Source: Sunxiuqinia elliptica (lineage in GTDB: Bacteria; Bacteroidota; Bacteroidia; Bacteroidales; Prolixibacteraceae). Taken from it: 45,607 nt of DNA. The notes below the pieces were generated by a model that was not told where the DNA came from, searched no databases, and saw only the letters and a list, made by a program, of their open reading frames with translations. Every line of letters starts with the position of its first letter. Position 1 is the stretch's first letter. Position numbers and translations under genes: made by a program. Below are positions 1-45,607 of this stretch, piece after piece. Where the stretch lies: NCBI RefSeq assembly GCF_900113005.1, contig NZ_FONW01000007.1, forward strand, positions 179,320 to 224,926, read 5' to 3'.

Positions 1-300
1 GTTGTGGTTTGATGTAAAACAGCTAAGACTTACAACACAAGAGACAAAACTGGCAATCGAGTGGTTGTTGTGGTTTGATGTAAAACAGCTAAGACTTACA
101 ACCGAAGGACAGCCACCATAATTCCAGCAGTAGTTGTGGTTTGATGTAAAGCAGCTAACGCTTACAACTAAATCAGTGCAATTGGTGAAAGCTTGCGGGT
201 TGTGGTTTGATGTAAAACAGCTAACGCTTACAACGCTCGGAGCAGTTTATCAATCAAGCTGTGAGTTGTGGTTTGATGTAAAACAGCTAACGCTTACAAC
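1..300. CRISPR. CRISPR array end, five 36-bp repeats and four 30-bp spacers
   Basis: Repeats lie at 1-36, 67-102, 133-168, 199-234 and 265-300. Each begins GTTGTGGTTTGATGTAAA and ends CTTACAAC. The four spacers (37-66, 103-132, 169-198, 235-264) are all exactly 30 bp and unrelated to each other. Repeats 1-2 carry GA at repeat positions 27-28, while repeats 3-5 carry CG. Repeat 3 also has G instead of A at position 19. A 36-bp repeat with 30-bp spacers, starting GTTGT and ending ACAAC, fits the Cas9-type (II) arrays of Bacteroidota; that type assignment is an inference because no cas gene is in the window. The window starts on the first base of a repeat, so the array very probably continues to the left. 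Confidence 0.97.
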
Positions 301-315
301 AGGGATATTTTGCAG

Positions 316-409
316 TCAATACTTTCGGATAAATCTGAGGTCAACACCTCGCGGGCGATGGGGACATGGAAGGCTGGAATACCAGCGAAAGTATTTGATC
401 AACCCGCAA
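316..409 (+). ncRNA. candidate structured RNA next to the CRISPR array
   Basis: A long helix pairs 316-327 (TCAATACTTTCG) with 386-398 (CGAAAGTATTTGA), interrupted only by one bulged T. Inside it sit two perfect 5-bp hairpins: GAGGT-CAAC-ACCTC at 337-350 and GCTGG-AATA-CCAGC at 373-386. GCGGG at 351-355, inside the helix, can pair with CCCGC at 403-407 outside it, which makes a pseudoknot. A rho-independent terminator follows directly. The next gene is on the opposite strand, so this is not the leader of a downstream gene. I do not recognise the family. It could be the trailing part of the CRISPR transcript, a trans-acting CRISPR RNA, or an unrelated small RNA. The pairing is seen in the sequence; that it is an expressed RNA is inference. 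Confidence 0.6.
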
Positions 410-435
410 AAGACCGGTCAAAAGCCGGTCTTTTT
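410..435 (+). terminator. rho-independent terminator
   Basis: AAGACCGG (410-417) pairs perfectly with CCGGTCTT (425-432) around a 7-nt loop, followed by a T run (431-435). It ends the transcript carrying the structured RNA, and possibly the CRISPR transcript. The A-rich 5' side gives a weaker T run on the other strand, so it may also serve the convergent efflux gene. Confidence 0.85.
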
Positions 436-467
436 ATATTATACCACTCAAACTTTAGTACGATCGA

Positions 468-1358
468 TTAATGGCTCACCGGTCCTTGATGGTGTTGCGC
501 CCCGTTGCATTCAAACTGCAGGGTAATGTGTTCAATGCCGAATTCATCTTTCAGAATATGTGTCAACTCCTGATTGATGGCTTCGGTTTCCGACAGTTTC
601 AGGTCGTGCTGAATGACCACATGCCCTTCAAAGTGAATGGTTTTATCGGTTAGCCGCCAAATATGGATATGATACACCCGCTCCACAGCCTGCTGCCGGG
701 TCAGCCGGGCAGCAATCTCCGCAGGCACAAGATGGTCCGGCGCAAACTGCATCAAAATTTCGGTTGATTCTTTCAGTAGCTTATAGGTATGAAACAGCAG
801 GTAGAGGCTAATCATCAAGGTCACCGTTGGGTCAATCCAATACCAATCCCACAGCCAAATGCAGACTGATCCGGCAATAACTGCCAGCGAGGTTAAGGCA
901 TCCCCCATCAGGTGGAGGTAGGCTGCACGAATATTTAAATTCCGGTGCTGGTCGGCATGCAGCAGGAAAACCGAAAAGCCATTGGCCACCAAACCCAGCA
1001 TTCCCATCCAAAACATCCACCGAAAATCAATCACATGCGGATCGACATAACGTTTAATGGCTTCAACCATCAGGTAAAAGGAAATGGCAATCAGGATGAG
1101 TGCATTGATAAAGGCTGCCAGAATTTCAGCTCGTTTAAAGCCAAAGGTGCTTTTAGCCGTTCGTTCCCGATGTCCCAAGCGATCGGCAACATAGGCCAGT
1201 ACCACCGCAACACCATCACTCAGATTGTGCAGGGCATCCGAAATCAGCGCCAAACTCCCCGAAATTAACCCACCAATGACCTGCGCTAAGGTAATGATCA
1301 CGTTCAGGGCAATCGTAATTCCCAGTCGTTGGTGCGTATGCATATGATTATGAGCCAT
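468..1358 (-). CDS. cation diffusion facilitator (CzcD/ZitB-like zinc exporter)
   Basis: This inner-membrane antiporter exports Zn2+ (or Co2+/Cd2+) in exchange for protons. The 296-residue length is typical. Six membrane segments fall at about 12-33, 37-57, 78-100, 114-135, 149-169 and 175-193, followed by a cytoplasmic C-terminal domain from about 200. The transport-site residues are visible as His44 and Asp48 in segment 2 (HNLSD) and His149 and Asp153 in segment 5 (HLMGD). This His/Asp pair pattern is typical of zinc-preferring members. The short N-terminus is His-rich (MAHNHMHTHQ), which is common in zinc transporters. It is a single gene, convergent with the structured RNA region. The exact metal is an inference. 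Confidence 0.93.
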   Translation of the reverse strand: MAHNHMHTHQRLGITIALNVIITLAQVIGGLISGSLALISDALHNLSDGVAVVLAYVADRLGHRERTAKSTFGFKRAEILAAFINALILIAISFYLMVEAIKRYVDPHVIDFRWMFWMGMLGLVANGFSVFLLHADQHRNLNIRAAYLHLMGDALTSLAVIAGSVCIWLWDWYWIDPTVTLMISLYLLFHTYKLLKESTEILMQFAPDHLVPAEIAARLTRQQAVERVYHIHIWRLTDKTIHFEGHVVIQHDLKLSETEAINQELTHILKDEFGIEHITLQFECNGAQHHQGPVSH

Positions 1359-1481
1359 AATTCCTTGATTAAAATAAAGTTTATACCTTTAATAGCGTAT
1401 TCTTTTAAAGGATGAACCTCAATGAACGTATAAAAATACAAAGCAATAACTACAAACCAGAACAAATAAACCCATAAGCCG

Positions 1482-2174
1482 ATGAAACTTTTCTTACAGT
1501 TTACCTTGATTCTTTTGGGCATGCTAGCCACACCAACCGCCTTCGCACAAAAAACCATCATTGATTTATACGAATTGTATAAAGGAAGAAATCACCTTGA
1601 ACCAGCAAATCGTGAGCAAAGCTATGCGGATGTTGCCGGTTCACCCTACGCTCAGCAAGATTTTGTTATCGGCTCCGTGGTGCTAAAAAACGGCGATACC
1701 TACGAGGACGTTCCGTTGCGCTACAACACCTATGAAGACCAAATTGAATTTAAACATCCCAATGGCGTTGTGTTAAATCTGAATAATCCGAATAAGCTGA
1801 AGCTCATTGCAATTGGGCAACAGCAATACACCTACTTCGAAAAAGAAGAGACGCCCCCCGACGGACTTACCGGCTATTTCGAATTGTTGGAAAACGGCGA
1901 GATTCAGCTGTTAAAAAGACAAAATATTATCCTTAAAAAAACATCTCCGGCGAAAGCCTATCAAGATCCCAAACCAGCACGTTTTAAAGAACGCCCCACC
2001 GATTATTATATCCACTACCAGAACCAACTGTTTAAAATAAACAGTGAAAAGCAGCTATTCAATACATTTCCAAGCCTGGAGAAAGATTTAAAACCTTTCA
2101 TTAAAAAGCAAAAACTCAAGTTCCGAAAGGAGGAAGATCTCCGTCGGATCATTGCCCATGCCAACCAGCTCTAG
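1482..2174 (+). CDS. conserved secreted protein of unknown function
   Basis: This is a 230-residue protein with a clear signal peptide of about 22 residues (MKLFLQFTLILLGMLATPTA followed by FAQ), so it should be exported to the periplasm or outer membrane. After it comes a short beta-rich segment (about 58-110) with the pattern VVLKNGDTYEDVPLRYNTYE. Such segments recur in uncharacterised Bacteroidota envelope proteins. The C-terminal third is Lys-rich. No catalytic motif is visible. It stands alone: the gene before it is on the other strand, and a promoter of its own appears before the sigma factor that follows. No function is proposed. Confidence 0.8.
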   Translation: MKLFLQFTLILLGMLATPTAFAQKTIIDLYELYKGRNHLEPANREQSYADVAGSPYAQQDFVIGSVVLKNGDTYEDVPLRYNTYEDQIEFKHPNGVVLNLNNPNKLKLIAIGQQQYTYFEKEETPPDGLTGYFELLENGEIQLLKRQNIILKKTSPAKAYQDPKPARFKERPTDYYIHYQNQLFKINSEKQLFNTFPSLEKDLKPFIKKQKLKFRKEEDLRRIIAHANQL

Positions 2175-2214
2175 CAAACCGCTTAGCCAAGCTTGCTTTT
2201 AAGCTCAATACCAT

Positions 2215-2222
2215 TATTTTTG
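2215..2222 (+). promoter_or_regulatory. Bacteroidota -7 promoter element (TATTTTTG) for the ECF operon
   Basis: TATTTTTG matches TAnnTTTG exactly, predicting a transcript start near 2229 and a leader of about 143 nt before the sigma-factor gene. The match is seen; the activity is inferred. Confidence 0.5.
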
Positions 2223-2229
2223 CATCCCA

Positions 2230-2271
2230 TCAGCAACTAAGCGAAGTCGCTGATTCAGGGCAATATTCAGC
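2230..2271 (+). promoter_or_regulatory. two mutually exclusive hairpins in the ECF sigma leader
   Basis: TCAGC (2230-2234) can pair with GCTGA (2249-2253), extended by ACT/AGT after one mismatch. The same GCTGA can instead pair with TCAGC at 2267-2271. The shared strand makes the two hairpins alternatives. Stems are short (5-8 bp), so a regulatory role is only a possibility. Confidence 0.3.
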
Positions 2272-2371
2272 GGCATCGTGCCTTTTGCAAAAATATTTTA
2301 GCAGGAATGTGCTCTTTTGATGCAACAAATTAATTTCGGCTGCCGTCTTTCAATCAGAAACAGCAATAACA

Positions 2372-2929
2372 TTGGAAGCACTTTACCAAAATATCCATCA
2401 AGATGTGATTGACCGCTGCAGAGCAGGCGAACGAGATGCTCAATTCCAGTTGTATAAATTGTATTATAAATCGATGTACAACACCAGTTTGCGCATAGCT
2501 GGCAATGCCACCGATGCTGAAGATATTATGCAGGAAGCTTTTTTAAGTGCTTTCAAGAAAATGGACACTTACTCCGGACAAGTAAGTTTTGGAGCCTGGC
2601 TCAAAAAAATTGTTGTGAACCGTTCTTTGGACCATCTGAAAAAAAAGAAAGTTCATTTTGAAGAACTGGATGAACGCGTAACTGAAGAAGTTGAAAATCC
2701 GCTGATGGAAATTCGTGAAGTGGATATCAGTAAAATAAAAGAAGCCATTTTCCAACTTCCGGAAGGTTACCGGGTAGTCCTTAGCCTCTACCTGCTTGAA
2801 GGTTACGACCACGATGAGATTTCAGAAATACTGAACATCAGCAATTCCTCGTCCCGATCGCAACTGTTGCGGGCCAAACGTAAATTACGCGAACGTTTAT
2901 TAAAAGATGAAGTTTTTTCAATCAACTAA
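2372..2929 (+). CDS. ECF-type RNA polymerase sigma factor
   Basis: This 185-residue extracytoplasmic-function sigma factor directs RNA polymerase to a small regulon. Sigma region 2 spans about residues 25-90 (core ...NATDAEDIMQEAFLSAF). Region 4, with its helix-turn-helix, spans about 120-172 (LPEGYRVVLSLYLLEGYDHDEIS). The start is TTG: upstream in frame there is a stop at 2318-2320 with no ATG or GTG between, and the first in-frame ATG lies inside region 2. It is followed after 12 bases by a membrane protein and then a secreted protein. That is the usual sigma / anti-sigma / target arrangement of Bacteroidota, so activity is probably gated by the downstream membrane protein. Confidence 0.93.
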   Translation: MEALYQNIHQDVIDRCRAGERDAQFQLYKLYYKSMYNTSLRIAGNATDAEDIMQEAFLSAFKKMDTYSGQVSFGAWLKKIVVNRSLDHLKKKKVHFEELDERVTEEVENPLMEIREVDISKIKEAIFQLPEGYRVVLSLYLLEGYDHDEISEILNISNSSSRSQLLRAKRKLRERLLKDEVFSIN

Positions 2930-2941
2930 ATACCGGATATT

Positions 2942-3499
2942 ATGAACGATTTATTGGAGAAGACAATTCGGGAAAACAAGCAAGCTTTGGAAGAAGATGC
3001 CCCCATGGGACACTTCGAGCGATTTGAAGCCAAACTCGATCAGGAGTTACACCATAAAAAGCAATTCAACAGGAAGATTTACCTGCAAATAGCTGCCGCT
3101 GTGATCTTTGTTCTGTTACTCGGCAACCAGCTTCGCATGTATTTCTCAACAGAAAAAGAATTAGCTCCAGTAACCTTGGCCTCCGTATCGGAAGAATATG
3201 GCGAAGTGGAATTCTATTTCACCTCATCGATCGACCAAAGCATGCAACAATGGGAAAAACTGATTGCCGATGGTTATATATCAGAAGCCAACCAGCAAAT
3301 GATGGAAAAGGAAATGAAGGAGTTCGACCAAATGGAAGCACAACTTCAAGAAGAGCTTCAGGCCAATCCCGACGATGAGCGGGTGATCAATGCCATGCTG
3401 GAATATTACCAGGCTAAACTAAGCGTAATTACGCTGATTATAGACAAATTAAAAGAAGTGAAACAACAAAAAATGACCGATAATGAAACTCAAGTTTAA
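2942..3499 (+). CDS. single-pass membrane protein, likely anti-sigma factor
   Basis: This 185-residue protein has a soluble N-terminal part (about 1-46), one membrane segment (about 47-67, around LQIAAAVIFVLLLGN), and a periplasmic part rich in Glu/Gln predicted as long helices. No zinc-binding anti-sigma motif (HxxxCxxC) is seen. The assignment therefore rests on gene order directly after the ECF sigma factor and on topology: an N-terminal cytoplasmic tail to hold sigma and a periplasmic sensor. The end overlaps the next gene by 17 bases, which indicates translational coupling. Anti-sigma is inference; a regulator of another type is possible. Confidence 0.7.
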   Translation: MNDLLEKTIRENKQALEEDAPMGHFERFEAKLDQELHHKKQFNRKIYLQIAAAVIFVLLLGNQLRMYFSTEKELAPVTLASVSEEYGEVEFYFTSSIDQSMQQWEKLIADGYISEANQQMMEKEMKEFDQMEAQLQEELQANPDDERVINAMLEYYQAKLSVITLIIDKLKEVKQQKMTDNETQV

Positions 3500-4514
3500 G
3501 TTACTATTCATGCTGGCGATGGTATTTTCGCTGGCTGCCAACGCCCAGGAGTACACCCGGGAAGAACACAGTGCCTTTTTGAAATCACAAATTCAGGCGC
3601 TCGATGTCACCAATAAATTTGGAACCATTACCATTAACGATTTTGGAGGTGACTCAGTTGTTGTAGACGTGCGCATTACCGTAGAACACACCGTTGAGAA
3701 AAAAGCAGAGTTTCTGCTTGATCAGATCAAGATTAGCACTCGTCGCGTAGGACAAGAGCTGCAGGTAGAAACGGTCATCAACGACAATTTCAAAACCAAA
3801 CGGAATTTCTCCATTGACTATACGATCAACATTCCTGCCGACCGCGACCTGCAAGTGACCAACAAGTTTGGACATGTGGTTTTAAATAACCTGGCCGCAA
3901 ACGGAAGCTTTAACCTTAGCTATGGCAACCTAAGTGCCAATGACTTAGCGGCTCCGGCTGGCAATAAAATCAGGCTTAATCTTGACTATGGGAAAGCCGA
4001 TATCGAATCGGTCAACCACCTGGTTACTGAAATTAAGTACTCCAAACTATTCATTGGCAAGGCAGGGACCGTACAAGCGGAGACCAAATACTCCGGCCTC
4101 AACATCGAAGAAGCCGATGAGCTCGATCTGGAGTCGAAATACGATGGGGTAAATATCGAAGAAATAAAAAGCTTAAGAGCAAACTCCAAGTACACCAACT
4201 ATGACATTGAAGAGCTAGGACAGAGCTTAATGCTTGACACTCAATACGGCTCCGTGAGAGTTGATGAGGTTGGTGAAAACTTTGAACACATTGAAATCAC
4301 CAATAGCTACGGTGGGCTCGAAATTGGCCTGGATGATGCGGACTATTACCTCGATGCGAACTGCGATTACTGCGATATCAGATATCCGGAAGATCGTTTC
4401 TCGGGCAATCGGGAGAAACGCGACCACAGCATTAATTTGCAGGGAGAAGTTGGAGAAAATTCCAATCGCCGGGTGATTATCAAAAGTCGCTATGGAGGAA
4501 TCAAGCTGAAATAG
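3483..4514 (+). CDS. secreted beta-repeat protein (DUF4097-like) of the ECF operon
   Basis: This 343-residue protein has a signal peptide of about 22 residues (ending ANAQ). The mature part is built of repeated short beta-strands, each with a variant of N/T-K-F/Y-G or S-K-Y-S/D/T-G, for example TNKFG near 42 and SKYDG, SKYTN and TQYGS further on. This is the look of a beta-helix or DUF4097/adhesin-like fold. It most likely sits in the periplasm or on the cell surface. As the last gene of the sigma/anti-sigma operon, overlapping the anti-sigma gene, it may be the signal-receiving partner or a regulon product. A terminator follows 25 bases after the stop. Confidence 0.75.
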   Translation: MKLKFKLLFMLAMVFSLAANAQEYTREEHSAFLKSQIQALDVTNKFGTITINDFGGDSVVVDVRITVEHTVEKKAEFLLDQIKISTRRVGQELQVETVINDNFKTKRNFSIDYTINIPADRDLQVTNKFGHVVLNNLAANGSFNLSYGNLSANDLAAPAGNKIRLNLDYGKADIESVNHLVTEIKYSKLFIGKAGTVQAETKYSGLNIEEADELDLESKYDGVNIEEIKSLRANSKYTNYDIEELGQSLMLDTQYGSVRVDEVGENFEHIEITNSYGGLEIGLDDADYYLDANCDYCDIRYPEDRFSGNREKRDHSINLQGEVGENSNRRVIIKSRYGGIKLK

Positions 4515-4539
4515 GCTGAAACTGCTGAAAAAACAGAGA

Positions 4540-4569
4540 CCGTAAGTTTTAAACTTGCGGTTTTTTTTT
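4540..4569 (+). terminator. rho-independent terminator of the ECF operon
   Basis: CCGTAAGTTT and AAACTTGCGG form a 9-10 bp stem (4540-4560) with one G-T pair, followed by nine T bases. Confidence 0.88.
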
Positions 4570-4685
4570 ACTTTTAATGTTTGCATGAAACGGACAGGAT
4601 TAAGGGAATTCGTTCCGAATGTGTTTTACAATTGTTTTAATCGTGGAAGTTCCATCCAAAACCCAAAAAAATCAAAAATGAACGG

Positions 4686-5798
4686 ATGAATAAAAAGCTG
4701 CATATCGTTAGTTTCAACGTGCCGTACCCTCCCAACTATGGAGGCGTTATTGATGTTTTTTACAAGCTGAAATACCTTGCTGCAATGAAGATTGATATCA
4801 TTCTTCATTGTTTTCATTATGGACGAGACGAAGCTGAAGAGCTGGAGCAAATCTGTTACCAGGTTCATTACTACAAACGAAAACAAGGGCCTCTTTACTT
4901 GCTATCGCGATTGCCGTATATTATAAACACCCGCAGTTCGAAGGAGCTACTGCAAAACCTACAGAAAGAGATAGCCCCCATTCTGTTCGAAGGGCTTCAC
5001 ACTTGCTTTTACCTGAACCATCCTTTGTTGGGAGCTTATCAGAAAATTGTACGCACACACAACATTGAGCACCATTATTATCATCACCTAAGCCTTTCAG
5101 AAAAGAACCTGTTTAAACGCTATTATTTCTCGCAGGAAGCATTAAAACTGCGCTGCTTTGAGAAACGACTAAAGATGGCTTCTTCCATTTTGAGTATTTC
5201 TCCTGCCGATACGCACTATTTTAAAACGAAATACCGAAAAGGAATTTTCATTCCGGCGTTTCATCCTTTTGAGCAGGTAGAAACAAAAGTAGGTATGGGC
5301 GAGTATGTGCTGTTTCATGGGAACCTGAGTGTAGCTGAAAATCAAAAAGCCGTTGATTATCTAATCGATCGGATTTTTTCTGAAATCACCATCCCTTTTA
5401 TGGTTGCCGGAAAGAATCCGCCCGACTACCTTGTTCGCAAAATCGCCGATATTCCTCATGTTAACCTGGTCGCCAATCCGGACAAAGAAACCATGGACTA
5501 CCTAATCCAGGAAGCACAAATCAACCTGATTCCAACCTTCCAACCCACCGGGTTGAAGCTAAAACTGCTGGCTTCCCTATTTCTTGGTCGTTATTGCGTT
5601 ACCAACAGCCCCATGGTTGCCAATACCGGGCTGGAACACTTGTGCTATGTTGCTGACAACGCCCAAAGCATGATTCAACTTATTCAAGATAAGTTTGAAA
5701 AAGAAATAACACGCGATGAGATCCAACAACGAAAAGAAGTTCTCGAAACCCAGTTCTCAAATCAACACAATGCCGAAAAAATATACGCGCTTATTTAG
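4686..5798 (+). CDS. GT-B fold glycosyltransferase
   Basis: This 370-residue cytoplasmic protein has the two Rossmann-like halves of GT-B glycosyltransferases. The N-terminal half opens with a beta-strand and the acceptor-site loop (IVSFNVPYPPNYGGV, about 7-21). The C-terminal half has a sugar-nucleotide-domain pattern: a strand and loop at about 208-216 (YVLFHGNLS), then strands at about 240-265 and a Pro/Thr-rich loop at about 289-295 (IPTFQPTG). It probably adds a sugar to a surface glycan or glycolipid. The donor and acceptor cannot be read from sequence. The 3' end overlaps the next gene by 29 bases in another frame. Confidence 0.85.
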   Translation: MNKKLHIVSFNVPYPPNYGGVIDVFYKLKYLAAMKIDIILHCFHYGRDEAEELEQICYQVHYYKRKQGPLYLLSRLPYIINTRSSKELLQNLQKEIAPILFEGLHTCFYLNHPLLGAYQKIVRTHNIEHHYYHHLSLSEKNLFKRYYFSQEALKLRCFEKRLKMASSILSISPADTHYFKTKYRKGIFIPAFHPFEQVETKVGMGEYVLFHGNLSVAENQKAVDYLIDRIFSEITIPFMVAGKNPPDYLVRKIADIPHVNLVANPDKETMDYLIQEAQINLIPTFQPTGLKLKLLASLFLGRYCVTNSPMVANTGLEHLCYVADNAQSMIQLIQDKFEKEITRDEIQQRKEVLETQFSNQHNAEKIYALI

Positions 5799-7164
5799 CT
5801 TACTGCTTGCACTGCTTCCTTGGCTGGCCGTTGCACAGACCTCCTCCATTGAAATTCACCTACCCCACCAAGCCAACGATACGGTGGTTTTGGGACACTA
5901 TTTTAACAGTAAAATTTACGCCAACGACACGCTGATTCTGAATTCAACAGGGCAAGGACACTTTCACTCAAAACAACCCTTACCTCAAGGGATTTACGTG
6001 CTTTATCTCGATAAAAACACCTTCTTTGATTTCTTGCTTGGAGAAGACCAGCAATTGTCAATCTCTCAGAATAAGGGGCCCATTCAGCTTAGCGGGGCTA
6101 AGGAAAGCCAATGGTTTCAAGACTTCCGAAACTACATGGCGCATCAACAAGCCCAAAGCAACCAATTACGGCAAAAGCTCCAAAAAGCTCAAGTGCTTGA
6201 TTCCATCCAATCAATCCAACAACAACTCCGTCAACTCGATGAGCAGGTCCTTAGCTTTTGGAAAACTGAAATAAGCCGGACACAAGGCAGTTTTTATGCG
6301 ACATTTGTAAGCACCAACCTCCCTCCTTCAACCCCCAAAACCTTTCCGGATTCAATCCACCATAACGATAGCTTGAAGGCAGCCTATTTGTACAATTATC
6401 GGAAAGTACATTATTGGGATCACTTTGATTTGTATGATATCCGCCTGTGGAGAACGCCGATCATTGAAGCCCGACTAAAAGAATTTTTCAACGAGGTTTT
6501 AATTCAGCATCCTGATTCTGTTTTGCCAAGCGCCATTCAATTGATTGAAGGTAGCAAAGCACAGCCCGAGGTTTTCCAAAACCTCACTTCTCTCATTCTC
6601 AACAACAGTGCTCGATCCAAGTGCATGGGCATGGAGAACGTATTTGTTGCGCTTGCTCAAAAGTATTACCTGAATGGCGAAGCATTTTGGATTAGCGATA
6701 AAACGAAAGAAAACATTGCCCGTGAAGTTCATTTCCGGAAAAACAATTTACTCGGCAACCGGGCAAAAGAACTCCTTCTAGAAGATGAAAATGGCCAATA
6801 CCAAAGTCTTCTTCAACAAGGCACCAATTATACGGTCATTGTATTTTGGGAACCTGATTGTGGTCACTGCAAGCAACAAATCCCGCAGCTTTTCAATGAA
6901 GTGTTTTTAGCGGCCGATCCTTCTGATTTGAGTGTTTTCGCTGTATTCACCGGTACGGATAAACAAGCTTGGACTGACTTTTTGAAACAACACGAGCTGA
7001 ATGATTGGCTGAATGTTTGGGATCCGCAGCAAACCAGCAACTTTCGAGTAAACTACAATGTTCGGTCAACCCCAATGATTTACCTGCTGGATGCCAATAA
7101 AACAATCCTGGGGAAACAGCTTACCATCGAACAGCTGAAAGCTTTCTTTGGAGCAAATCGCTGA
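5770..7164 (+). CDS. secreted thioredoxin-domain protein (TlpA/DUF5106-like)
   Basis: The ATG at 5770 is chosen because it begins a signal peptide (MPKKYTRLFSLLLALLPWLA followed by VAQ); a longer frame from 5716 would bury it. The mature protein has an N-terminal DUF4369-like beta domain (about 25-110), a helical middle with Gln-rich segments, and a C-terminal thioredoxin fold. That fold carries the redox motif CGHC at residues 364-367 (WEPDCGHC) and a cis-Pro loop later (RSTPMIYLL). It is probably a periplasmic thiol-disulfide oxidoreductase, as is common in Bacteroidota. It overlaps the preceding glycosyltransferase gene by 29 bases, so the two are likely co-transcribed. Confidence 0.9.
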   Translation: MPKKYTRLFSLLLALLPWLAVAQTSSIEIHLPHQANDTVVLGHYFNSKIYANDTLILNSTGQGHFHSKQPLPQGIYVLYLDKNTFFDFLLGEDQQLSISQNKGPIQLSGAKESQWFQDFRNYMAHQQAQSNQLRQKLQKAQVLDSIQSIQQQLRQLDEQVLSFWKTEISRTQGSFYATFVSTNLPPSTPKTFPDSIHHNDSLKAAYLYNYRKVHYWDHFDLYDIRLWRTPIIEARLKEFFNEVLIQHPDSVLPSAIQLIEGSKAQPEVFQNLTSLILNNSARSKCMGMENVFVALAQKYYLNGEAFWISDKTKENIAREVHFRKNNLLGNRAKELLLEDENGQYQSLLQQGTNYTVIVFWEPDCGHCKQQIPQLFNEVFLAADPSDLSVFAVFTGTDKQAWTDFLKQHELNDWLNVWDPQQTSNFRVNYNVRSTPMIYLLDANKTILGKQLTIEQLKAFFGANR

Positions 7165-7263
7165 TTGCCTAGTTTCAATTTTGCTATTCCCGCCAATCAT
7201 CAATAGCTTTCAGAGTGCCTCTTTGCCCTTTGCTCTAGGCCCTCTGCATTCATCAATCAACAG

Positions 7264-9450
7264 CTACTCATTTAGGTACATCACGCGGGCATGGTAACGT
7301 TTTTTACGTTCCACAATTTTGATGAAATAGTTTCCAGCAACCTGACCAGTAAAATCAAAGCGCAACCATCGGTCGCCCGGCTGATCATACTTCACTTTTA
7401 CCTGCCGTCCCATCAAGTCAAAAACTTGAATGATGTATGGGTCTATTTCATGCTTAAACTTGATCATTAAAGGTTCTCCGGCAGTTACCGGGTTTGGAAA
7501 AACTTCAAACTCCAACTTTTCATTTTTCAAGGTATCATCCGACACCAAGGTATCCACATTGCAAAGCACCACTTCCATCAACAAAGCTGATCCTTCACTG
7601 TTGGTCGTTTTTTCCTGGTAGGTGTACCATTCTTGGCCATCCTTGATGTAAAATGAATTCAGTGGCTCCACCTCCCGATCTGCCAAATAAACAGCAAAAG
7701 TATCGGCCTCTTCCAGCAATTCCACAGAATAAGCGATAAAGAAAGGCCCCTCTGTCGGCACTTTTTCATAAAATTCAAGGTAGTTCATCACTCCCTCATC
7801 CAAGTTTTTCAAGCTAAAATCCTGGCTGTAAAGCAAGGCTTGAGGAAGTTCATCCCCTTCATACACCGAAACCCGAATTTTCCCCTCCGAAAACCTGTTG
7901 CCCAATACCGCCTTGCTTACTCCAAGCGAAACTCCGGCAACCTCCGAGCTTACTGTTTTCTCATAACGCTCAGCAAATTCTTCAAAGCCATAATTGTTGG
8001 TTCCGCTCCAATAGCCTTGTTTTAATCCACCTTCAACAATGGCGAGCGCCGCATGATCATCTTCATCGCGGAAGTTGGTAAAAGCACCGCACACTTCCTC
8101 GCTGGGGTATGGGGAAAGACCATCCCACACCTGCGCATTTGAATTCGCAGGGTCAAGCCATTTTTTGAGTTGTTTATTGTCCTCGTCATAATGATCCCAA
8201 GCATGATGAAACATGGCAAAATAATCCCGAAACGGGCTCTCGCACGATGCAGCTCCACCTGTTAAAGAACCAATAATTCGTTTTTTCGAATTGATCAAAG
8301 GCCCTCCGGAAGAGCCTCCTTCAGTTGTTCCTTCCTCCCAACCTCCAATAAAAAAGAAGGCATCTTTTATATACTTTTGACTGTAGGACTTAATTTGCGG
8401 CGAATGGCGATCAATCGAAATCTTTTTTACATCGCCTGATGGATGATGAATGCTAACACTTGAATCGGGAATTGTTGAGGTTCGGTCCCAACCCAAATAA
8501 TATGGGCGGTAATTGGCTGGTGGAACAACATTGAGCTCGACCAAACTAAAGTCCAGACTATCTGATGCTGCCCTCAACGAGCTGCCACTAAGCGAATGGC
8601 TGGCATCTCCATCAATCTCTCCACAGTAAGGAGACTCATAGTTAAAAAGGAAAACTGACTCCCGGGCATCCTTATCCGTATTAATACAATGAGCGGCTGT
8701 GTATAGGTATGGGGTTCCATCATTTCGCGTATTGTTAATCAAGCTTCCTGTGCAGAGATCGATTCCACTTACAATAATACGACAGATACCCTCTGCTGAC
8801 TGAGCATATTCATCTGCAACATCACAATTGATATTTACATTGCAAGCCCCTGAGGGTATTCCCAAGGGACGCCGATCCGATCGCAACGACTTGATCCCAA
8901 CAAAATCATGATTCACCTGTGCAATGGAAAGCTCCCCCTGAAATTCCGCATTCAACGGCTCTTCATACTGAATAACCAAGTGGTCGCCAGCAACTGGCGA
9001 TGTTGCAAAAACTCCCGTTTCTCGATTATTCGCCTTTGTAAATGCTCCAAGCAGGTCAGACTGATCCGGAGAAAACAAAAAGAGCCGGGCATCCTCCGGC
9101 AAGTGATAGCGATCAAAAATTAAATTAAGCGATTTGGCTTCCGATGAAACCAACACCAATTGCCAAACACGATAGTTTCCCACTTCACTCCAGCTTCCCG
9201 AATTTAATGTACTTAAATCAACCTCAATCGGCTCAGCAAAACGAAATGGTTTAAGCTTGTTCTCTCCCGCCGAAGTCCTGCTCTTTCTTAATAAAGCAGC
9301 ATTATCTTGTCGCGGCAAGCGTACTACGGTTTGACTTTTTAAAGAGGTGGTATAGCTTAAATCAATCGGCCTCCCTCCTGCTGATTGCTGGCTCCACACG
9401 GGAAGGGCACAAGCAATCAGGACTATAAGAATTATCAGTCTTTCTCTCAT
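7264..9450 (-). CDS. secreted trypsin-like protease with T9SS sorting domain
   Basis: This 728-residue protein has a signal peptide (about 1-20) and an N-terminal beta-rich propeptide. A lysyl-endopeptidase-like serine protease domain follows (about 200-460). The catalytic triad is readable as His254 (TAAHC), Asp300 (LDFSLVEL) and Ser381 (GGSSGGP), and the domain is Cys-rich as in Achromobacter protease I. A second beta domain (about 480-630) precedes a C-terminal type A sorting domain (FPNP near 658, then GNYFIKIV). It should cross the outer membrane by type IX secretion and act outside the cell. A -7 element (TATTTTTG on the minus strand, 9471-9478) lies about 20 bases upstream of the ATG. 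Confidence 0.94.
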   Translation of the reverse strand: MRERLIILIVLIACALPVWSQQSAGGRPIDLSYTTSLKSQTVVRLPRQDNAALLRKSRTSAGENKLKPFRFAEPIEVDLSTLNSGSWSEVGNYRVWQLVLVSSEAKSLNLIFDRYHLPEDARLFLFSPDQSDLLGAFTKANNRETGVFATSPVAGDHLVIQYEEPLNAEFQGELSIAQVNHDFVGIKSLRSDRRPLGIPSGACNVNINCDVADEYAQSAEGICRIIVSGIDLCTGSLINNTRNDGTPYLYTAAHCINTDKDARESVFLFNYESPYCGEIDGDASHSLSGSSLRAASDSLDFSLVELNVVPPANYRPYYLGWDRTSTIPDSSVSIHHPSGDVKKISIDRHSPQIKSYSQKYIKDAFFFIGGWEEGTTEGGSSGGPLINSKKRIIGSLTGGAASCESPFRDYFAMFHHAWDHYDEDNKQLKKWLDPANSNAQVWDGLSPYPSEEVCGAFTNFRDEDDHAALAIVEGGLKQGYWSGTNNYGFEEFAERYEKTVSSEVAGVSLGVSKAVLGNRFSEGKIRVSVYEGDELPQALLYSQDFSLKNLDEGVMNYLEFYEKVPTEGPFFIAYSVELLEEADTFAVYLADREVEPLNSFYIKDGQEWYTYQEKTTNSEGSALLMEVVLCNVDTLVSDDTLKNEKLEFEVFPNPVTAGEPLMIKFKHEIDPYIIQVFDLMGRQVKVKYDQPGDRWLRFDFTGQVAGNYFIKIVERKKRYHARVMYLNE

Positions 9451-9470
9451 TTACAACATGCTATTTCGAT

Positions 9471-9478
9471 CAAAAATA
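9471..9478 (-). promoter_or_regulatory. -7 promoter element for the secreted protease gene
   Basis: The minus strand reads TATTTTTG, an exact TAnnTTTG match. The predicted start is near 9464, which gives a very short leader. Confidence 0.5.
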
Positions 9479-9530
9479 GAAAATTATACCTAGACTTTCT
9501 CAAAACTCAGGCATTTCAAAATTAAGATGA

Positions 9531-9538
9531 TAATTTTG
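9531..9538 (+). promoter_or_regulatory. -7 promoter element for the editing-domain gene
   Basis: TAATTTTG matches TAnnTTTG. The predicted transcript start is near 9545, about 25 bases before the ATG. Confidence 0.5.
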
Positions 9539-9569
9539 GAAGACAGAAATACCCCAGAAAAAGTTTATT

Positions 9570-9983
9570 ATGAAAGTTTTGGTTATGTACGTTAACGAGT
9601 TCAGTTACACTCCTGCTGAGAAGAACCTGGAGGAAGCTGAAACGATTACTGAAGGAAATTCATTTAAGGATAGTATTCTGGCTTTTATACAAGTGGAAGA
9701 ACAGGACGAAGAAAAAGACGTTAAAAGTCGAGAGAAAAAGCTAGTCAATCATTTAAAGTGGACAGCTCGCAAAAACGATTGCAAGCGTGTCATCCTCCAC
9801 TCCTTTGCACACCTTTCCGAATCAAAAGCCAGTGTTGAATTCACCCAAGAACTATTCAACCAAGCAGAACAACGCTTGAAAAATGCAGATTTCGAGACAG
9901 CACAAACGCCTTTTGGCTACTTCCTCGATCTGAAAATTGATGCACCGGGCTTCTCGCTGGCTCGTATTTGGGCCAGTTTATAA
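9570..9983 (+). CDS. free-standing threonyl-tRNA synthetase editing domain
   Basis: The 137 residues correspond to the archaeal-type ThrRS N-terminal editing domain and nothing else. Visible family signs are the opening strand and Y-x-x-x-F (VLVMYVNEFSY), the central strand before VEEQDE (AFIQVEEQDE), the signature HSFAHLSESKAS (about 87-98, family form YAHLS), and the closing PFGYFLDLKIDAPG. In archaeal ThrRS this domain hydrolyses Ser-tRNA(Thr) and is related in fold to D-aminoacyl-tRNA deacylase. A stand-alone copy in a bacterium could be a trans-editing or D-aminoacyl-tRNA deacylating enzyme. Identity of the domain is fairly sure; substrate is unknown. It has its own promoter-like element. 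Confidence 0.88.
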   Translation: MKVLVMYVNEFSYTPAEKNLEEAETITEGNSFKDSILAFIQVEEQDEEKDVKSREKKLVNHLKWTARKNDCKRVILHSFAHLSESKASVEFTQELFNQAEQRLKNADFETAQTPFGYFLDLKIDAPGFSLARIWASL

Positions 9984-10158
9984 AGCTGATGAAGAAGTTC
10001 GAGGTTCCTGTTATTTCTGGTTGTCCAGTGTTCATAAAGCGCCAAAGTATTTTTAATGGCCTCAAATGGATTGAAAAGTTCGAAATTGTTTGAAATTTTA
10101 TATTCGGTATTATCCAAAATCTGAGCATCCAACTATCAATATCTTAAAAAGCAAGCCG

Positions 10159-10815
10159 ATGAAATGGGTCAATCTTCATACACATCATCCCTCGGATGAG
10201 CAAAGTATCCAGCTGATCAACCAACCGCTGCAACATCCGTTTGCCCCAACCGCTGATGCACTTTACTCCTTAAGTCTTCATCCCTGGGACATTGAAAAAA
10301 TTAACCTTAACGAGTGCTTGCAGCAGGAAGACCAATTCCTTCGCCACCCTCAAGTCATCGCAATTGGAGAATGTGGACTGGACCGAGTTATCAGCACGCC
10401 TCTTGCCACTCAAGAAGCGATATTTTCACAACAGATTGAACTATCTGAAAAAGCATCGAAACCACTGATCATCCATGCAGTCAGAACTTATTCCGATCTT
10501 ATCCGAATCAAAAAAAGCAGCTCTCCACGTCAAGCCTGGATTTTGCACGGTTACCAAGGGAATAAGCAAACAACGCAACAGCTCTTAAAACACGACTTCT
10601 ACTTTTCTTTTGGGCCTTCACTTCTTAATAAATCGCCCAAACTGATTGAGTCATTGCTTACTGTTCCTTTTGAAAAACTTTTTTTTGAAACCGATGACAG
10701 TGCCGAAAAAGTTGAAACTATTTTTATTTTTGCAGCCAAAATGTTGAAAATATCAGTCGATCAGCTTCAGCAAATGGTTTTTGAAAACTTTCATCGAATA
10801 TTCAGATATGGCTAA
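10159..10815 (+). CDS. TatD-family metal-dependent hydrolase
   Basis: This is a 218-residue amidohydrolase-fold protein. The ATG at 10159 is preferred over a TTG at 10090 because the family begins directly with the first strand carrying the metal motif (MKWVNLHTHHP, HxH). Other metal ligands follow in order: Glu in GECGLDR, His in IHAVR, His in LHGYQG, and Asp in FETDDS. TatD-like enzymes act as DNases or nucleotide-processing phosphoesterases; this one is shorter than TatD (about 260) and its substrate is not known. The stop overlaps the start of tcdA by 8 bases, so the two are translated from one message. Confidence 0.88.
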   Translation: MKWVNLHTHHPSDEQSIQLINQPLQHPFAPTADALYSLSLHPWDIEKINLNECLQQEDQFLRHPQVIAIGECGLDRVISTPLATQEAIFSQQIELSEKASKPLIIHAVRTYSDLIRIKKSSSPRQAWILHGYQGNKQTTQQLLKHDFYFSFGPSLLNKSPKLIESLLTVPFEKLFFETDDSAEKVETIFIFAAKMLKISVDQLQQMVFENFHRIFRYG

Positions 10816-11524
10816 ATGGCAGGAACGTACCGCATTGATGTTGGGAGAAGACGGGTTAGAAAAACTAAGGCAATCACATGTTTTGGTGGTTGGCTTAGGC
10901 GGTGTTGGAGCTTATGCGGCAGAGCAACTCTGTCGGGCGGGTGTTGGCAAAATGACCATTGTTGATGGTGATGTCGTAGAACAGACAAATCGCAACCGAC
11001 AGTTGCCAGCCCTCCAAAGCCTGGAAGGTAAACCCAAAGCCGAAGTGCTGGGCGAGCGATTCCTAGATATTAACCCGGAACTGGAACTCCGAATCGTCAA
11101 TGAATACCTGAAAGATGAACGGATGGTAGAGCTTTTAAATGAAGCTCCATACGATTATGTTGTGGATGCCATTGATACGCTGGCTCCCAAAGTCTTTCTG
11201 ATTTATCACAGTATCAAAGCCAATCTTCCAATTGTTAGCTCCATGGGAGCGGGAGGAAAATTTGATCCGTCTCAGGTTCAACAAGCTGATATCTCCAAAA
11301 GCTACAACTGCAAACTGGCCCGTATGATTCGAAAACGCCTCCATAAACTGGGCATTCATAAAGGTGTCAAAGTTATTTTCTCGCCAGAACAGGTCGATCC
11401 TGAACGAGTTCGAATTGAAGAAGGACAAAACAAAAAATCAGCCGTTGGGACCATCTCTTATATGCCTCCATTCTTTGGTTGCTTTTGTGCTTCTGCTGTA
11501 ATTCGCGATCTTTTGGATAATTAG
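10808..11524 (+). CDS. tcdA: tRNA threonylcarbamoyladenosine dehydratase
   Basis: TcdA (CsdL) uses ATP to cyclise t6A37 of ANN-decoding tRNAs to ct6A. The 238-residue E1-like Rossmann fold is visible: the nucleotide loop VVGLGGVGAYAAEQLCRAGV (about 26-45), the acidic strand IVDGDVVEQTNRNRQ with the Arg/Asn/Arg/Gln set that binds ATP, and VVDAIDT (about 116-122). The catalytic-loop Cys region (SYNCKLARMIRKRLHK) and the closing GTISYMPPFFGCFCAS are also present. The start at 10808 gives the usual MAKWQERT opening; the frame extends upstream only into the tatD-like gene. Confidence 0.95.
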   Translation: MAKWQERTALMLGEDGLEKLRQSHVLVVGLGGVGAYAAEQLCRAGVGKMTIVDGDVVEQTNRNRQLPALQSLEGKPKAEVLGERFLDINPELELRIVNEYLKDERMVELLNEAPYDYVVDAIDTLAPKVFLIYHSIKANLPIVSSMGAGGKFDPSQVQQADISKSYNCKLARMIRKRLHKLGIHKGVKVIFSPEQVDPERVRIEEGQNKKSAVGTISYMPPFFGCFCASAVIRDLLDN

Positions 11525-11536
11525 TTATTTTGGCAC

Positions 11537-11544
11537 TAATTTTG
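11537..11544 (+). promoter_or_regulatory. -7 promoter element for the lipoprotein gene
   Basis: TAATTTTG matches TAnnTTTG. The predicted start is near 11551, 31 bases before the ATG. Confidence 0.5.
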
Positions 11545-11581
11545 TTCAACTAAGTGCATCTACAAACAGAATAACTACACC

Positions 11582-12310
11582 ATGAAAAAGAAACTCACCC
11601 ATTTGGGCTATTTGCTGCTTGCCGTTGTTTTAATGCATGCTTGCGCAGCCCCAAAAAGCGTCATTCGTCTTGAACCTGATCGTGAAGATGTAAAGTGGTT
11701 GTTTGGCCAATCTTATGTAACAGATTCTCTTTATGGAGTTGTCTTCGAGGTCGCCTTTGACCGTGCCGTACAAAACCAGTACTGGTTTGATTTTAATATC
11801 ATCAACCACTCCAACATGCCCATACTCATTGATCCGGTTAACTTTACCTATATGGCTTACGATAGCTTAAACAACCGAAAATTGGTTCAACCACTTGCGG
11901 CCATCGATCCAGAAGAACAATTGATGTCCATTGATAAGGAACTCTCGCGGAATGATGCAAGAGCCCAAAATCATTTGGGGATTAGCCTGGTTGCTGCGAG
12001 CGTTGATATTGCTACCGGCGTAGCAACCTTGAGCGATGATAATCCGAACAACGATTACCTTCGAACCAACATGTACGAAGAAGTACAGAATGAAGCCATT
12101 GACAATGAAATAGAAACCCAGAACCTGAATTCCATGCGTGAAGAGTGGTCACAAGGAACCATTCGAAAGACAACGCTAGGAAGCAATTATTCCATGCAAG
12201 GAAAAGTTTTCTTTAAGTCCTATCCCACCGCCGACTATATCAAGCTTTTCATTCCCGTAGATGATAGTCGTCTGGAGATTATTTTTAATCAAAGACATCA
12301 CCGACCTTAA
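11582..12310 (+). CDS. predicted lipoprotein of unknown function
   Basis: The 242-residue product has a lipoprotein signal (MKKKLTHLGYLLLAVVLMHA followed by Cys21, lipobox LMHAC), so the mature protein should be anchored in a membrane by a lipidated cysteine. The rest has no motif that I recognise. It contains a beta-rich N-terminal part with NIINHSNMPILIDPVNF, where a structural-domain strand pattern is visible, and an acidic Asn/Glu-rich middle. It has its own promoter-like box and terminator, so it appears to be a single-gene unit. Confidence 0.78.
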   Translation: MKKKLTHLGYLLLAVVLMHACAAPKSVIRLEPDREDVKWLFGQSYVTDSLYGVVFEVAFDRAVQNQYWFDFNIINHSNMPILIDPVNFTYMAYDSLNNRKLVQPLAAIDPEEQLMSIDKELSRNDARAQNHLGISLVAASVDIATGVATLSDDNPNNDYLRTNMYEEVQNEAIDNEIETQNLNSMREEWSQGTIRKTTLGSNYSMQGKVFFKSYPTADYIKLFIPVDDSRLEIIFNQRHHRP

Positions 12311-12322
12311 AAATACAAACAG

Positions 12323-12373
12323 CCTGATTGTGTAACGATGCAACACTCATTTACACAATCAGGTTTTCTTTTC
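12323..12373 (+). terminator. rho-independent terminator after the lipoprotein gene
   Basis: CCTGATTGTGTAA (12323-12335) pairs perfectly with TTACACAATCAGG (12351-12363), a 13-bp stem with a 15-nt loop, followed by TTTTCTTTTC. It isolates the lipoprotein gene from the methionine operon. Confidence 0.9.
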
Positions 12374-12479
12374 AATCACCTCTCTCTTCTCATTCGTCAA
12401 CCTCCAAACGATGCAGCTACCGCTGTTTTCCCTGTACTTTAAATATTCCACTCGTTGTTTAAACTTTTTCTAAATAACT

Positions 12480-12509
12480 TTTGTTTTTTAGAAAAAATAT
12501 ATAGGTTTG
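12480..12509 (+). promoter_or_regulatory. promoter of the methionine leader/operon
   Basis: TTTG at 12480-12483 and TAGGTTTG at 12502-12509 are separated by 18 bases and match the Bacteroidota -33/-7 pattern (TTTG and TAnnTTTG). Transcription should begin near 12516, 15 bases before the leader peptide ATG. This spacing is the best full promoter match in the window. Confidence 0.6.
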
Positions 12510-12530
12510 CAACATCATAAAAGGCACCAG

Positions 12531-12626
12531 ATGGACAATTATTTCACATACCAGCAACTTTCTTTCACTCATTCCACGAGTAATGCTGTCATGTCTATGC
12601 CATCCATGTCTATGTGTATGCGATAG
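12531..12626 (+). CDS. methionine-rich leader peptide (31 codons)
   Basis: The frame ATG(12531)...TAG(12624-12626) encodes 31 residues. The last 11 are MSMPSMSMCMR: five Met and one Cys codon within the final 11 codons. The Met codons arise from a tandem near-repeat, ATGTCTATG at 12591 and again at 12606. The peptide starts just after a good promoter and ends on the edge of two alternative hairpins, 99 bases before the first gene of a methionine operon. By analogy with his, leu and thr leader peptides, ribosome stalling at Met codons when Met-tRNA is short would control read-through. It is too short for ordinary ORF calling. The role is inference; the codon run is seen directly. Confidence 0.75.
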   Translation: MDNYFTYQQLSFTHSTSNAVMSMPSMSMCMR

Positions 12627-12691
12627 CCTTCATTCAGTATTTTTTATCACATACGGTTTGAAGGCTCACCATTAAGATTTCCCTTTTTTTT
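12616..12691 (+). promoter_or_regulatory. attenuator-like alternative hairpins before the methionine operon
   Basis: Helix A pairs 12616-12626 with 12644-12654 (10 pairs, one mismatch, one G-T pair); its 5' arm contains the last Met codon of the leader peptide and the stop codon. Helix B pairs AGCCTTCA (12625-12632) with TGAAGGCT (12659-12666), 8 perfect pairs. A and B overlap at 12625-12626 and cross each other, so only one can form at a time. A run of eight T lies at 12684-12691. No GC-rich stem directly abuts that T run, so the terminating form is not obvious. Control of translation or Rho access instead of intrinsic termination is possible. Confidence 0.55.
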
Positions 12692-12725
12692 CGCTATCAT
12701 TTTCGTTTAATCAAATTTGCAATTT

Positions 12726-14072
12726 ATGTCTGTTCATGTCATTAGGCTTGGAGGAAATAATATCAGTAAGCCATCAATCATCGAATCATTTTTGTCGATT
12801 CTAAATCAAAGTGAAGATCAACATATTCTGGTTATTTCAGCATCGGAAACCATTCAACAAGTTCTGGTTCAAGGAGTCGATCTGTTATGTACTAAAATAA
12901 AAACACATACCGATTTGCTGAATGAATTGAAGGAAGAAGCTCATCAGGTTGCTCAATTGAATCAGCTAACACAATTGGCCTCCTTCGAAGCTGCATTAAG
13001 CCCGCTTGACCGTTTACTTAGAGGAATTCAATATACCGGAGATTACTCCTTAGCTCTAAGCGACCAAGTCCAGAGCTATGCCGAAATTTTAACGACTGCC
13101 TTACTCCAGGATATTTTAACTCAGCATCAGCAAGCAGCAGAGCTTTTGTTACCTGAAAAGCTGGGGCTGATTGTTAGCTCCGACTATGGGAATGCCAGTG
13201 TGCTTCGTGAGCCATCAACCGCAAACATCAAATCCTCTCAGTGGGGCAAAGCAACGCTAATTCCGGGCTCCTATGGAAAAACCAAGGATGGGAAAATTGC
13301 CCGCTTGGGAAAACGAGCAGCAGACTATACGGCAGCGGCACTAGCCTCAATTTTAGAGGTCGACCAACTTCAGCTTTGGGGAATCAGCAAAGCATTTAAA
13401 ACAGCCGATAGCGAAATCCTCCCCCAAGCTTCCTACATCGAAAACCTAACTTACGCTGAAGCTTCCGAACTCGCCTACTTCCACCACTCCTCCATCCATC
13501 CCCGCATTGTTGAGCCACTTACCGAGCAACACATTCCAATTAAGGTTTACGAATTACATCAAGCTGAAAAGCAACTGCGCACGACGATCAACTCCGCTAA
13601 TGTTGAGAAAAGCCAACAGATAAAGAGTGTTGCTCACAGCGACAACATTGCCATTTTGAAATTAAATGGGCCAGGCGTTGGGTTCAAACCCGGTATTTTA
13701 TCCATTCTGACGACCGCTTTTGCGAAACACCAAATCAATATTCGCTCAGTTATTACAGCTCAAACCAGCATCAACATCATTTTTAATAAGCATGATATTG
13801 CCAAAGCGCGCCAAATCAGCCAACAAATAGAGCTTCCCTCTGTTAATCAAGTGGAGATTGTTTCTGATATCTCCCTCATTGCCATTGTTGGTCACGGCAT
13901 GCAACAAAACCACGGGATATCGGCCCAACTTTTTTCAGCCGTTGCCAAGCACAAAATCAATGTGCTAATCAGTGGTTCCGGAGCATCTGACCTGGTTAGC
14001 TACCTGGTGGTAAAGGAAGAAGATAAATGCAAAGCGATTCAAGAAATTCATAAGATATTTTTTCATCATTAA
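12726..14072 (+). CDS. degenerate aspartate kinase homologue with ACT domains
   Basis: This 448-residue protein has an aspartokinase-type amino-acid-kinase domain (about 1-290) and two C-terminal ACT domains (about 310-448). ATG 12726 is preferred over TTG 12717. Several residues essential in active aspartokinases are changed. The opening KFGGTS is RLGGNN here (catalytic Lys to Arg), the GRGGSDY-type loop is GKRAADY, and the WTDVDG-type loop is WGISKA. Asp in ADY and the IHPRIVEPL segment remain. Catalysis is therefore doubtful; an amino-acid-sensing or partner role is plausible. It is first in the methionine operon, 18 bases before metY. The product could still be a weak kinase. Confidence 0.8.
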   Translation: MSVHVIRLGGNNISKPSIIESFLSILNQSEDQHILVISASETIQQVLVQGVDLLCTKIKTHTDLLNELKEEAHQVAQLNQLTQLASFEAALSPLDRLLRGIQYTGDYSLALSDQVQSYAEILTTALLQDILTQHQQAAELLLPEKLGLIVSSDYGNASVLREPSTANIKSSQWGKATLIPGSYGKTKDGKIARLGKRAADYTAAALASILEVDQLQLWGISKAFKTADSEILPQASYIENLTYAEASELAYFHHSSIHPRIVEPLTEQHIPIKVYELHQAEKQLRTTINSANVEKSQQIKSVAHSDNIAILKLNGPGVGFKPGILSILTTAFAKHQINIRSVITAQTSINIIFNKHDIAKARQISQQIELPSVNQVEIVSDISLIAIVGHGMQQNHGISAQLFSAVAKHKINVLISGSGASDLVSYLVVKEEDKCKAIQEIHKIFFHH

Positions 14073-15395
<1,323 letters not shown>

Positions 15396-15407
15396 CCAAG
15401 TATAAAA

Positions 15408-15441
15408 CTTTCCGGAGGTAGCGCAACGCTCCTTCGGAAAG
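15408..15441 (+). promoter_or_regulatory. long intercistronic hairpin between metY and metA
   Basis: CTTTCCGGAGG pairs with CCTTCGGAAAG and inner AGCG pairs with CGCT around a CAA loop: 15 base pairs with one bulged T and one G-T pair. No T run follows, so it is not an intrinsic terminator. It lies 16 bases before the metA ATG and may stabilise or punctuate the message, or tune metA translation. Confidence 0.7.
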
Positions 15442-15456
15442 GAAAAACAAGAAGTC

Positions 15457-16374
15457 ATGCCATTAAATATACCCGATAAACTACCTGCCATTAAATTGTT
15501 ACAAGAGGAAAACATCTTTGTAATTGATACGACCAAGGCTTCCCATCAGGATATACGTCCATTGCGAATTGTTATCCTCAACTTAATGCCTTTGAAAGTT
15601 TCAACAGAGACCGATTTACTCCGACTCTTGTCCAACACACCTTTGCAGGTTGAAATTGATTTTTTGAAAATCAAAGGTCATAAGCACAAAAATACTTCAG
15701 CAGAACACATGCGAACCTTTTACAATAATTTTGAAAAAATCAAGCATAACAAATACGATGGCATGATCATTACTGGAGCCCCCGTTGAACAGCTACCTTT
15801 TGAAGAAGTCACCTATTGGGATGAAATGAAGGAAATCATGGACTGGTCAGCACAAAACGTAACCTCTTCCCTTTTTATTTGTTGGGGAGCGCAGGCCAGC
15901 TTATACCACTTCTATGGCATTCCAAAATATGATTTAGACAAAAAAATGTTTGGCGTTTTCCAGCAACAAATATCGGATAATAAGCTGCCAATTTTCCGTG
16001 GATTTGACGATGAATTCTACGTTCCACATTCACGACATACCGAAATTCGTGCAGAAGATATTAAGCGCATTCCTGACCTTGAGATAATTTCGTCTTCACC
16101 CGATTCTGGAGTCAACATGGTGATGGCCAAAAATGGCCGTCAATTCTTTTTAACAGGTCATTCGGAATATTCACGAGGTACACTCGCCAATGAGTATTAT
16201 CGTGATGTCAAAAAGAAGCTCCCCATTGAGTTGCCTAAAAATTATTTTGCCAATGACGATGACACGCAAAAACCAATCATGAGATGGCGATCGGCTGCTA
16301 ATTTACTTTTCACCAATTGGCTTAACTATTACGTTTATCAGGAAACACCTTATAATTTGGATGATATTCGCTAA
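15457..16374 (+). CDS. metA: homoserine O-acetyltransferase (MetA family)
   Basis: MetA activates homoserine by acylation, the first committed step of methionine synthesis. The 305-residue protein has the GATase-like fold with nucleophile Cys142 (FICWGAQAS), catalytic His in the TGHSEYS segment and the following Glu. Residue 111 is Glu (TGAPVEQL). In this family Glu111 selects acetyl-CoA and Gly111 selects succinyl-CoA. The enzyme is therefore predicted to make O-acetylhomoserine, exactly the substrate of the neighbouring MetY, although MetA proteins are often labelled succinyltransferases. It is last in the operon. Confidence 0.95.
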   Translation: MPLNIPDKLPAIKLLQEENIFVIDTTKASHQDIRPLRIVILNLMPLKVSTETDLLRLLSNTPLQVEIDFLKIKGHKHKNTSAEHMRTFYNNFEKIKHNKYDGMIITGAPVEQLPFEEVTYWDEMKEIMDWSAQNVTSSLFICWGAQASLYHFYGIPKYDLDKKMFGVFQQQISDNKLPIFRGFDDEFYVPHSRHTEIRAEDIKRIPDLEIISSSPDSGVNMVMAKNGRQFFLTGHSEYSRGTLANEYYRDVKKKLPIELPKNYFANDDDTQKPIMRWRSAANLLFTNWLNYYVYQETPYNLDDIR

Positions 16375-16450
16375 GCATCACTAAATCAATCGCTACTCTT
16401 CAAAAGATCCGTATGCGTGCAGTTTTTGGGATAAATCCAGCAATTCATTC

Positions 16451-16458
16451 TATTTTTG
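16451..16458 (+). promoter_or_regulatory. -7 promoter element for the ElbB-like gene
   Basis: TATTTTTG matches TAnnTTTG. TTTG at 16425-16428 could be the -33 element, with a 22-base spacer that is a little long. The predicted start is near 16465. Confidence 0.45.
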
Positions 16459-16507
16459 GGGTTGAAGGAAAATCTGTAATTTTAAGGAAACCAAAAAACG
16501 CAAGACC

Positions 16508-17164
16508 ATGTCAGAAAAGAAGAAAATAGCTATTGTTTTATCAGGAAATGGTGTTTATGATGGCGCTGAAATTCATGAGGCTACCTTAACCATGCTGGCC
16601 ATTGCACAACAAGGAGCCAGTTACGAGCTTTTTGCACCCAACGTTGAGCAAGCTCATGTGATCAACCACCTGACAGGCGAAGAAATGCCTGAAAAACGCA
16701 ATGTCCTAATAGAAGCTGCCCGCATTGCCAGAGGAAATATTGCTGATCTGAATACTTACCAAGCTAGCCAATTTGATGCACTTGTATTCCCCGGGGGTTT
16801 CGGAGCTGCCAAAAACTTGTCAACTTTTGCTTTTGAAGGACCAGACTGCACTGTCAATCCAGATGTTGAAAAAGCGGTGAAAGAGACCGTTGCGGCCCAA
16901 AAGCCAATTGGCGCTTTGTGTATTTCTCCGGCAGTTATCACCCGAATCTTAAAAGATGTTGAAGTAACGATTGGACAGGATTCAGGCACAGCTGGAGCCA
17001 TCGAAAAAATGGGAGGGAAACACGTAAACACGACGCACGGCGAAGTTGTGCACGATTCGAAGTACAATGTTTATACGACCCCTTGCTACATGTTGGATGC
17101 AAGTATTGATCAGATTGCTGATGGAGCCACCAACATCATTAAGGCCATTCTTAAAGCGATTTAG
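16508..17164 (+). CDS. elbB: ElbB/ES1-family glyoxalase-like protein
   Basis: This 218-residue DJ-1/PfpI-superfamily protein is of the ElbB (isoprenoid biosynthesis glyoxalase, mitochondrial ES1) type. Family signs are the opening IAIVLSGNGVYDGAEIHEA, the FPGGFGAAKNLS strand-loop, the nucleophile-elbow Cys (GALCISPAV), and DSGTAGAIEKMGGKHV. E. coli ElbB has weak glyoxalase activity, and a role in early isoprenoid synthesis was proposed from genetics. It ends 14 bases from the convergent OmpA-like gene and has its own promoter-like element. Confidence 0.92.
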   Translation: MSEKKKIAIVLSGNGVYDGAEIHEATLTMLAIAQQGASYELFAPNVEQAHVINHLTGEEMPEKRNVLIEAARIARGNIADLNTYQASQFDALVFPGGFGAAKNLSTFAFEGPDCTVNPDVEKAVKETVAAQKPIGALCISPAVITRILKDVEVTIGQDSGTAGAIEKMGGKHVNTTHGEVVHDSKYNVYTTPCYMLDASIDQIADGATNIIKAILKAI

Positions 17165-17178
17165 TTTTTTACCAGAAA

Positions 17179-19110
17179 CTATTTTGCAATAATCTTAAAC
17201 TCGGTGCGACGGTTTTTTGCTCTTCCCTCACTAGTTTCATTAGAAGCCATGGGAACCGAAAAACCGTAGCCCCGATATTCCAATCGATCCTTATTTACCC
17301 CATGCTCTACCAAGTAGCTGTAAACTGACTTTGCCCGGTTTTCAGACAACGACTGATTCATTTCGGCCTCTCCAACCGTATCGGTGTGTCCGCCAATTTC
17401 AATTTTCACAAGTGGATTTTTATCCAAAAAGATAATCAGCTTCTCCAACTCAGCTTTGGACTGACTGAGCAAAGCATATTTTCCGGTCTCAAAAAAGATA
17501 TTACGCAATACGGTTGCACTACCAACCTCAATGGCATTCAGTGGAATATCCAATGAAATCGGATCGCTTGCTTTACGTACCTGTTGTAAGGCAAAATTTT
17601 CAGAGTGAAACAAATAGCCCGGATGCGACACATTAAAGGCATATTCTTTCCCCAAGGGTAAACACATCAGGAATTCGCCTTTTTCCCAACAGGATTCCGT
17701 TTGTGCAACAAGTGTATTGTTATCGACATCAATCAGTTCAATCTGCGCACACAAGGGGTTACGGTTCGCTTCATCAAAAACTTTCCCCTGAACGTAGGAT
17801 ACTGGTGTAGGACGCATGCCTGCAGCTAACTTAAACTGGTAAATATCCAAGCCCTGTGACCCGGGCCGATCCGAAGAAAAATAGGCTCTTTCTCCAACCG
17901 CATCCACAATCAACCCCTGCTCATCTTTATGTGTATTGATTGGAAATCCCATGTTGACTGGTTTGATCCAACATGAGTCATTCACCAGTCTCGAAAAGAA
18001 AATGTCAAAGCCCCCTAATCCCATATGCCGATCAGAAGCAAAGTAAAGCGTGCGTCCATCAGCGTGAATAAACGGAGAGGTTTCGTTTCCCGGCGTATTG
18101 ATCGAATCACCCAAATTTTGAGGCTCACTCCATCTTGGAACTCCCGAGCTGTAAAAGCCGTTCAGCTGGCATCGCCAAATATCCATACCTCCCTTTCCTC
18201 CTTTTCGGTTGCTCGCAAAATAAAGATATTCACCATTAGCTGAGATTGATGGTTGAGATTCCCACGCTGCTGAGTTTACTGGCTCACCAGCATTCTGAGG
18301 CTTCGACCACACTCCTTTTCGGTTTCGAGCATAGTAAATATCACAACTTCCATAGCCATCAATTTGAGTGCAAGCCGTAAAAAAAAGCAATTTTCCATCA
18401 GCAGAAATACTTTGAGCTCCTTCGTTATAGTATGTGTTGATTGAGCTCATTGGGCTAGCTGCCTGCCATTCTCCATCGGCATTATTTGACACAAAAAAGT
18501 CTTCTTGAAAATGACGTCGTGCCTGCTGTCCGGTAGCAGGGACCAGCCGGGTATAGATCAGTGTTTTCCCGTCAACAGTCAAGCTCGGCCAATACTCATC
18601 ATACTCCGAATTTACCATTGCTCCCATATTCTTAGCCTGAGCATTTCCCGACTCTTTTCGCAAGGTAATGGCAAAAAGGCAAAGCTGTTGTTTCGATTCC
18701 GCTTTTTCATAAAATGGATGTGAATCGGATGCTCGACTTAGAAAATTTCGAAAGGCAGTTAAAGCGTCCTGGTACTTGCCTAACCGATAGTTTGCATTTC
18801 CAAGAACATAATAAGCCTTGGTTTGATGTGTTGAATTCTGTTGGAGTGCTTTCTCCAAATAAATTACTTGAAGACTATCCTCTTTTAGCTCGTTATACAC
18901 ATCAGCCAACATCAACATGGCCTCAACAAAGTTAGCATCTGCATCCAATGCTTTATTCAACTCTTCAATTGCCGACTGAAATTCGTGAAGTTGATAATGC
19001 GAATAAGCTGACTGAAAATACTTTTGAGCTTTCCGGCTCGTTGTTGATAGCTCTTGTGCACTCAGACTTAGTGCTAGCAGAAATAGCAGTATCGTTGTTA
19101 AGCTCTTCAT
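17179..19110 (-). CDS. PorE-like lipid-free OmpA protein (TPR, propeller, CRD, OmpA)
   Basis: This 643-residue exported protein has a signal peptide of about 18 residues. Then come TPR helices (about 20-145), a PD40/WD40-like beta-propeller (about 165-420) with repeated blades such as DGKLLFFTAC and DGRTLYFASDR, a carboxypeptidase-regulatory-like domain (about 430-510), and a C-terminal OmpA peptidoglycan-binding domain (about 525-640; GGHTDT, NRAKSVYSYL, NRRTEF). This is the domain order of PorE, a T9SS component that links the machinery to peptidoglycan. Paralogues with the same order are common, so the T9SS role is not certain. Two T9SS cargo proteins are encoded in the window. Confidence 0.85.
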   Translation of the reverse strand: MKSLTTILLFLLALSLSAQELSTTSRKAQKYFQSAYSHYQLHEFQSAIEELNKALDADANFVEAMLMLADVYNELKEDSLQVIYLEKALQQNSTHQTKAYYVLGNANYRLGKYQDALTAFRNFLSRASDSHPFYEKAESKQQLCLFAITLRKESGNAQAKNMGAMVNSEYDEYWPSLTVDGKTLIYTRLVPATGQQARRHFQEDFFVSNNADGEWQAASPMSSINTYYNEGAQSISADGKLLFFTACTQIDGYGSCDIYYARNRKGVWSKPQNAGEPVNSAAWESQPSISANGEYLYFASNRKGGKGGMDIWRCQLNGFYSSGVPRWSEPQNLGDSINTPGNETSPFIHADGRTLYFASDRHMGLGGFDIFFSRLVNDSCWIKPVNMGFPINTHKDEQGLIVDAVGERAYFSSDRPGSQGLDIYQFKLAAGMRPTPVSYVQGKVFDEANRNPLCAQIELIDVDNNTLVAQTESCWEKGEFLMCLPLGKEYAFNVSHPGYLFHSENFALQQVRKASDPISLDIPLNAIEVGSATVLRNIFFETGKYALLSQSKAELEKLIIFLDKNPLVKIEIGGHTDTVGEAEMNQSLSENRAKSVYSYLVEHGVNKDRLEYRGYGFSVPMASNETSEGRAKNRRTEFKIIAK

Positions 19111-19263
19111 AAGTTCTGTTTTATTTAACGTCCGGTTTCACGAATCATTATCAACTGGAATCAAAAAAACAGAAATACTAGGGTGAAAGTACAAAATCTT
19201 TGTTGCTGGAACAACCCTTTTTAACTCTTCAAAAAATATTCGTCAGAAACCCTGGAATATCTC

Positions 19264-19271
19264 TATTTTTG
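19264..19271 (+). promoter_or_regulatory. -7 promoter element for the ATP-grasp gene
   Basis: TATTTTTG matches TAnnTTTG and predicts a start near 19278, about 10 bases before the first possible start codon. This supports an almost leaderless message. Confidence 0.5.
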
Positions 19272-19287
19272 CATCCAAAATCAACAG

Positions 19288-20487
19288 TTGGTGGCAAGCT
19301 TACACAAAATATTTCATTTTAACCCTACTTGCGAAATCGCAATTGCAAATGGCTCTCCATTTTATCAAGCTCCGGCTTTGTTACGTAATTTTGAAGAAGA
19401 ATTGGCTCCAATCCTTCTCTTCTTTACAAGTTCAAACGATTTCGTTCTCAGTTCTCGCACTCCATCTTCACGGGTTGTTGATACTTATAAAGAATTTAAG
19501 CTCTCCCAAGGAGAATTAATTACGAAAGAGAAAGCCCTTAAGCAAACAGCCAATTTTCCCGTTCAGCTGTCCCCTTGGGGTTGGAGTCCCGCAGAGCTCA
19601 ATTACCTTTCAGAATTTCAACAAACGAATGAGCAGCTCCAACAGGTTCAGCGACTGTTACAAAGCGACTTGTTTCAACGGAAACACGCAGTACAGTTTCT
19701 TTCTGACTTTTTGAGTAACCACACGGATCCCATTTTCCCAAGAACCAAGGATCTGCCTCGAATTATGCACACAGTTGACGAGGTAGCCAATTTCCTGGAA
19801 CAGAAACAGCAAATTGTGCTCAAGTCACCATTAAGTTCAAGTGGAAGAGGCCTCCAGGTAATCCGCAAAAATCAGCTCAACACCTCAAACTTACGATGGA
19901 TAAATACCATCATCAAGCAGCAGCATTATCTCATTGCAGAACCACTATTTGACAAGCAAGTGGATTTATCCTTTCAGTTCGAAATTACCGCTGATCATTC
20001 TATTCGCTATCATGGAATCAGCTATTTCGATACCAACTCCAATGGCCAATACCAAGGACATTGGCTTTATCCTTCTCAGGCAAAAGTAAACCCTTTCTTC
20101 AATGAAAACGAGCTCAACCAACTCGCATCTGAACTAATAAAACAATTGGAGAACAGTCCATTTTCAACGATCTACAGAGGATTTATTGGAATTGATGCCT
20201 TGATCTACCAAGAAGGACAACAGGCCAAAATACATCCCTGTCTGGAAATAAATCCGAGAATGAACATGGGGATTTTGAGTAAATATATGGAGCAAAAAAT
20301 TCACCCTGAAAGCTCGGGACAATATCGGGTTTACTACAACCCCAAAGTTCCCTTTATTGACTTTATCAAGCAGGCACAACAAAAAAATCCACCGTTTGCG
20401 GTGGATCAAAAGCTTTGCAAGGGACTTGTTCCGTTAACAGCCCCCGAACCTCAAAGTAAATTTGGAGCATACCTAAACTTGCGATAA
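19288..20487 (+). CDS. ATP-grasp-like protein of unknown substrate
   Basis: This 399-residue protein has ATP-grasp signatures: the P-loop-like strand IVLKSPLSSSGRGLQVI (about 176-192), the ATP-binding strand EPLFDKQVDLSFQF (about 216-229), and the metal-binding end GFIGIDALIY...LEINPRMNMG (about 294-325). Such enzymes ligate a carboxylate to an amine or thiol. No substrate can be inferred. The start is non-ATG: TTG at 19288 or GTG at 19291, since no ATG lies upstream of the first conserved strand. Its last 15 bases overlap the end of the convergent response regulator gene. Confidence 0.8.
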   Translation: MVASLHKIFHFNPTCEIAIANGSPFYQAPALLRNFEEELAPILLFFTSSNDFVLSSRTPSSRVVDTYKEFKLSQGELITKEKALKQTANFPVQLSPWGWSPAELNYLSEFQQTNEQLQQVQRLLQSDLFQRKHAVQFLSDFLSNHTDPIFPRTKDLPRIMHTVDEVANFLEQKQQIVLKSPLSSSGRGLQVIRKNQLNTSNLRWINTIIKQQHYLIAEPLFDKQVDLSFQFEITADHSIRYHGISYFDTNSNGQYQGHWLYPSQAKVNPFFNENELNQLASELIKQLENSPFSTIYRGFIGIDALIYQEGQQAKIHPCLEINPRMNMGILSKYMEQKIHPESSGQYRVYYNPKVPFIDFIKQAQQKNPPFAVDQKLCKGLVPLTAPEPQSKFGAYLNLR

Positions 20488-20865
20488 ATAACGCTCAAGC
20501 ATTGCAAATAAATCATTCAAGCGTACAGGTTTGGATAGAAACTCATCACACCCAGCATTGATGCTATCAAGCTCTTCTCCGGCCATCACATAGGCACTTT
20601 GAGCAATAACCGGCACATTTGGACGAAGCGCTTTGATCATTTTTGTTGCTTCAAATCCATTTAGTCCCGGCATATTCAAATCCATCAAAACCAAATCAAT
20701 TTGTTCATTCTCTTGAAATAATCGCACTGCTTCCCGACCATCACCTGCCATAATCACATCTGCCTGCGCCTTCTCCAATGCAACTTTGAAATAAATACGG
20801 CTCACCTCATTGTCCTCAACGACGAGAACAGTCCTTCCCGACAAACTTGGCTTAAACATGCTCAT
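20473..20865 (-). CDS. single-domain response regulator (CheY-like receiver)
   Basis: This is a receiver domain with no output domain, about 130 residues. The phosphorylation site is readable from the ATG at 20865: acidic pair Glu17-Asp18 (VVEDNE), phosphoacceptor Asp62 (LVLMDLNMPG), switch Ser90 (AQSAY) and Lys112 (SKPV). A GTG at 20871 or a later ATG at 20859 are alternative starts. No histidine kinase is next to it, so the partner is elsewhere. It is probably a phosphotransfer intermediate or acts on a partner protein. It converges on and overlaps the ATP-grasp gene by 15 bases. Confidence 0.9.
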   Translation of the reverse strand: MSMFKPSLSGRTVLVVEDNEVSRIYFKVALEKAQADVIMAGDGREAVRLFQENEQIDLVLMDLNMPGLNGFEATKMIKALRPNVPVIAQSAYVMAGEELDSINAGCDEFLSKPVRLNDLFAMLERYLSQV

Positions 20866-20977
20866 AGCCACGCATTTTTAAGCAAATTAGGAAATTTTGG
20901 GACCAAATCCCTCATTTTCGTTTAAAGAACATCTATTTGAGCCAATTTTCCTTGATTATCAAGACATATGAACATAT

Positions 20978-21580
20978 CTAATCAACCTTACGTTTAATAC
21001 CACAACCTATTGGCTTTGTTTCAGCCTGTGCTATTGGTTCTCCTGCAGCCACGCTCTCGATGGCCATTTTCAACCAAGCATTTTCAACGACTGCCTCATC
21101 GTCGTAATTGTCATCAATTGCTCCCTTGTAAACCAATGAAAAATCCTTATCGAATAAGAAAACATGAGGGGTCGTTTGTGCACCATACGCATTGGCCAAT
21201 AAGCTATTTTTGTCAACCAAATACGGGAACTGATAATCGTGCTCTTTCGCATGCTTTTTCATGGCTGCGAAGGAATCGACACCATCCCGGTTACGGTAAT
21301 TGGAATTCACGACAAGCAAACCAAGCTTGTGCTCATCAGCCCACTGTTTAACTGCATTATAACGACCTTCCCACTTTTTCACAAAGGGACAAGTGTTACT
21401 TGAAAAAATTAAGACGACCCCGTTGGCTTTGCGTGCATCATCAAGCGACAACATTTCACCCGAAACACCTTTCATTTTTACGGAAGTGTGAGACGCTTTA
21501 TCTCCAATTTTTAACTGAGAACCTCCCGCATATGCCAGAAATCCCATCATGACTAAAGTAAAGGAAATTAAGGTTTTCAT
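20978..21580 (-). CDS. secreted redoxin (thioredoxin-like/AhpC-TSA family)
   Basis: This 200-residue exported protein has a signal peptide of about 18 residues. The thioredoxin-fold domain opens with KIGDKASHTSVKMKGV and has the active-site strand VVLIFSSNTCPFVKKWEGRY (about 55-74). Only one cysteine (TCPF) is in the place of the usual CxxC, so it is a one-Cys redoxin like many peroxiredoxin-related proteins. A second conserved Cys lies near the C-terminus (PIGCGIKRK) and could be the resolving partner. It is divergent from pdxH. Role: periplasmic thiol redox or peroxide handling, by family. Confidence 0.85.
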   Translation of the reverse strand: MKTLISFTLVMMGFLAYAGGSQLKIGDKASHTSVKMKGVSGEMLSLDDARKANGVVLIFSSNTCPFVKKWEGRYNAVKQWADEHKLGLLVVNSNYRNRDGVDSFAAMKKHAKEHDYQFPYLVDKNSLLANAYGAQTTPHVFLFDKDFSLVYKGAIDDNYDDEAVVENAWLKMAIESVAAGEPIAQAETKPIGCGIKRKVD

Positions 21581-21658
21581 ATCTCTAAACAGTTTGATTC
21601 ATAAATAATAACAAAACTTTTTTTTGACTTGTTTGTCCATAGTTCTAAACAAATGTAA

Positions 21659-22291
21659 ATGCTAAGAGATATTCGAATTAATTATCAAAAATATCAGCTG
21701 GATGAATCATCGCTACCATCCAGCCCTATTGAACTATTCGACGAATGGATGCAGGAAGTAATTAAAAAAGAGGTGACTGAACCTACAGCAATGGTTTTAT
21801 CAACCTGTTCTGCTGGAGTACCCGACTCGCGAATCGTTCTTTTAAAAGAAGTTGAGAATGGTAATTTCTTATTCTACACGAACTATGCCAGCTCAAAAGC
21901 GAACCAGTTAGCAGCCAACGAACATGTGGCCTTAAACTTTTTTTGGCACGAACTTGAGCGCCAAGTGCGAATAAAAGGAGTGGCAAGTAAAGTATCGGAA
22001 CAACAATCCGCTGACTATTTTCAATCGCGTCCCCGCGAAAGCCAGCTTGGTGCATGGGCCTCGGCACAAAGCCAAGAGGTTGCAAACCGACAGTCTCTGG
22101 AAGAAAGCTTTCGGGAAGTGTCTGAACGGTTTAAGGAGCAAGCAATTCCGAAACCTCCACATTGGGGGGGCTTTCAAATCACTCCAACTGAGATTGAGTT
22201 TTGGCAGGGCCGTCCGGGACGCTTACATGATCGCATTCGATATTTCCTAGGCGAAAATAACCGATGGAAATTTAAACGATTAGCTCCTTAA
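21659..22291 (+). CDS. pdxH: pyridoxamine 5'-phosphate oxidase
   Basis: PdxH oxidises pyridoxine or pyridoxamine 5'-phosphate to PLP with FMN and oxygen. The 210-residue length is usual. FMN-binding segments are visible: SRIVLLKEV (about 59-67), NFLFYTNYASSKANQL (about 70-85), and RPRESQLGAWAS with the family's SQS..S pattern. The C-terminal signature FWQGRPGRLHDRIRY binds substrate with Arg and His. PLP is the cofactor of MetY, but the genes are 6 kb apart and no link is implied. Confidence 0.96.
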   Translation: MLRDIRINYQKYQLDESSLPSSPIELFDEWMQEVIKKEVTEPTAMVLSTCSAGVPDSRIVLLKEVENGNFLFYTNYASSKANQLAANEHVALNFFWHELERQVRIKGVASKVSEQQSADYFQSRPRESQLGAWASAQSQEVANRQSLEESFREVSERFKEQAIPKPPHWGGFQITPTEIEFWQGRPGRLHDRIRYFLGENNRWKFKRLAP

Positions 22292-22339
22292 GCTTCTGCT
22301 TCTTCAACTAATTTTTAAACATCCCAAACTCAACTAATC

Positions 22340-23227
22340 ATGAAATTTGGTAAAGTAGATAACCCCGATCATATTGACTTCACGCTTCCTCCAGACCATC
22401 CGGATACGGCAGCTGTTTTGCAAAAACACCAGCAAACAAACCCCTTAAACATTTATGTAGGATGTGCCAAATGGAACCGGCAGGATTTGAAAAAATTCTA
22501 TCCACGAGGCACTAAAGATGAACTGGCCTATTATTCATCTCAATTTAATTCCATTGAATTGAATGCAACCTTCTACCGGATGTTTGATGCCAAACAAATC
22601 CAAAACTGGAAAGAAAAAACGCCTGATGATTTCAAATTCTTTCCCAAGATAAACCAGTCCATCAGTCACATGCGCCGTTTGATCAATGTAGAGCAGCTTA
22701 CTGAAATCTATTGTGACAACATTGTTCATTTTGAAGAAAAACTTGGAATGGTCTTCTTGCAATTGCACAATAACTTTGGCTATAAAAACTTTGATCGTTT
22801 GGCAACTTTTATTGAAAACTTCCCCAAGGCAGTCCCTTTAGCAACTGAAGTCAGGCATCAGGAATGGTTTGGCGATGCGGAAATTGCAAAAGCCTATTAC
22901 CAGCTTTTGGAACAACACCAGGTAAGCAATATTCTTGTTGATACAGCAGGGCGACGTGATTTACTGCATATGCGCTTAACAACGCCAACAGCTTTTGTTC
23001 GCTACGTTGGTGCCAATCATCCAGACAGTGAGTACAAACGGTTGGATGACTGGGTTGACCATTTGGAAAAATGGGTCGATTTAGGGCTTCAGAACATTTA
23101 CTTTTTTGTTCATCAAAACCTGGAAAAGGAGTCCCCCACGTTGTCGGCCTATTTCATCAAAAAAATCAACGAGCGACTGGGAACGCAGCTTAAAGCTCCA
23201 ACAGTCCCCGCTGGTACTTTATTTTAG
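22340..23227 (+). CDS. DUF72 (YecE-like) protein
   Basis: This 295-residue protein of the DUF72 TIM-barrel family has family marks in order: an opening YVGCAKWNRQDLKKFYP (about 40-56), FNSIELNATFYRM (about 69-81), FKFFPKINQSISH (strand 3), GMVFLQLHNNFGYKN, and a late FVRYVGANHP. The function of the family is not known. It follows pdxH after about 48 bases on the same strand and may be co-transcribed. Confidence 0.9.
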   Translation: MKFGKVDNPDHIDFTLPPDHPDTAAVLQKHQQTNPLNIYVGCAKWNRQDLKKFYPRGTKDELAYYSSQFNSIELNATFYRMFDAKQIQNWKEKTPDDFKFFPKINQSISHMRRLINVEQLTEIYCDNIVHFEEKLGMVFLQLHNNFGYKNFDRLATFIENFPKAVPLATEVRHQEWFGDAEIAKAYYQLLEQHQVSNILVDTAGRRDLLHMRLTTPTAFVRYVGANHPDSEYKRLDDWVDHLEKWVDLGLQNIYFFVHQNLEKESPTLSAYFIKKINERLGTQLKAPTVPAGTLF

Positions 23228-23304
23228 ACAAAAAACACAGCGGAAAACCAGAAGAATAAAGTAAGCTCTTCATGATTTCCACTGTAATGATCAACCAGAG
23301 GCTT

Positions 23305-24987
23305 TTAGTTGGATAAACCAGATTCAACCAATTGCCCAAAAGTTTGGTACGATTTATAGATACGTTCGTATTTCTCGACATGTTCGGGAATGGGATGATA
23401 AGTATGTTCAAAACCACTGCCCATTTTTTCCTGTGCTTCAGCAACCGAGGAATATTCTCCGGCCACCACTGCAGCCATCATTGCCGCTCCCAAAGCACAA
23501 GTTTGCTCAGACCGTGCCACTTTTATTGGCCGGTTAAGCACATCGCAAACAATTTGCATCACCAGAGGCGATTTTTTGGCCACTCCTCCCAAAGCAACCA
23601 CTTCATCAATTCGCATTTCTGCTTCCAAAAAACGATTCATAATCGCTTTTGAGCCAAAGGCCGTAGCTTCAACAAATGCACGAAAGATACGCGGAGCATC
23701 GGTTCCAAGCGACAAGCCGGCCATGGCTCCTTTCACCGTTGGATTGGCATCAGGCGTCCGGCGCCCGTTCATCCAATCCAAAGCCAACACACCACTTTCT
23801 TCTATTCCAATCTTATCTGCTTCTTCGGCTAACTCTTTCATCAGTTGATCCGCCATTTCCTGAATTAGCAATTCACGTTGCTCTTCATTCACTATGTTTG
23901 TCTTTGCCAAAATGCGCTCAGCAGGCCACATCAATAAGCGTTTAAACCAAGCATAAATATCCCCAAAGGCAGCCTGTCCAGCCTCCAAGCCAAGCATTCC
24001 CGGTATTATGGATCCATCCACTTGACCGCAAATTCCTTCAACCACTTTCTCTCCGGCTTCCTCCATCGGAACCACCAACATATCGCAGGTTGACGTTCCC
24101 ATCACTTTACTCAGTCGATATGGTGCCACCTCACCTCCAACTGCACCAATGTGGGCATCAAAAGCACCAACACCAACCAGCACATCTGTTGACAGCCCCA
24201 GCTTCTCCGCCCATTCGTCGGACAACTTTCCTACGGCAACATCACTCGAATAAGTTTCGGAATATAAACGTTCGCGCCATCCTCCAAGCATCGGATCCAG
24301 TGCCATCAAAAACTCCTCGGAAGGCAAGCCATTGAATGCTTCATGCCACATGGCTTTATGCCCGGCAGCACATCGGCTCCTTTTTAACTGACGCGGCCTT
24401 GTTCGTCCTGTTAATAATCCAGGAATCCAATCACAATGCTCAACCCAGGAATTCGCAGCTCTAAATACAGCAGGATCTTCGCGAAGCACATGCAATAGCT
24501 TTGCCCAAAACCATTCAGGAGAGTATATTCCACCTTCATAACGAGTGAAATCGACCTCCCACTTTCGAGCTAACTCGTTAATTTCATTCGCTTCCTGCAA
24601 TGCTGTATGATCTTTCCACAAGATGAACATCGCATTCGGATTGTCCTCAAACCCATGAGTTAAAGCCAAAGGCACACCTTTTTCATCAACAGCAACAGGA
24701 GTCGATCCGGTAGTATCCACCGAAATTCCAACCACCTGATTGGCTACTTCCGCTGAAACCTGCTTTAAAGCTTCGGTAATTGCAAGTTCCAATCCTTCCA
24801 AATAATCTTTAGGATGCTGTCGAAACTGATTCTTATTCGCATCGCAATACATACCTTTTTTCCACCGAGGATACTCAAAAACGGCTCCTGCCACTTCTTC
24901 TCCCGTTTCCACATTCACGATTAATGAGCGAACCGAGTCTGATCCATAATCGAGACCAATCGTATACATCGTTTCTTTTTTATTCAT
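23305..24987 (-). CDS. araB: ribulokinase
   Basis: Ribulokinase phosphorylates L-ribulose to L-ribulose 5-phosphate in L-arabinose use. The 560-residue FGGY kinase has the ATP-binding opening GLDYGSDSVRSLIV (about 11-24), the substrate strand GISVDTTGSTPVAVD, the FGGY family segment with catalytic Asp (VGAFDAHIGAVGG), and the C-terminal MNGRRTPDAN and ALGAAMMAAV loops. The start may also be the Met at 24969. It lies 39 bases after araR, which controls it. No araA or araD is present nearby; the remaining pathway genes must be elsewhere or outside the window. Confidence 0.96.
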   Translation of the reverse strand: MNKKETMYTIGLDYGSDSVRSLIVNVETGEEVAGAVFEYPRWKKGMYCDANKNQFRQHPKDYLEGLELAITEALKQVSAEVANQVVGISVDTTGSTPVAVDEKGVPLALTHGFEDNPNAMFILWKDHTALQEANEINELARKWEVDFTRYEGGIYSPEWFWAKLLHVLREDPAVFRAANSWVEHCDWIPGLLTGRTRPRQLKRSRCAAGHKAMWHEAFNGLPSEEFLMALDPMLGGWRERLYSETYSSDVAVGKLSDEWAEKLGLSTDVLVGVGAFDAHIGAVGGEVAPYRLSKVMGTSTCDMLVVPMEEAGEKVVEGICGQVDGSIIPGMLGLEAGQAAFGDIYAWFKRLLMWPAERILAKTNIVNEEQRELLIQEMADQLMKELAEEADKIGIEESGVLALDWMNGRRTPDANPTVKGAMAGLSLGTDAPRIFRAFVEATAFGSKAIMNRFLEAEMRIDEVVALGGVAKKSPLVMQIVCDVLNRPIKVARSEQTCALGAAMMAAVVAGEYSSVAEAQEKMGSGFEHTYHPIPEHVEKYERIYKSYQTFGQLVESGLSN

Positions 24988-25026
24988 TCAGCTTAGTATT
25001 TTATCATCTAATTTAATGGATGTTAG

Positions 25027-25704
25027 CTATAGTTTAACAATTCTTTCTTTTGATGTTTCTTCTGATTTCTTCTCGGAATAAGCATATAGAAAAGCTCCTT
25101 TTTTAGACCCTTTAGGATCTTTCTTGTCCGATTTCTTTAGAAGACCTAAAGACAATATTTTCTTCCGAAAATTACCAGGATCGAACTCCCGCTGAAAAAT
25201 GGCTTCATATAAACACCGTAGCTCGGTTAGCGTAAAAAGCTCAGGAAGCAAGGCTGCCCCAATCAAATCGAAACTTGCCTTTTGCTGAAGCTTAAGCAAA
25301 GCTGACTGGACCATCTTCGCATGATCAAAGATCAGCTCTGGTAAATCGACAATTGGACACCACTCTGCTCCAAAGTGCTTTAATTGCTCTAGATGATAAT
25401 CATCGGTACGCACCAAAGCATAATAAGCAACACTGACGACCCGAGCCAGTTCTTCCCTATCTGGTTCTGAGAAAACAGCCACTTCCTCCATAAAAATATC
25501 TTCTAAGCCGGTTGTTTTCTTCAAAACCCGCCTGGCTGCCTTTTCAGCGGATTCACTTTCCTGAACAAAGCCTCCCGGTAAAGACCAACTCCCTTTGGCA
25601 GGTTCAAAACTGCGAGGATAAATCAATAATTTCAGCTCACCATCCTGGTAACCAAAAATAACACAATCAACGGCTAAATAGTGTTTTGGGTGTTTATACA
25701 GCAT
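25027..25704 (-). CDS. araR: Nudix-type transcriptional regulator AraR
   Basis: This 225-residue protein has an N-terminal Nudix fold (about 8-140) and a C-terminal winged helix (about 150-200, FTLTELRCLYEAIF...GNFRKKILSLGLL). The Nudix box starts at Gly45 but its catalytic Glu residues are replaced (Val60, Lys63, Thr64), so hydrolysis is not expected. Regulators of this kind (NrtR family) include the AraR of Bacteroides, a repressor that responds to L-arabinose. Sharing an operon with araB makes this identity likely. The promoter region holds a -7 element overlapped by a palindrome, consistent with autoregulation. The effector is inferred. Confidence 0.88.
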   Translation of the reverse strand: MLYKHPKHYLAVDCVIFGYQDGELKLLIYPRSFEPAKGSWSLPGGFVQESESAEKAARRVLKKTTGLEDIFMEEVAVFSEPDREELARVVSVAYYALVRTDDYHLEQLKHFGAEWCPIVDLPELIFDHAKMVQSALLKLQQKASFDLIGAALLPELFTLTELRCLYEAIFQREFDPGNFRKKILSLGLLKKSDKKDPKGSKKGAFLYAYSEKKSEETSKERIVKL

Positions 25705-25740
25705 TTCTTCAGGCTTTCAATATTCGTTTTTGCAGCTTAC

Positions 25741-25748
25741 CAAAATTA
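25741..25748 (-). promoter_or_regulatory. -7 promoter element of araR-araB
   Basis: The minus strand reads TAATTTTG, an exact TAnnTTTG match. The start is predicted near 25734, 30 bases before the araR ATG. Confidence 0.55.
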
Positions 25749-25768
25749 TAAAAGTATTTTTTACAATT
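25744..25768. promoter_or_regulatory. candidate AraR operator
   Basis: AATTATAAAA (25744-25753) and TTTTACAATT (25759-25768) form an inverted repeat with 9 of 10 positions symmetric around a 5-base centre. It covers the -7 element and the spacer, where a repressor would block RNA polymerase. A second, perfect 12-bp palindrome, TGTTGTACAACA, is at 25794-25805 further upstream. Confidence 0.45.
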
Positions 25769-25793
25769 AATTAAGAGTCCTTGCAAGCCTGAA

Positions 25794-25805
25794 TGTTGTA
25801 CAACA
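25794..25805. promoter_or_regulatory. perfect 12-bp palindrome upstream of araR
   Basis: TGTTGTACAACA is fully symmetric and lies about 90 bases upstream of the araR start, in the 325-base gap before the tRNA. It may be a second regulator site; nothing else is seen in that gap except promoters. Confidence 0.35.
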
Positions 25806-25954
25806 CCTCCTAGATAAAACCACTCCGTTTATCAAGTAAATACACTTTTATGGACTGCGGGAAAAACGATCACAAAATGATTTTACTGTAGGGAAACCTG
25901 CTAAAAACAGAAATAATTTCGATAAAAAGACCGATGAACCAATCACATTTTTTT

Positions 25955-25962
25955 TATATTTG
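25955..25962 (+). promoter_or_regulatory. -7 promoter element of tRNA-Leu
   Basis: TATATTTG matches TAnnTTTG; the start is predicted near 25969, leaving about 60 bases of 5' precursor before the tRNA. Confidence 0.5.
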
Positions 25963-26029
25963 CATCGCTTTAAACGAAAAGCCGGACAAGTGTGGAAATT
26001 CAAACTCCACCTTCCGAAATACACGTATT

Positions 26030-26115
26030 GCCCAGATGGCGGAATTGGTAGACGCGTCAGGTTGAGGGCCTGGTGGGAGCTTTTTCCCGTGCAAGTTCGA
26101 GTCTTGTTCTGGGCA
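26030..26115 (+). tRNA. tRNA-Leu (GAG)
   Basis: The acceptor arm GCCCAGA (26030-26036) pairs with TCTGGGC (26108-26114), with discriminator A at 26115. The anticodon stem TCAGG/CCTGG holds the loop TTGAGGG, giving anticodon GAG (leucine). The long variable arm (TGGGAGCTTTTTCCCG) and TTCGAGT T-loop fit a class II tRNA-Leu. CCA is not encoded. Confidence 0.97.
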
Positions 26116-26125
26116 CAATGTAAAA

Positions 26126-26163
26126 AAGCGCTTGAAGATTAACTTCAGGCGCTTTCTATTTTT
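26126..26163 (+). terminator. rho-independent terminator after tRNA-Leu
   Basis: AAGCGCTTGAAG pairs with CTTCAGGCGCTT (12 bp with one G-T pair, loop ATTAA), followed by T-rich sequence. It starts about 11 bases after the tRNA and may also end the convergent secreted-protein gene on the other strand. Confidence 0.85.
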
Positions 26164-26225
26164 AGCCCACTCTCCTCAAAAAAATAAGCTACTTAACTCC
26201 AGGTCGACTATGACTTCTCTATACT

Positions 26226-28796
26226 TTAATTCTTAACCACTTTAATGGATCGCACTACTGCATCAATCGGGCTTCGAACATTTAGGAGGTATAAACCCGA
26301 AGGCCATTCAGCAGTATCCAAAATAGTCATAAAATCACGAGAGCTTGTTCCCTGATAGATACAAACTCCTGTTACTGTATAAACTGCAATCTGACTATCA
26401 CTCTCAACGCCTAAAAGAGTCAGCTGCTCCCTTACAGGGTTTGGATATACTTTTAGTGGTTCATGCTGGAAATCCTGAGCAACAGAAGTACTATTCAATG
26501 AATAAATCTTGATATTTTTAAAACGGATTTCATTTTCTGGCCCCCAGCTTACTCCTGAATGTACTTGCAAGCCAAAGTATCCATCATTCTCAAGGCGCAA
26601 CTGATTATCCGTATATTCATTCACTTTCCAACCATTAATCCAAACATAAATTGTTGGTGGATTTCCTTCAATTCGAATACGAAATTGATTCCAATCATAC
26701 GGATTCCAAATATACGACCAGGCATTGAGGTCAATCCAAGCAGGGTTCCCTTGAATATGGTATCGGTCTTTAGTTGTGAAGTCCCAAAAAGAACCGCCAC
26801 CTAGTCCCTGTAAATATACTCCTCCAACCGAATAATCATCGTGATAATCAACGGTCACCTGATAGGCTTTTGCTCCATCTCCTGTTGTTCGCAAAAAAAT
26901 GCCAGAATCAAAGTTATAATCAGGCCACACATCTAAAACGACTTCAAAATCACCATATTTCTTCTTGGTCAGTAAAATTCCACCTTGGTTGCGATCTTCT
27001 GGCAATTTTCCTCCAATAATCCAATCTCCATTTTGCTCCCAACGAGCACCAGTACTTGTCCAGTTGTTCATATTTGGAGACAAACGTTCTCCAACTCGAC
27101 TTCGCTGAATCTGCAAATTTTCGAAATAATCAGTATGCGTTCGTCCATCCACGGCATTTCCATCCCAACCAGTCCAAACCTTACTGACAAAGTCGAGGTC
27201 ACCATCCTGCTCCACATCCCCCATCAAAATATCGTGCCCCCCAAGTTTTATATCAAAAAGAACCTCTTCTTCCCATCCCGAAAAGGTTTGGTAATACATA
27301 TACCATCGTGGATCATGAAGATCTTCTGTCAACATATCTTCTTGGTCAACCGTCAAAATATCAACTAAACCATCCTGGTTAAAATCAGCCACTTGTAAAC
27401 TATGCAACGAACTTCTGCCACCAGGAGCATTCTGAGGAAGCAACTCCAATTGCCACTCAGATCCATCACCACGAATATTCTTCAGAATTCCAATTTTGGC
27501 ATAAATCTTATCGCACTCGCTAAAAACAACATCATTATCCCCATCATTATCGATATCAATAACCACACTTCGCATTGACTTACCATAAGGTAGGGCGCCT
27601 TGAAACAACTCGTCAAAATACAGGCTGTGCTTAATCCACTCCTGCCCATTTGAACGGTTTTCAAACCACGCATTCGTCCGAAAAATATCAGCATCACCAT
27701 CTCCGTCCAAATCACCAATTCCATTAGGCGAAAAACCACCATGAACCCGATCCTGGGGATTAGGATACGCTTCTTCTACAGTAACACGTGTCCAGCTATC
27801 GGTTGGATCTTCAGGAATTTTATACCAATAAAAACCCGTTTGATCCCCCATACCGGCAATATCCTTTTTCCCATCACCATCCAAATCAGCCGCCACTAAA
27901 TCATGGAATTCATTCCCTTCAACAAACACCGGATCGTAGACATGCACTGTTGCACTTGTCCCTTGGTTGTTTTGATACCAAACTCCAGCACCAACGATGT
28001 CGATCCAGCCATCATGATTGACATCCATCGAAACCGCCCCTAACGATTGAAAAGGAATGTCCGCTAAGCGCTGAGAGCTCCATGAGTCACCTTCATTTTT
28101 TAGTAGAAATAAACCATCATACTTAGAACCGATAGTCATATCCATCAATCCATCATTGGTATAATCAGCCAATGTTTGCATGCCGATAAAAATTCCAACT
28201 GGCAGCTTACTGCCTATGGAATGATGCTTAAAATTGAAACTCACAACAGGATCTTCTGCTTTTTCAAAAGCAATCCAATCAAAGTCAAAATCGTTGTTGA
28301 CATTCTTTAATTTTAGAATTCGATTCTCGCCACTTTCCGCAATTCTGACATTTTTAATGACTCGGCTAGTCACTTCATAACTTCCAGTATTGGGAATCTC
28401 ATAGCGGGTGAGTAACACCTCATCCAGGTAAATCTCCAAATGCTTCCCATTTTGTGGTGTGCCGACCTGAACGGTCACATTGTACATCCCAGCGTCAACG
28501 TCAACCGTGTATTCCAACCATTCTCCGTCCTTAAACCAGCCGAGCACACCATCGGCATTGATATCGACCCCCTCATCGACACGGTAGGTACTTCCTCCCG
28601 AAACGCCGTTATTTTCAGGATCTACATCGTGGTAGGCCACACCTTCCCCACCTACATCAAAATGTTCAATCTCTATTTTTCCTGGAATTTTACTGTTGGT
28701 TTCGTTGTAAGGAGCTTGCTGGGCTTTACCACTAACCAGCAGAAGAGAAAGGAATCCCAACAAAATGCTTTTTTTAATCCAAATTAGTTGATACAT
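26226..28796 (-). CDS. secreted CBM6 / FG-GAP / DUF1080 protein with T9SS signal
   Basis: The 856-residue protein has a signal peptide (about 1-25). A CBM6-type carbohydrate-binding module follows (about 35-175; IEIEHFDVGGEGVAYHDVD...GEWLEYTVDV). Then come calcium-binding FG-GAP/VCBS repeats (about 200-530; DLDGDGDADIF, DIDNDGDNDVV, DFNQDGLVDIL), a DUF1080 lectin/glucanase-like beta-sandwich (about 545-765), and a C-terminal type A sorting domain (VYPNPVREQLTLLGVESDS). It should be exported by type IX secretion to the surface, where it may bind or act on a polysaccharide. DUF1080 relatives act on keto-disaccharides; activity here is unknown. Single gene, unlinked to a polysaccharide locus. 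Confidence 0.92.
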   Translation of the reverse strand: MYQLIWIKKSILLGFLSLLLVSGKAQQAPYNETNSKIPGKIEIEHFDVGGEGVAYHDVDPENNGVSGGSTYRVDEGVDINADGVLGWFKDGEWLEYTVDVDAGMYNVTVQVGTPQNGKHLEIYLDEVLLTRYEIPNTGSYEVTSRVIKNVRIAESGENRILKLKNVNNDFDFDWIAFEKAEDPVVSFNFKHHSIGSKLPVGIFIGMQTLADYTNDGLMDMTIGSKYDGLFLLKNEGDSWSSQRLADIPFQSLGAVSMDVNHDGWIDIVGAGVWYQNNQGTSATVHVYDPVFVEGNEFHDLVAADLDGDGKKDIAGMGDQTGFYWYKIPEDPTDSWTRVTVEEAYPNPQDRVHGGFSPNGIGDLDGDGDADIFRTNAWFENRSNGQEWIKHSLYFDELFQGALPYGKSMRSVVIDIDNDGDNDVVFSECDKIYAKIGILKNIRGDGSEWQLELLPQNAPGGRSSLHSLQVADFNQDGLVDILTVDQEDMLTEDLHDPRWYMYYQTFSGWEEEVLFDIKLGGHDILMGDVEQDGDLDFVSKVWTGWDGNAVDGRTHTDYFENLQIQRSRVGERLSPNMNNWTSTGARWEQNGDWIIGGKLPEDRNQGGILLTKKKYGDFEVVLDVWPDYNFDSGIFLRTTGDGAKAYQVTVDYHDDYSVGGVYLQGLGGGSFWDFTTKDRYHIQGNPAWIDLNAWSYIWNPYDWNQFRIRIEGNPPTIYVWINGWKVNEYTDNQLRLENDGYFGLQVHSGVSWGPENEIRFKNIKIYSLNSTSVAQDFQHEPLKVYPNPVREQLTLLGVESDSQIAVYTVTGVCIYQGTSSRDFMTILDTAEWPSGLYLLNVRSPIDAVVRSIKVVKN

Positions 28797-28937
28797 GGCT
28801 ATTGCTTTTCAAGGTGAAAAGTCAACGCTGAGGTATCTTTTTAAACAGAATAGATGCTTTGAAGGTTGCACAAAACGAATTAAAAATAAGTTACTTTTGA
28901 TCGTAACCCGAAAATATCAGGTGCCTCCAAATCTGTA

Positions 28938-31379
28938 TCAATTTTCAGTAACTAAAACATTGGGAGTTCCAACCACACCATCAATCCCAACTTCATAATT
29001 TTTGAGATAATTTACAACAAACAGTCCTCGATTCATGTAACCACCATAACGATTTACCTGATCGAAGTAAAACTCTCCCTGAGTTAAATCAACATGATGG
29101 TAAGGCAAGCAGTCTTTAAAATCTTTGCCGTATTGAAACAAAGCTGACATGAAATAGTAAGCAACATCGTAGCCTTGAAAGCTAAACTGCGTTGGTTCTC
29201 CCGAAAAGTTTTCACGAAAATCCTGTATAAACCGATTGGTTAGTGGCGCATAATAGTCGATAAAATAGGGGCTTAGCAGGTGTAAATTAGCATGATGAAA
29301 ATAATCAGGCTGAATACTTTTATACCGCTGAAAATTTGAAAGCCCCACCAAAGTCACCGGAAAATCTTCAGACAATGAATTAATATTGGAAACTGCAACA
29401 CTCACCTGAGCTTCAGTTTCGGAAGGAATGATAAACACATTCTCGCGCGTTTTACTCAAAATCCGACGTAGGCCCCAATAGCCCTCACGCTTAAAGTTGT
29501 ATTCGTGGAACCGCACTTCGCGATCTCCTTCTAAAAATCCGGTTGAAAAGAATTTCTCGCGACACAAGTTTACCAAAGTAGCTTCATCTAAATGTTTGTA
29601 CTCTCCCATTTCAAGTACAATCAAGTTTTTATTGAAATATTCTTCGCCAATATAATCAGCTGTTTGTCTTACCAAATAGTCTTTAGTCGGGTTAACTTTA
29701 AAATACCACGGATTGCTACTTTCAAAATTCCCGGCAGAAGATAAAGGTGAAACCATCGGTATTCGATTTTGATGAGCAAAGTCGGCTACCGGTTTCTGTA
29801 AATTTGGAAACACCGGCCCAATAATCAAATCCAGTTTGTTGAAAAGATCCAACCGGACCAATGAATCAACGACTGCATATTCCTGATTGGTATCAAACAC
29901 ATGTAGTTCGATCTTCATTCCGGCCTTCTTCAGGCTATCAACAGCCAGCAAAACACCTTCGTAAAACTGAATGAAATTCTCAGACCGAGGATAAACAATC
30001 ACATCCTCCCTAATTTTAAAAGTATCTTCTGGAAGTTGAGAAGCATCCTCAAATTGACTCATCCAAAGTGAGTCCTGCAACATCTCCTCGCGAGTAACAG
30101 GAATCTGATTGACCGTTTCATTCTCTTTCAGATAAAGAGGCAAAAGCAAAGCCACATCATATTTTTCGTAGGCTGCAGTAAAATCAGGCTTACAAACTTC
30201 GGGCAATTCCCGGTGAACGACCTGAATGGCATGTCGCAATGGCCTTATTTTCTCAACTGTTTCTGGCTCTTCTACTCTTACCAAGGGTTGATCATTCTCT
30301 TTGGGTTGATCCACCGCCACGGCTTCTTGTGGTTGAATAACTTTTGGCACCAAAATAAATTCACCTGCCATTAATCCGCGATACGCCAATACCGGATTGC
30401 TTTTCTTCAGATCACTTATTTTTACCTGATAGTGGTTTGATATGCTGTATAAGGTTTCCCCTTTCTTAACCTGATGCTTAACAAAGGCATTGTCATCCAC
30501 TGGCTCCACCTCAATATCTGGCAACTCTTCCGATACCGGGATTCGGATGCGTAAGCCGGCTTGTAATCCATTAACCAAGGCTGGGTTGTATTTTTCCAGC
30601 ACATCACGCGCTACATGATACTCACGCTCCAAGGCCCAAAACGTTTCGCCAGTCTCAACCAAGTGAATGAAGAAACCTCGATCTTTCACATCCTCCGCTT
30701 TGACTTGTACTTTTTCCTCAGGAATAATTAACTCCATTCCAATGGGCAAGCCATTCTTTGCCTCGGGATTAGCCTCCAAGAGTGCTGCAATTGAACGGTC
30801 GTATTTCTTGGCAATCGAGTATAATGTTTCCTCCCCACTAACCCGATGTGTTTTAATTACGGGAGTACTCTTCTTTTCTTTTTGTGCTTTAGCCTGCGCT
30901 TGTCGCTGCTTTTGCTCTTCCCGGATACGCTTTAAATCATCGGCATCAGGAATTGCTAATTCCATCCCTCGCTTTAAGCGTTCTTCATTCAAACCCGGAT
31001 TATATTTTAGGATATCTTCAACTTCAACATGATAACGCTTGGCAATAAAATGTAGTCCATCACGTCGTTTTACCCGATAAGTATGAAACTTAGGAAGTTC
31101 TTCTTTTTGGGGTTCAAGTATAGGCTCCTCCTGCGCAGTCTCTTCAACCGGAATGCGCAACTCCTGACCTGTTTTCAAGCCAAAAATCAAGTCGGGATTC
31201 GCATTCAGCAATTCCTTCTTATTAAGTTCGTAAGCTTTGCTCAACGAAAAAATTGTTTCTCCTTTTTGAACCACATGAATCAGGTAAGTTTTTCCATTTT
31301 CCTGAATGCGACGTTCCTGTGCGTTAAGCTGTAGACTACAGCATATCACCAATAAAAGAAGTACAATGCGATGCTTCAT
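28938..31379 (-). CDS. LysM-rich periplasmic protein with receptor-type ligand-binding domain
   Basis: The ATG at 31379 starts a signal peptide (MKHRIVLLLLVICCSLQLNA followed by Q). An in-frame extension to 31469 would begin upstream of the promoter box at 31435-31442. After the signal come five LysM peptidoglycan-binding modules (about 28-72, 88-130, 158-200, 216-260, 280-325), each ending in a form of ...G-L/R-x-x-G-x-x-L-x-I-P. The last part (about 400-810) resembles type I periplasmic binding proteins (DVALLLPLYL, DLIIGPVFPN, RIPMVSPLSSAGNFESSNP). It is likely cell-wall bound and senses or binds a ligand. Function is unknown. Confidence 0.88.
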   Translation of the reverse strand: MKHRIVLLLLVICCSLQLNAQERRIQENGKTYLIHVVQKGETIFSLSKAYELNKKELLNANPDLIFGLKTGQELRIPVEETAQEEPILEPQKEELPKFHTYRVKRRDGLHFIAKRYHVEVEDILKYNPGLNEERLKRGMELAIPDADDLKRIREEQKQRQAQAKAQKEKKSTPVIKTHRVSGEETLYSIAKKYDRSIAALLEANPEAKNGLPIGMELIIPEEKVQVKAEDVKDRGFFIHLVETGETFWALEREYHVARDVLEKYNPALVNGLQAGLRIRIPVSEELPDIEVEPVDDNAFVKHQVKKGETLYSISNHYQVKISDLKKSNPVLAYRGLMAGEFILVPKVIQPQEAVAVDQPKENDQPLVRVEEPETVEKIRPLRHAIQVVHRELPEVCKPDFTAAYEKYDVALLLPLYLKENETVNQIPVTREEMLQDSLWMSQFEDASQLPEDTFKIREDVIVYPRSENFIQFYEGVLLAVDSLKKAGMKIELHVFDTNQEYAVVDSLVRLDLFNKLDLIIGPVFPNLQKPVADFAHQNRIPMVSPLSSAGNFESSNPWYFKVNPTKDYLVRQTADYIGEEYFNKNLIVLEMGEYKHLDEATLVNLCREKFFSTGFLEGDREVRFHEYNFKREGYWGLRRILSKTRENVFIIPSETEAQVSVAVSNINSLSEDFPVTLVGLSNFQRYKSIQPDYFHHANLHLLSPYFIDYYAPLTNRFIQDFRENFSGEPTQFSFQGYDVAYYFMSALFQYGKDFKDCLPYHHVDLTQGEFYFDQVNRYGGYMNRGLFVVNYLKNYEVGIDGVVGTPNVLVTEN

Positions 31380-31434
31380 ATTTTTTCTATCCTTTTTTTC
31401 GAGGGGCAACAAAAACGGCCCAGTTATAAAACCC

Positions 31435-31442
31435 CAAAAATA
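31435..31442 (-). promoter_or_regulatory. -7 promoter element for the LysM protein gene
   Basis: The minus strand reads TATTTTTG, an exact match. The predicted start near 31428 lies 49 bases before the ATG at 31379, which supports that start. Confidence 0.5.
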
Positions 31443-31511
31443 GTGTTTCTCTCTGGGGTTCCATCCCAAGAACGTGTTAAAAAGCGTTTAATTGTATTTA
31501 TCCAGAAGAAG

Positions 31512-32501
31512 CTAGGAATAGCTCTTTCCTCCAAAATACTTCATGAACTGAGCTCGTTCATAAATCACAACATCCTTTTTCTTGTTGGCCAATTTCCCTT
31601 TAAAATCGTTAATTCTGTCGTAGCCTTTTTTATCCATCCAGCTTTTAATCTGCTCATTCATTTTGGCAATATAATCAGGGCCTTCCTGATACAAAACCGA
31701 AGCAACCTGCACTACTCCAGCACCAGCCAACAACATCTTAATTGCTGTTTCGGCCGTATGCACTCCGGTAGTCGCTGCCAGCGGACAATCAACCTGGTCA
31801 GCCATCAAACCAATCCAACGCAAAGGCATTTGGTAGTCGCTAACCTGGCTTAAAACATCGGCCGTTACTACTTGTTCATTCAGAATGTCAATATCCGGAG
31901 CGTAAAAACGGTTAAAAAGCGTGATTCCAGCAATTCCGGTTTTCGATAACTTCTGAATCATTTGACCCAAGTTCGAAAAATAATGGCTGATCTTGATTGT
32001 AACTGGAATACCGACATTTTCAAGCACTTTGGTAATCGCATTAAAATAAAACTGCTCATTAGCTGCACTATCTCTGGAAATATCAGCCGGCAATAAAAAT
32101 AAGTTCAGTTCCAATGCATCGGCTCCCGCCTCTTCCAGCTTCCTGGAAAACACCACCCAGTCAGAAGCGCTGATGCAACTAACACTGGCAATGACAGGAA
32201 CATCAACAGCCTGCTTGGCTTGCTTAATCAGGTTGGTATAATTTTTCAGGTTTTCATCTTTGATGATATAGTCGAAGTAATCCATATATTCAGGATCAGG
32301 CTCCAACGCTTTTCGCTCAGATAATTCTTCTTGAAGCTGTGCATCGATTTCTTCTTCAAATAAAGATTTCAAAACAATTGCACCAGCACCTGCTTTTGCC
32401 AGGTTTTCTATTTGTTCAATATTTCCGGTTAAACTGCAACTTGCTGCCACTACCGGACTTTTTAATTCTATTCCAAAAAATTGGGTTGTCAAACTAGCCA
32501 T
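31512..32501 (-). CDS. dihydroorotate dehydrogenase-like protein
   Basis: This 329-residue TIM-barrel flavoprotein is of the class I DHODH-related group. Family strands are visible: GIELKSPVVAASCSLTGN (about 10-27), GAGAIVLKSLFEEEI, VPVIASVSCIS, ALELNLFLLPADIS, and the FMN phosphate loop (ATTGVHTAETAIKMLLAGAG). In true DHODH the segment after ELN carries a catalytic Cys or Ser (NLSCPN); here it is LFLLPADIS, so the normal base is missing. It lies 54 bases downstream of nfnB. Neighbourhood suggests redox rather than pyrimidine synthesis, but the reaction is unknown. Confidence 0.88.
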   Translation of the reverse strand: MASLTTQFFGIELKSPVVAASCSLTGNIEQIENLAKAGAGAIVLKSLFEEEIDAQLQEELSERKALEPDPEYMDYFDYIIKDENLKNYTNLIKQAKQAVDVPVIASVSCISASDWVVFSRKLEEAGADALELNLFLLPADISRDSAANEQFYFNAITKVLENVGIPVTIKISHYFSNLGQMIQKLSKTGIAGITLFNRFYAPDIDILNEQVVTADVLSQVSDYQMPLRWIGLMADQVDCPLAATTGVHTAETAIKMLLAGAGVVQVASVLYQEGPDYIAKMNEQIKSWMDKKGYDRINDFKGKLANKKKDVVIYERAQFMKYFGGKSYS

Positions 32502-32555
32502 CGCTCTATTTTTTCCAAGTTAATCGAAGTTTTTTCTAATTTACACAAAACGGAA

Positions 32556-34043
32556 TTAATTTGCTGCCGTTTCATTTTTTTGACTCAGGTATTTATGCAT
32601 TCCTGCAGCAGCCTTACGACCGTCTCCCATTGCCAAAATTACAGTTGCTCCACCACGCACAATATCACCGCCTGCAAACAATTCAGGCTTGCTACTCTGC
32701 ATCGTCTCCGGATCCACTTCGATGGTTCCCCAACGACTCACCTTCAATTCAGGCAATTCCGAAGGCACCAAGGGGTTTGGAGAAACACCAATAGCCACCA
32801 CAACCACATCAACCGGGATATCATACTCCGATCCTTCAACAACAACAGGGCGACGGCGACCGGAAGCATCTGGTTCTCCCAGTTCCATGCGTTGCACACG
32901 CATCTTGCTTACCCGTCCGTTTTCATCCGCAAAATATTCAACGGGGTTGTTTAAATTCAAAAACTCAATTCCTTCTTCTTCAGCATGTAAAACTTCTTCC
33001 ACACGAGCCGGCATTTCTTCGCGCGAACGACGATAAATAATCATTGCTCTTTCAGCGCCCAAACGCTTAGCTGTACGTACGGAGTCCATCGCAGTGTTTC
33101 CACCTCCGATAACAGCCACGTTTTGACCTTTCAACACGGGTGTGTCAAATTCTTCCTTGGCAGCATTCATGAGGTTGACACGCGTCAGATACTCGTTGGA
33201 TGAAAGAATCCCATTGTAATTTTCGCCAGGAATATTCATGAAACGAGGAAGTCCGGCACCACTGGCAACAAAAAATGCCTGATAGCCTTCTGCTTTTAAA
33301 TCGTCAAACGAAGCTGTACGGCCAACGATAAAGTTACGCTCAAACTTCACCCCCATTTTCGCCAGGCTTTCAAGCTCCACATCCACCACATGGTTGGGTA
33401 AACGAAACTCTGGAATACCATATTTCAAAACGCCACCTACTTCGTGCAAAGCTTCAAACACGGTGACATCGTATCCCAATTTGATCATATCGCCAGCAAA
33501 GGACAGCGATGCTGGCCCAGAACCAATCGCAGCTACTTTCACCTGTTTTTTAGGAGCTGTTTCGGGTACAGATACAGCACCACTTTGCTGCTCAAAATCA
33601 GCAGCAAAACGCTCCAGGTAACCAATTGCGACCGGTTCCTTCTTCAATTTCAGAGTATAGAAACACTGTGCTTCGCATTGTTTTTCCTGCGGGCAAACAC
33701 GACCGCATACTGCAGGAAGCGCCGAAGTTTCTTTCAAGGTTTTAGCCGCCTCAAGCACCTCGCCACGTTCAATGTTTTTTATGAATTTGGGAATATTAAT
33801 ACTTACCGGACATCCTTCAATACAGGTTGGATTTACACAATCCATACAACGAGAAGCTTCTCGCTGGGCCTGCTCCATGTTCAAGCCCAAATTAACCTCC
33901 CGATCCTGATACTTAATTCGTTCCATTGGATCGAGGCTCGTCATTGAGACCCGTTCTTGCGTTGTCCGCTCTTTATTTTTGATTTTCTTGCGTAACTGGT
34001 CACGCCATTCCTGGTCACGTTCTATCTTAAGGTATTCTTTCAT
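32556..34043 (-). CDS. nfnB: NADH-dependent ferredoxin:NADP+ oxidoreductase, large subunit
   Basis: This is a GltD/NfnB-type flavoprotein of about 495 residues. ATG 34043 is used; the frame upstream offers only a TTG at 34082. The N-terminal part has two Cys clusters for 4Fe-4S centres (CMDCVNPTCIEGCP and VCGRVCPQEKQCEAQC). FAD-binding (AAIGSGPASLSFAGDMIKLG) and NADPH-binding (AVIGGGNTAMDSVRTAKRLG) loops follow, and the C-terminal FAD end (FAGGDIVRGGATVILAMGDG). It forms the large half of NfnAB, which reduces NADP+ with ferredoxin and NADH by electron bifurcation. The gene could instead be read as glutamate synthase small subunit; the upstream nfnA-like gene favours Nfn. Confidence 0.93.
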   Translation of the reverse strand: MKEYLKIERDQEWRDQLRKKIKNKERTTQERVSMTSLDPMERIKYQDREVNLGLNMEQAQREASRCMDCVNPTCIEGCPVSINIPKFIKNIERGEVLEAAKTLKETSALPAVCGRVCPQEKQCEAQCFYTLKLKKEPVAIGYLERFAADFEQQSGAVSVPETAPKKQVKVAAIGSGPASLSFAGDMIKLGYDVTVFEALHEVGGVLKYGIPEFRLPNHVVDVELESLAKMGVKFERNFIVGRTASFDDLKAEGYQAFFVASGAGLPRFMNIPGENYNGILSSNEYLTRVNLMNAAKEEFDTPVLKGQNVAVIGGGNTAMDSVRTAKRLGAERAMIIYRRSREEMPARVEEVLHAEEEGIEFLNLNNPVEYFADENGRVSKMRVQRMELGEPDASGRRRPVVVEGSEYDIPVDVVVVAIGVSPNPLVPSELPELKVSRWGTIEVDPETMQSSKPELFAGGDIVRGGATVILAMGDGRKAAAGMHKYLSQKNETAAN

Positions 34044-34085
34044 TGCTAAATTAACTGTGGGGTTCAAACTACGAAAAAACAAACA

Positions 34086-34904
34086 CTAGCTATTGGCTCG
34101 TTCCCAAGCTTGCTTCTCTTCAGCCTTATAGCCTCCCAAGCGAAGAATCAATTCATCAAAATCAATCTGATGAGCATTGAACTCCGGGCCATCGATACAA
34201 GTAAATTTGGTCTGTCCTCCGACACTTGCCCGGCAGGCGCCACACATCCCTGTTCCGTCAACCATAATGGCATTCAAGCTGGCTTGAGTCGGAATCTCAT
34301 ACTTTTGGGTTAGCAGAGCCACAAATTTCATCATCACCGCTGGGCCGATGGTTACACACTCATCAACTTTTTCGCGTTTGATTATTTCTTCGGCTCCCTG
34401 AGTAACCAAGCCTTTTGTTCCGTAAGAACCATCATCAGTCATGATGATCACCTCGTCAGACCATTGCCGAATTTCCTTTTCCAGAATAATCAACTCCTTA
34501 GTTCGGGCAGCAAGCACAGTGACAACACGATTTCCGGCCTTTTTAAATCCTTCAACAATGGGTAAAAGCGGAGCAATTCCCACACCTCCACCACAGGCTA
34601 GTACGGTACCAACCTCGCTGATGTGTGTCGCTTTTCCCAAGGGGCCAACCAAATCCAGGATTTGATCTCCAACGTTCATAGCACACAAACGTTTGGAACT
34701 AACACCTACATTTTGTACAACTAGCGTAATTGTTCCGGCCTCAATATTGGCCTCTGCAATTGTCAACGGGATGCGTTCGCCTTTTTCGTCGATACGCAAA
34801 ATTATGAAGTGCCCGGGTTTTCTTGAACGAGCAATGCGAGGGGCGTGAACCACCAACTTGACAACGTTCTCCGAGAACTGCTCTTTTTGAACTATTTGAT
34901 ACAT
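34086..34904 (-). CDS. nfnA: NADH-dependent ferredoxin:NADP+ oxidoreductase, small subunit
   Basis: This 272-residue ferredoxin-NADP+ reductase-like protein has an FAD-binding barrel (about 1-95; RKPGHFIILR, IPLTIAEAN). An NAD-binding Rossmann domain follows (GTVLACGGGVGIAPLLPI, about 100-117) and a C-terminal Cys cluster for a 2Fe-2S centre (GTGMCGACRASVGG with later TCIDGPEF). It is the NAD(H)-handling half of NfnAB and the first gene of the nfnA-nfnB-DHODH-like operon. A -7 promoter box lies about 40 bases upstream (34945-34952). Confidence 0.93.
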   Translation of the reverse strand: MYQIVQKEQFSENVVKLVVHAPRIARSRKPGHFIILRIDEKGERIPLTIAEANIEAGTITLVVQNVGVSSKRLCAMNVGDQILDLVGPLGKATHISEVGTVLACGGGVGIAPLLPIVEGFKKAGNRVVTVLAARTKELIILEKEIRQWSDEVIIMTDDGSYGTKGLVTQGAEEIIKREKVDECVTIGPAVMMKFVALLTQKYEIPTQASLNAIMVDGTGMCGACRASVGGQTKFTCIDGPEFNAHQIDFDELILRLGGYKAEEKQAWERANS

Positions 34905-34944
34905 GGTTAATCGATTCTTTTTTTATGCCACAAAAACGGCTTTG

Positions 34945-34952
34945 CAAAAATA
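34945..34952 (-). promoter_or_regulatory. -7 promoter element of nfnAB operon
   Basis: The minus strand reads TATTTTTG, an exact match, with start predicted near 34938, 34 bases before the nfnA ATG. Confidence 0.5.
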
Positions 34953-35207
34953 ACAATGTCAGCCGACTCTTTACCCTCCAAAACTACTTTTTGCGGAATT
35001 TTTATTCTGTCTATATAATAATAGATCGTTAGATTTTTACTTTTCAGACTATCATACATTAATTAATATCTCAATTCGAACAATAAAATAACACTAAAAG
35101 CAAGGCGATTATAAAAAGTCAACCCGCTATAGTCCCATTCGTAAATATCTGATTCAAAAACAGAACGACACAGAGGCTAAGTTTTTCCTGCAAAGGCAAC
35201 TTAAAAT

Positions 35208-35221
35208 CTGATTCGAATCAG
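35208..35221. promoter_or_regulatory. perfect 14-bp palindrome before the helicase promoter
   Basis: CTGATTCGAATCAG is fully symmetric. It lies 22 bases upstream of the -7 element at 35244, at the -33 position, where a repressor would act. A half-site-like CTGATTC also occurs near 35149. The rest of the 410-base gap 34905-35314 shows only promoters and AT-rich sequence. Confidence 0.45.
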
Positions 35222-35243
35222 GCCCTGCCCCGCAAAATTCATG

Positions 35244-35251
35244 TATATTTG
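35244..35251 (+). promoter_or_regulatory. -7 promoter element of the SNF2 helicase gene
   Basis: TATATTTG matches TAnnTTTG; the start is predicted near 35258, 57 bases before the ATG. Confidence 0.5.
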
Positions 35252-35314
35252 AGGTTCATTTTTTGAAACCTGAAAATTTTCTTCCGGTATTTTTTTAAAG
35301 CAAGTTTTTTTGGC

Positions 35315-38242
35315 ATGGCCCTCGAACTGATTATAGGACTGACAGAACACCGTACATTTGGAAATATTTTCCAAGCCTTTTTAATTGAAAAAAGAGTTTC
35401 ATTTTACAGCATTGCAAAACTAGTCAAGCTGCATGATCTTCCAGAGCTGAAACTAAATCAGCACCAGGAAGAATTGGTCAGACTATGCAATCAATACAGC
35501 GATGAAGCACTGGTCAAAAAATTCTCAAAACAGAAAGAATCTGGCAAGTTCTTTCAGGAAATGGATCACACCCTTTTTCAGGATCATATCAGTCCGTACA
35601 TTGACCAATACATGCGTCAAATCGCGCTACTCCTGATGCAGCAAAAGACCAGGCTCTTTTTTAAACAGGTTAAGTATTCAAACCTATATGATGAAGACCG
35701 GATCGAAGTGCCGGAGACCTTTTCACTGGCAACCTTTTGTTTTGAGCGAAATGACGAAGGTACCCGTTACTCATTGGCCATCGAACATGAAGGAAAACCG
35801 CTCAACATCAGAAACAAGAACCTGGCCATCGTGACCAGCCAACCCTGCAGTTTTATATGGCAAAACAAAATGTTTCTATTTCGTCATATCAGCGCTAAAA
35901 AACTCCTGCCCTTTTTAGACAAAGAGTTTATTCAGATTCCGAAAGCTGTGGAGGATAAATATTTTGAAACCTTCATTTTAAATACGGTAAAAAACTATCC
36001 GGTAAAGGCCAGTGGATTTACCATCGAAAACTGCGACAGCCACAAAAGCATGCTGCTATCCATGGAGCCCAACCTGCAGATGGAACCTGTTTTTGTCCCT
36101 CGTTTTAAATATGGAGAAGCTGAATACTTGCCCAACAACAAGTCAACCGTATTTGTCAACCTCCAAAAGCAAGGAGATAATTACCATTTTAAGAAATACC
36201 GAAGAGATTTTGACTGGGAAACGCAACAACTTCAATTTCTGAAGCAGCTTGGGCTGGAAGAAAAAACAGGCACCTTATTACCCAAAGGACTTGACCTGCT
36301 GGATCAGACCGACCGTCTGTTTGAACTATTAAAATGGATTGGCAAACACAAGCAAGAGTTGCATGAAGCCGGTATCGACATTCAGCAAAATCAATTTGAA
36401 AAGCGCTATTCAACCGCAACTCAAGACCTGGATGTTGAAATAAAAACCAGCGAGGATTGGTTCGACATCTATGCCAAAGTCAGGTTTGGCGACTTCGAAA
36501 TTCCTTTTATCAAACTCAAGCGAAACATTTTGAACGGAATCCGTGAGTTTGAACTTCCTAATGGTGAAGTGGCCATTCTTCCGAAAGAATGGTTTGCCGA
36601 ATACGAAGATCTACTTCCTTTTGCCAAGCAGGAAGGACAAGCGCTAAAGCTTCGAAAATACCATTATCAGTTACTCAAAAAGCGACTGAAGGGAATCGAC
36701 AAAACCTTCTTTCAGCGACTGGAGAAAATTGGACAAACCGCAGCTCATCCCGTTGCACTTCCGGCCAATATTCAGGCTACGCTTCGCTCCTATCAAGAAG
36801 AAGGTTTTTCATGGATGTATCATTTGTACGAGCATCAGTTTGGAGGTTGTTTGGCCGATGACATGGGACTTGGAAAAACCTTGCAAACCCTAACCCTGTT
36901 GCTCAAATTAAAACGAATGAAGCGGCAGGTTTTAGTTACCGATCCGACTGAAAGCAAAGAGCAAGGTGAGTTGTTTGAAGAAAACTCAGACGAGCAAATA
37001 CAACCTGCTGCACTAATTGTGATGCCAACCTCGCTGATACATAACTGGGAAAACGAAATCAAAAAGTTTGTCCCTTCAATGAAAGCCTACAAATATGTTG
37101 GTGTTCAACGCAAAAAGGCGCTCAACCTCAAAGGGATTATTTCTTACTACGACATCATTTTAACGACATACGGAACCGTCCGTAACGACTATGAATTACT
37201 AAAAGAACACGAGTTCTTCTACCTAATTCTGGATGAAAGTCAAAACATCAAAAACTCGGGATCAAAAACTTATCAGACCATTACAAAACTCAATGCCAAA
37301 CACCGCTTGGTTCTTACCGGAACTCCGATTGAAAACTCTTTGTCGGACCTGTGGTCACAAATCAACTTTCTGAATAAAGGACTTTTAGGCAACCAAGCTT
37401 ATTTCAAGCGCGAGTTCATCACACCAATCGAAAAAAAGAGCGATCCGGAAAAACAAGAGAAGTTAAAAACACTGATCCGGCCTTTTGTCTTACGACGCAC
37501 AAAAGAAGAGGTCGCGCGCGATTTGCCGCCGTTGACTGAGCAAATTCGCTATTGTGGCATGTCCAAGGAACAGCACAAATCGTACGAGCGGGAGAAGTCA
37601 ATCATTCGAAACAGCATTCTCCAGAATATTGAAAAAGAAGGAATGGAAAAGTCAGCCATCGTCATCCTTCAAGGACTGACCAAACTGCGCCAGCTAGCCA
37701 ATCATCCCTCCATGGTGCAAGGCAATGAACAAGCTGAATCTGGTAAGTTTGATGAAATATTCAGAAGCTTGAAAAACCTGATGGCAGAGAAACACAAAGT
37801 TCTCATTTTCTCCTCATTTGTAAGCCACCTCGAACTACTTAAAGAAAAGATTGAATCAGAGAAATGGAAATATTCCATTCTGACCGGGCGCACGACCAAA
37901 CGGGAAAAGGTCATTCGGGCTTTCCAAGAAGATCCAGAAAACAGAATCTTCCTCATTTCATTAAAAGCAGGAGGCGTTGGACTAAACCTCACTTCGGCTG
38001 ACTATGTCTTTATTATTGACCCATGGTGGAACCCAGCAGCCGAAAACCAAGCCATCAATCGGGCACACCGTATTGGGCAAGACAAAAAAGTTTTTGTTTA
38101 CCGATTTATTACCGAAGCGTCCATCGAAGAAAAGATTCAGCTCTTAAAAGAGCGTAAATCGACACTGGCTGAGAAATTTGTCAACTCAAACAACCCGTTT
38201 CAGGCCATTACCCAAAAAGAAATCATTAATCTACTAAGTTAA
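35315..38242 (+). CDS. SNF2-family DNA helicase/translocase
   Basis: The 975-residue protein has a C-terminal SNF2 ATPase core (about 495-970). Motif I holds Lys521 (DDMGLGKT), motif II is DESQ (Asp640-Gln643), motif III is LTGTPIEN, motif V is LKAGGVGLNLTSADYVF, and motif VI is QAINRAHRIGQ. The long N-terminal part (about 1-480) is of the bacterial SNF2 type and holds no motif that I can name. Such proteins translocate on duplex DNA; those near RNA polymerase recycling (RapA-like) or DNA repair are known, but the role of this group is not fixed. It is preceded by a promoter box and a perfect palindrome. Confidence 0.94.
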   Translation: MALELIIGLTEHRTFGNIFQAFLIEKRVSFYSIAKLVKLHDLPELKLNQHQEELVRLCNQYSDEALVKKFSKQKESGKFFQEMDHTLFQDHISPYIDQYMRQIALLLMQQKTRLFFKQVKYSNLYDEDRIEVPETFSLATFCFERNDEGTRYSLAIEHEGKPLNIRNKNLAIVTSQPCSFIWQNKMFLFRHISAKKLLPFLDKEFIQIPKAVEDKYFETFILNTVKNYPVKASGFTIENCDSHKSMLLSMEPNLQMEPVFVPRFKYGEAEYLPNNKSTVFVNLQKQGDNYHFKKYRRDFDWETQQLQFLKQLGLEEKTGTLLPKGLDLLDQTDRLFELLKWIGKHKQELHEAGIDIQQNQFEKRYSTATQDLDVEIKTSEDWFDIYAKVRFGDFEIPFIKLKRNILNGIREFELPNGEVAILPKEWFAEYEDLLPFAKQEGQALKLRKYHYQLLKKRLKGIDKTFFQRLEKIGQTAAHPVALPANIQATLRSYQEEGFSWMYHLYEHQFGGCLADDMGLGKTLQTLTLLLKLKRMKRQVLVTDPTESKEQGELFEENSDEQIQPAALIVMPTSLIHNWENEIKKFVPSMKAYKYVGVQRKKALNLKGIISYYDIILTTYGTVRNDYELLKEHEFFYLILDESQNIKNSGSKTYQTITKLNAKHRLVLTGTPIENSLSDLWSQINFLNKGLLGNQAYFKREFITPIEKKSDPEKQEKLKTLIRPFVLRRTKEEVARDLPPLTEQIRYCGMSKEQHKSYEREKSIIRNSILQNIEKEGMEKSAIVILQGLTKLRQLANHPSMVQGNEQAESGKFDEIFRSLKNLMAEKHKVLIFSSFVSHLELLKEKIESEKWKYSILTGRTTKREKVIRAFQEDPENRIFLISLKAGGVGLNLTSADYVFIIDPWWNPAAENQAINRAHRIGQDKKVFVYRFITEASIEEKIQLLKERKSTLAEKFVNSNNPFQAITQKEIINLLS

Positions 38243-38338
38243 ACGCCATTTAAATCATAAGAATTCAGAACTACTGAAACATTTCCTGTTAAAGACTTCA
38301 AATAAAAAGCGCCTATAAAACTGTAATAAAAACTTGTC

Positions 38339-38366
38339 TGAGGAAACTCATGAAGCAGTTTTCTCA
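38339..38366. other. isolated 10-bp hairpin after the helicase gene
   Basis: TGAGGAAACT pairs with AGTTTTCTCA (one G-T pair, 8-nt loop). No T run follows, so it is not a standard terminator. The 232-base gap 38243-38474 holds nothing else that I can name. Confidence 0.3.
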
Positions 38367-38474
38367 AATACATTTACTTTAGCGTCTCAATAAATAATTG
38401 TCGGAATATCCGAAAACATAGCAATCTAATACCCAACATCGAAAAATCGAATATCTTATAAAAAATACAAACAG

Positions 38475-40601
38475 ATGAAGATAAGCTACCTATTTATTTT
38501 GCTTAGCTTGCTGGCAACGGCAACATTAGCTCAAAAAAAACAATTAACGCTTGAAGATGCCGTGATGGGCAGTCGTACTTACCTGCGCCCCGAAAGCCCA
38601 AGATCACTGCAATGGCTCAGCAACGAACACTACATTTTAGTTGAAAACGATACACTCTTTCAATATTCAACAAAAAAAGACAGCAAAACAGTTTTATTAA
38701 CGATTGCTGATTTAACCCAATTGACTTCAGCGAGTCCACTTCCATTCAGCTATTTCCCTTCCGTACGGGTTGTTAATGAAAATACGATTCAGATTCGCAA
38801 CAAACAGGAATTGTTACTCATTCAGGTTAGTGACAAGCAAATTGAACAGCAACTGTCTATTCCCGCCGAAGCCAAAAACCTGGACTATTGCGATGCTAGT
38901 CAGAGCCTGGCATACACCAAGGGAGAAAACTTATTTATCCTCAATAATGAAGGCGAAAAACAAATCACCTTTGACAACCAAAAAGGAATTTTGAACGGGC
39001 ACTATGCACATCGTCGTGAGTTTGGAATCACCAAAGGAATTTTCTGGTCTCCCAACGGGACACAGGTTGCCTTTTACCGAAAAGATGAAAGCATGGTGAA
39101 AGACTACCCCCTGGTGGATTACATGACAAGGGAAGCAGAATACACGCCAGAAAAATACCCAATGGCTGGCATGACTAGCCACCAGGTTCAACTTGGTATT
39201 TATAACCTGCAAACAGGAAAAACGAGTTTCCTGAACACAGGAGAGCCTGATGACCATTACCTGACAAACATTAGCTGGAGCCCGGACGAACAATCAATTT
39301 ATATGGCTGAGCTTAACCGCGACCAAAACCACATGCAACTCAACTGCTATGATGTAGCTTCCGGAGCTAAACAATCAACACTTTTTGAAGAAAAAAGCAG
39401 CACTTACGTTGAGCCACAGCATCCTCTGGCTTTTGACGAAAATGATCCGACTCAATTTTATTACACCACACGTAAAGATGGTTGGTTCCACATTTATTTA
39501 TACAATACTTCCGGTGAGCTTATTCGCCAAATCACCAAAGGCAACTGGGAAGTAACTGATTTTTATGGTGCGGACAAAAAGTACATTTACATCCAAAGTA
39601 CGCAGGAAACACCAGTAGAACGACACCTGTATCGTGTAAAAATTTCGAATGGCGACATTGAAAGGCTAGATATTGCTGAAGGAACATTCAGAGGGAAATT
39701 ATCACCAGATAAAAGACACATCATTGCACACCGAACCGCTTTTGATGTTCCGGGAGAAACCACTCTACTCTCGACCACAGGAAAACAACTACGCACCATT
39801 CACAATGCAGAAGATCCTGCAGCTGACTATCAGTTTGGAGAGAATAAGCTGTTTACAATTAAAGCTGCCGACAATCAAACAGATCTTCACTGCCGGATGA
39901 TTCTTCCTCCTAACTTCGATAAAACAAAAAAGTACCCAGCAGTTATTTACGTGTATGGAGGACCACATGCCCAACTGGTAAACAACACGTGGCACAACGA
40001 TGTACGTTGGTGGCAATATTATTTGGCTTCCAAGGGTTTCGTGATGTTCACCGTAGACAGCCGAGGATCAGCTAACCGAGGCGAAGCTTTTGAAAATATT
40101 ATTCACCGCCGACTTGGAATTACCGAAACTGCCGACCAGATGAAAGGTGCAGAATACCTAATGAATCTACCTTTTGTTGATTCCAACCGAATTGGGGTTC
40201 ATGGCTGGAGCTACGGCGGATTTATGACCTTAAACCTGATGACGCGCCATCCCGAAGTATTCAAGGTTGGCGTAGCCGGAGGTCCTGTGGTTGATTGGAG
40301 CATGTACGAAATTATGTATGGCGAACGCTACATGGATCGCCCGGAGGAAAATCCAGAAGGTTACAACGAAACCAACATGGTTAACCATGTAAAAGATCTT
40401 CAAGGGAAGTTGATGCTTATTCATGGAGCCCAAGATGCAACCGTTGTCATGCAACACAGCATGAAGTTTTTGCGTGAATGCATCAAACAAAATAAGCCGG
40501 TCGATTTCTTTGCCTACCCCACTCATCCGCACAACGTGCACGGCAAAGACCGCATCCACTTGATGGATAAAATCTGTCAATACTTTATTGATTACCTATA
40601 A
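38475..40601 (+). CDS. dipeptidyl peptidase IV-like S9 serine peptidase
   Basis: This 708-residue exported peptidase has a signal peptide (about 1-19), a beta-propeller N-terminal domain (about 60-450; WSPNGTQVAFYRKDES, WSPDEQSIYMAE), and a C-terminal alpha/beta hydrolase. The catalytic triad is readable: Ser579 (GWSYGGF), Asp654 (GAQDATV) and His686 (PHNVHG). DPP-IV enzymes remove X-Pro or X-Ala dipeptides from peptides, here probably in the periplasm. The double Glu motif of DPP-IV is suggested by RREF followed by later acidic residues but is not certain. The stop is 4 bases from the convergent next gene. Confidence 0.93.
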   Translation: MKISYLFILLSLLATATLAQKKQLTLEDAVMGSRTYLRPESPRSLQWLSNEHYILVENDTLFQYSTKKDSKTVLLTIADLTQLTSASPLPFSYFPSVRVVNENTIQIRNKQELLLIQVSDKQIEQQLSIPAEAKNLDYCDASQSLAYTKGENLFILNNEGEKQITFDNQKGILNGHYAHRREFGITKGIFWSPNGTQVAFYRKDESMVKDYPLVDYMTREAEYTPEKYPMAGMTSHQVQLGIYNLQTGKTSFLNTGEPDDHYLTNISWSPDEQSIYMAELNRDQNHMQLNCYDVASGAKQSTLFEEKSSTYVEPQHPLAFDENDPTQFYYTTRKDGWFHIYLYNTSGELIRQITKGNWEVTDFYGADKKYIYIQSTQETPVERHLYRVKISNGDIERLDIAEGTFRGKLSPDKRHIIAHRTAFDVPGETTLLSTTGKQLRTIHNAEDPAADYQFGENKLFTIKAADNQTDLHCRMILPPNFDKTKKYPAVIYVYGGPHAQLVNNTWHNDVRWWQYYLASKGFVMFTVDSRGSANRGEAFENIIHRRLGITETADQMKGAEYLMNLPFVDSNRIGVHGWSYGGFMTLNLMTRHPEVFKVGVAGGPVVDWSMYEIMYGERYMDRPEENPEGYNETNMVNHVKDLQGKLMLIHGAQDATVVMQHSMKFLRECIKQNKPVDFFAYPTHPHNVHGKDRIHLMDKICQYFIDYL

Positions 40602-40605
40602 ACGT

Positions 40606-42447
40606 TTATTCGAAACGAAGCATATCCGGTTTGCGCGGCTGAAAGCTGTAGAACTGGGTTTTGCTTCGTTCATTAAACACCGCCCCTAAACCACCAATAT
40701 CTGCCGGATGATTCGGATAAAATGACAAACGCAGTTGCAACGTTCGAAACACCAGGTTTTCATTCCGGATCCGCACTCCAGCACCTACACCAGCATAATA
40801 ATCCTGTGTAAAAACTAAGTGTTTATTCGAACCTATCACGCCAACATCGACAAAGCCGAAAAAAGCAAAGTTAAAATCCAGAATCCTCTTCGGACTGAAC
40901 AAAACCGATTCAAAACTTAAGGTTAAGCGCTGTTTTCCGGCAGGTTCATCACTGTTAAATCCTCGGATACCGTAATCCCGGTTCAAAAACAAATTTTCCA
41001 CATCAAACCGCCGGATTCCTAAAATATAATTCAGTTTAATAAATTGCCGAAAGCTCTTTCGCCCAAACGGATACAATCGAGAAATATAAGAACCATTGAC
41101 TTCGATTTGTCCCTGCTCAAATCGATCAGGGCCAAAGAACCCTCCTATTCCGGCTGATGCAAATAAAAAAGATGGTTTGTACCGAATAAAGTTCCCTGAA
41201 GAAAAGTAAAGGTGTGAATACAAACGATCAGTAAATTCATTATCATCGTATCCAATGACTAACTCATGCAAATATCCTTTCGGGATATCTTCCGTAATTC
41301 CATAACTGTAAATAAGATAATCCCTGTAATAACTCCTTTTTGACAAGCTCAAGCTAGTCATATAAAATTTTGAATCAGCAAAGTATTGTCGGTTCCCGAT
41401 ATCAGGCTCTGGTCTTTTAAAGAAATCGTAGAATCTCATTCTGCCCGACCACACCAATTGTTTATTTCGATAGAGTACATCTTTATTCAATTGAAAAGCA
41501 TAACCTCCCCAAACATCGTAATAACGATAGTCCAAGTCAAAATCCAAAATAATCGGGCCATCATCAATCAAGCGATCGGCCCGCTTCCATCGAGCAGCAG
41601 TCAAACCTCCTCCCCACTTGGTCGTGGTTCGCAAAAACTCTTTATCAAACACCAGTGCTCCTCCATGCCTTTCATACGTATCCGCATAGCGCAATGAAAT
41701 ATCCAAAAAGTTTCCGCCAATATTATTAATGGTATAATTAGATTCAAAACCAACATATGGTTCACGGTCAACATGCCCGACTATTTTCCCCGAGATCTCG
41801 TGCCCGGCCCCCCAAATATTCTTATTATACATCTCCAGGCTAGCTACTTTCAACCCATTAATGCTCCCCCCAATCCCAAAGGAAAAAACGTCCTTGGTTA
41901 ACACCGTAACATGAACCATTTCCGTATTCAATGAGTCCTGCCGAACCAAAAAACGAACGTCTTTTATAAAGGGTAAGCGACGAATGATTCGCTCATTATC
42001 TAAAACCTGCTCGACATTCAAGGTATCACCAGGATAGACTAACACATTTTTATAAATAATTTTCTCGTTGGTTTGTGTATGTAAGCGGTTTGCTGTTTGC
42101 CCCAGCCATGTGTGACTTACTCGACTAGTATCTGCAAAAGAAGGACCAATAATATCCAGCTGCTGAACTTGCACACTGGCAATTGTTTTCCCCTCCAATT
42201 GATTTAACTGGAATAATTCCTGTTCTAAAAGCTGCTGATTCGCGACTCCTTTTTGGCTCACCAAGTTATCATACACTAACCGGGTAATCCGGTGACGATA
42301 AGCTTTATGCTTTAAGCTATCATAAAACTGCTCGGTAGAAACTGCTTCATTTGACACAGAATCTACCATAAACTCCTGGGCACTTGCCCAATAAGCTGAT
42401 TCCATCAGCAAAAAGCAAATCAATATCCCTCGATACAGTTTTCTCAC
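40606..42447 (-). CDS. outer-membrane beta-barrel protein (BamA/TamA-like)
   Basis: The 613-residue protein has a signal peptide (about 1-23), a POTRA-like soluble domain (about 125-205; KNVLVYPGDTLNVEQVLDNE, RRLPFIKDVRFLV) and a C-terminal barrel (about 215-613) of alternating aromatic-rich strands ending in the bacterial surface antigen pattern (FVDVGVIG, GAGVRIRNENLVFRTLQLRLSF). It resembles Omp85/TamA proteins that insert or transport outer-membrane components. With only one POTRA-like domain it is shorter than BamA, so a specialised relative is likely. The exact substrate is unknown. Confidence 0.88.
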   Translation of the reverse strand: MRKLYRGILICFLLMESAYWASAQEFMVDSVSNEAVSTEQFYDSLKHKAYRHRITRLVYDNLVSQKGVANQQLLEQELFQLNQLEGKTIASVQVQQLDIIGPSFADTSRVSHTWLGQTANRLHTQTNEKIIYKNVLVYPGDTLNVEQVLDNERIIRRLPFIKDVRFLVRQDSLNTEMVHVTVLTKDVFSFGIGGSINGLKVASLEMYNKNIWGAGHEISGKIVGHVDREPYVGFESNYTINNIGGNFLDISLRYADTYERHGGALVFDKEFLRTTTKWGGGLTAARWKRADRLIDDGPIILDFDLDYRYYDVWGGYAFQLNKDVLYRNKQLVWSGRMRFYDFFKRPEPDIGNRQYFADSKFYMTSLSLSKRSYYRDYLIYSYGITEDIPKGYLHELVIGYDDNEFTDRLYSHLYFSSGNFIRYKPSFLFASAGIGGFFGPDRFEQGQIEVNGSYISRLYPFGRKSFRQFIKLNYILGIRRFDVENLFLNRDYGIRGFNSDEPAGKQRLTLSFESVLFSPKRILDFNFAFFGFVDVGVIGSNKHLVFTQDYYAGVGAGVRIRNENLVFRTLQLRLSFYPNHPADIGGLGAVFNERSKTQFYSFQPRKPDMLRFE

Positions 42448-42662
42448 TCAGCTAATTATTAAATACTTTTATGCACTTCATAACGAAAGAAAATGGTTGC
42501 AATTGTCTCTTTAACCTCATTTAACAGACGATCACCTTTCCCTCCGTCCGCAGGCTTTAATTTACATTAAAAAATGAAAAGACCTTTACATCAAAAAAGA
42601 TTTAGATAAAAAAATCGCACCTCAAAATTCCCTTTTCACTCCGATTAAGGGCTTTTTGTTAT

Positions 42663-42670
42663 TAACTTTG
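42663..42670 (+). promoter_or_regulatory. -7 promoter element for the TonB-like gene
   Basis: TAACTTTG matches TAnnTTTG and ends 7 bases before the ATG at 42678, so transcription would begin at or beside the start codon (leaderless message). Confidence 0.55.
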
Positions 42671-42677
42671 CCCACGT

Positions 42678-43415
42678 ATGGCAAAAATCAAAAAGTTATA
42701 TAAGCAGAATATTTATGGCGTTATCGGAACCTTGCTATTTCATATTCTTCTGTTTGGCAGTTTTCTGCTTGCCGAAGTTAATCTAAAAGGCAAAGTTAAA
42801 GAAGAGCCAATTATCATTGATTTTTCAGCCATTGAAGAGTTGGAAGAACCTGAACTTGAAAAAGTGGAAGAGGAAGCCGAAGACGAAAATACGCCCTCTA
42901 CCCCAAACGAAACTCCACAACAAACCAGCAGGAGCAACAGAGCTGTCAATGATGCTCCCACTAAAGATCCGTTTTTTGACGAGGATTATCAACGGGAAAT
43001 CGCAGAAGCCCAGAAACTGGTTTCTGATGTAAACAGCCAATTGTCAAAAGAAGTCAAAAAGATGGAAGAATTTACGATGCCCGAAGAAACCACCGAAGGT
43101 ATGGATCCTGATTCAATCAAAAATACGATTTACTCCGGAGAAAGTAACATTCATTACTTTCTTGAAAATCGATACCATGTTCGCTTACCCATTCCTGTAT
43201 ATCTAGCACAAGGTGGAGGCTTGGTTGTTGTTGATATTGTCGTCAATCAAAGAGGTAAAGTTATCCAAGCCGAAGTACGAAAAAACAACAAGCTAAAAGA
43301 TCCGATGCTTGAAGTATATGCCAAACAGGCTGCAGAACGAACTCGTTTTAATGCAGACGCTTCTGCTCCCACTCAGCAAAAAGGAACCATTTCCTATACT
43401 TTTGTCCCGCAATAA
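42678..43415 (+). CDS. TonB-like energy transducer protein
   Basis: This 245-residue protein has a single N-terminal membrane anchor (about 12-33; YGVIGTLLFHILLFGSFLLA). A Glu-rich and Pro-poor linker follows (about 45-150), then a C-terminal beta-alpha-beta TonB-like domain (about 150-245; GGGLVVVDIVVNQRGKVIQA, GTISYTFVP). TonB proteins carry proton-motive force from ExbBD to outer-membrane transporters; the linker here is acidic where Pro/Lys-rich is usual. No exbB or exbD is adjacent. A promoter box ends 7 bases from the ATG. Confidence 0.85.
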   Translation: MAKIKKLYKQNIYGVIGTLLFHILLFGSFLLAEVNLKGKVKEEPIIIDFSAIEELEEPELEKVEEEAEDENTPSTPNETPQQTSRSNRAVNDAPTKDPFFDEDYQREIAEAQKLVSDVNSQLSKEVKKMEEFTMPEETTEGMDPDSIKNTIYSGESNIHYFLENRYHVRLPIPVYLAQGGGLVVVDIVVNQRGKVIQAEVRKNNKLKDPMLEVYAKQAAERTRFNADASAPTQQKGTISYTFVPQ

Positions 43416-43443
43416 TCCACTTTTTTGAGGGGAAACAATTTAT

Positions 43444-43478
43444 TTAACATCAATTAACAAATTTTTAACTCGAGTTAA
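43444..43478. promoter_or_regulatory. three TTAAC boxes and 14-bp palindrome (candidate operator)
   Basis: TTAAC occurs at 43444-43448, 43454-43458 and 43465-43469, spaced 10 and 11 bases, close to one helix turn. The last forms the perfect palindrome TTAACTCGAGTTAA (43465-43478). It lies just upstream of the -7 element at 43491-43498. Confidence 0.5.
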
Positions 43479-43490
43479 TGTTTTAGAGCA

Positions 43491-43498
43491 TATCTTTG
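43491..43498 (+). promoter_or_regulatory. -7 promoter element of the small RNA candidate
   Basis: TATCTTTG matches TAnnTTTG; transcription should begin near 43505. Confidence 0.5.
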
Positions 43499-43504
43499 TA
43501 GTAC

Positions 43505-43590
43505 GTTTTTTTTCATAAGTTTAGGTTTAGTTAGGTTAGTTAGTTTAGTGAGAAAAGGTAGGCCAGAGGGTCTACCTTTTTATTTTTATA
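43505..43590 (+). ncRNA. candidate small RNA, about 86 nt, no coding potential
   Basis: Between a promoter box (43491-43498) and a strong terminator lies a transcript with no ATG. From about 43516 to 43561 there is not a single C: the stretch is made of variants of TTTAGG, TTAGTTAG and TTTAGTGAG, so it should stay unstructured and could pair with pyrimidine-rich targets or bind a protein. The 3' end is the hairpin AAAAGGTAG...CTACCTTTT with a T run. This is the usual plan of a Hfq-independent or antisense-type small RNA. Expression is inferred. It cannot be the leader of the next sigma gene because it ends in a terminator. Confidence 0.6.
43552..43586 (+). terminator. rho-independent terminator of the small RNA
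   Basis: AAAAGGTAG (43553-43561) pairs with CTACCTTTT (43572-43580) and inner CC/GG around an AGA loop, followed by T-rich sequence. Confidence 0.88.
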
Positions 43591-43957
43591 GTATTTTCTC
43601 ACCTCCCCCATTTCAACTACCTGCTTTGAGTTTATTCCTGCACCAAAAACAAACAACAACTTTTTAAAAAGATCAAACTTCAATTCACTCCAACTTACAA
43701 TTTCAAAAGTCAATTTGTGACGATTTTCCCCTACAAGACAAATCCCACGATTGTATTTTGTATTTTTATCATCGAAACACATGGAGCAAACATCTATAAA
43801 GTTACGATTGTCCGTTGCTCAAAAGGCGTATATCATTTGCTTTTTAGACATTTTATGGGCATATTTAACCTGAAAATGTATTTGTGTGGTTGAAGGATTT
43901 GGCGAAGAAATATCCGTCTTTTTCGGATAAAAACATTTAAAGAATTAAATAGCGAAG
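43591..43957. other. AT-rich gap before the second ECF sigma gene
   Basis: No gene is supported here. The 80-residue minus-strand frame at 43540-43782 overlaps the terminator and lacks family features. Near the sigma gene, TATCCG/CGGATA forms a 6-bp hairpin at 43911-43929, 29 bases before the ATG. No clear TAnnTTTG box was found. Confidence 0.5.
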
Positions 43958-44542
43958 ATGATAAATTATACGAACGAAGAACTTCTAAATGGAATTCTGA
44001 GAAACGACAATTTAATTCTCCAGTACATTTATAAAAATTTCTTTTACAAGATTAACTTCTTTATAAAAAAGAATAGCGGGGATGATGAGGACTCAAATGA
44101 TATCTTCCAAGAAGCCATTATTATCATTTATCGCAAACTAAAGGCCAACGATCTGGTACTTGACTGCTCATTTGAAACCTATTTGTATTCAGTGTGTCGT
44201 TTTTTATGGCTAAAACAGCTGGAAAAAAGGAAAAACGAACGAGAAAAGATTCAAGATAATCATCAGTTTAATGAAGACATTTACGACCGCAGCTTTGAAG
44301 AGACGGCCGAAATGAATGAAAAATACAAGCTTTACCAAAAACATTTTAAAAATCTCGGCAAAGATTGTCAGAAAATACTTCAGCTCTTTTTCGACAAAGT
44401 CCCATTAAAGCAAATTGCGCAGGTAATGGGCTACCAAAGCGAAAAATATGCCAAGAAAAGAAAATACAAATGTAAAGAGTACCTTGTAAAAAGCATCAAG
44501 CAAGACATTGAGTACAAAAAGATTCTGGAAGATAACGCCTAG
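43958..44542 (+). CDS. second ECF-type RNA polymerase sigma factor
   Basis: This 194-residue sigma factor has region 2 at about 22-98 (DSNDIFQEAIIIIYRKL, SFETYLYSVCRFLWLKQLEK) and a C-terminal region 4 at about 130-185 (KDCQKILQLFFDKVPLKQIAQVMGY followed by a Lys-rich recognition helix). It differs from the first sigma factor in lacking a directly linked membrane anti-sigma gene. The next coding region, about 440 bases downstream and cut by the window end, may be its partner. Base composition is AT-richer than the neighbours. Confidence 0.9.
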   Translation: MINYTNEELLNGILRNDNLILQYIYKNFFYKINFFIKKNSGDDEDSNDIFQEAIIIIYRKLKANDLVLDCSFETYLYSVCRFLWLKQLEKRKNEREKIQDNHQFNEDIYDRSFEETAEMNEKYKLYQKHFKNLGKDCQKILQLFFDKVPLKQIAQVMGYQSEKYAKKRKYKCKEYLVKSIKQDIEYKKILEDNA

Positions 44543-44984
44543 CGACGACTACTCCTACTTGATATTCCTATAGCAAGCCTGGACTTGAAGAAAACAATAC
44601 AATATTGGCACACAAAGATGTGAGCTGCCTCTCTGTAGAATGAAGGAAATAGCATTCGGAGGGTTACCTTTTGCGAGTTTCAGGAATAAAGGTTTGAAAA
44701 TGATAAAATACACAAGCCGGAAGTTCAATCTCGAAACAAAGGCATGATTTCTGATCCTTAAGTAATTCTACAGGAACTAAAATGGATTACATTCTTGTTG
44801 CAAATACAAAAAACTAAAGCAACAGGCATACTCTTTGCAGTAATAGATTCCGGAATGTAATTCGATTGCTCACTCTTTTTTAATACAAGCACGGGGAATA
44901 TAGCAAACCAGCAGGTTACAAAGAACGAAGACACCCTGTTTTTAACATGCTTTGTAAAAAGGAAAAACGGATCCTTAAACCAGC
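44543..44984. other. 442-base gap between sigma gene and partial gene
   Basis: No ORF, RNA or terminator is supported here. ATTCCGGAAT at 44847-44856 is a perfect 10-bp palindrome but short. No clear -7 box was found before the next gene. Confidence 0.4.
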
Positions 44985-45607
44985 ATGGAAGCGAAACGTA
45001 AAAGAAATCGTAGAAAAAATATTGTGAAGATGATACGGAAAAATAAAATAGAGCTAGTTGATAAGTACCTTAGCGGAGAGCTGACCGGCCAGGAGCTAAG
45101 CGAATTCAAGGCAGAACTGGCATTCAGTTCAGAGCTACAGGAGGAAGTCAGGCTACAAGAGCAAATCCAGCAAGCCATTCAGGAGAAGGATATTCAGAAC
45201 CTGCGCGACAAGCTGAAAAACATCAGCATGGAGCAAGCCAATTCGCAGGATGTTGAAATGAACAGCGATGAACAGGAGTTCAGCTTTGAATTATCCGAAG
45301 AACTATCATCTTTTAAAGAATTCTCTCAACCGGTCAGCATCAATGATTTAATCAGCATGAGCCAGAGCCTGCCTAAAATTCACCTGGCACAGCACAACAT
45401 CGCTTCCAAAGAAAATATTCATCATTTTTACAAAGAACAACAGCAGGAAAACGCCTCTGCAAACGAAGAAAATGAGCTTAGCCCCATGGACGAAGCCATC
45501 TTCAGAGACATTCAGGATGCCCTGCAGGAAAAAGATATCCAGGACTTACGAGCTAATCTTCAACAAATTGCTGCCAGCATTCCTGCTCACCAACGATCGG
45601 TTCAGGA
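44985..45607 (+). CDS. acidic repeat protein, partial (runs off window)
   Basis: The frame from ATG 44985 (or 45030) is open to the window end, at least 207 residues. After a basic start (MEAKRKRNRRK) it is Glu/Gln/Ser-rich and has an internal duplication: QIQQAIQEKDIQNLRDKLKN (about 61-80) and DIQDALQEKDIQDLRANLQQ (about 175-194). The segment VDKYLSGELTGQELSEFKAE resembles the N-terminal helices of anti-sigma-type proteins of Bacteroidota. With an ECF sigma gene before it, it could be the regulatory partner. The repeat is seen; the role is inference. Confidence 0.7.
   Translation, partial: MEAKRKRNRRKNIVKMIRKNKIELVDKYLSGELTGQELSEFKAELAFSSELQEEVRLQEQIQQAIQEKDIQNLRDKLKNISMEQANSQDVEMNSDEQEFSFELSEELSSFKEFSQPVSINDLISMSQSLPKIHLAQHNIASKENIHHFYKEQQQENASANEENELSPMDEAIFRDIQDALQEKDIQDLRANLQQIAASIPAHQRSVQ

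Follow-up and report, generated by a model that had tools for sequence, protein, structure and literature searches.

The operon for aspartate kinase (AK), metY, and metA in Sunxiuqinia elliptica is probably controlled by ribosome-mediated attenuation at a leader peptide rich in methionine codons, and many other Bacteroidales probably add a SAM-I aptamer in series with such a leader. The leader, its frame and Met codons, the adjoining hairpin, their conservation, and the arrangement of SAM-I in relatives are read directly from DNA. We worked from one stretch of 45,607 nucleotides of the 5.1 Mb genome (the window); positions are those of this stretch, and all features lie on its plus strand.

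A preliminary description, made from the letters alone, had proposed a 31-codon frame ending in Met codons, placed after a TTTG/TAGGTTTG promoter and before an AK-like/metY/metA operon. All three were borne out. Positions 12531-12626 translate as MDNYFTYQQLSFTHSTSNAVMSMPSMSMCMR and a stop, a frame kept across the family, with five Met among the last 11 codons (end MSMPSMSMCMR). These Met codons start at 12591, 12597, 12606, 12612, and 12618 and form a block at 12591-12620. Upstream, at 12480-12509, we found by eye a promoter of the Bacteroidota type, with TTTG at 12480-12483, an 18-nt spacer, and TAGGTTTG at 12502-12509. The first gene of the operon (12726-14072) scored over the cut-off for AA_kinase and ACT domains, and no model of the set that contains TIGR01326 and NF047918 passed its cut-off there. 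It is followed by metY, which encodes an O-acetylhomoserine sulfhydrylase (14091-15395; TIGR01326 over cut-off), and metA, which encodes a homoserine O-acetyltransferase type enzyme (15457-16374; NF047918 over cut-off). Among named genomes, one scan gave two loci; the closer of them belongs to Mangrovibacterium lignilyticum (kinase identity 57%), where the leader ends in MPSMSMCMR and a stop and the same hairpin occurs at the position matching the window. None of the Rfam 15 covariance models, Bacteroid-trp (RF01692) among them, scored above its gathering score near the window leader, and a relaxed search of the element gave four weak matches (E up to 5), each of them to the minus strand and scoring far below its cut-off. 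A SAM riboswitch hidden 5′ of the window leader was likewise rejected, as SAM-I (RF00162) had no match there at gathering score.

Conservation of the frame and its Met codons in relatives had been set beforehand as the check on the leader, and the leader survived it. We searched for the kinase protein in 140 genomes of the window's family and took the upstream DNA of 92, together with that of a named relative from another collection (L002), whose leader is identical to L039; the resulting 93 regions include the window's own and this likely double. A Met-ended leader with an adjoining paired hairpin was present in 89 of the 93 regions; three others carried Thr-rich leaders and one (L094) had neither. 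To be selected, a leader had to have all six outer pairs formed (G-U allowed) and two or more Met among 12 codons, and therefore the percentage of outer-stem pairing and the Met enrichment are partly built in, while the inner helix, Met positions -2 and -4, frame, and spacing lie outside the selection. By this measure 90 regions passed, including one Thr-type leader (L118), and three failed (L102 and L103, both Thr-type, and L094). With near-duplicates dropped, 69 of the 90 leaders formed alignment A1. A start codon 20-42 codons upstream was obtained for 86 of the 90 (L038, L066, L067, and L118 were dropped). A covariance model of the element (R1) matched 112 of the 140 genomes, among them 91 of the 103 that are of good quality; weak matches in G317 and G321 and at a second place in G270 look like chance. 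In four genomes (G279, G284, G286, and G292) the leader stands directly before metY-metA without an AK ORF between them, with genes assigned by eye.

Counted back from the stop position, all 86 family leaders with a clear start have Met at -2 and -4. Met also occurs at -9 in 68 and at -6 in 58 of them, whereas -1, -3, and -5 are free of it in every leader. The stop position is preceded by 28-37 codons and is TAG in 80 leaders; the other six read on for 5-11 codons into the hairpin. A TANNTTTG box occurs at most 60 nt upstream in 82 of the 86, 20-38 nt before the ATG, a count given without a computed chance level. Over the final 14 codons of a non-redundant set of 43 family leaders, ATG is found 160, 5, and 2 times in the three frames, and Met is 7.15-fold over nucleotide shuffles (172 versus 24.0) in this set, which was chosen beforehand for at least two Met. 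Alignment gaps in the coding part measure 3, 6, or 9 nt. Across 26 pairs of leaders, substitutions at codon positions 1, 2, and 3 number 112, 116, and 132, and 206 of 272 changed codons are non-synonymous. The peptide thus drifts apart from its Met residues, as expected of a leader that is read for its codons. Because the reading frame is conserved, we infer that the leader is translated, and the element contains what defines a ribosome-mediated attenuator at the outset, a short ORF rich in codons for the regulated amino acid.

Another reading of the ATG-rich stretch is that it serves as an RNA structure or protein-binding motif and that the ORF is incidental. The conserved hairpin does constrain the end of the ORF, and codon -1 is CGC, CGA, or CAA in 41 of the 43 non-redundant leaders. 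However, the strong frame preference of ATG, the indels in threes, the steady distance of the promoter box from the leader ATG, and the use of several synonymous codons where Thr or Cys replaces Met (see below) all speak against such a motif, and we give it hardly any credence.

The conserved leader is joined to an RNA hairpin that starts exactly where a terminating ribosome would stand. Its outer helix, P1, pairs 12625-12632, which overlaps the TAG stop, with 12659-12666. This helix had been proposed from the sequence alone, and it is a perfect 8-pair stem in which AGCCTTC(A), beginning within the TAG, pairs with (T)GAAGGC(T). The inner helix, P2, pairs 12635-12640 (CAGTAT) with 12651-12656 (ATACGG); in the window it has one mismatch, and five of the six pairs form. 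The 42-nt hairpin folds at -13.5 kcal/mol (z -5.61), and none of 200 shuffles was as good. Compensated P1 arms occur as AGCCTTT/AAAGGC in three relatives (L059, L060, and L063) and as AGTCTTC/GAAGAC in another (L067). Since the outer arms were used in selection, P2 is the fair test of hairpin conservation. The fraction of P2 cells that pair was 84.5% compared with 69.6% in shuffled alignments, the number of cells changed on both sides was 49 compared with 13.6, and the covariation score was 0.483 compared with 0.248. None of the 500 shuffles and none of the slid versions reached any of these values. P2 pairs with a change on both sides were not in excess (4, against 3.9 in shuffles and 5-6 in slid versions). 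As the hairpin is kept in the six leaders that lack TAG and in the Thr-type leaders, it is an RNA feature in its own right. In the window's own genome, the pattern AGCCTTCN{16,44}GAAGGC finds this hairpin and one further place, C10:12431-12475 (L125), and each of the two scores once per strand. With the pattern reversed as a control, the matches number 3 and 2; matches of this kind are therefore at chance level, and a second copy of the hairpin was rejected.

The preliminary description had set P1 against a second, mutually exclusive helix with the Met-codon end of the leader as one arm (12616-12626 with 12644-12654). That helix can be drawn (10 pairs, one mismatch, one G-U, by eye) but is not conserved: in 69 relatives, 47.0% of its cells pair, compared with 47.9% in shuffles, and we rejected it as a conserved switch. 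Moreover, 12651-12656, part of its 3′ arm, belongs to P2. As the Met-arm helix is not conserved and this segment is engaged in P2, the idea of two conserved exclusive helices is unsupported. RNAalifold found no conserved competing helix in three sets of 15, 16, and 14 sequences; the same hairpin recurred, whole or in part. Two other pairings, one of long range in genus g3 and one within the leader of g152, were each predicted in a single set. Two exclusive conserved helices, antiterminator and terminator, were thus not found in the window element.

Nor was there an intrinsic terminator before the first gene (0 sites in 12400-12800), in agreement with the earlier remark that no terminator stem abuts the T8 run. 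The run itself, at 12684-12691, was rejected as the site of such a terminator, since there is no terminator-like site and the run is not kept in the genus: it is missing from five same-genus sequences (L034-L037 and L043), in which no T run beyond the hairpin is longer than six. With a Met-arm helix that is not conserved and no terminator found, a switch of the trp/his type is unsupported. Classical attenuation at an intrinsic terminator, as in trp, his, and thr, would still apply if P1 were the antiterminator and a terminator that we failed to recognize followed it. The geometry of the Met codons and P1 resembles that of trp segments 1 and 2:3, and a hairpin with a T run was seen by eye at a few SAM-I sites of other families (L009/L193 and L194). 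Against this stand the lack of a terminator-like site, the loss of T8 within the genus, and the lack, in all three RNAalifold sets, of any helix in which the 3′ arm of P1 has another partner. We regard this form of attenuation as improbable.

We favor, instead, attenuation in which the hairpin and the spacer behind it (12667-12725) carry the read-out. In 43 family leaders the spacer has a mean C content of 0.167 and a mean G content of 0.085, compared with 0.155 and 0.152 in 22 control flanks, all of one window only. A G-poor spacer may hint at Rho, and would also suit an unstructured start region. The last step would most likely be the action of Rho on this spacer or, failing that, a failure of ribosomes to initiate on or translate AK. 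Translational attenuation, in which the stalled ribosome or P1 alters access to the start of the first gene without an early stop to transcription, could also account for the layout as a whole. In genus g3, TCGACA lies just ahead of the leader ATG and is complementary to TGTCGA where AK begins (six potential pairs, with one-sided changes only), and at six SAM-I sites the main gene begins 12-20 nt after the aptamer, a layout that fits control of initiation. However, the TCGACA/TGTCGA pairing was predicted in one of three sets, and in the window the start of AK lies 59 nt beyond the end of P1, outside the hairpin. We consider translational attenuation possible, if somewhat doubtful.

Codon sensing predicts that the sensor codon can be exchanged while the layout stays, and such exchanges were found. 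Before the same AK-metY-metA operon, genus g158 has Thr-type leaders (MITNNNTIRTNTSML, MITIYYITRTNTSML, or MITMTTITRTSISML) in which Thr is encoded by ACG, ACA, ACC, and ACT, and the AGCCTTC/GAAGGC hairpin is kept (three genomes). The leader MITMTTITRTSISML, read to its stop, resembles thrL. Outside the family, one genome has a SAM-linked leader (L229) that ends SISSCCCFCCC, with both TGT and TGC Cys codons, before a metY-like gene.

Leaders of this kind also occur behind riboswitches. Within the order, R1 matched 15 of 393 genomes; five belong to the window's family and the remaining ten to other families. We read eight of the ten non-family matches, leaving out G058 (a partial match) and G440. 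Six of the eight lie behind SAM-I (G097, G147, G349, G360, G419, and G493), and the genes that follow look like metY, metX, or AK. Another precedes a metH-like gene without SAM-I (G347), and the last has no following met gene and looks like chance (G431).

We therefore turn to the aptamers themselves and read all 62 SAM-I sites found in 198 Bacteroidales genomes, 55 of which have a site. The SAM-linked ORF was taken to open at the earliest ATG between -2 and +22 nt, counted from where the aptamer ends. An ATG lies in this range at 52 sites, and at +9 to +15 in 46 of them. A short ORF of 8-89 codons follows at 43 of the 62 sites; the others comprise 10 without an ATG, 3 with ORFs under 8 codons, and 6 that run straight into a long gene. 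These six genes start at +12 to +20, a spacing close to that of the SAM-linked leaders. One Met leader that starts at +39 (L253) was counted as a miss. Within the last ten codons, 37 of the 43 SAM-linked ORFs have at least one Met and 30 have at least two, and Met makes up 77 of 425 end codons compared with 8 of 836 body codons. The other two frames of the ORF ends contain 3 and 5 ATG, with 6.9 expected from base composition. Among SAM-I sites of other orders of the phylum, none of 20 short ORFs had two Met, and 3 Met occurred in 198 codons; these 90 sites, from 87 genomes, were, among the sites listed, the 30 best by score (mostly one family) and 60 chosen for genus spread. The difference between 30 of 43 and 0 of 20 suggests that the tandem is a feature of Bacteroidales, as far as sampled.

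In the window's own family, SAM-I reached gathering score in seven regions (L102, L103, L104, L106, L108, L113, and L118): all four regions of g167 and three regions of g158, from which we had four genomes. The leader ATG of L104 follows its aptamer after 11 nt. The other 33 of the 40 regions scanned, out of 93, had no SAM-I (the L066 region is 328 nt long). The window operon has the Met arm only, without SAM-I. Its genome contains one SAM-I site, elsewhere, followed by the short ORF MKRVKIQANSLFLLSFMHFSNSCMR with its stop and a gene that resembles the DUF39 homocysteine family. Judged by these arrangements, two sensors, a SAM aptamer and a Met-codon leader, appear to be wired in series in many related bacteria. 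The stop hairpin is clear only in part of the SAM-linked leaders of other families: in 30 such leaders the mean folding z at the stop was -1.00 (given without a significance test), with -1.05 and -1.04 at 15 nt to either side and -0.28 to -0.75 at six other offsets, a modest advantage in mean folding for the surroundings of the stop.

The Met residues of these leaders are also unusually spaced. SAM-linked leaders, which form an independent set, have 24 M-x-M spacings, compared with 7.6 in shuffles, and 2 adjacent Met, compared with 8.9, and in the family leaders M-x-M accounts for 75 of 117 successive Met spacings. In SAM-linked leaders, Arg directly follows Met in 27 of 74 cases, and Arg makes up 54 of 425 of the last ten codons compared with 34 of 836 in ORF bodies. 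As this pattern goes beyond what hungry codons alone require, the nascent chain may contribute. Taken further, it could mean an arrest peptide, in which Met or SAM would cause the nascent chain M-x-M-x-M-R, and not hungry Met codons, to halt the ribosome. However, Met is the only fixed residue in the family, versions with Thr and Cys codons exist, and the substitution pattern reveals little constraint on the protein. An arrest peptide is therefore an unlikely basis for the element.

Codon-dependent stalling would operate as follows. When charged Met-tRNA is short, the ribosome would stall on the Met codons at the leader end, the P1/P2 hairpin, which starts at the stop codon, would fold ahead of it, and the operon would be expressed. 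When Met is plentiful, the ribosome would reach the stop, cover the 5′ arm of the hairpin, and leave, and expression would be cut off, most likely by Rho, for which the spacer is G-poor and by then free of ribosomes, or else at the translation of AK. In the tandem loci, SAM would decide whether the leader is translated and Met would decide whether the ribosome stalls within it. In the simplest logic, a stalled ribosome would then mean on, and either high SAM, which leaves the leader untranslated, or high Met, which lets it be finished, would mean off. Stalling, the sense of the switch, control of leader initiation by SAM, and the last step are what we deduce from this arrangement.

We lean slightly toward a further reading, in which SAM-I and a leader of product codons form one two-input device of the Bacteroidales that turns its genes on only when SAM and the amino acid are both short. 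Here the aptamer would gate leader translation according to SAM, and the Met codons of the leader, in some cases Thr or Cys codons, would gate the next step according to aminoacyl-tRNA. The window would then carry a derived form from which the aptamer has gone while the codon sensor stayed. If these proposals are true, many Bacteroidales have a methionine control circuit open to direct test, and the distance of 100 nt or more between many of their SAM-I aptamers and the gene would have an explanation. The Met, Thr, and Cys leaders would then be natural versions of one layout, usable for swaps.

Leader-peptide attenuation and SAM-I are each already known. In the open-licence PMC literature (subscription papers lay outside the scope), we found neither a Met leader peptide of the window's form nor a riboswitch placed before a leader of product codons. 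The leaders trpL, hisL, thrL, leuL, and pheL are ribosome-mediated transcription attenuators. Like them, the window has a short ORF of end-product codons before a biosynthetic operon and a hairpin adjoining the stop; unlike them, its leader is based on Met, its Met codons alternate with others, and it has no detected intrinsic terminator or conserved competing helix. In tnaC and mgtL, whether transcription ends early depends on the stalling of a ribosome within a short ORF, and no intrinsic terminator is needed. Bacteroid-trp RNA is linked to Trp codons. It was described as a putative cis-regulatory RNA of Bacteroidota (RF01692; Weinberg 2010, PMC2864571), and unlike it, the window element matches no Rfam family. 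In Bacteroides thetaiotaomicron, short ORFs in long 5′ UTRs were likened to attenuation leaders, in a passage that contains no methionine case and no test (PMC7366714). The E. coli topAI uORF is reported to have a Rho-dependent read-out (PMC12121999); compared with topAI, tnaC, and mgtL, a role for Rho at the window leader is one that we infer. In Mycobacterium tuberculosis, B12 riboswitches and translated uORFs jointly control genes, with uORF translation suppressing MetE and being needed for PPE2, and the abstract of that work mentions no sensing of product codons (PMC11260477). SAM-I (RF00162) is tied to methionine genes; absent before the window leader, it lies in relatives about 12 nt before such leaders.

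Genus g158 (regions L102, L103 and L118; L181-L183) carries a SAM-I riboswitch and then a leader with Thr/Ile codons upstream of AK-metY-metA (AK, aspartate kinase). Judged from its codons, this leader is apparently a natural switch in amino-acid specificity. The hairpin at the leader stop is the same in these regions as in the Met-type leaders. Downstream of another SAM-I site, in L229 (genome G164), the leader ends in SISSCCCFCCC, uses both TGT and TGC for Cys and precedes a metY-like gene; it is, by its sequence, a putative Cys-codon version of the leader.

The TAG stop is gone from the leaders of L049, L051, L056, L084, L086 and L096, where the frame extends 5-11 codons into the hairpin, which is retained. 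Three of these, with the 11-codon extension, end at a TGA overlapping the hairpin 3′ arm.

An alternating M-x-M pattern of Met codons, with Arg frequent directly after Met, is seen both in leaders of the family Prolixibacteraceae and in the short ORFs closely 3′ of SAM-I sites in Bacteroidales (L192-L253). In the SAM-linked set, the one in which this comparison was made, adjacent Met codons were less common than in shuffles.

Most leader bodies of genera g159 and g153 (most of L105-L122) contain CAGCCWTG (Gln-Pro-Cys), which closely resembles the hairpin 5′ arm AGCCTTC and is a possible competing arm. In the g3 set, TCGACA lies directly 5′ of the leader ATG and its complement, TGTCGA, at the AK start; the two could pair, as predicted in that set only.

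Upstream of the leader in the window, a gene (11582-12310) encodes a 242-aa protein with a start that looked lipoprotein-like by eye and no match in Pfam or NCBIfam. A C terminus similar by eye to that of this protein lies 5′ of the leader in L002.

The single SAM-I site found in the organism's own genome (G000:C10:471881-471986; L222) is followed by a short ORF ending in CMR* and a gene resembling the DUF39 homocysteine family. Since SAM-I sites from other families (L009/L193 and L194) show, by eye, a hairpin and T run, some Bacteroidales seem to pair SAM-I with intrinsic terminators.
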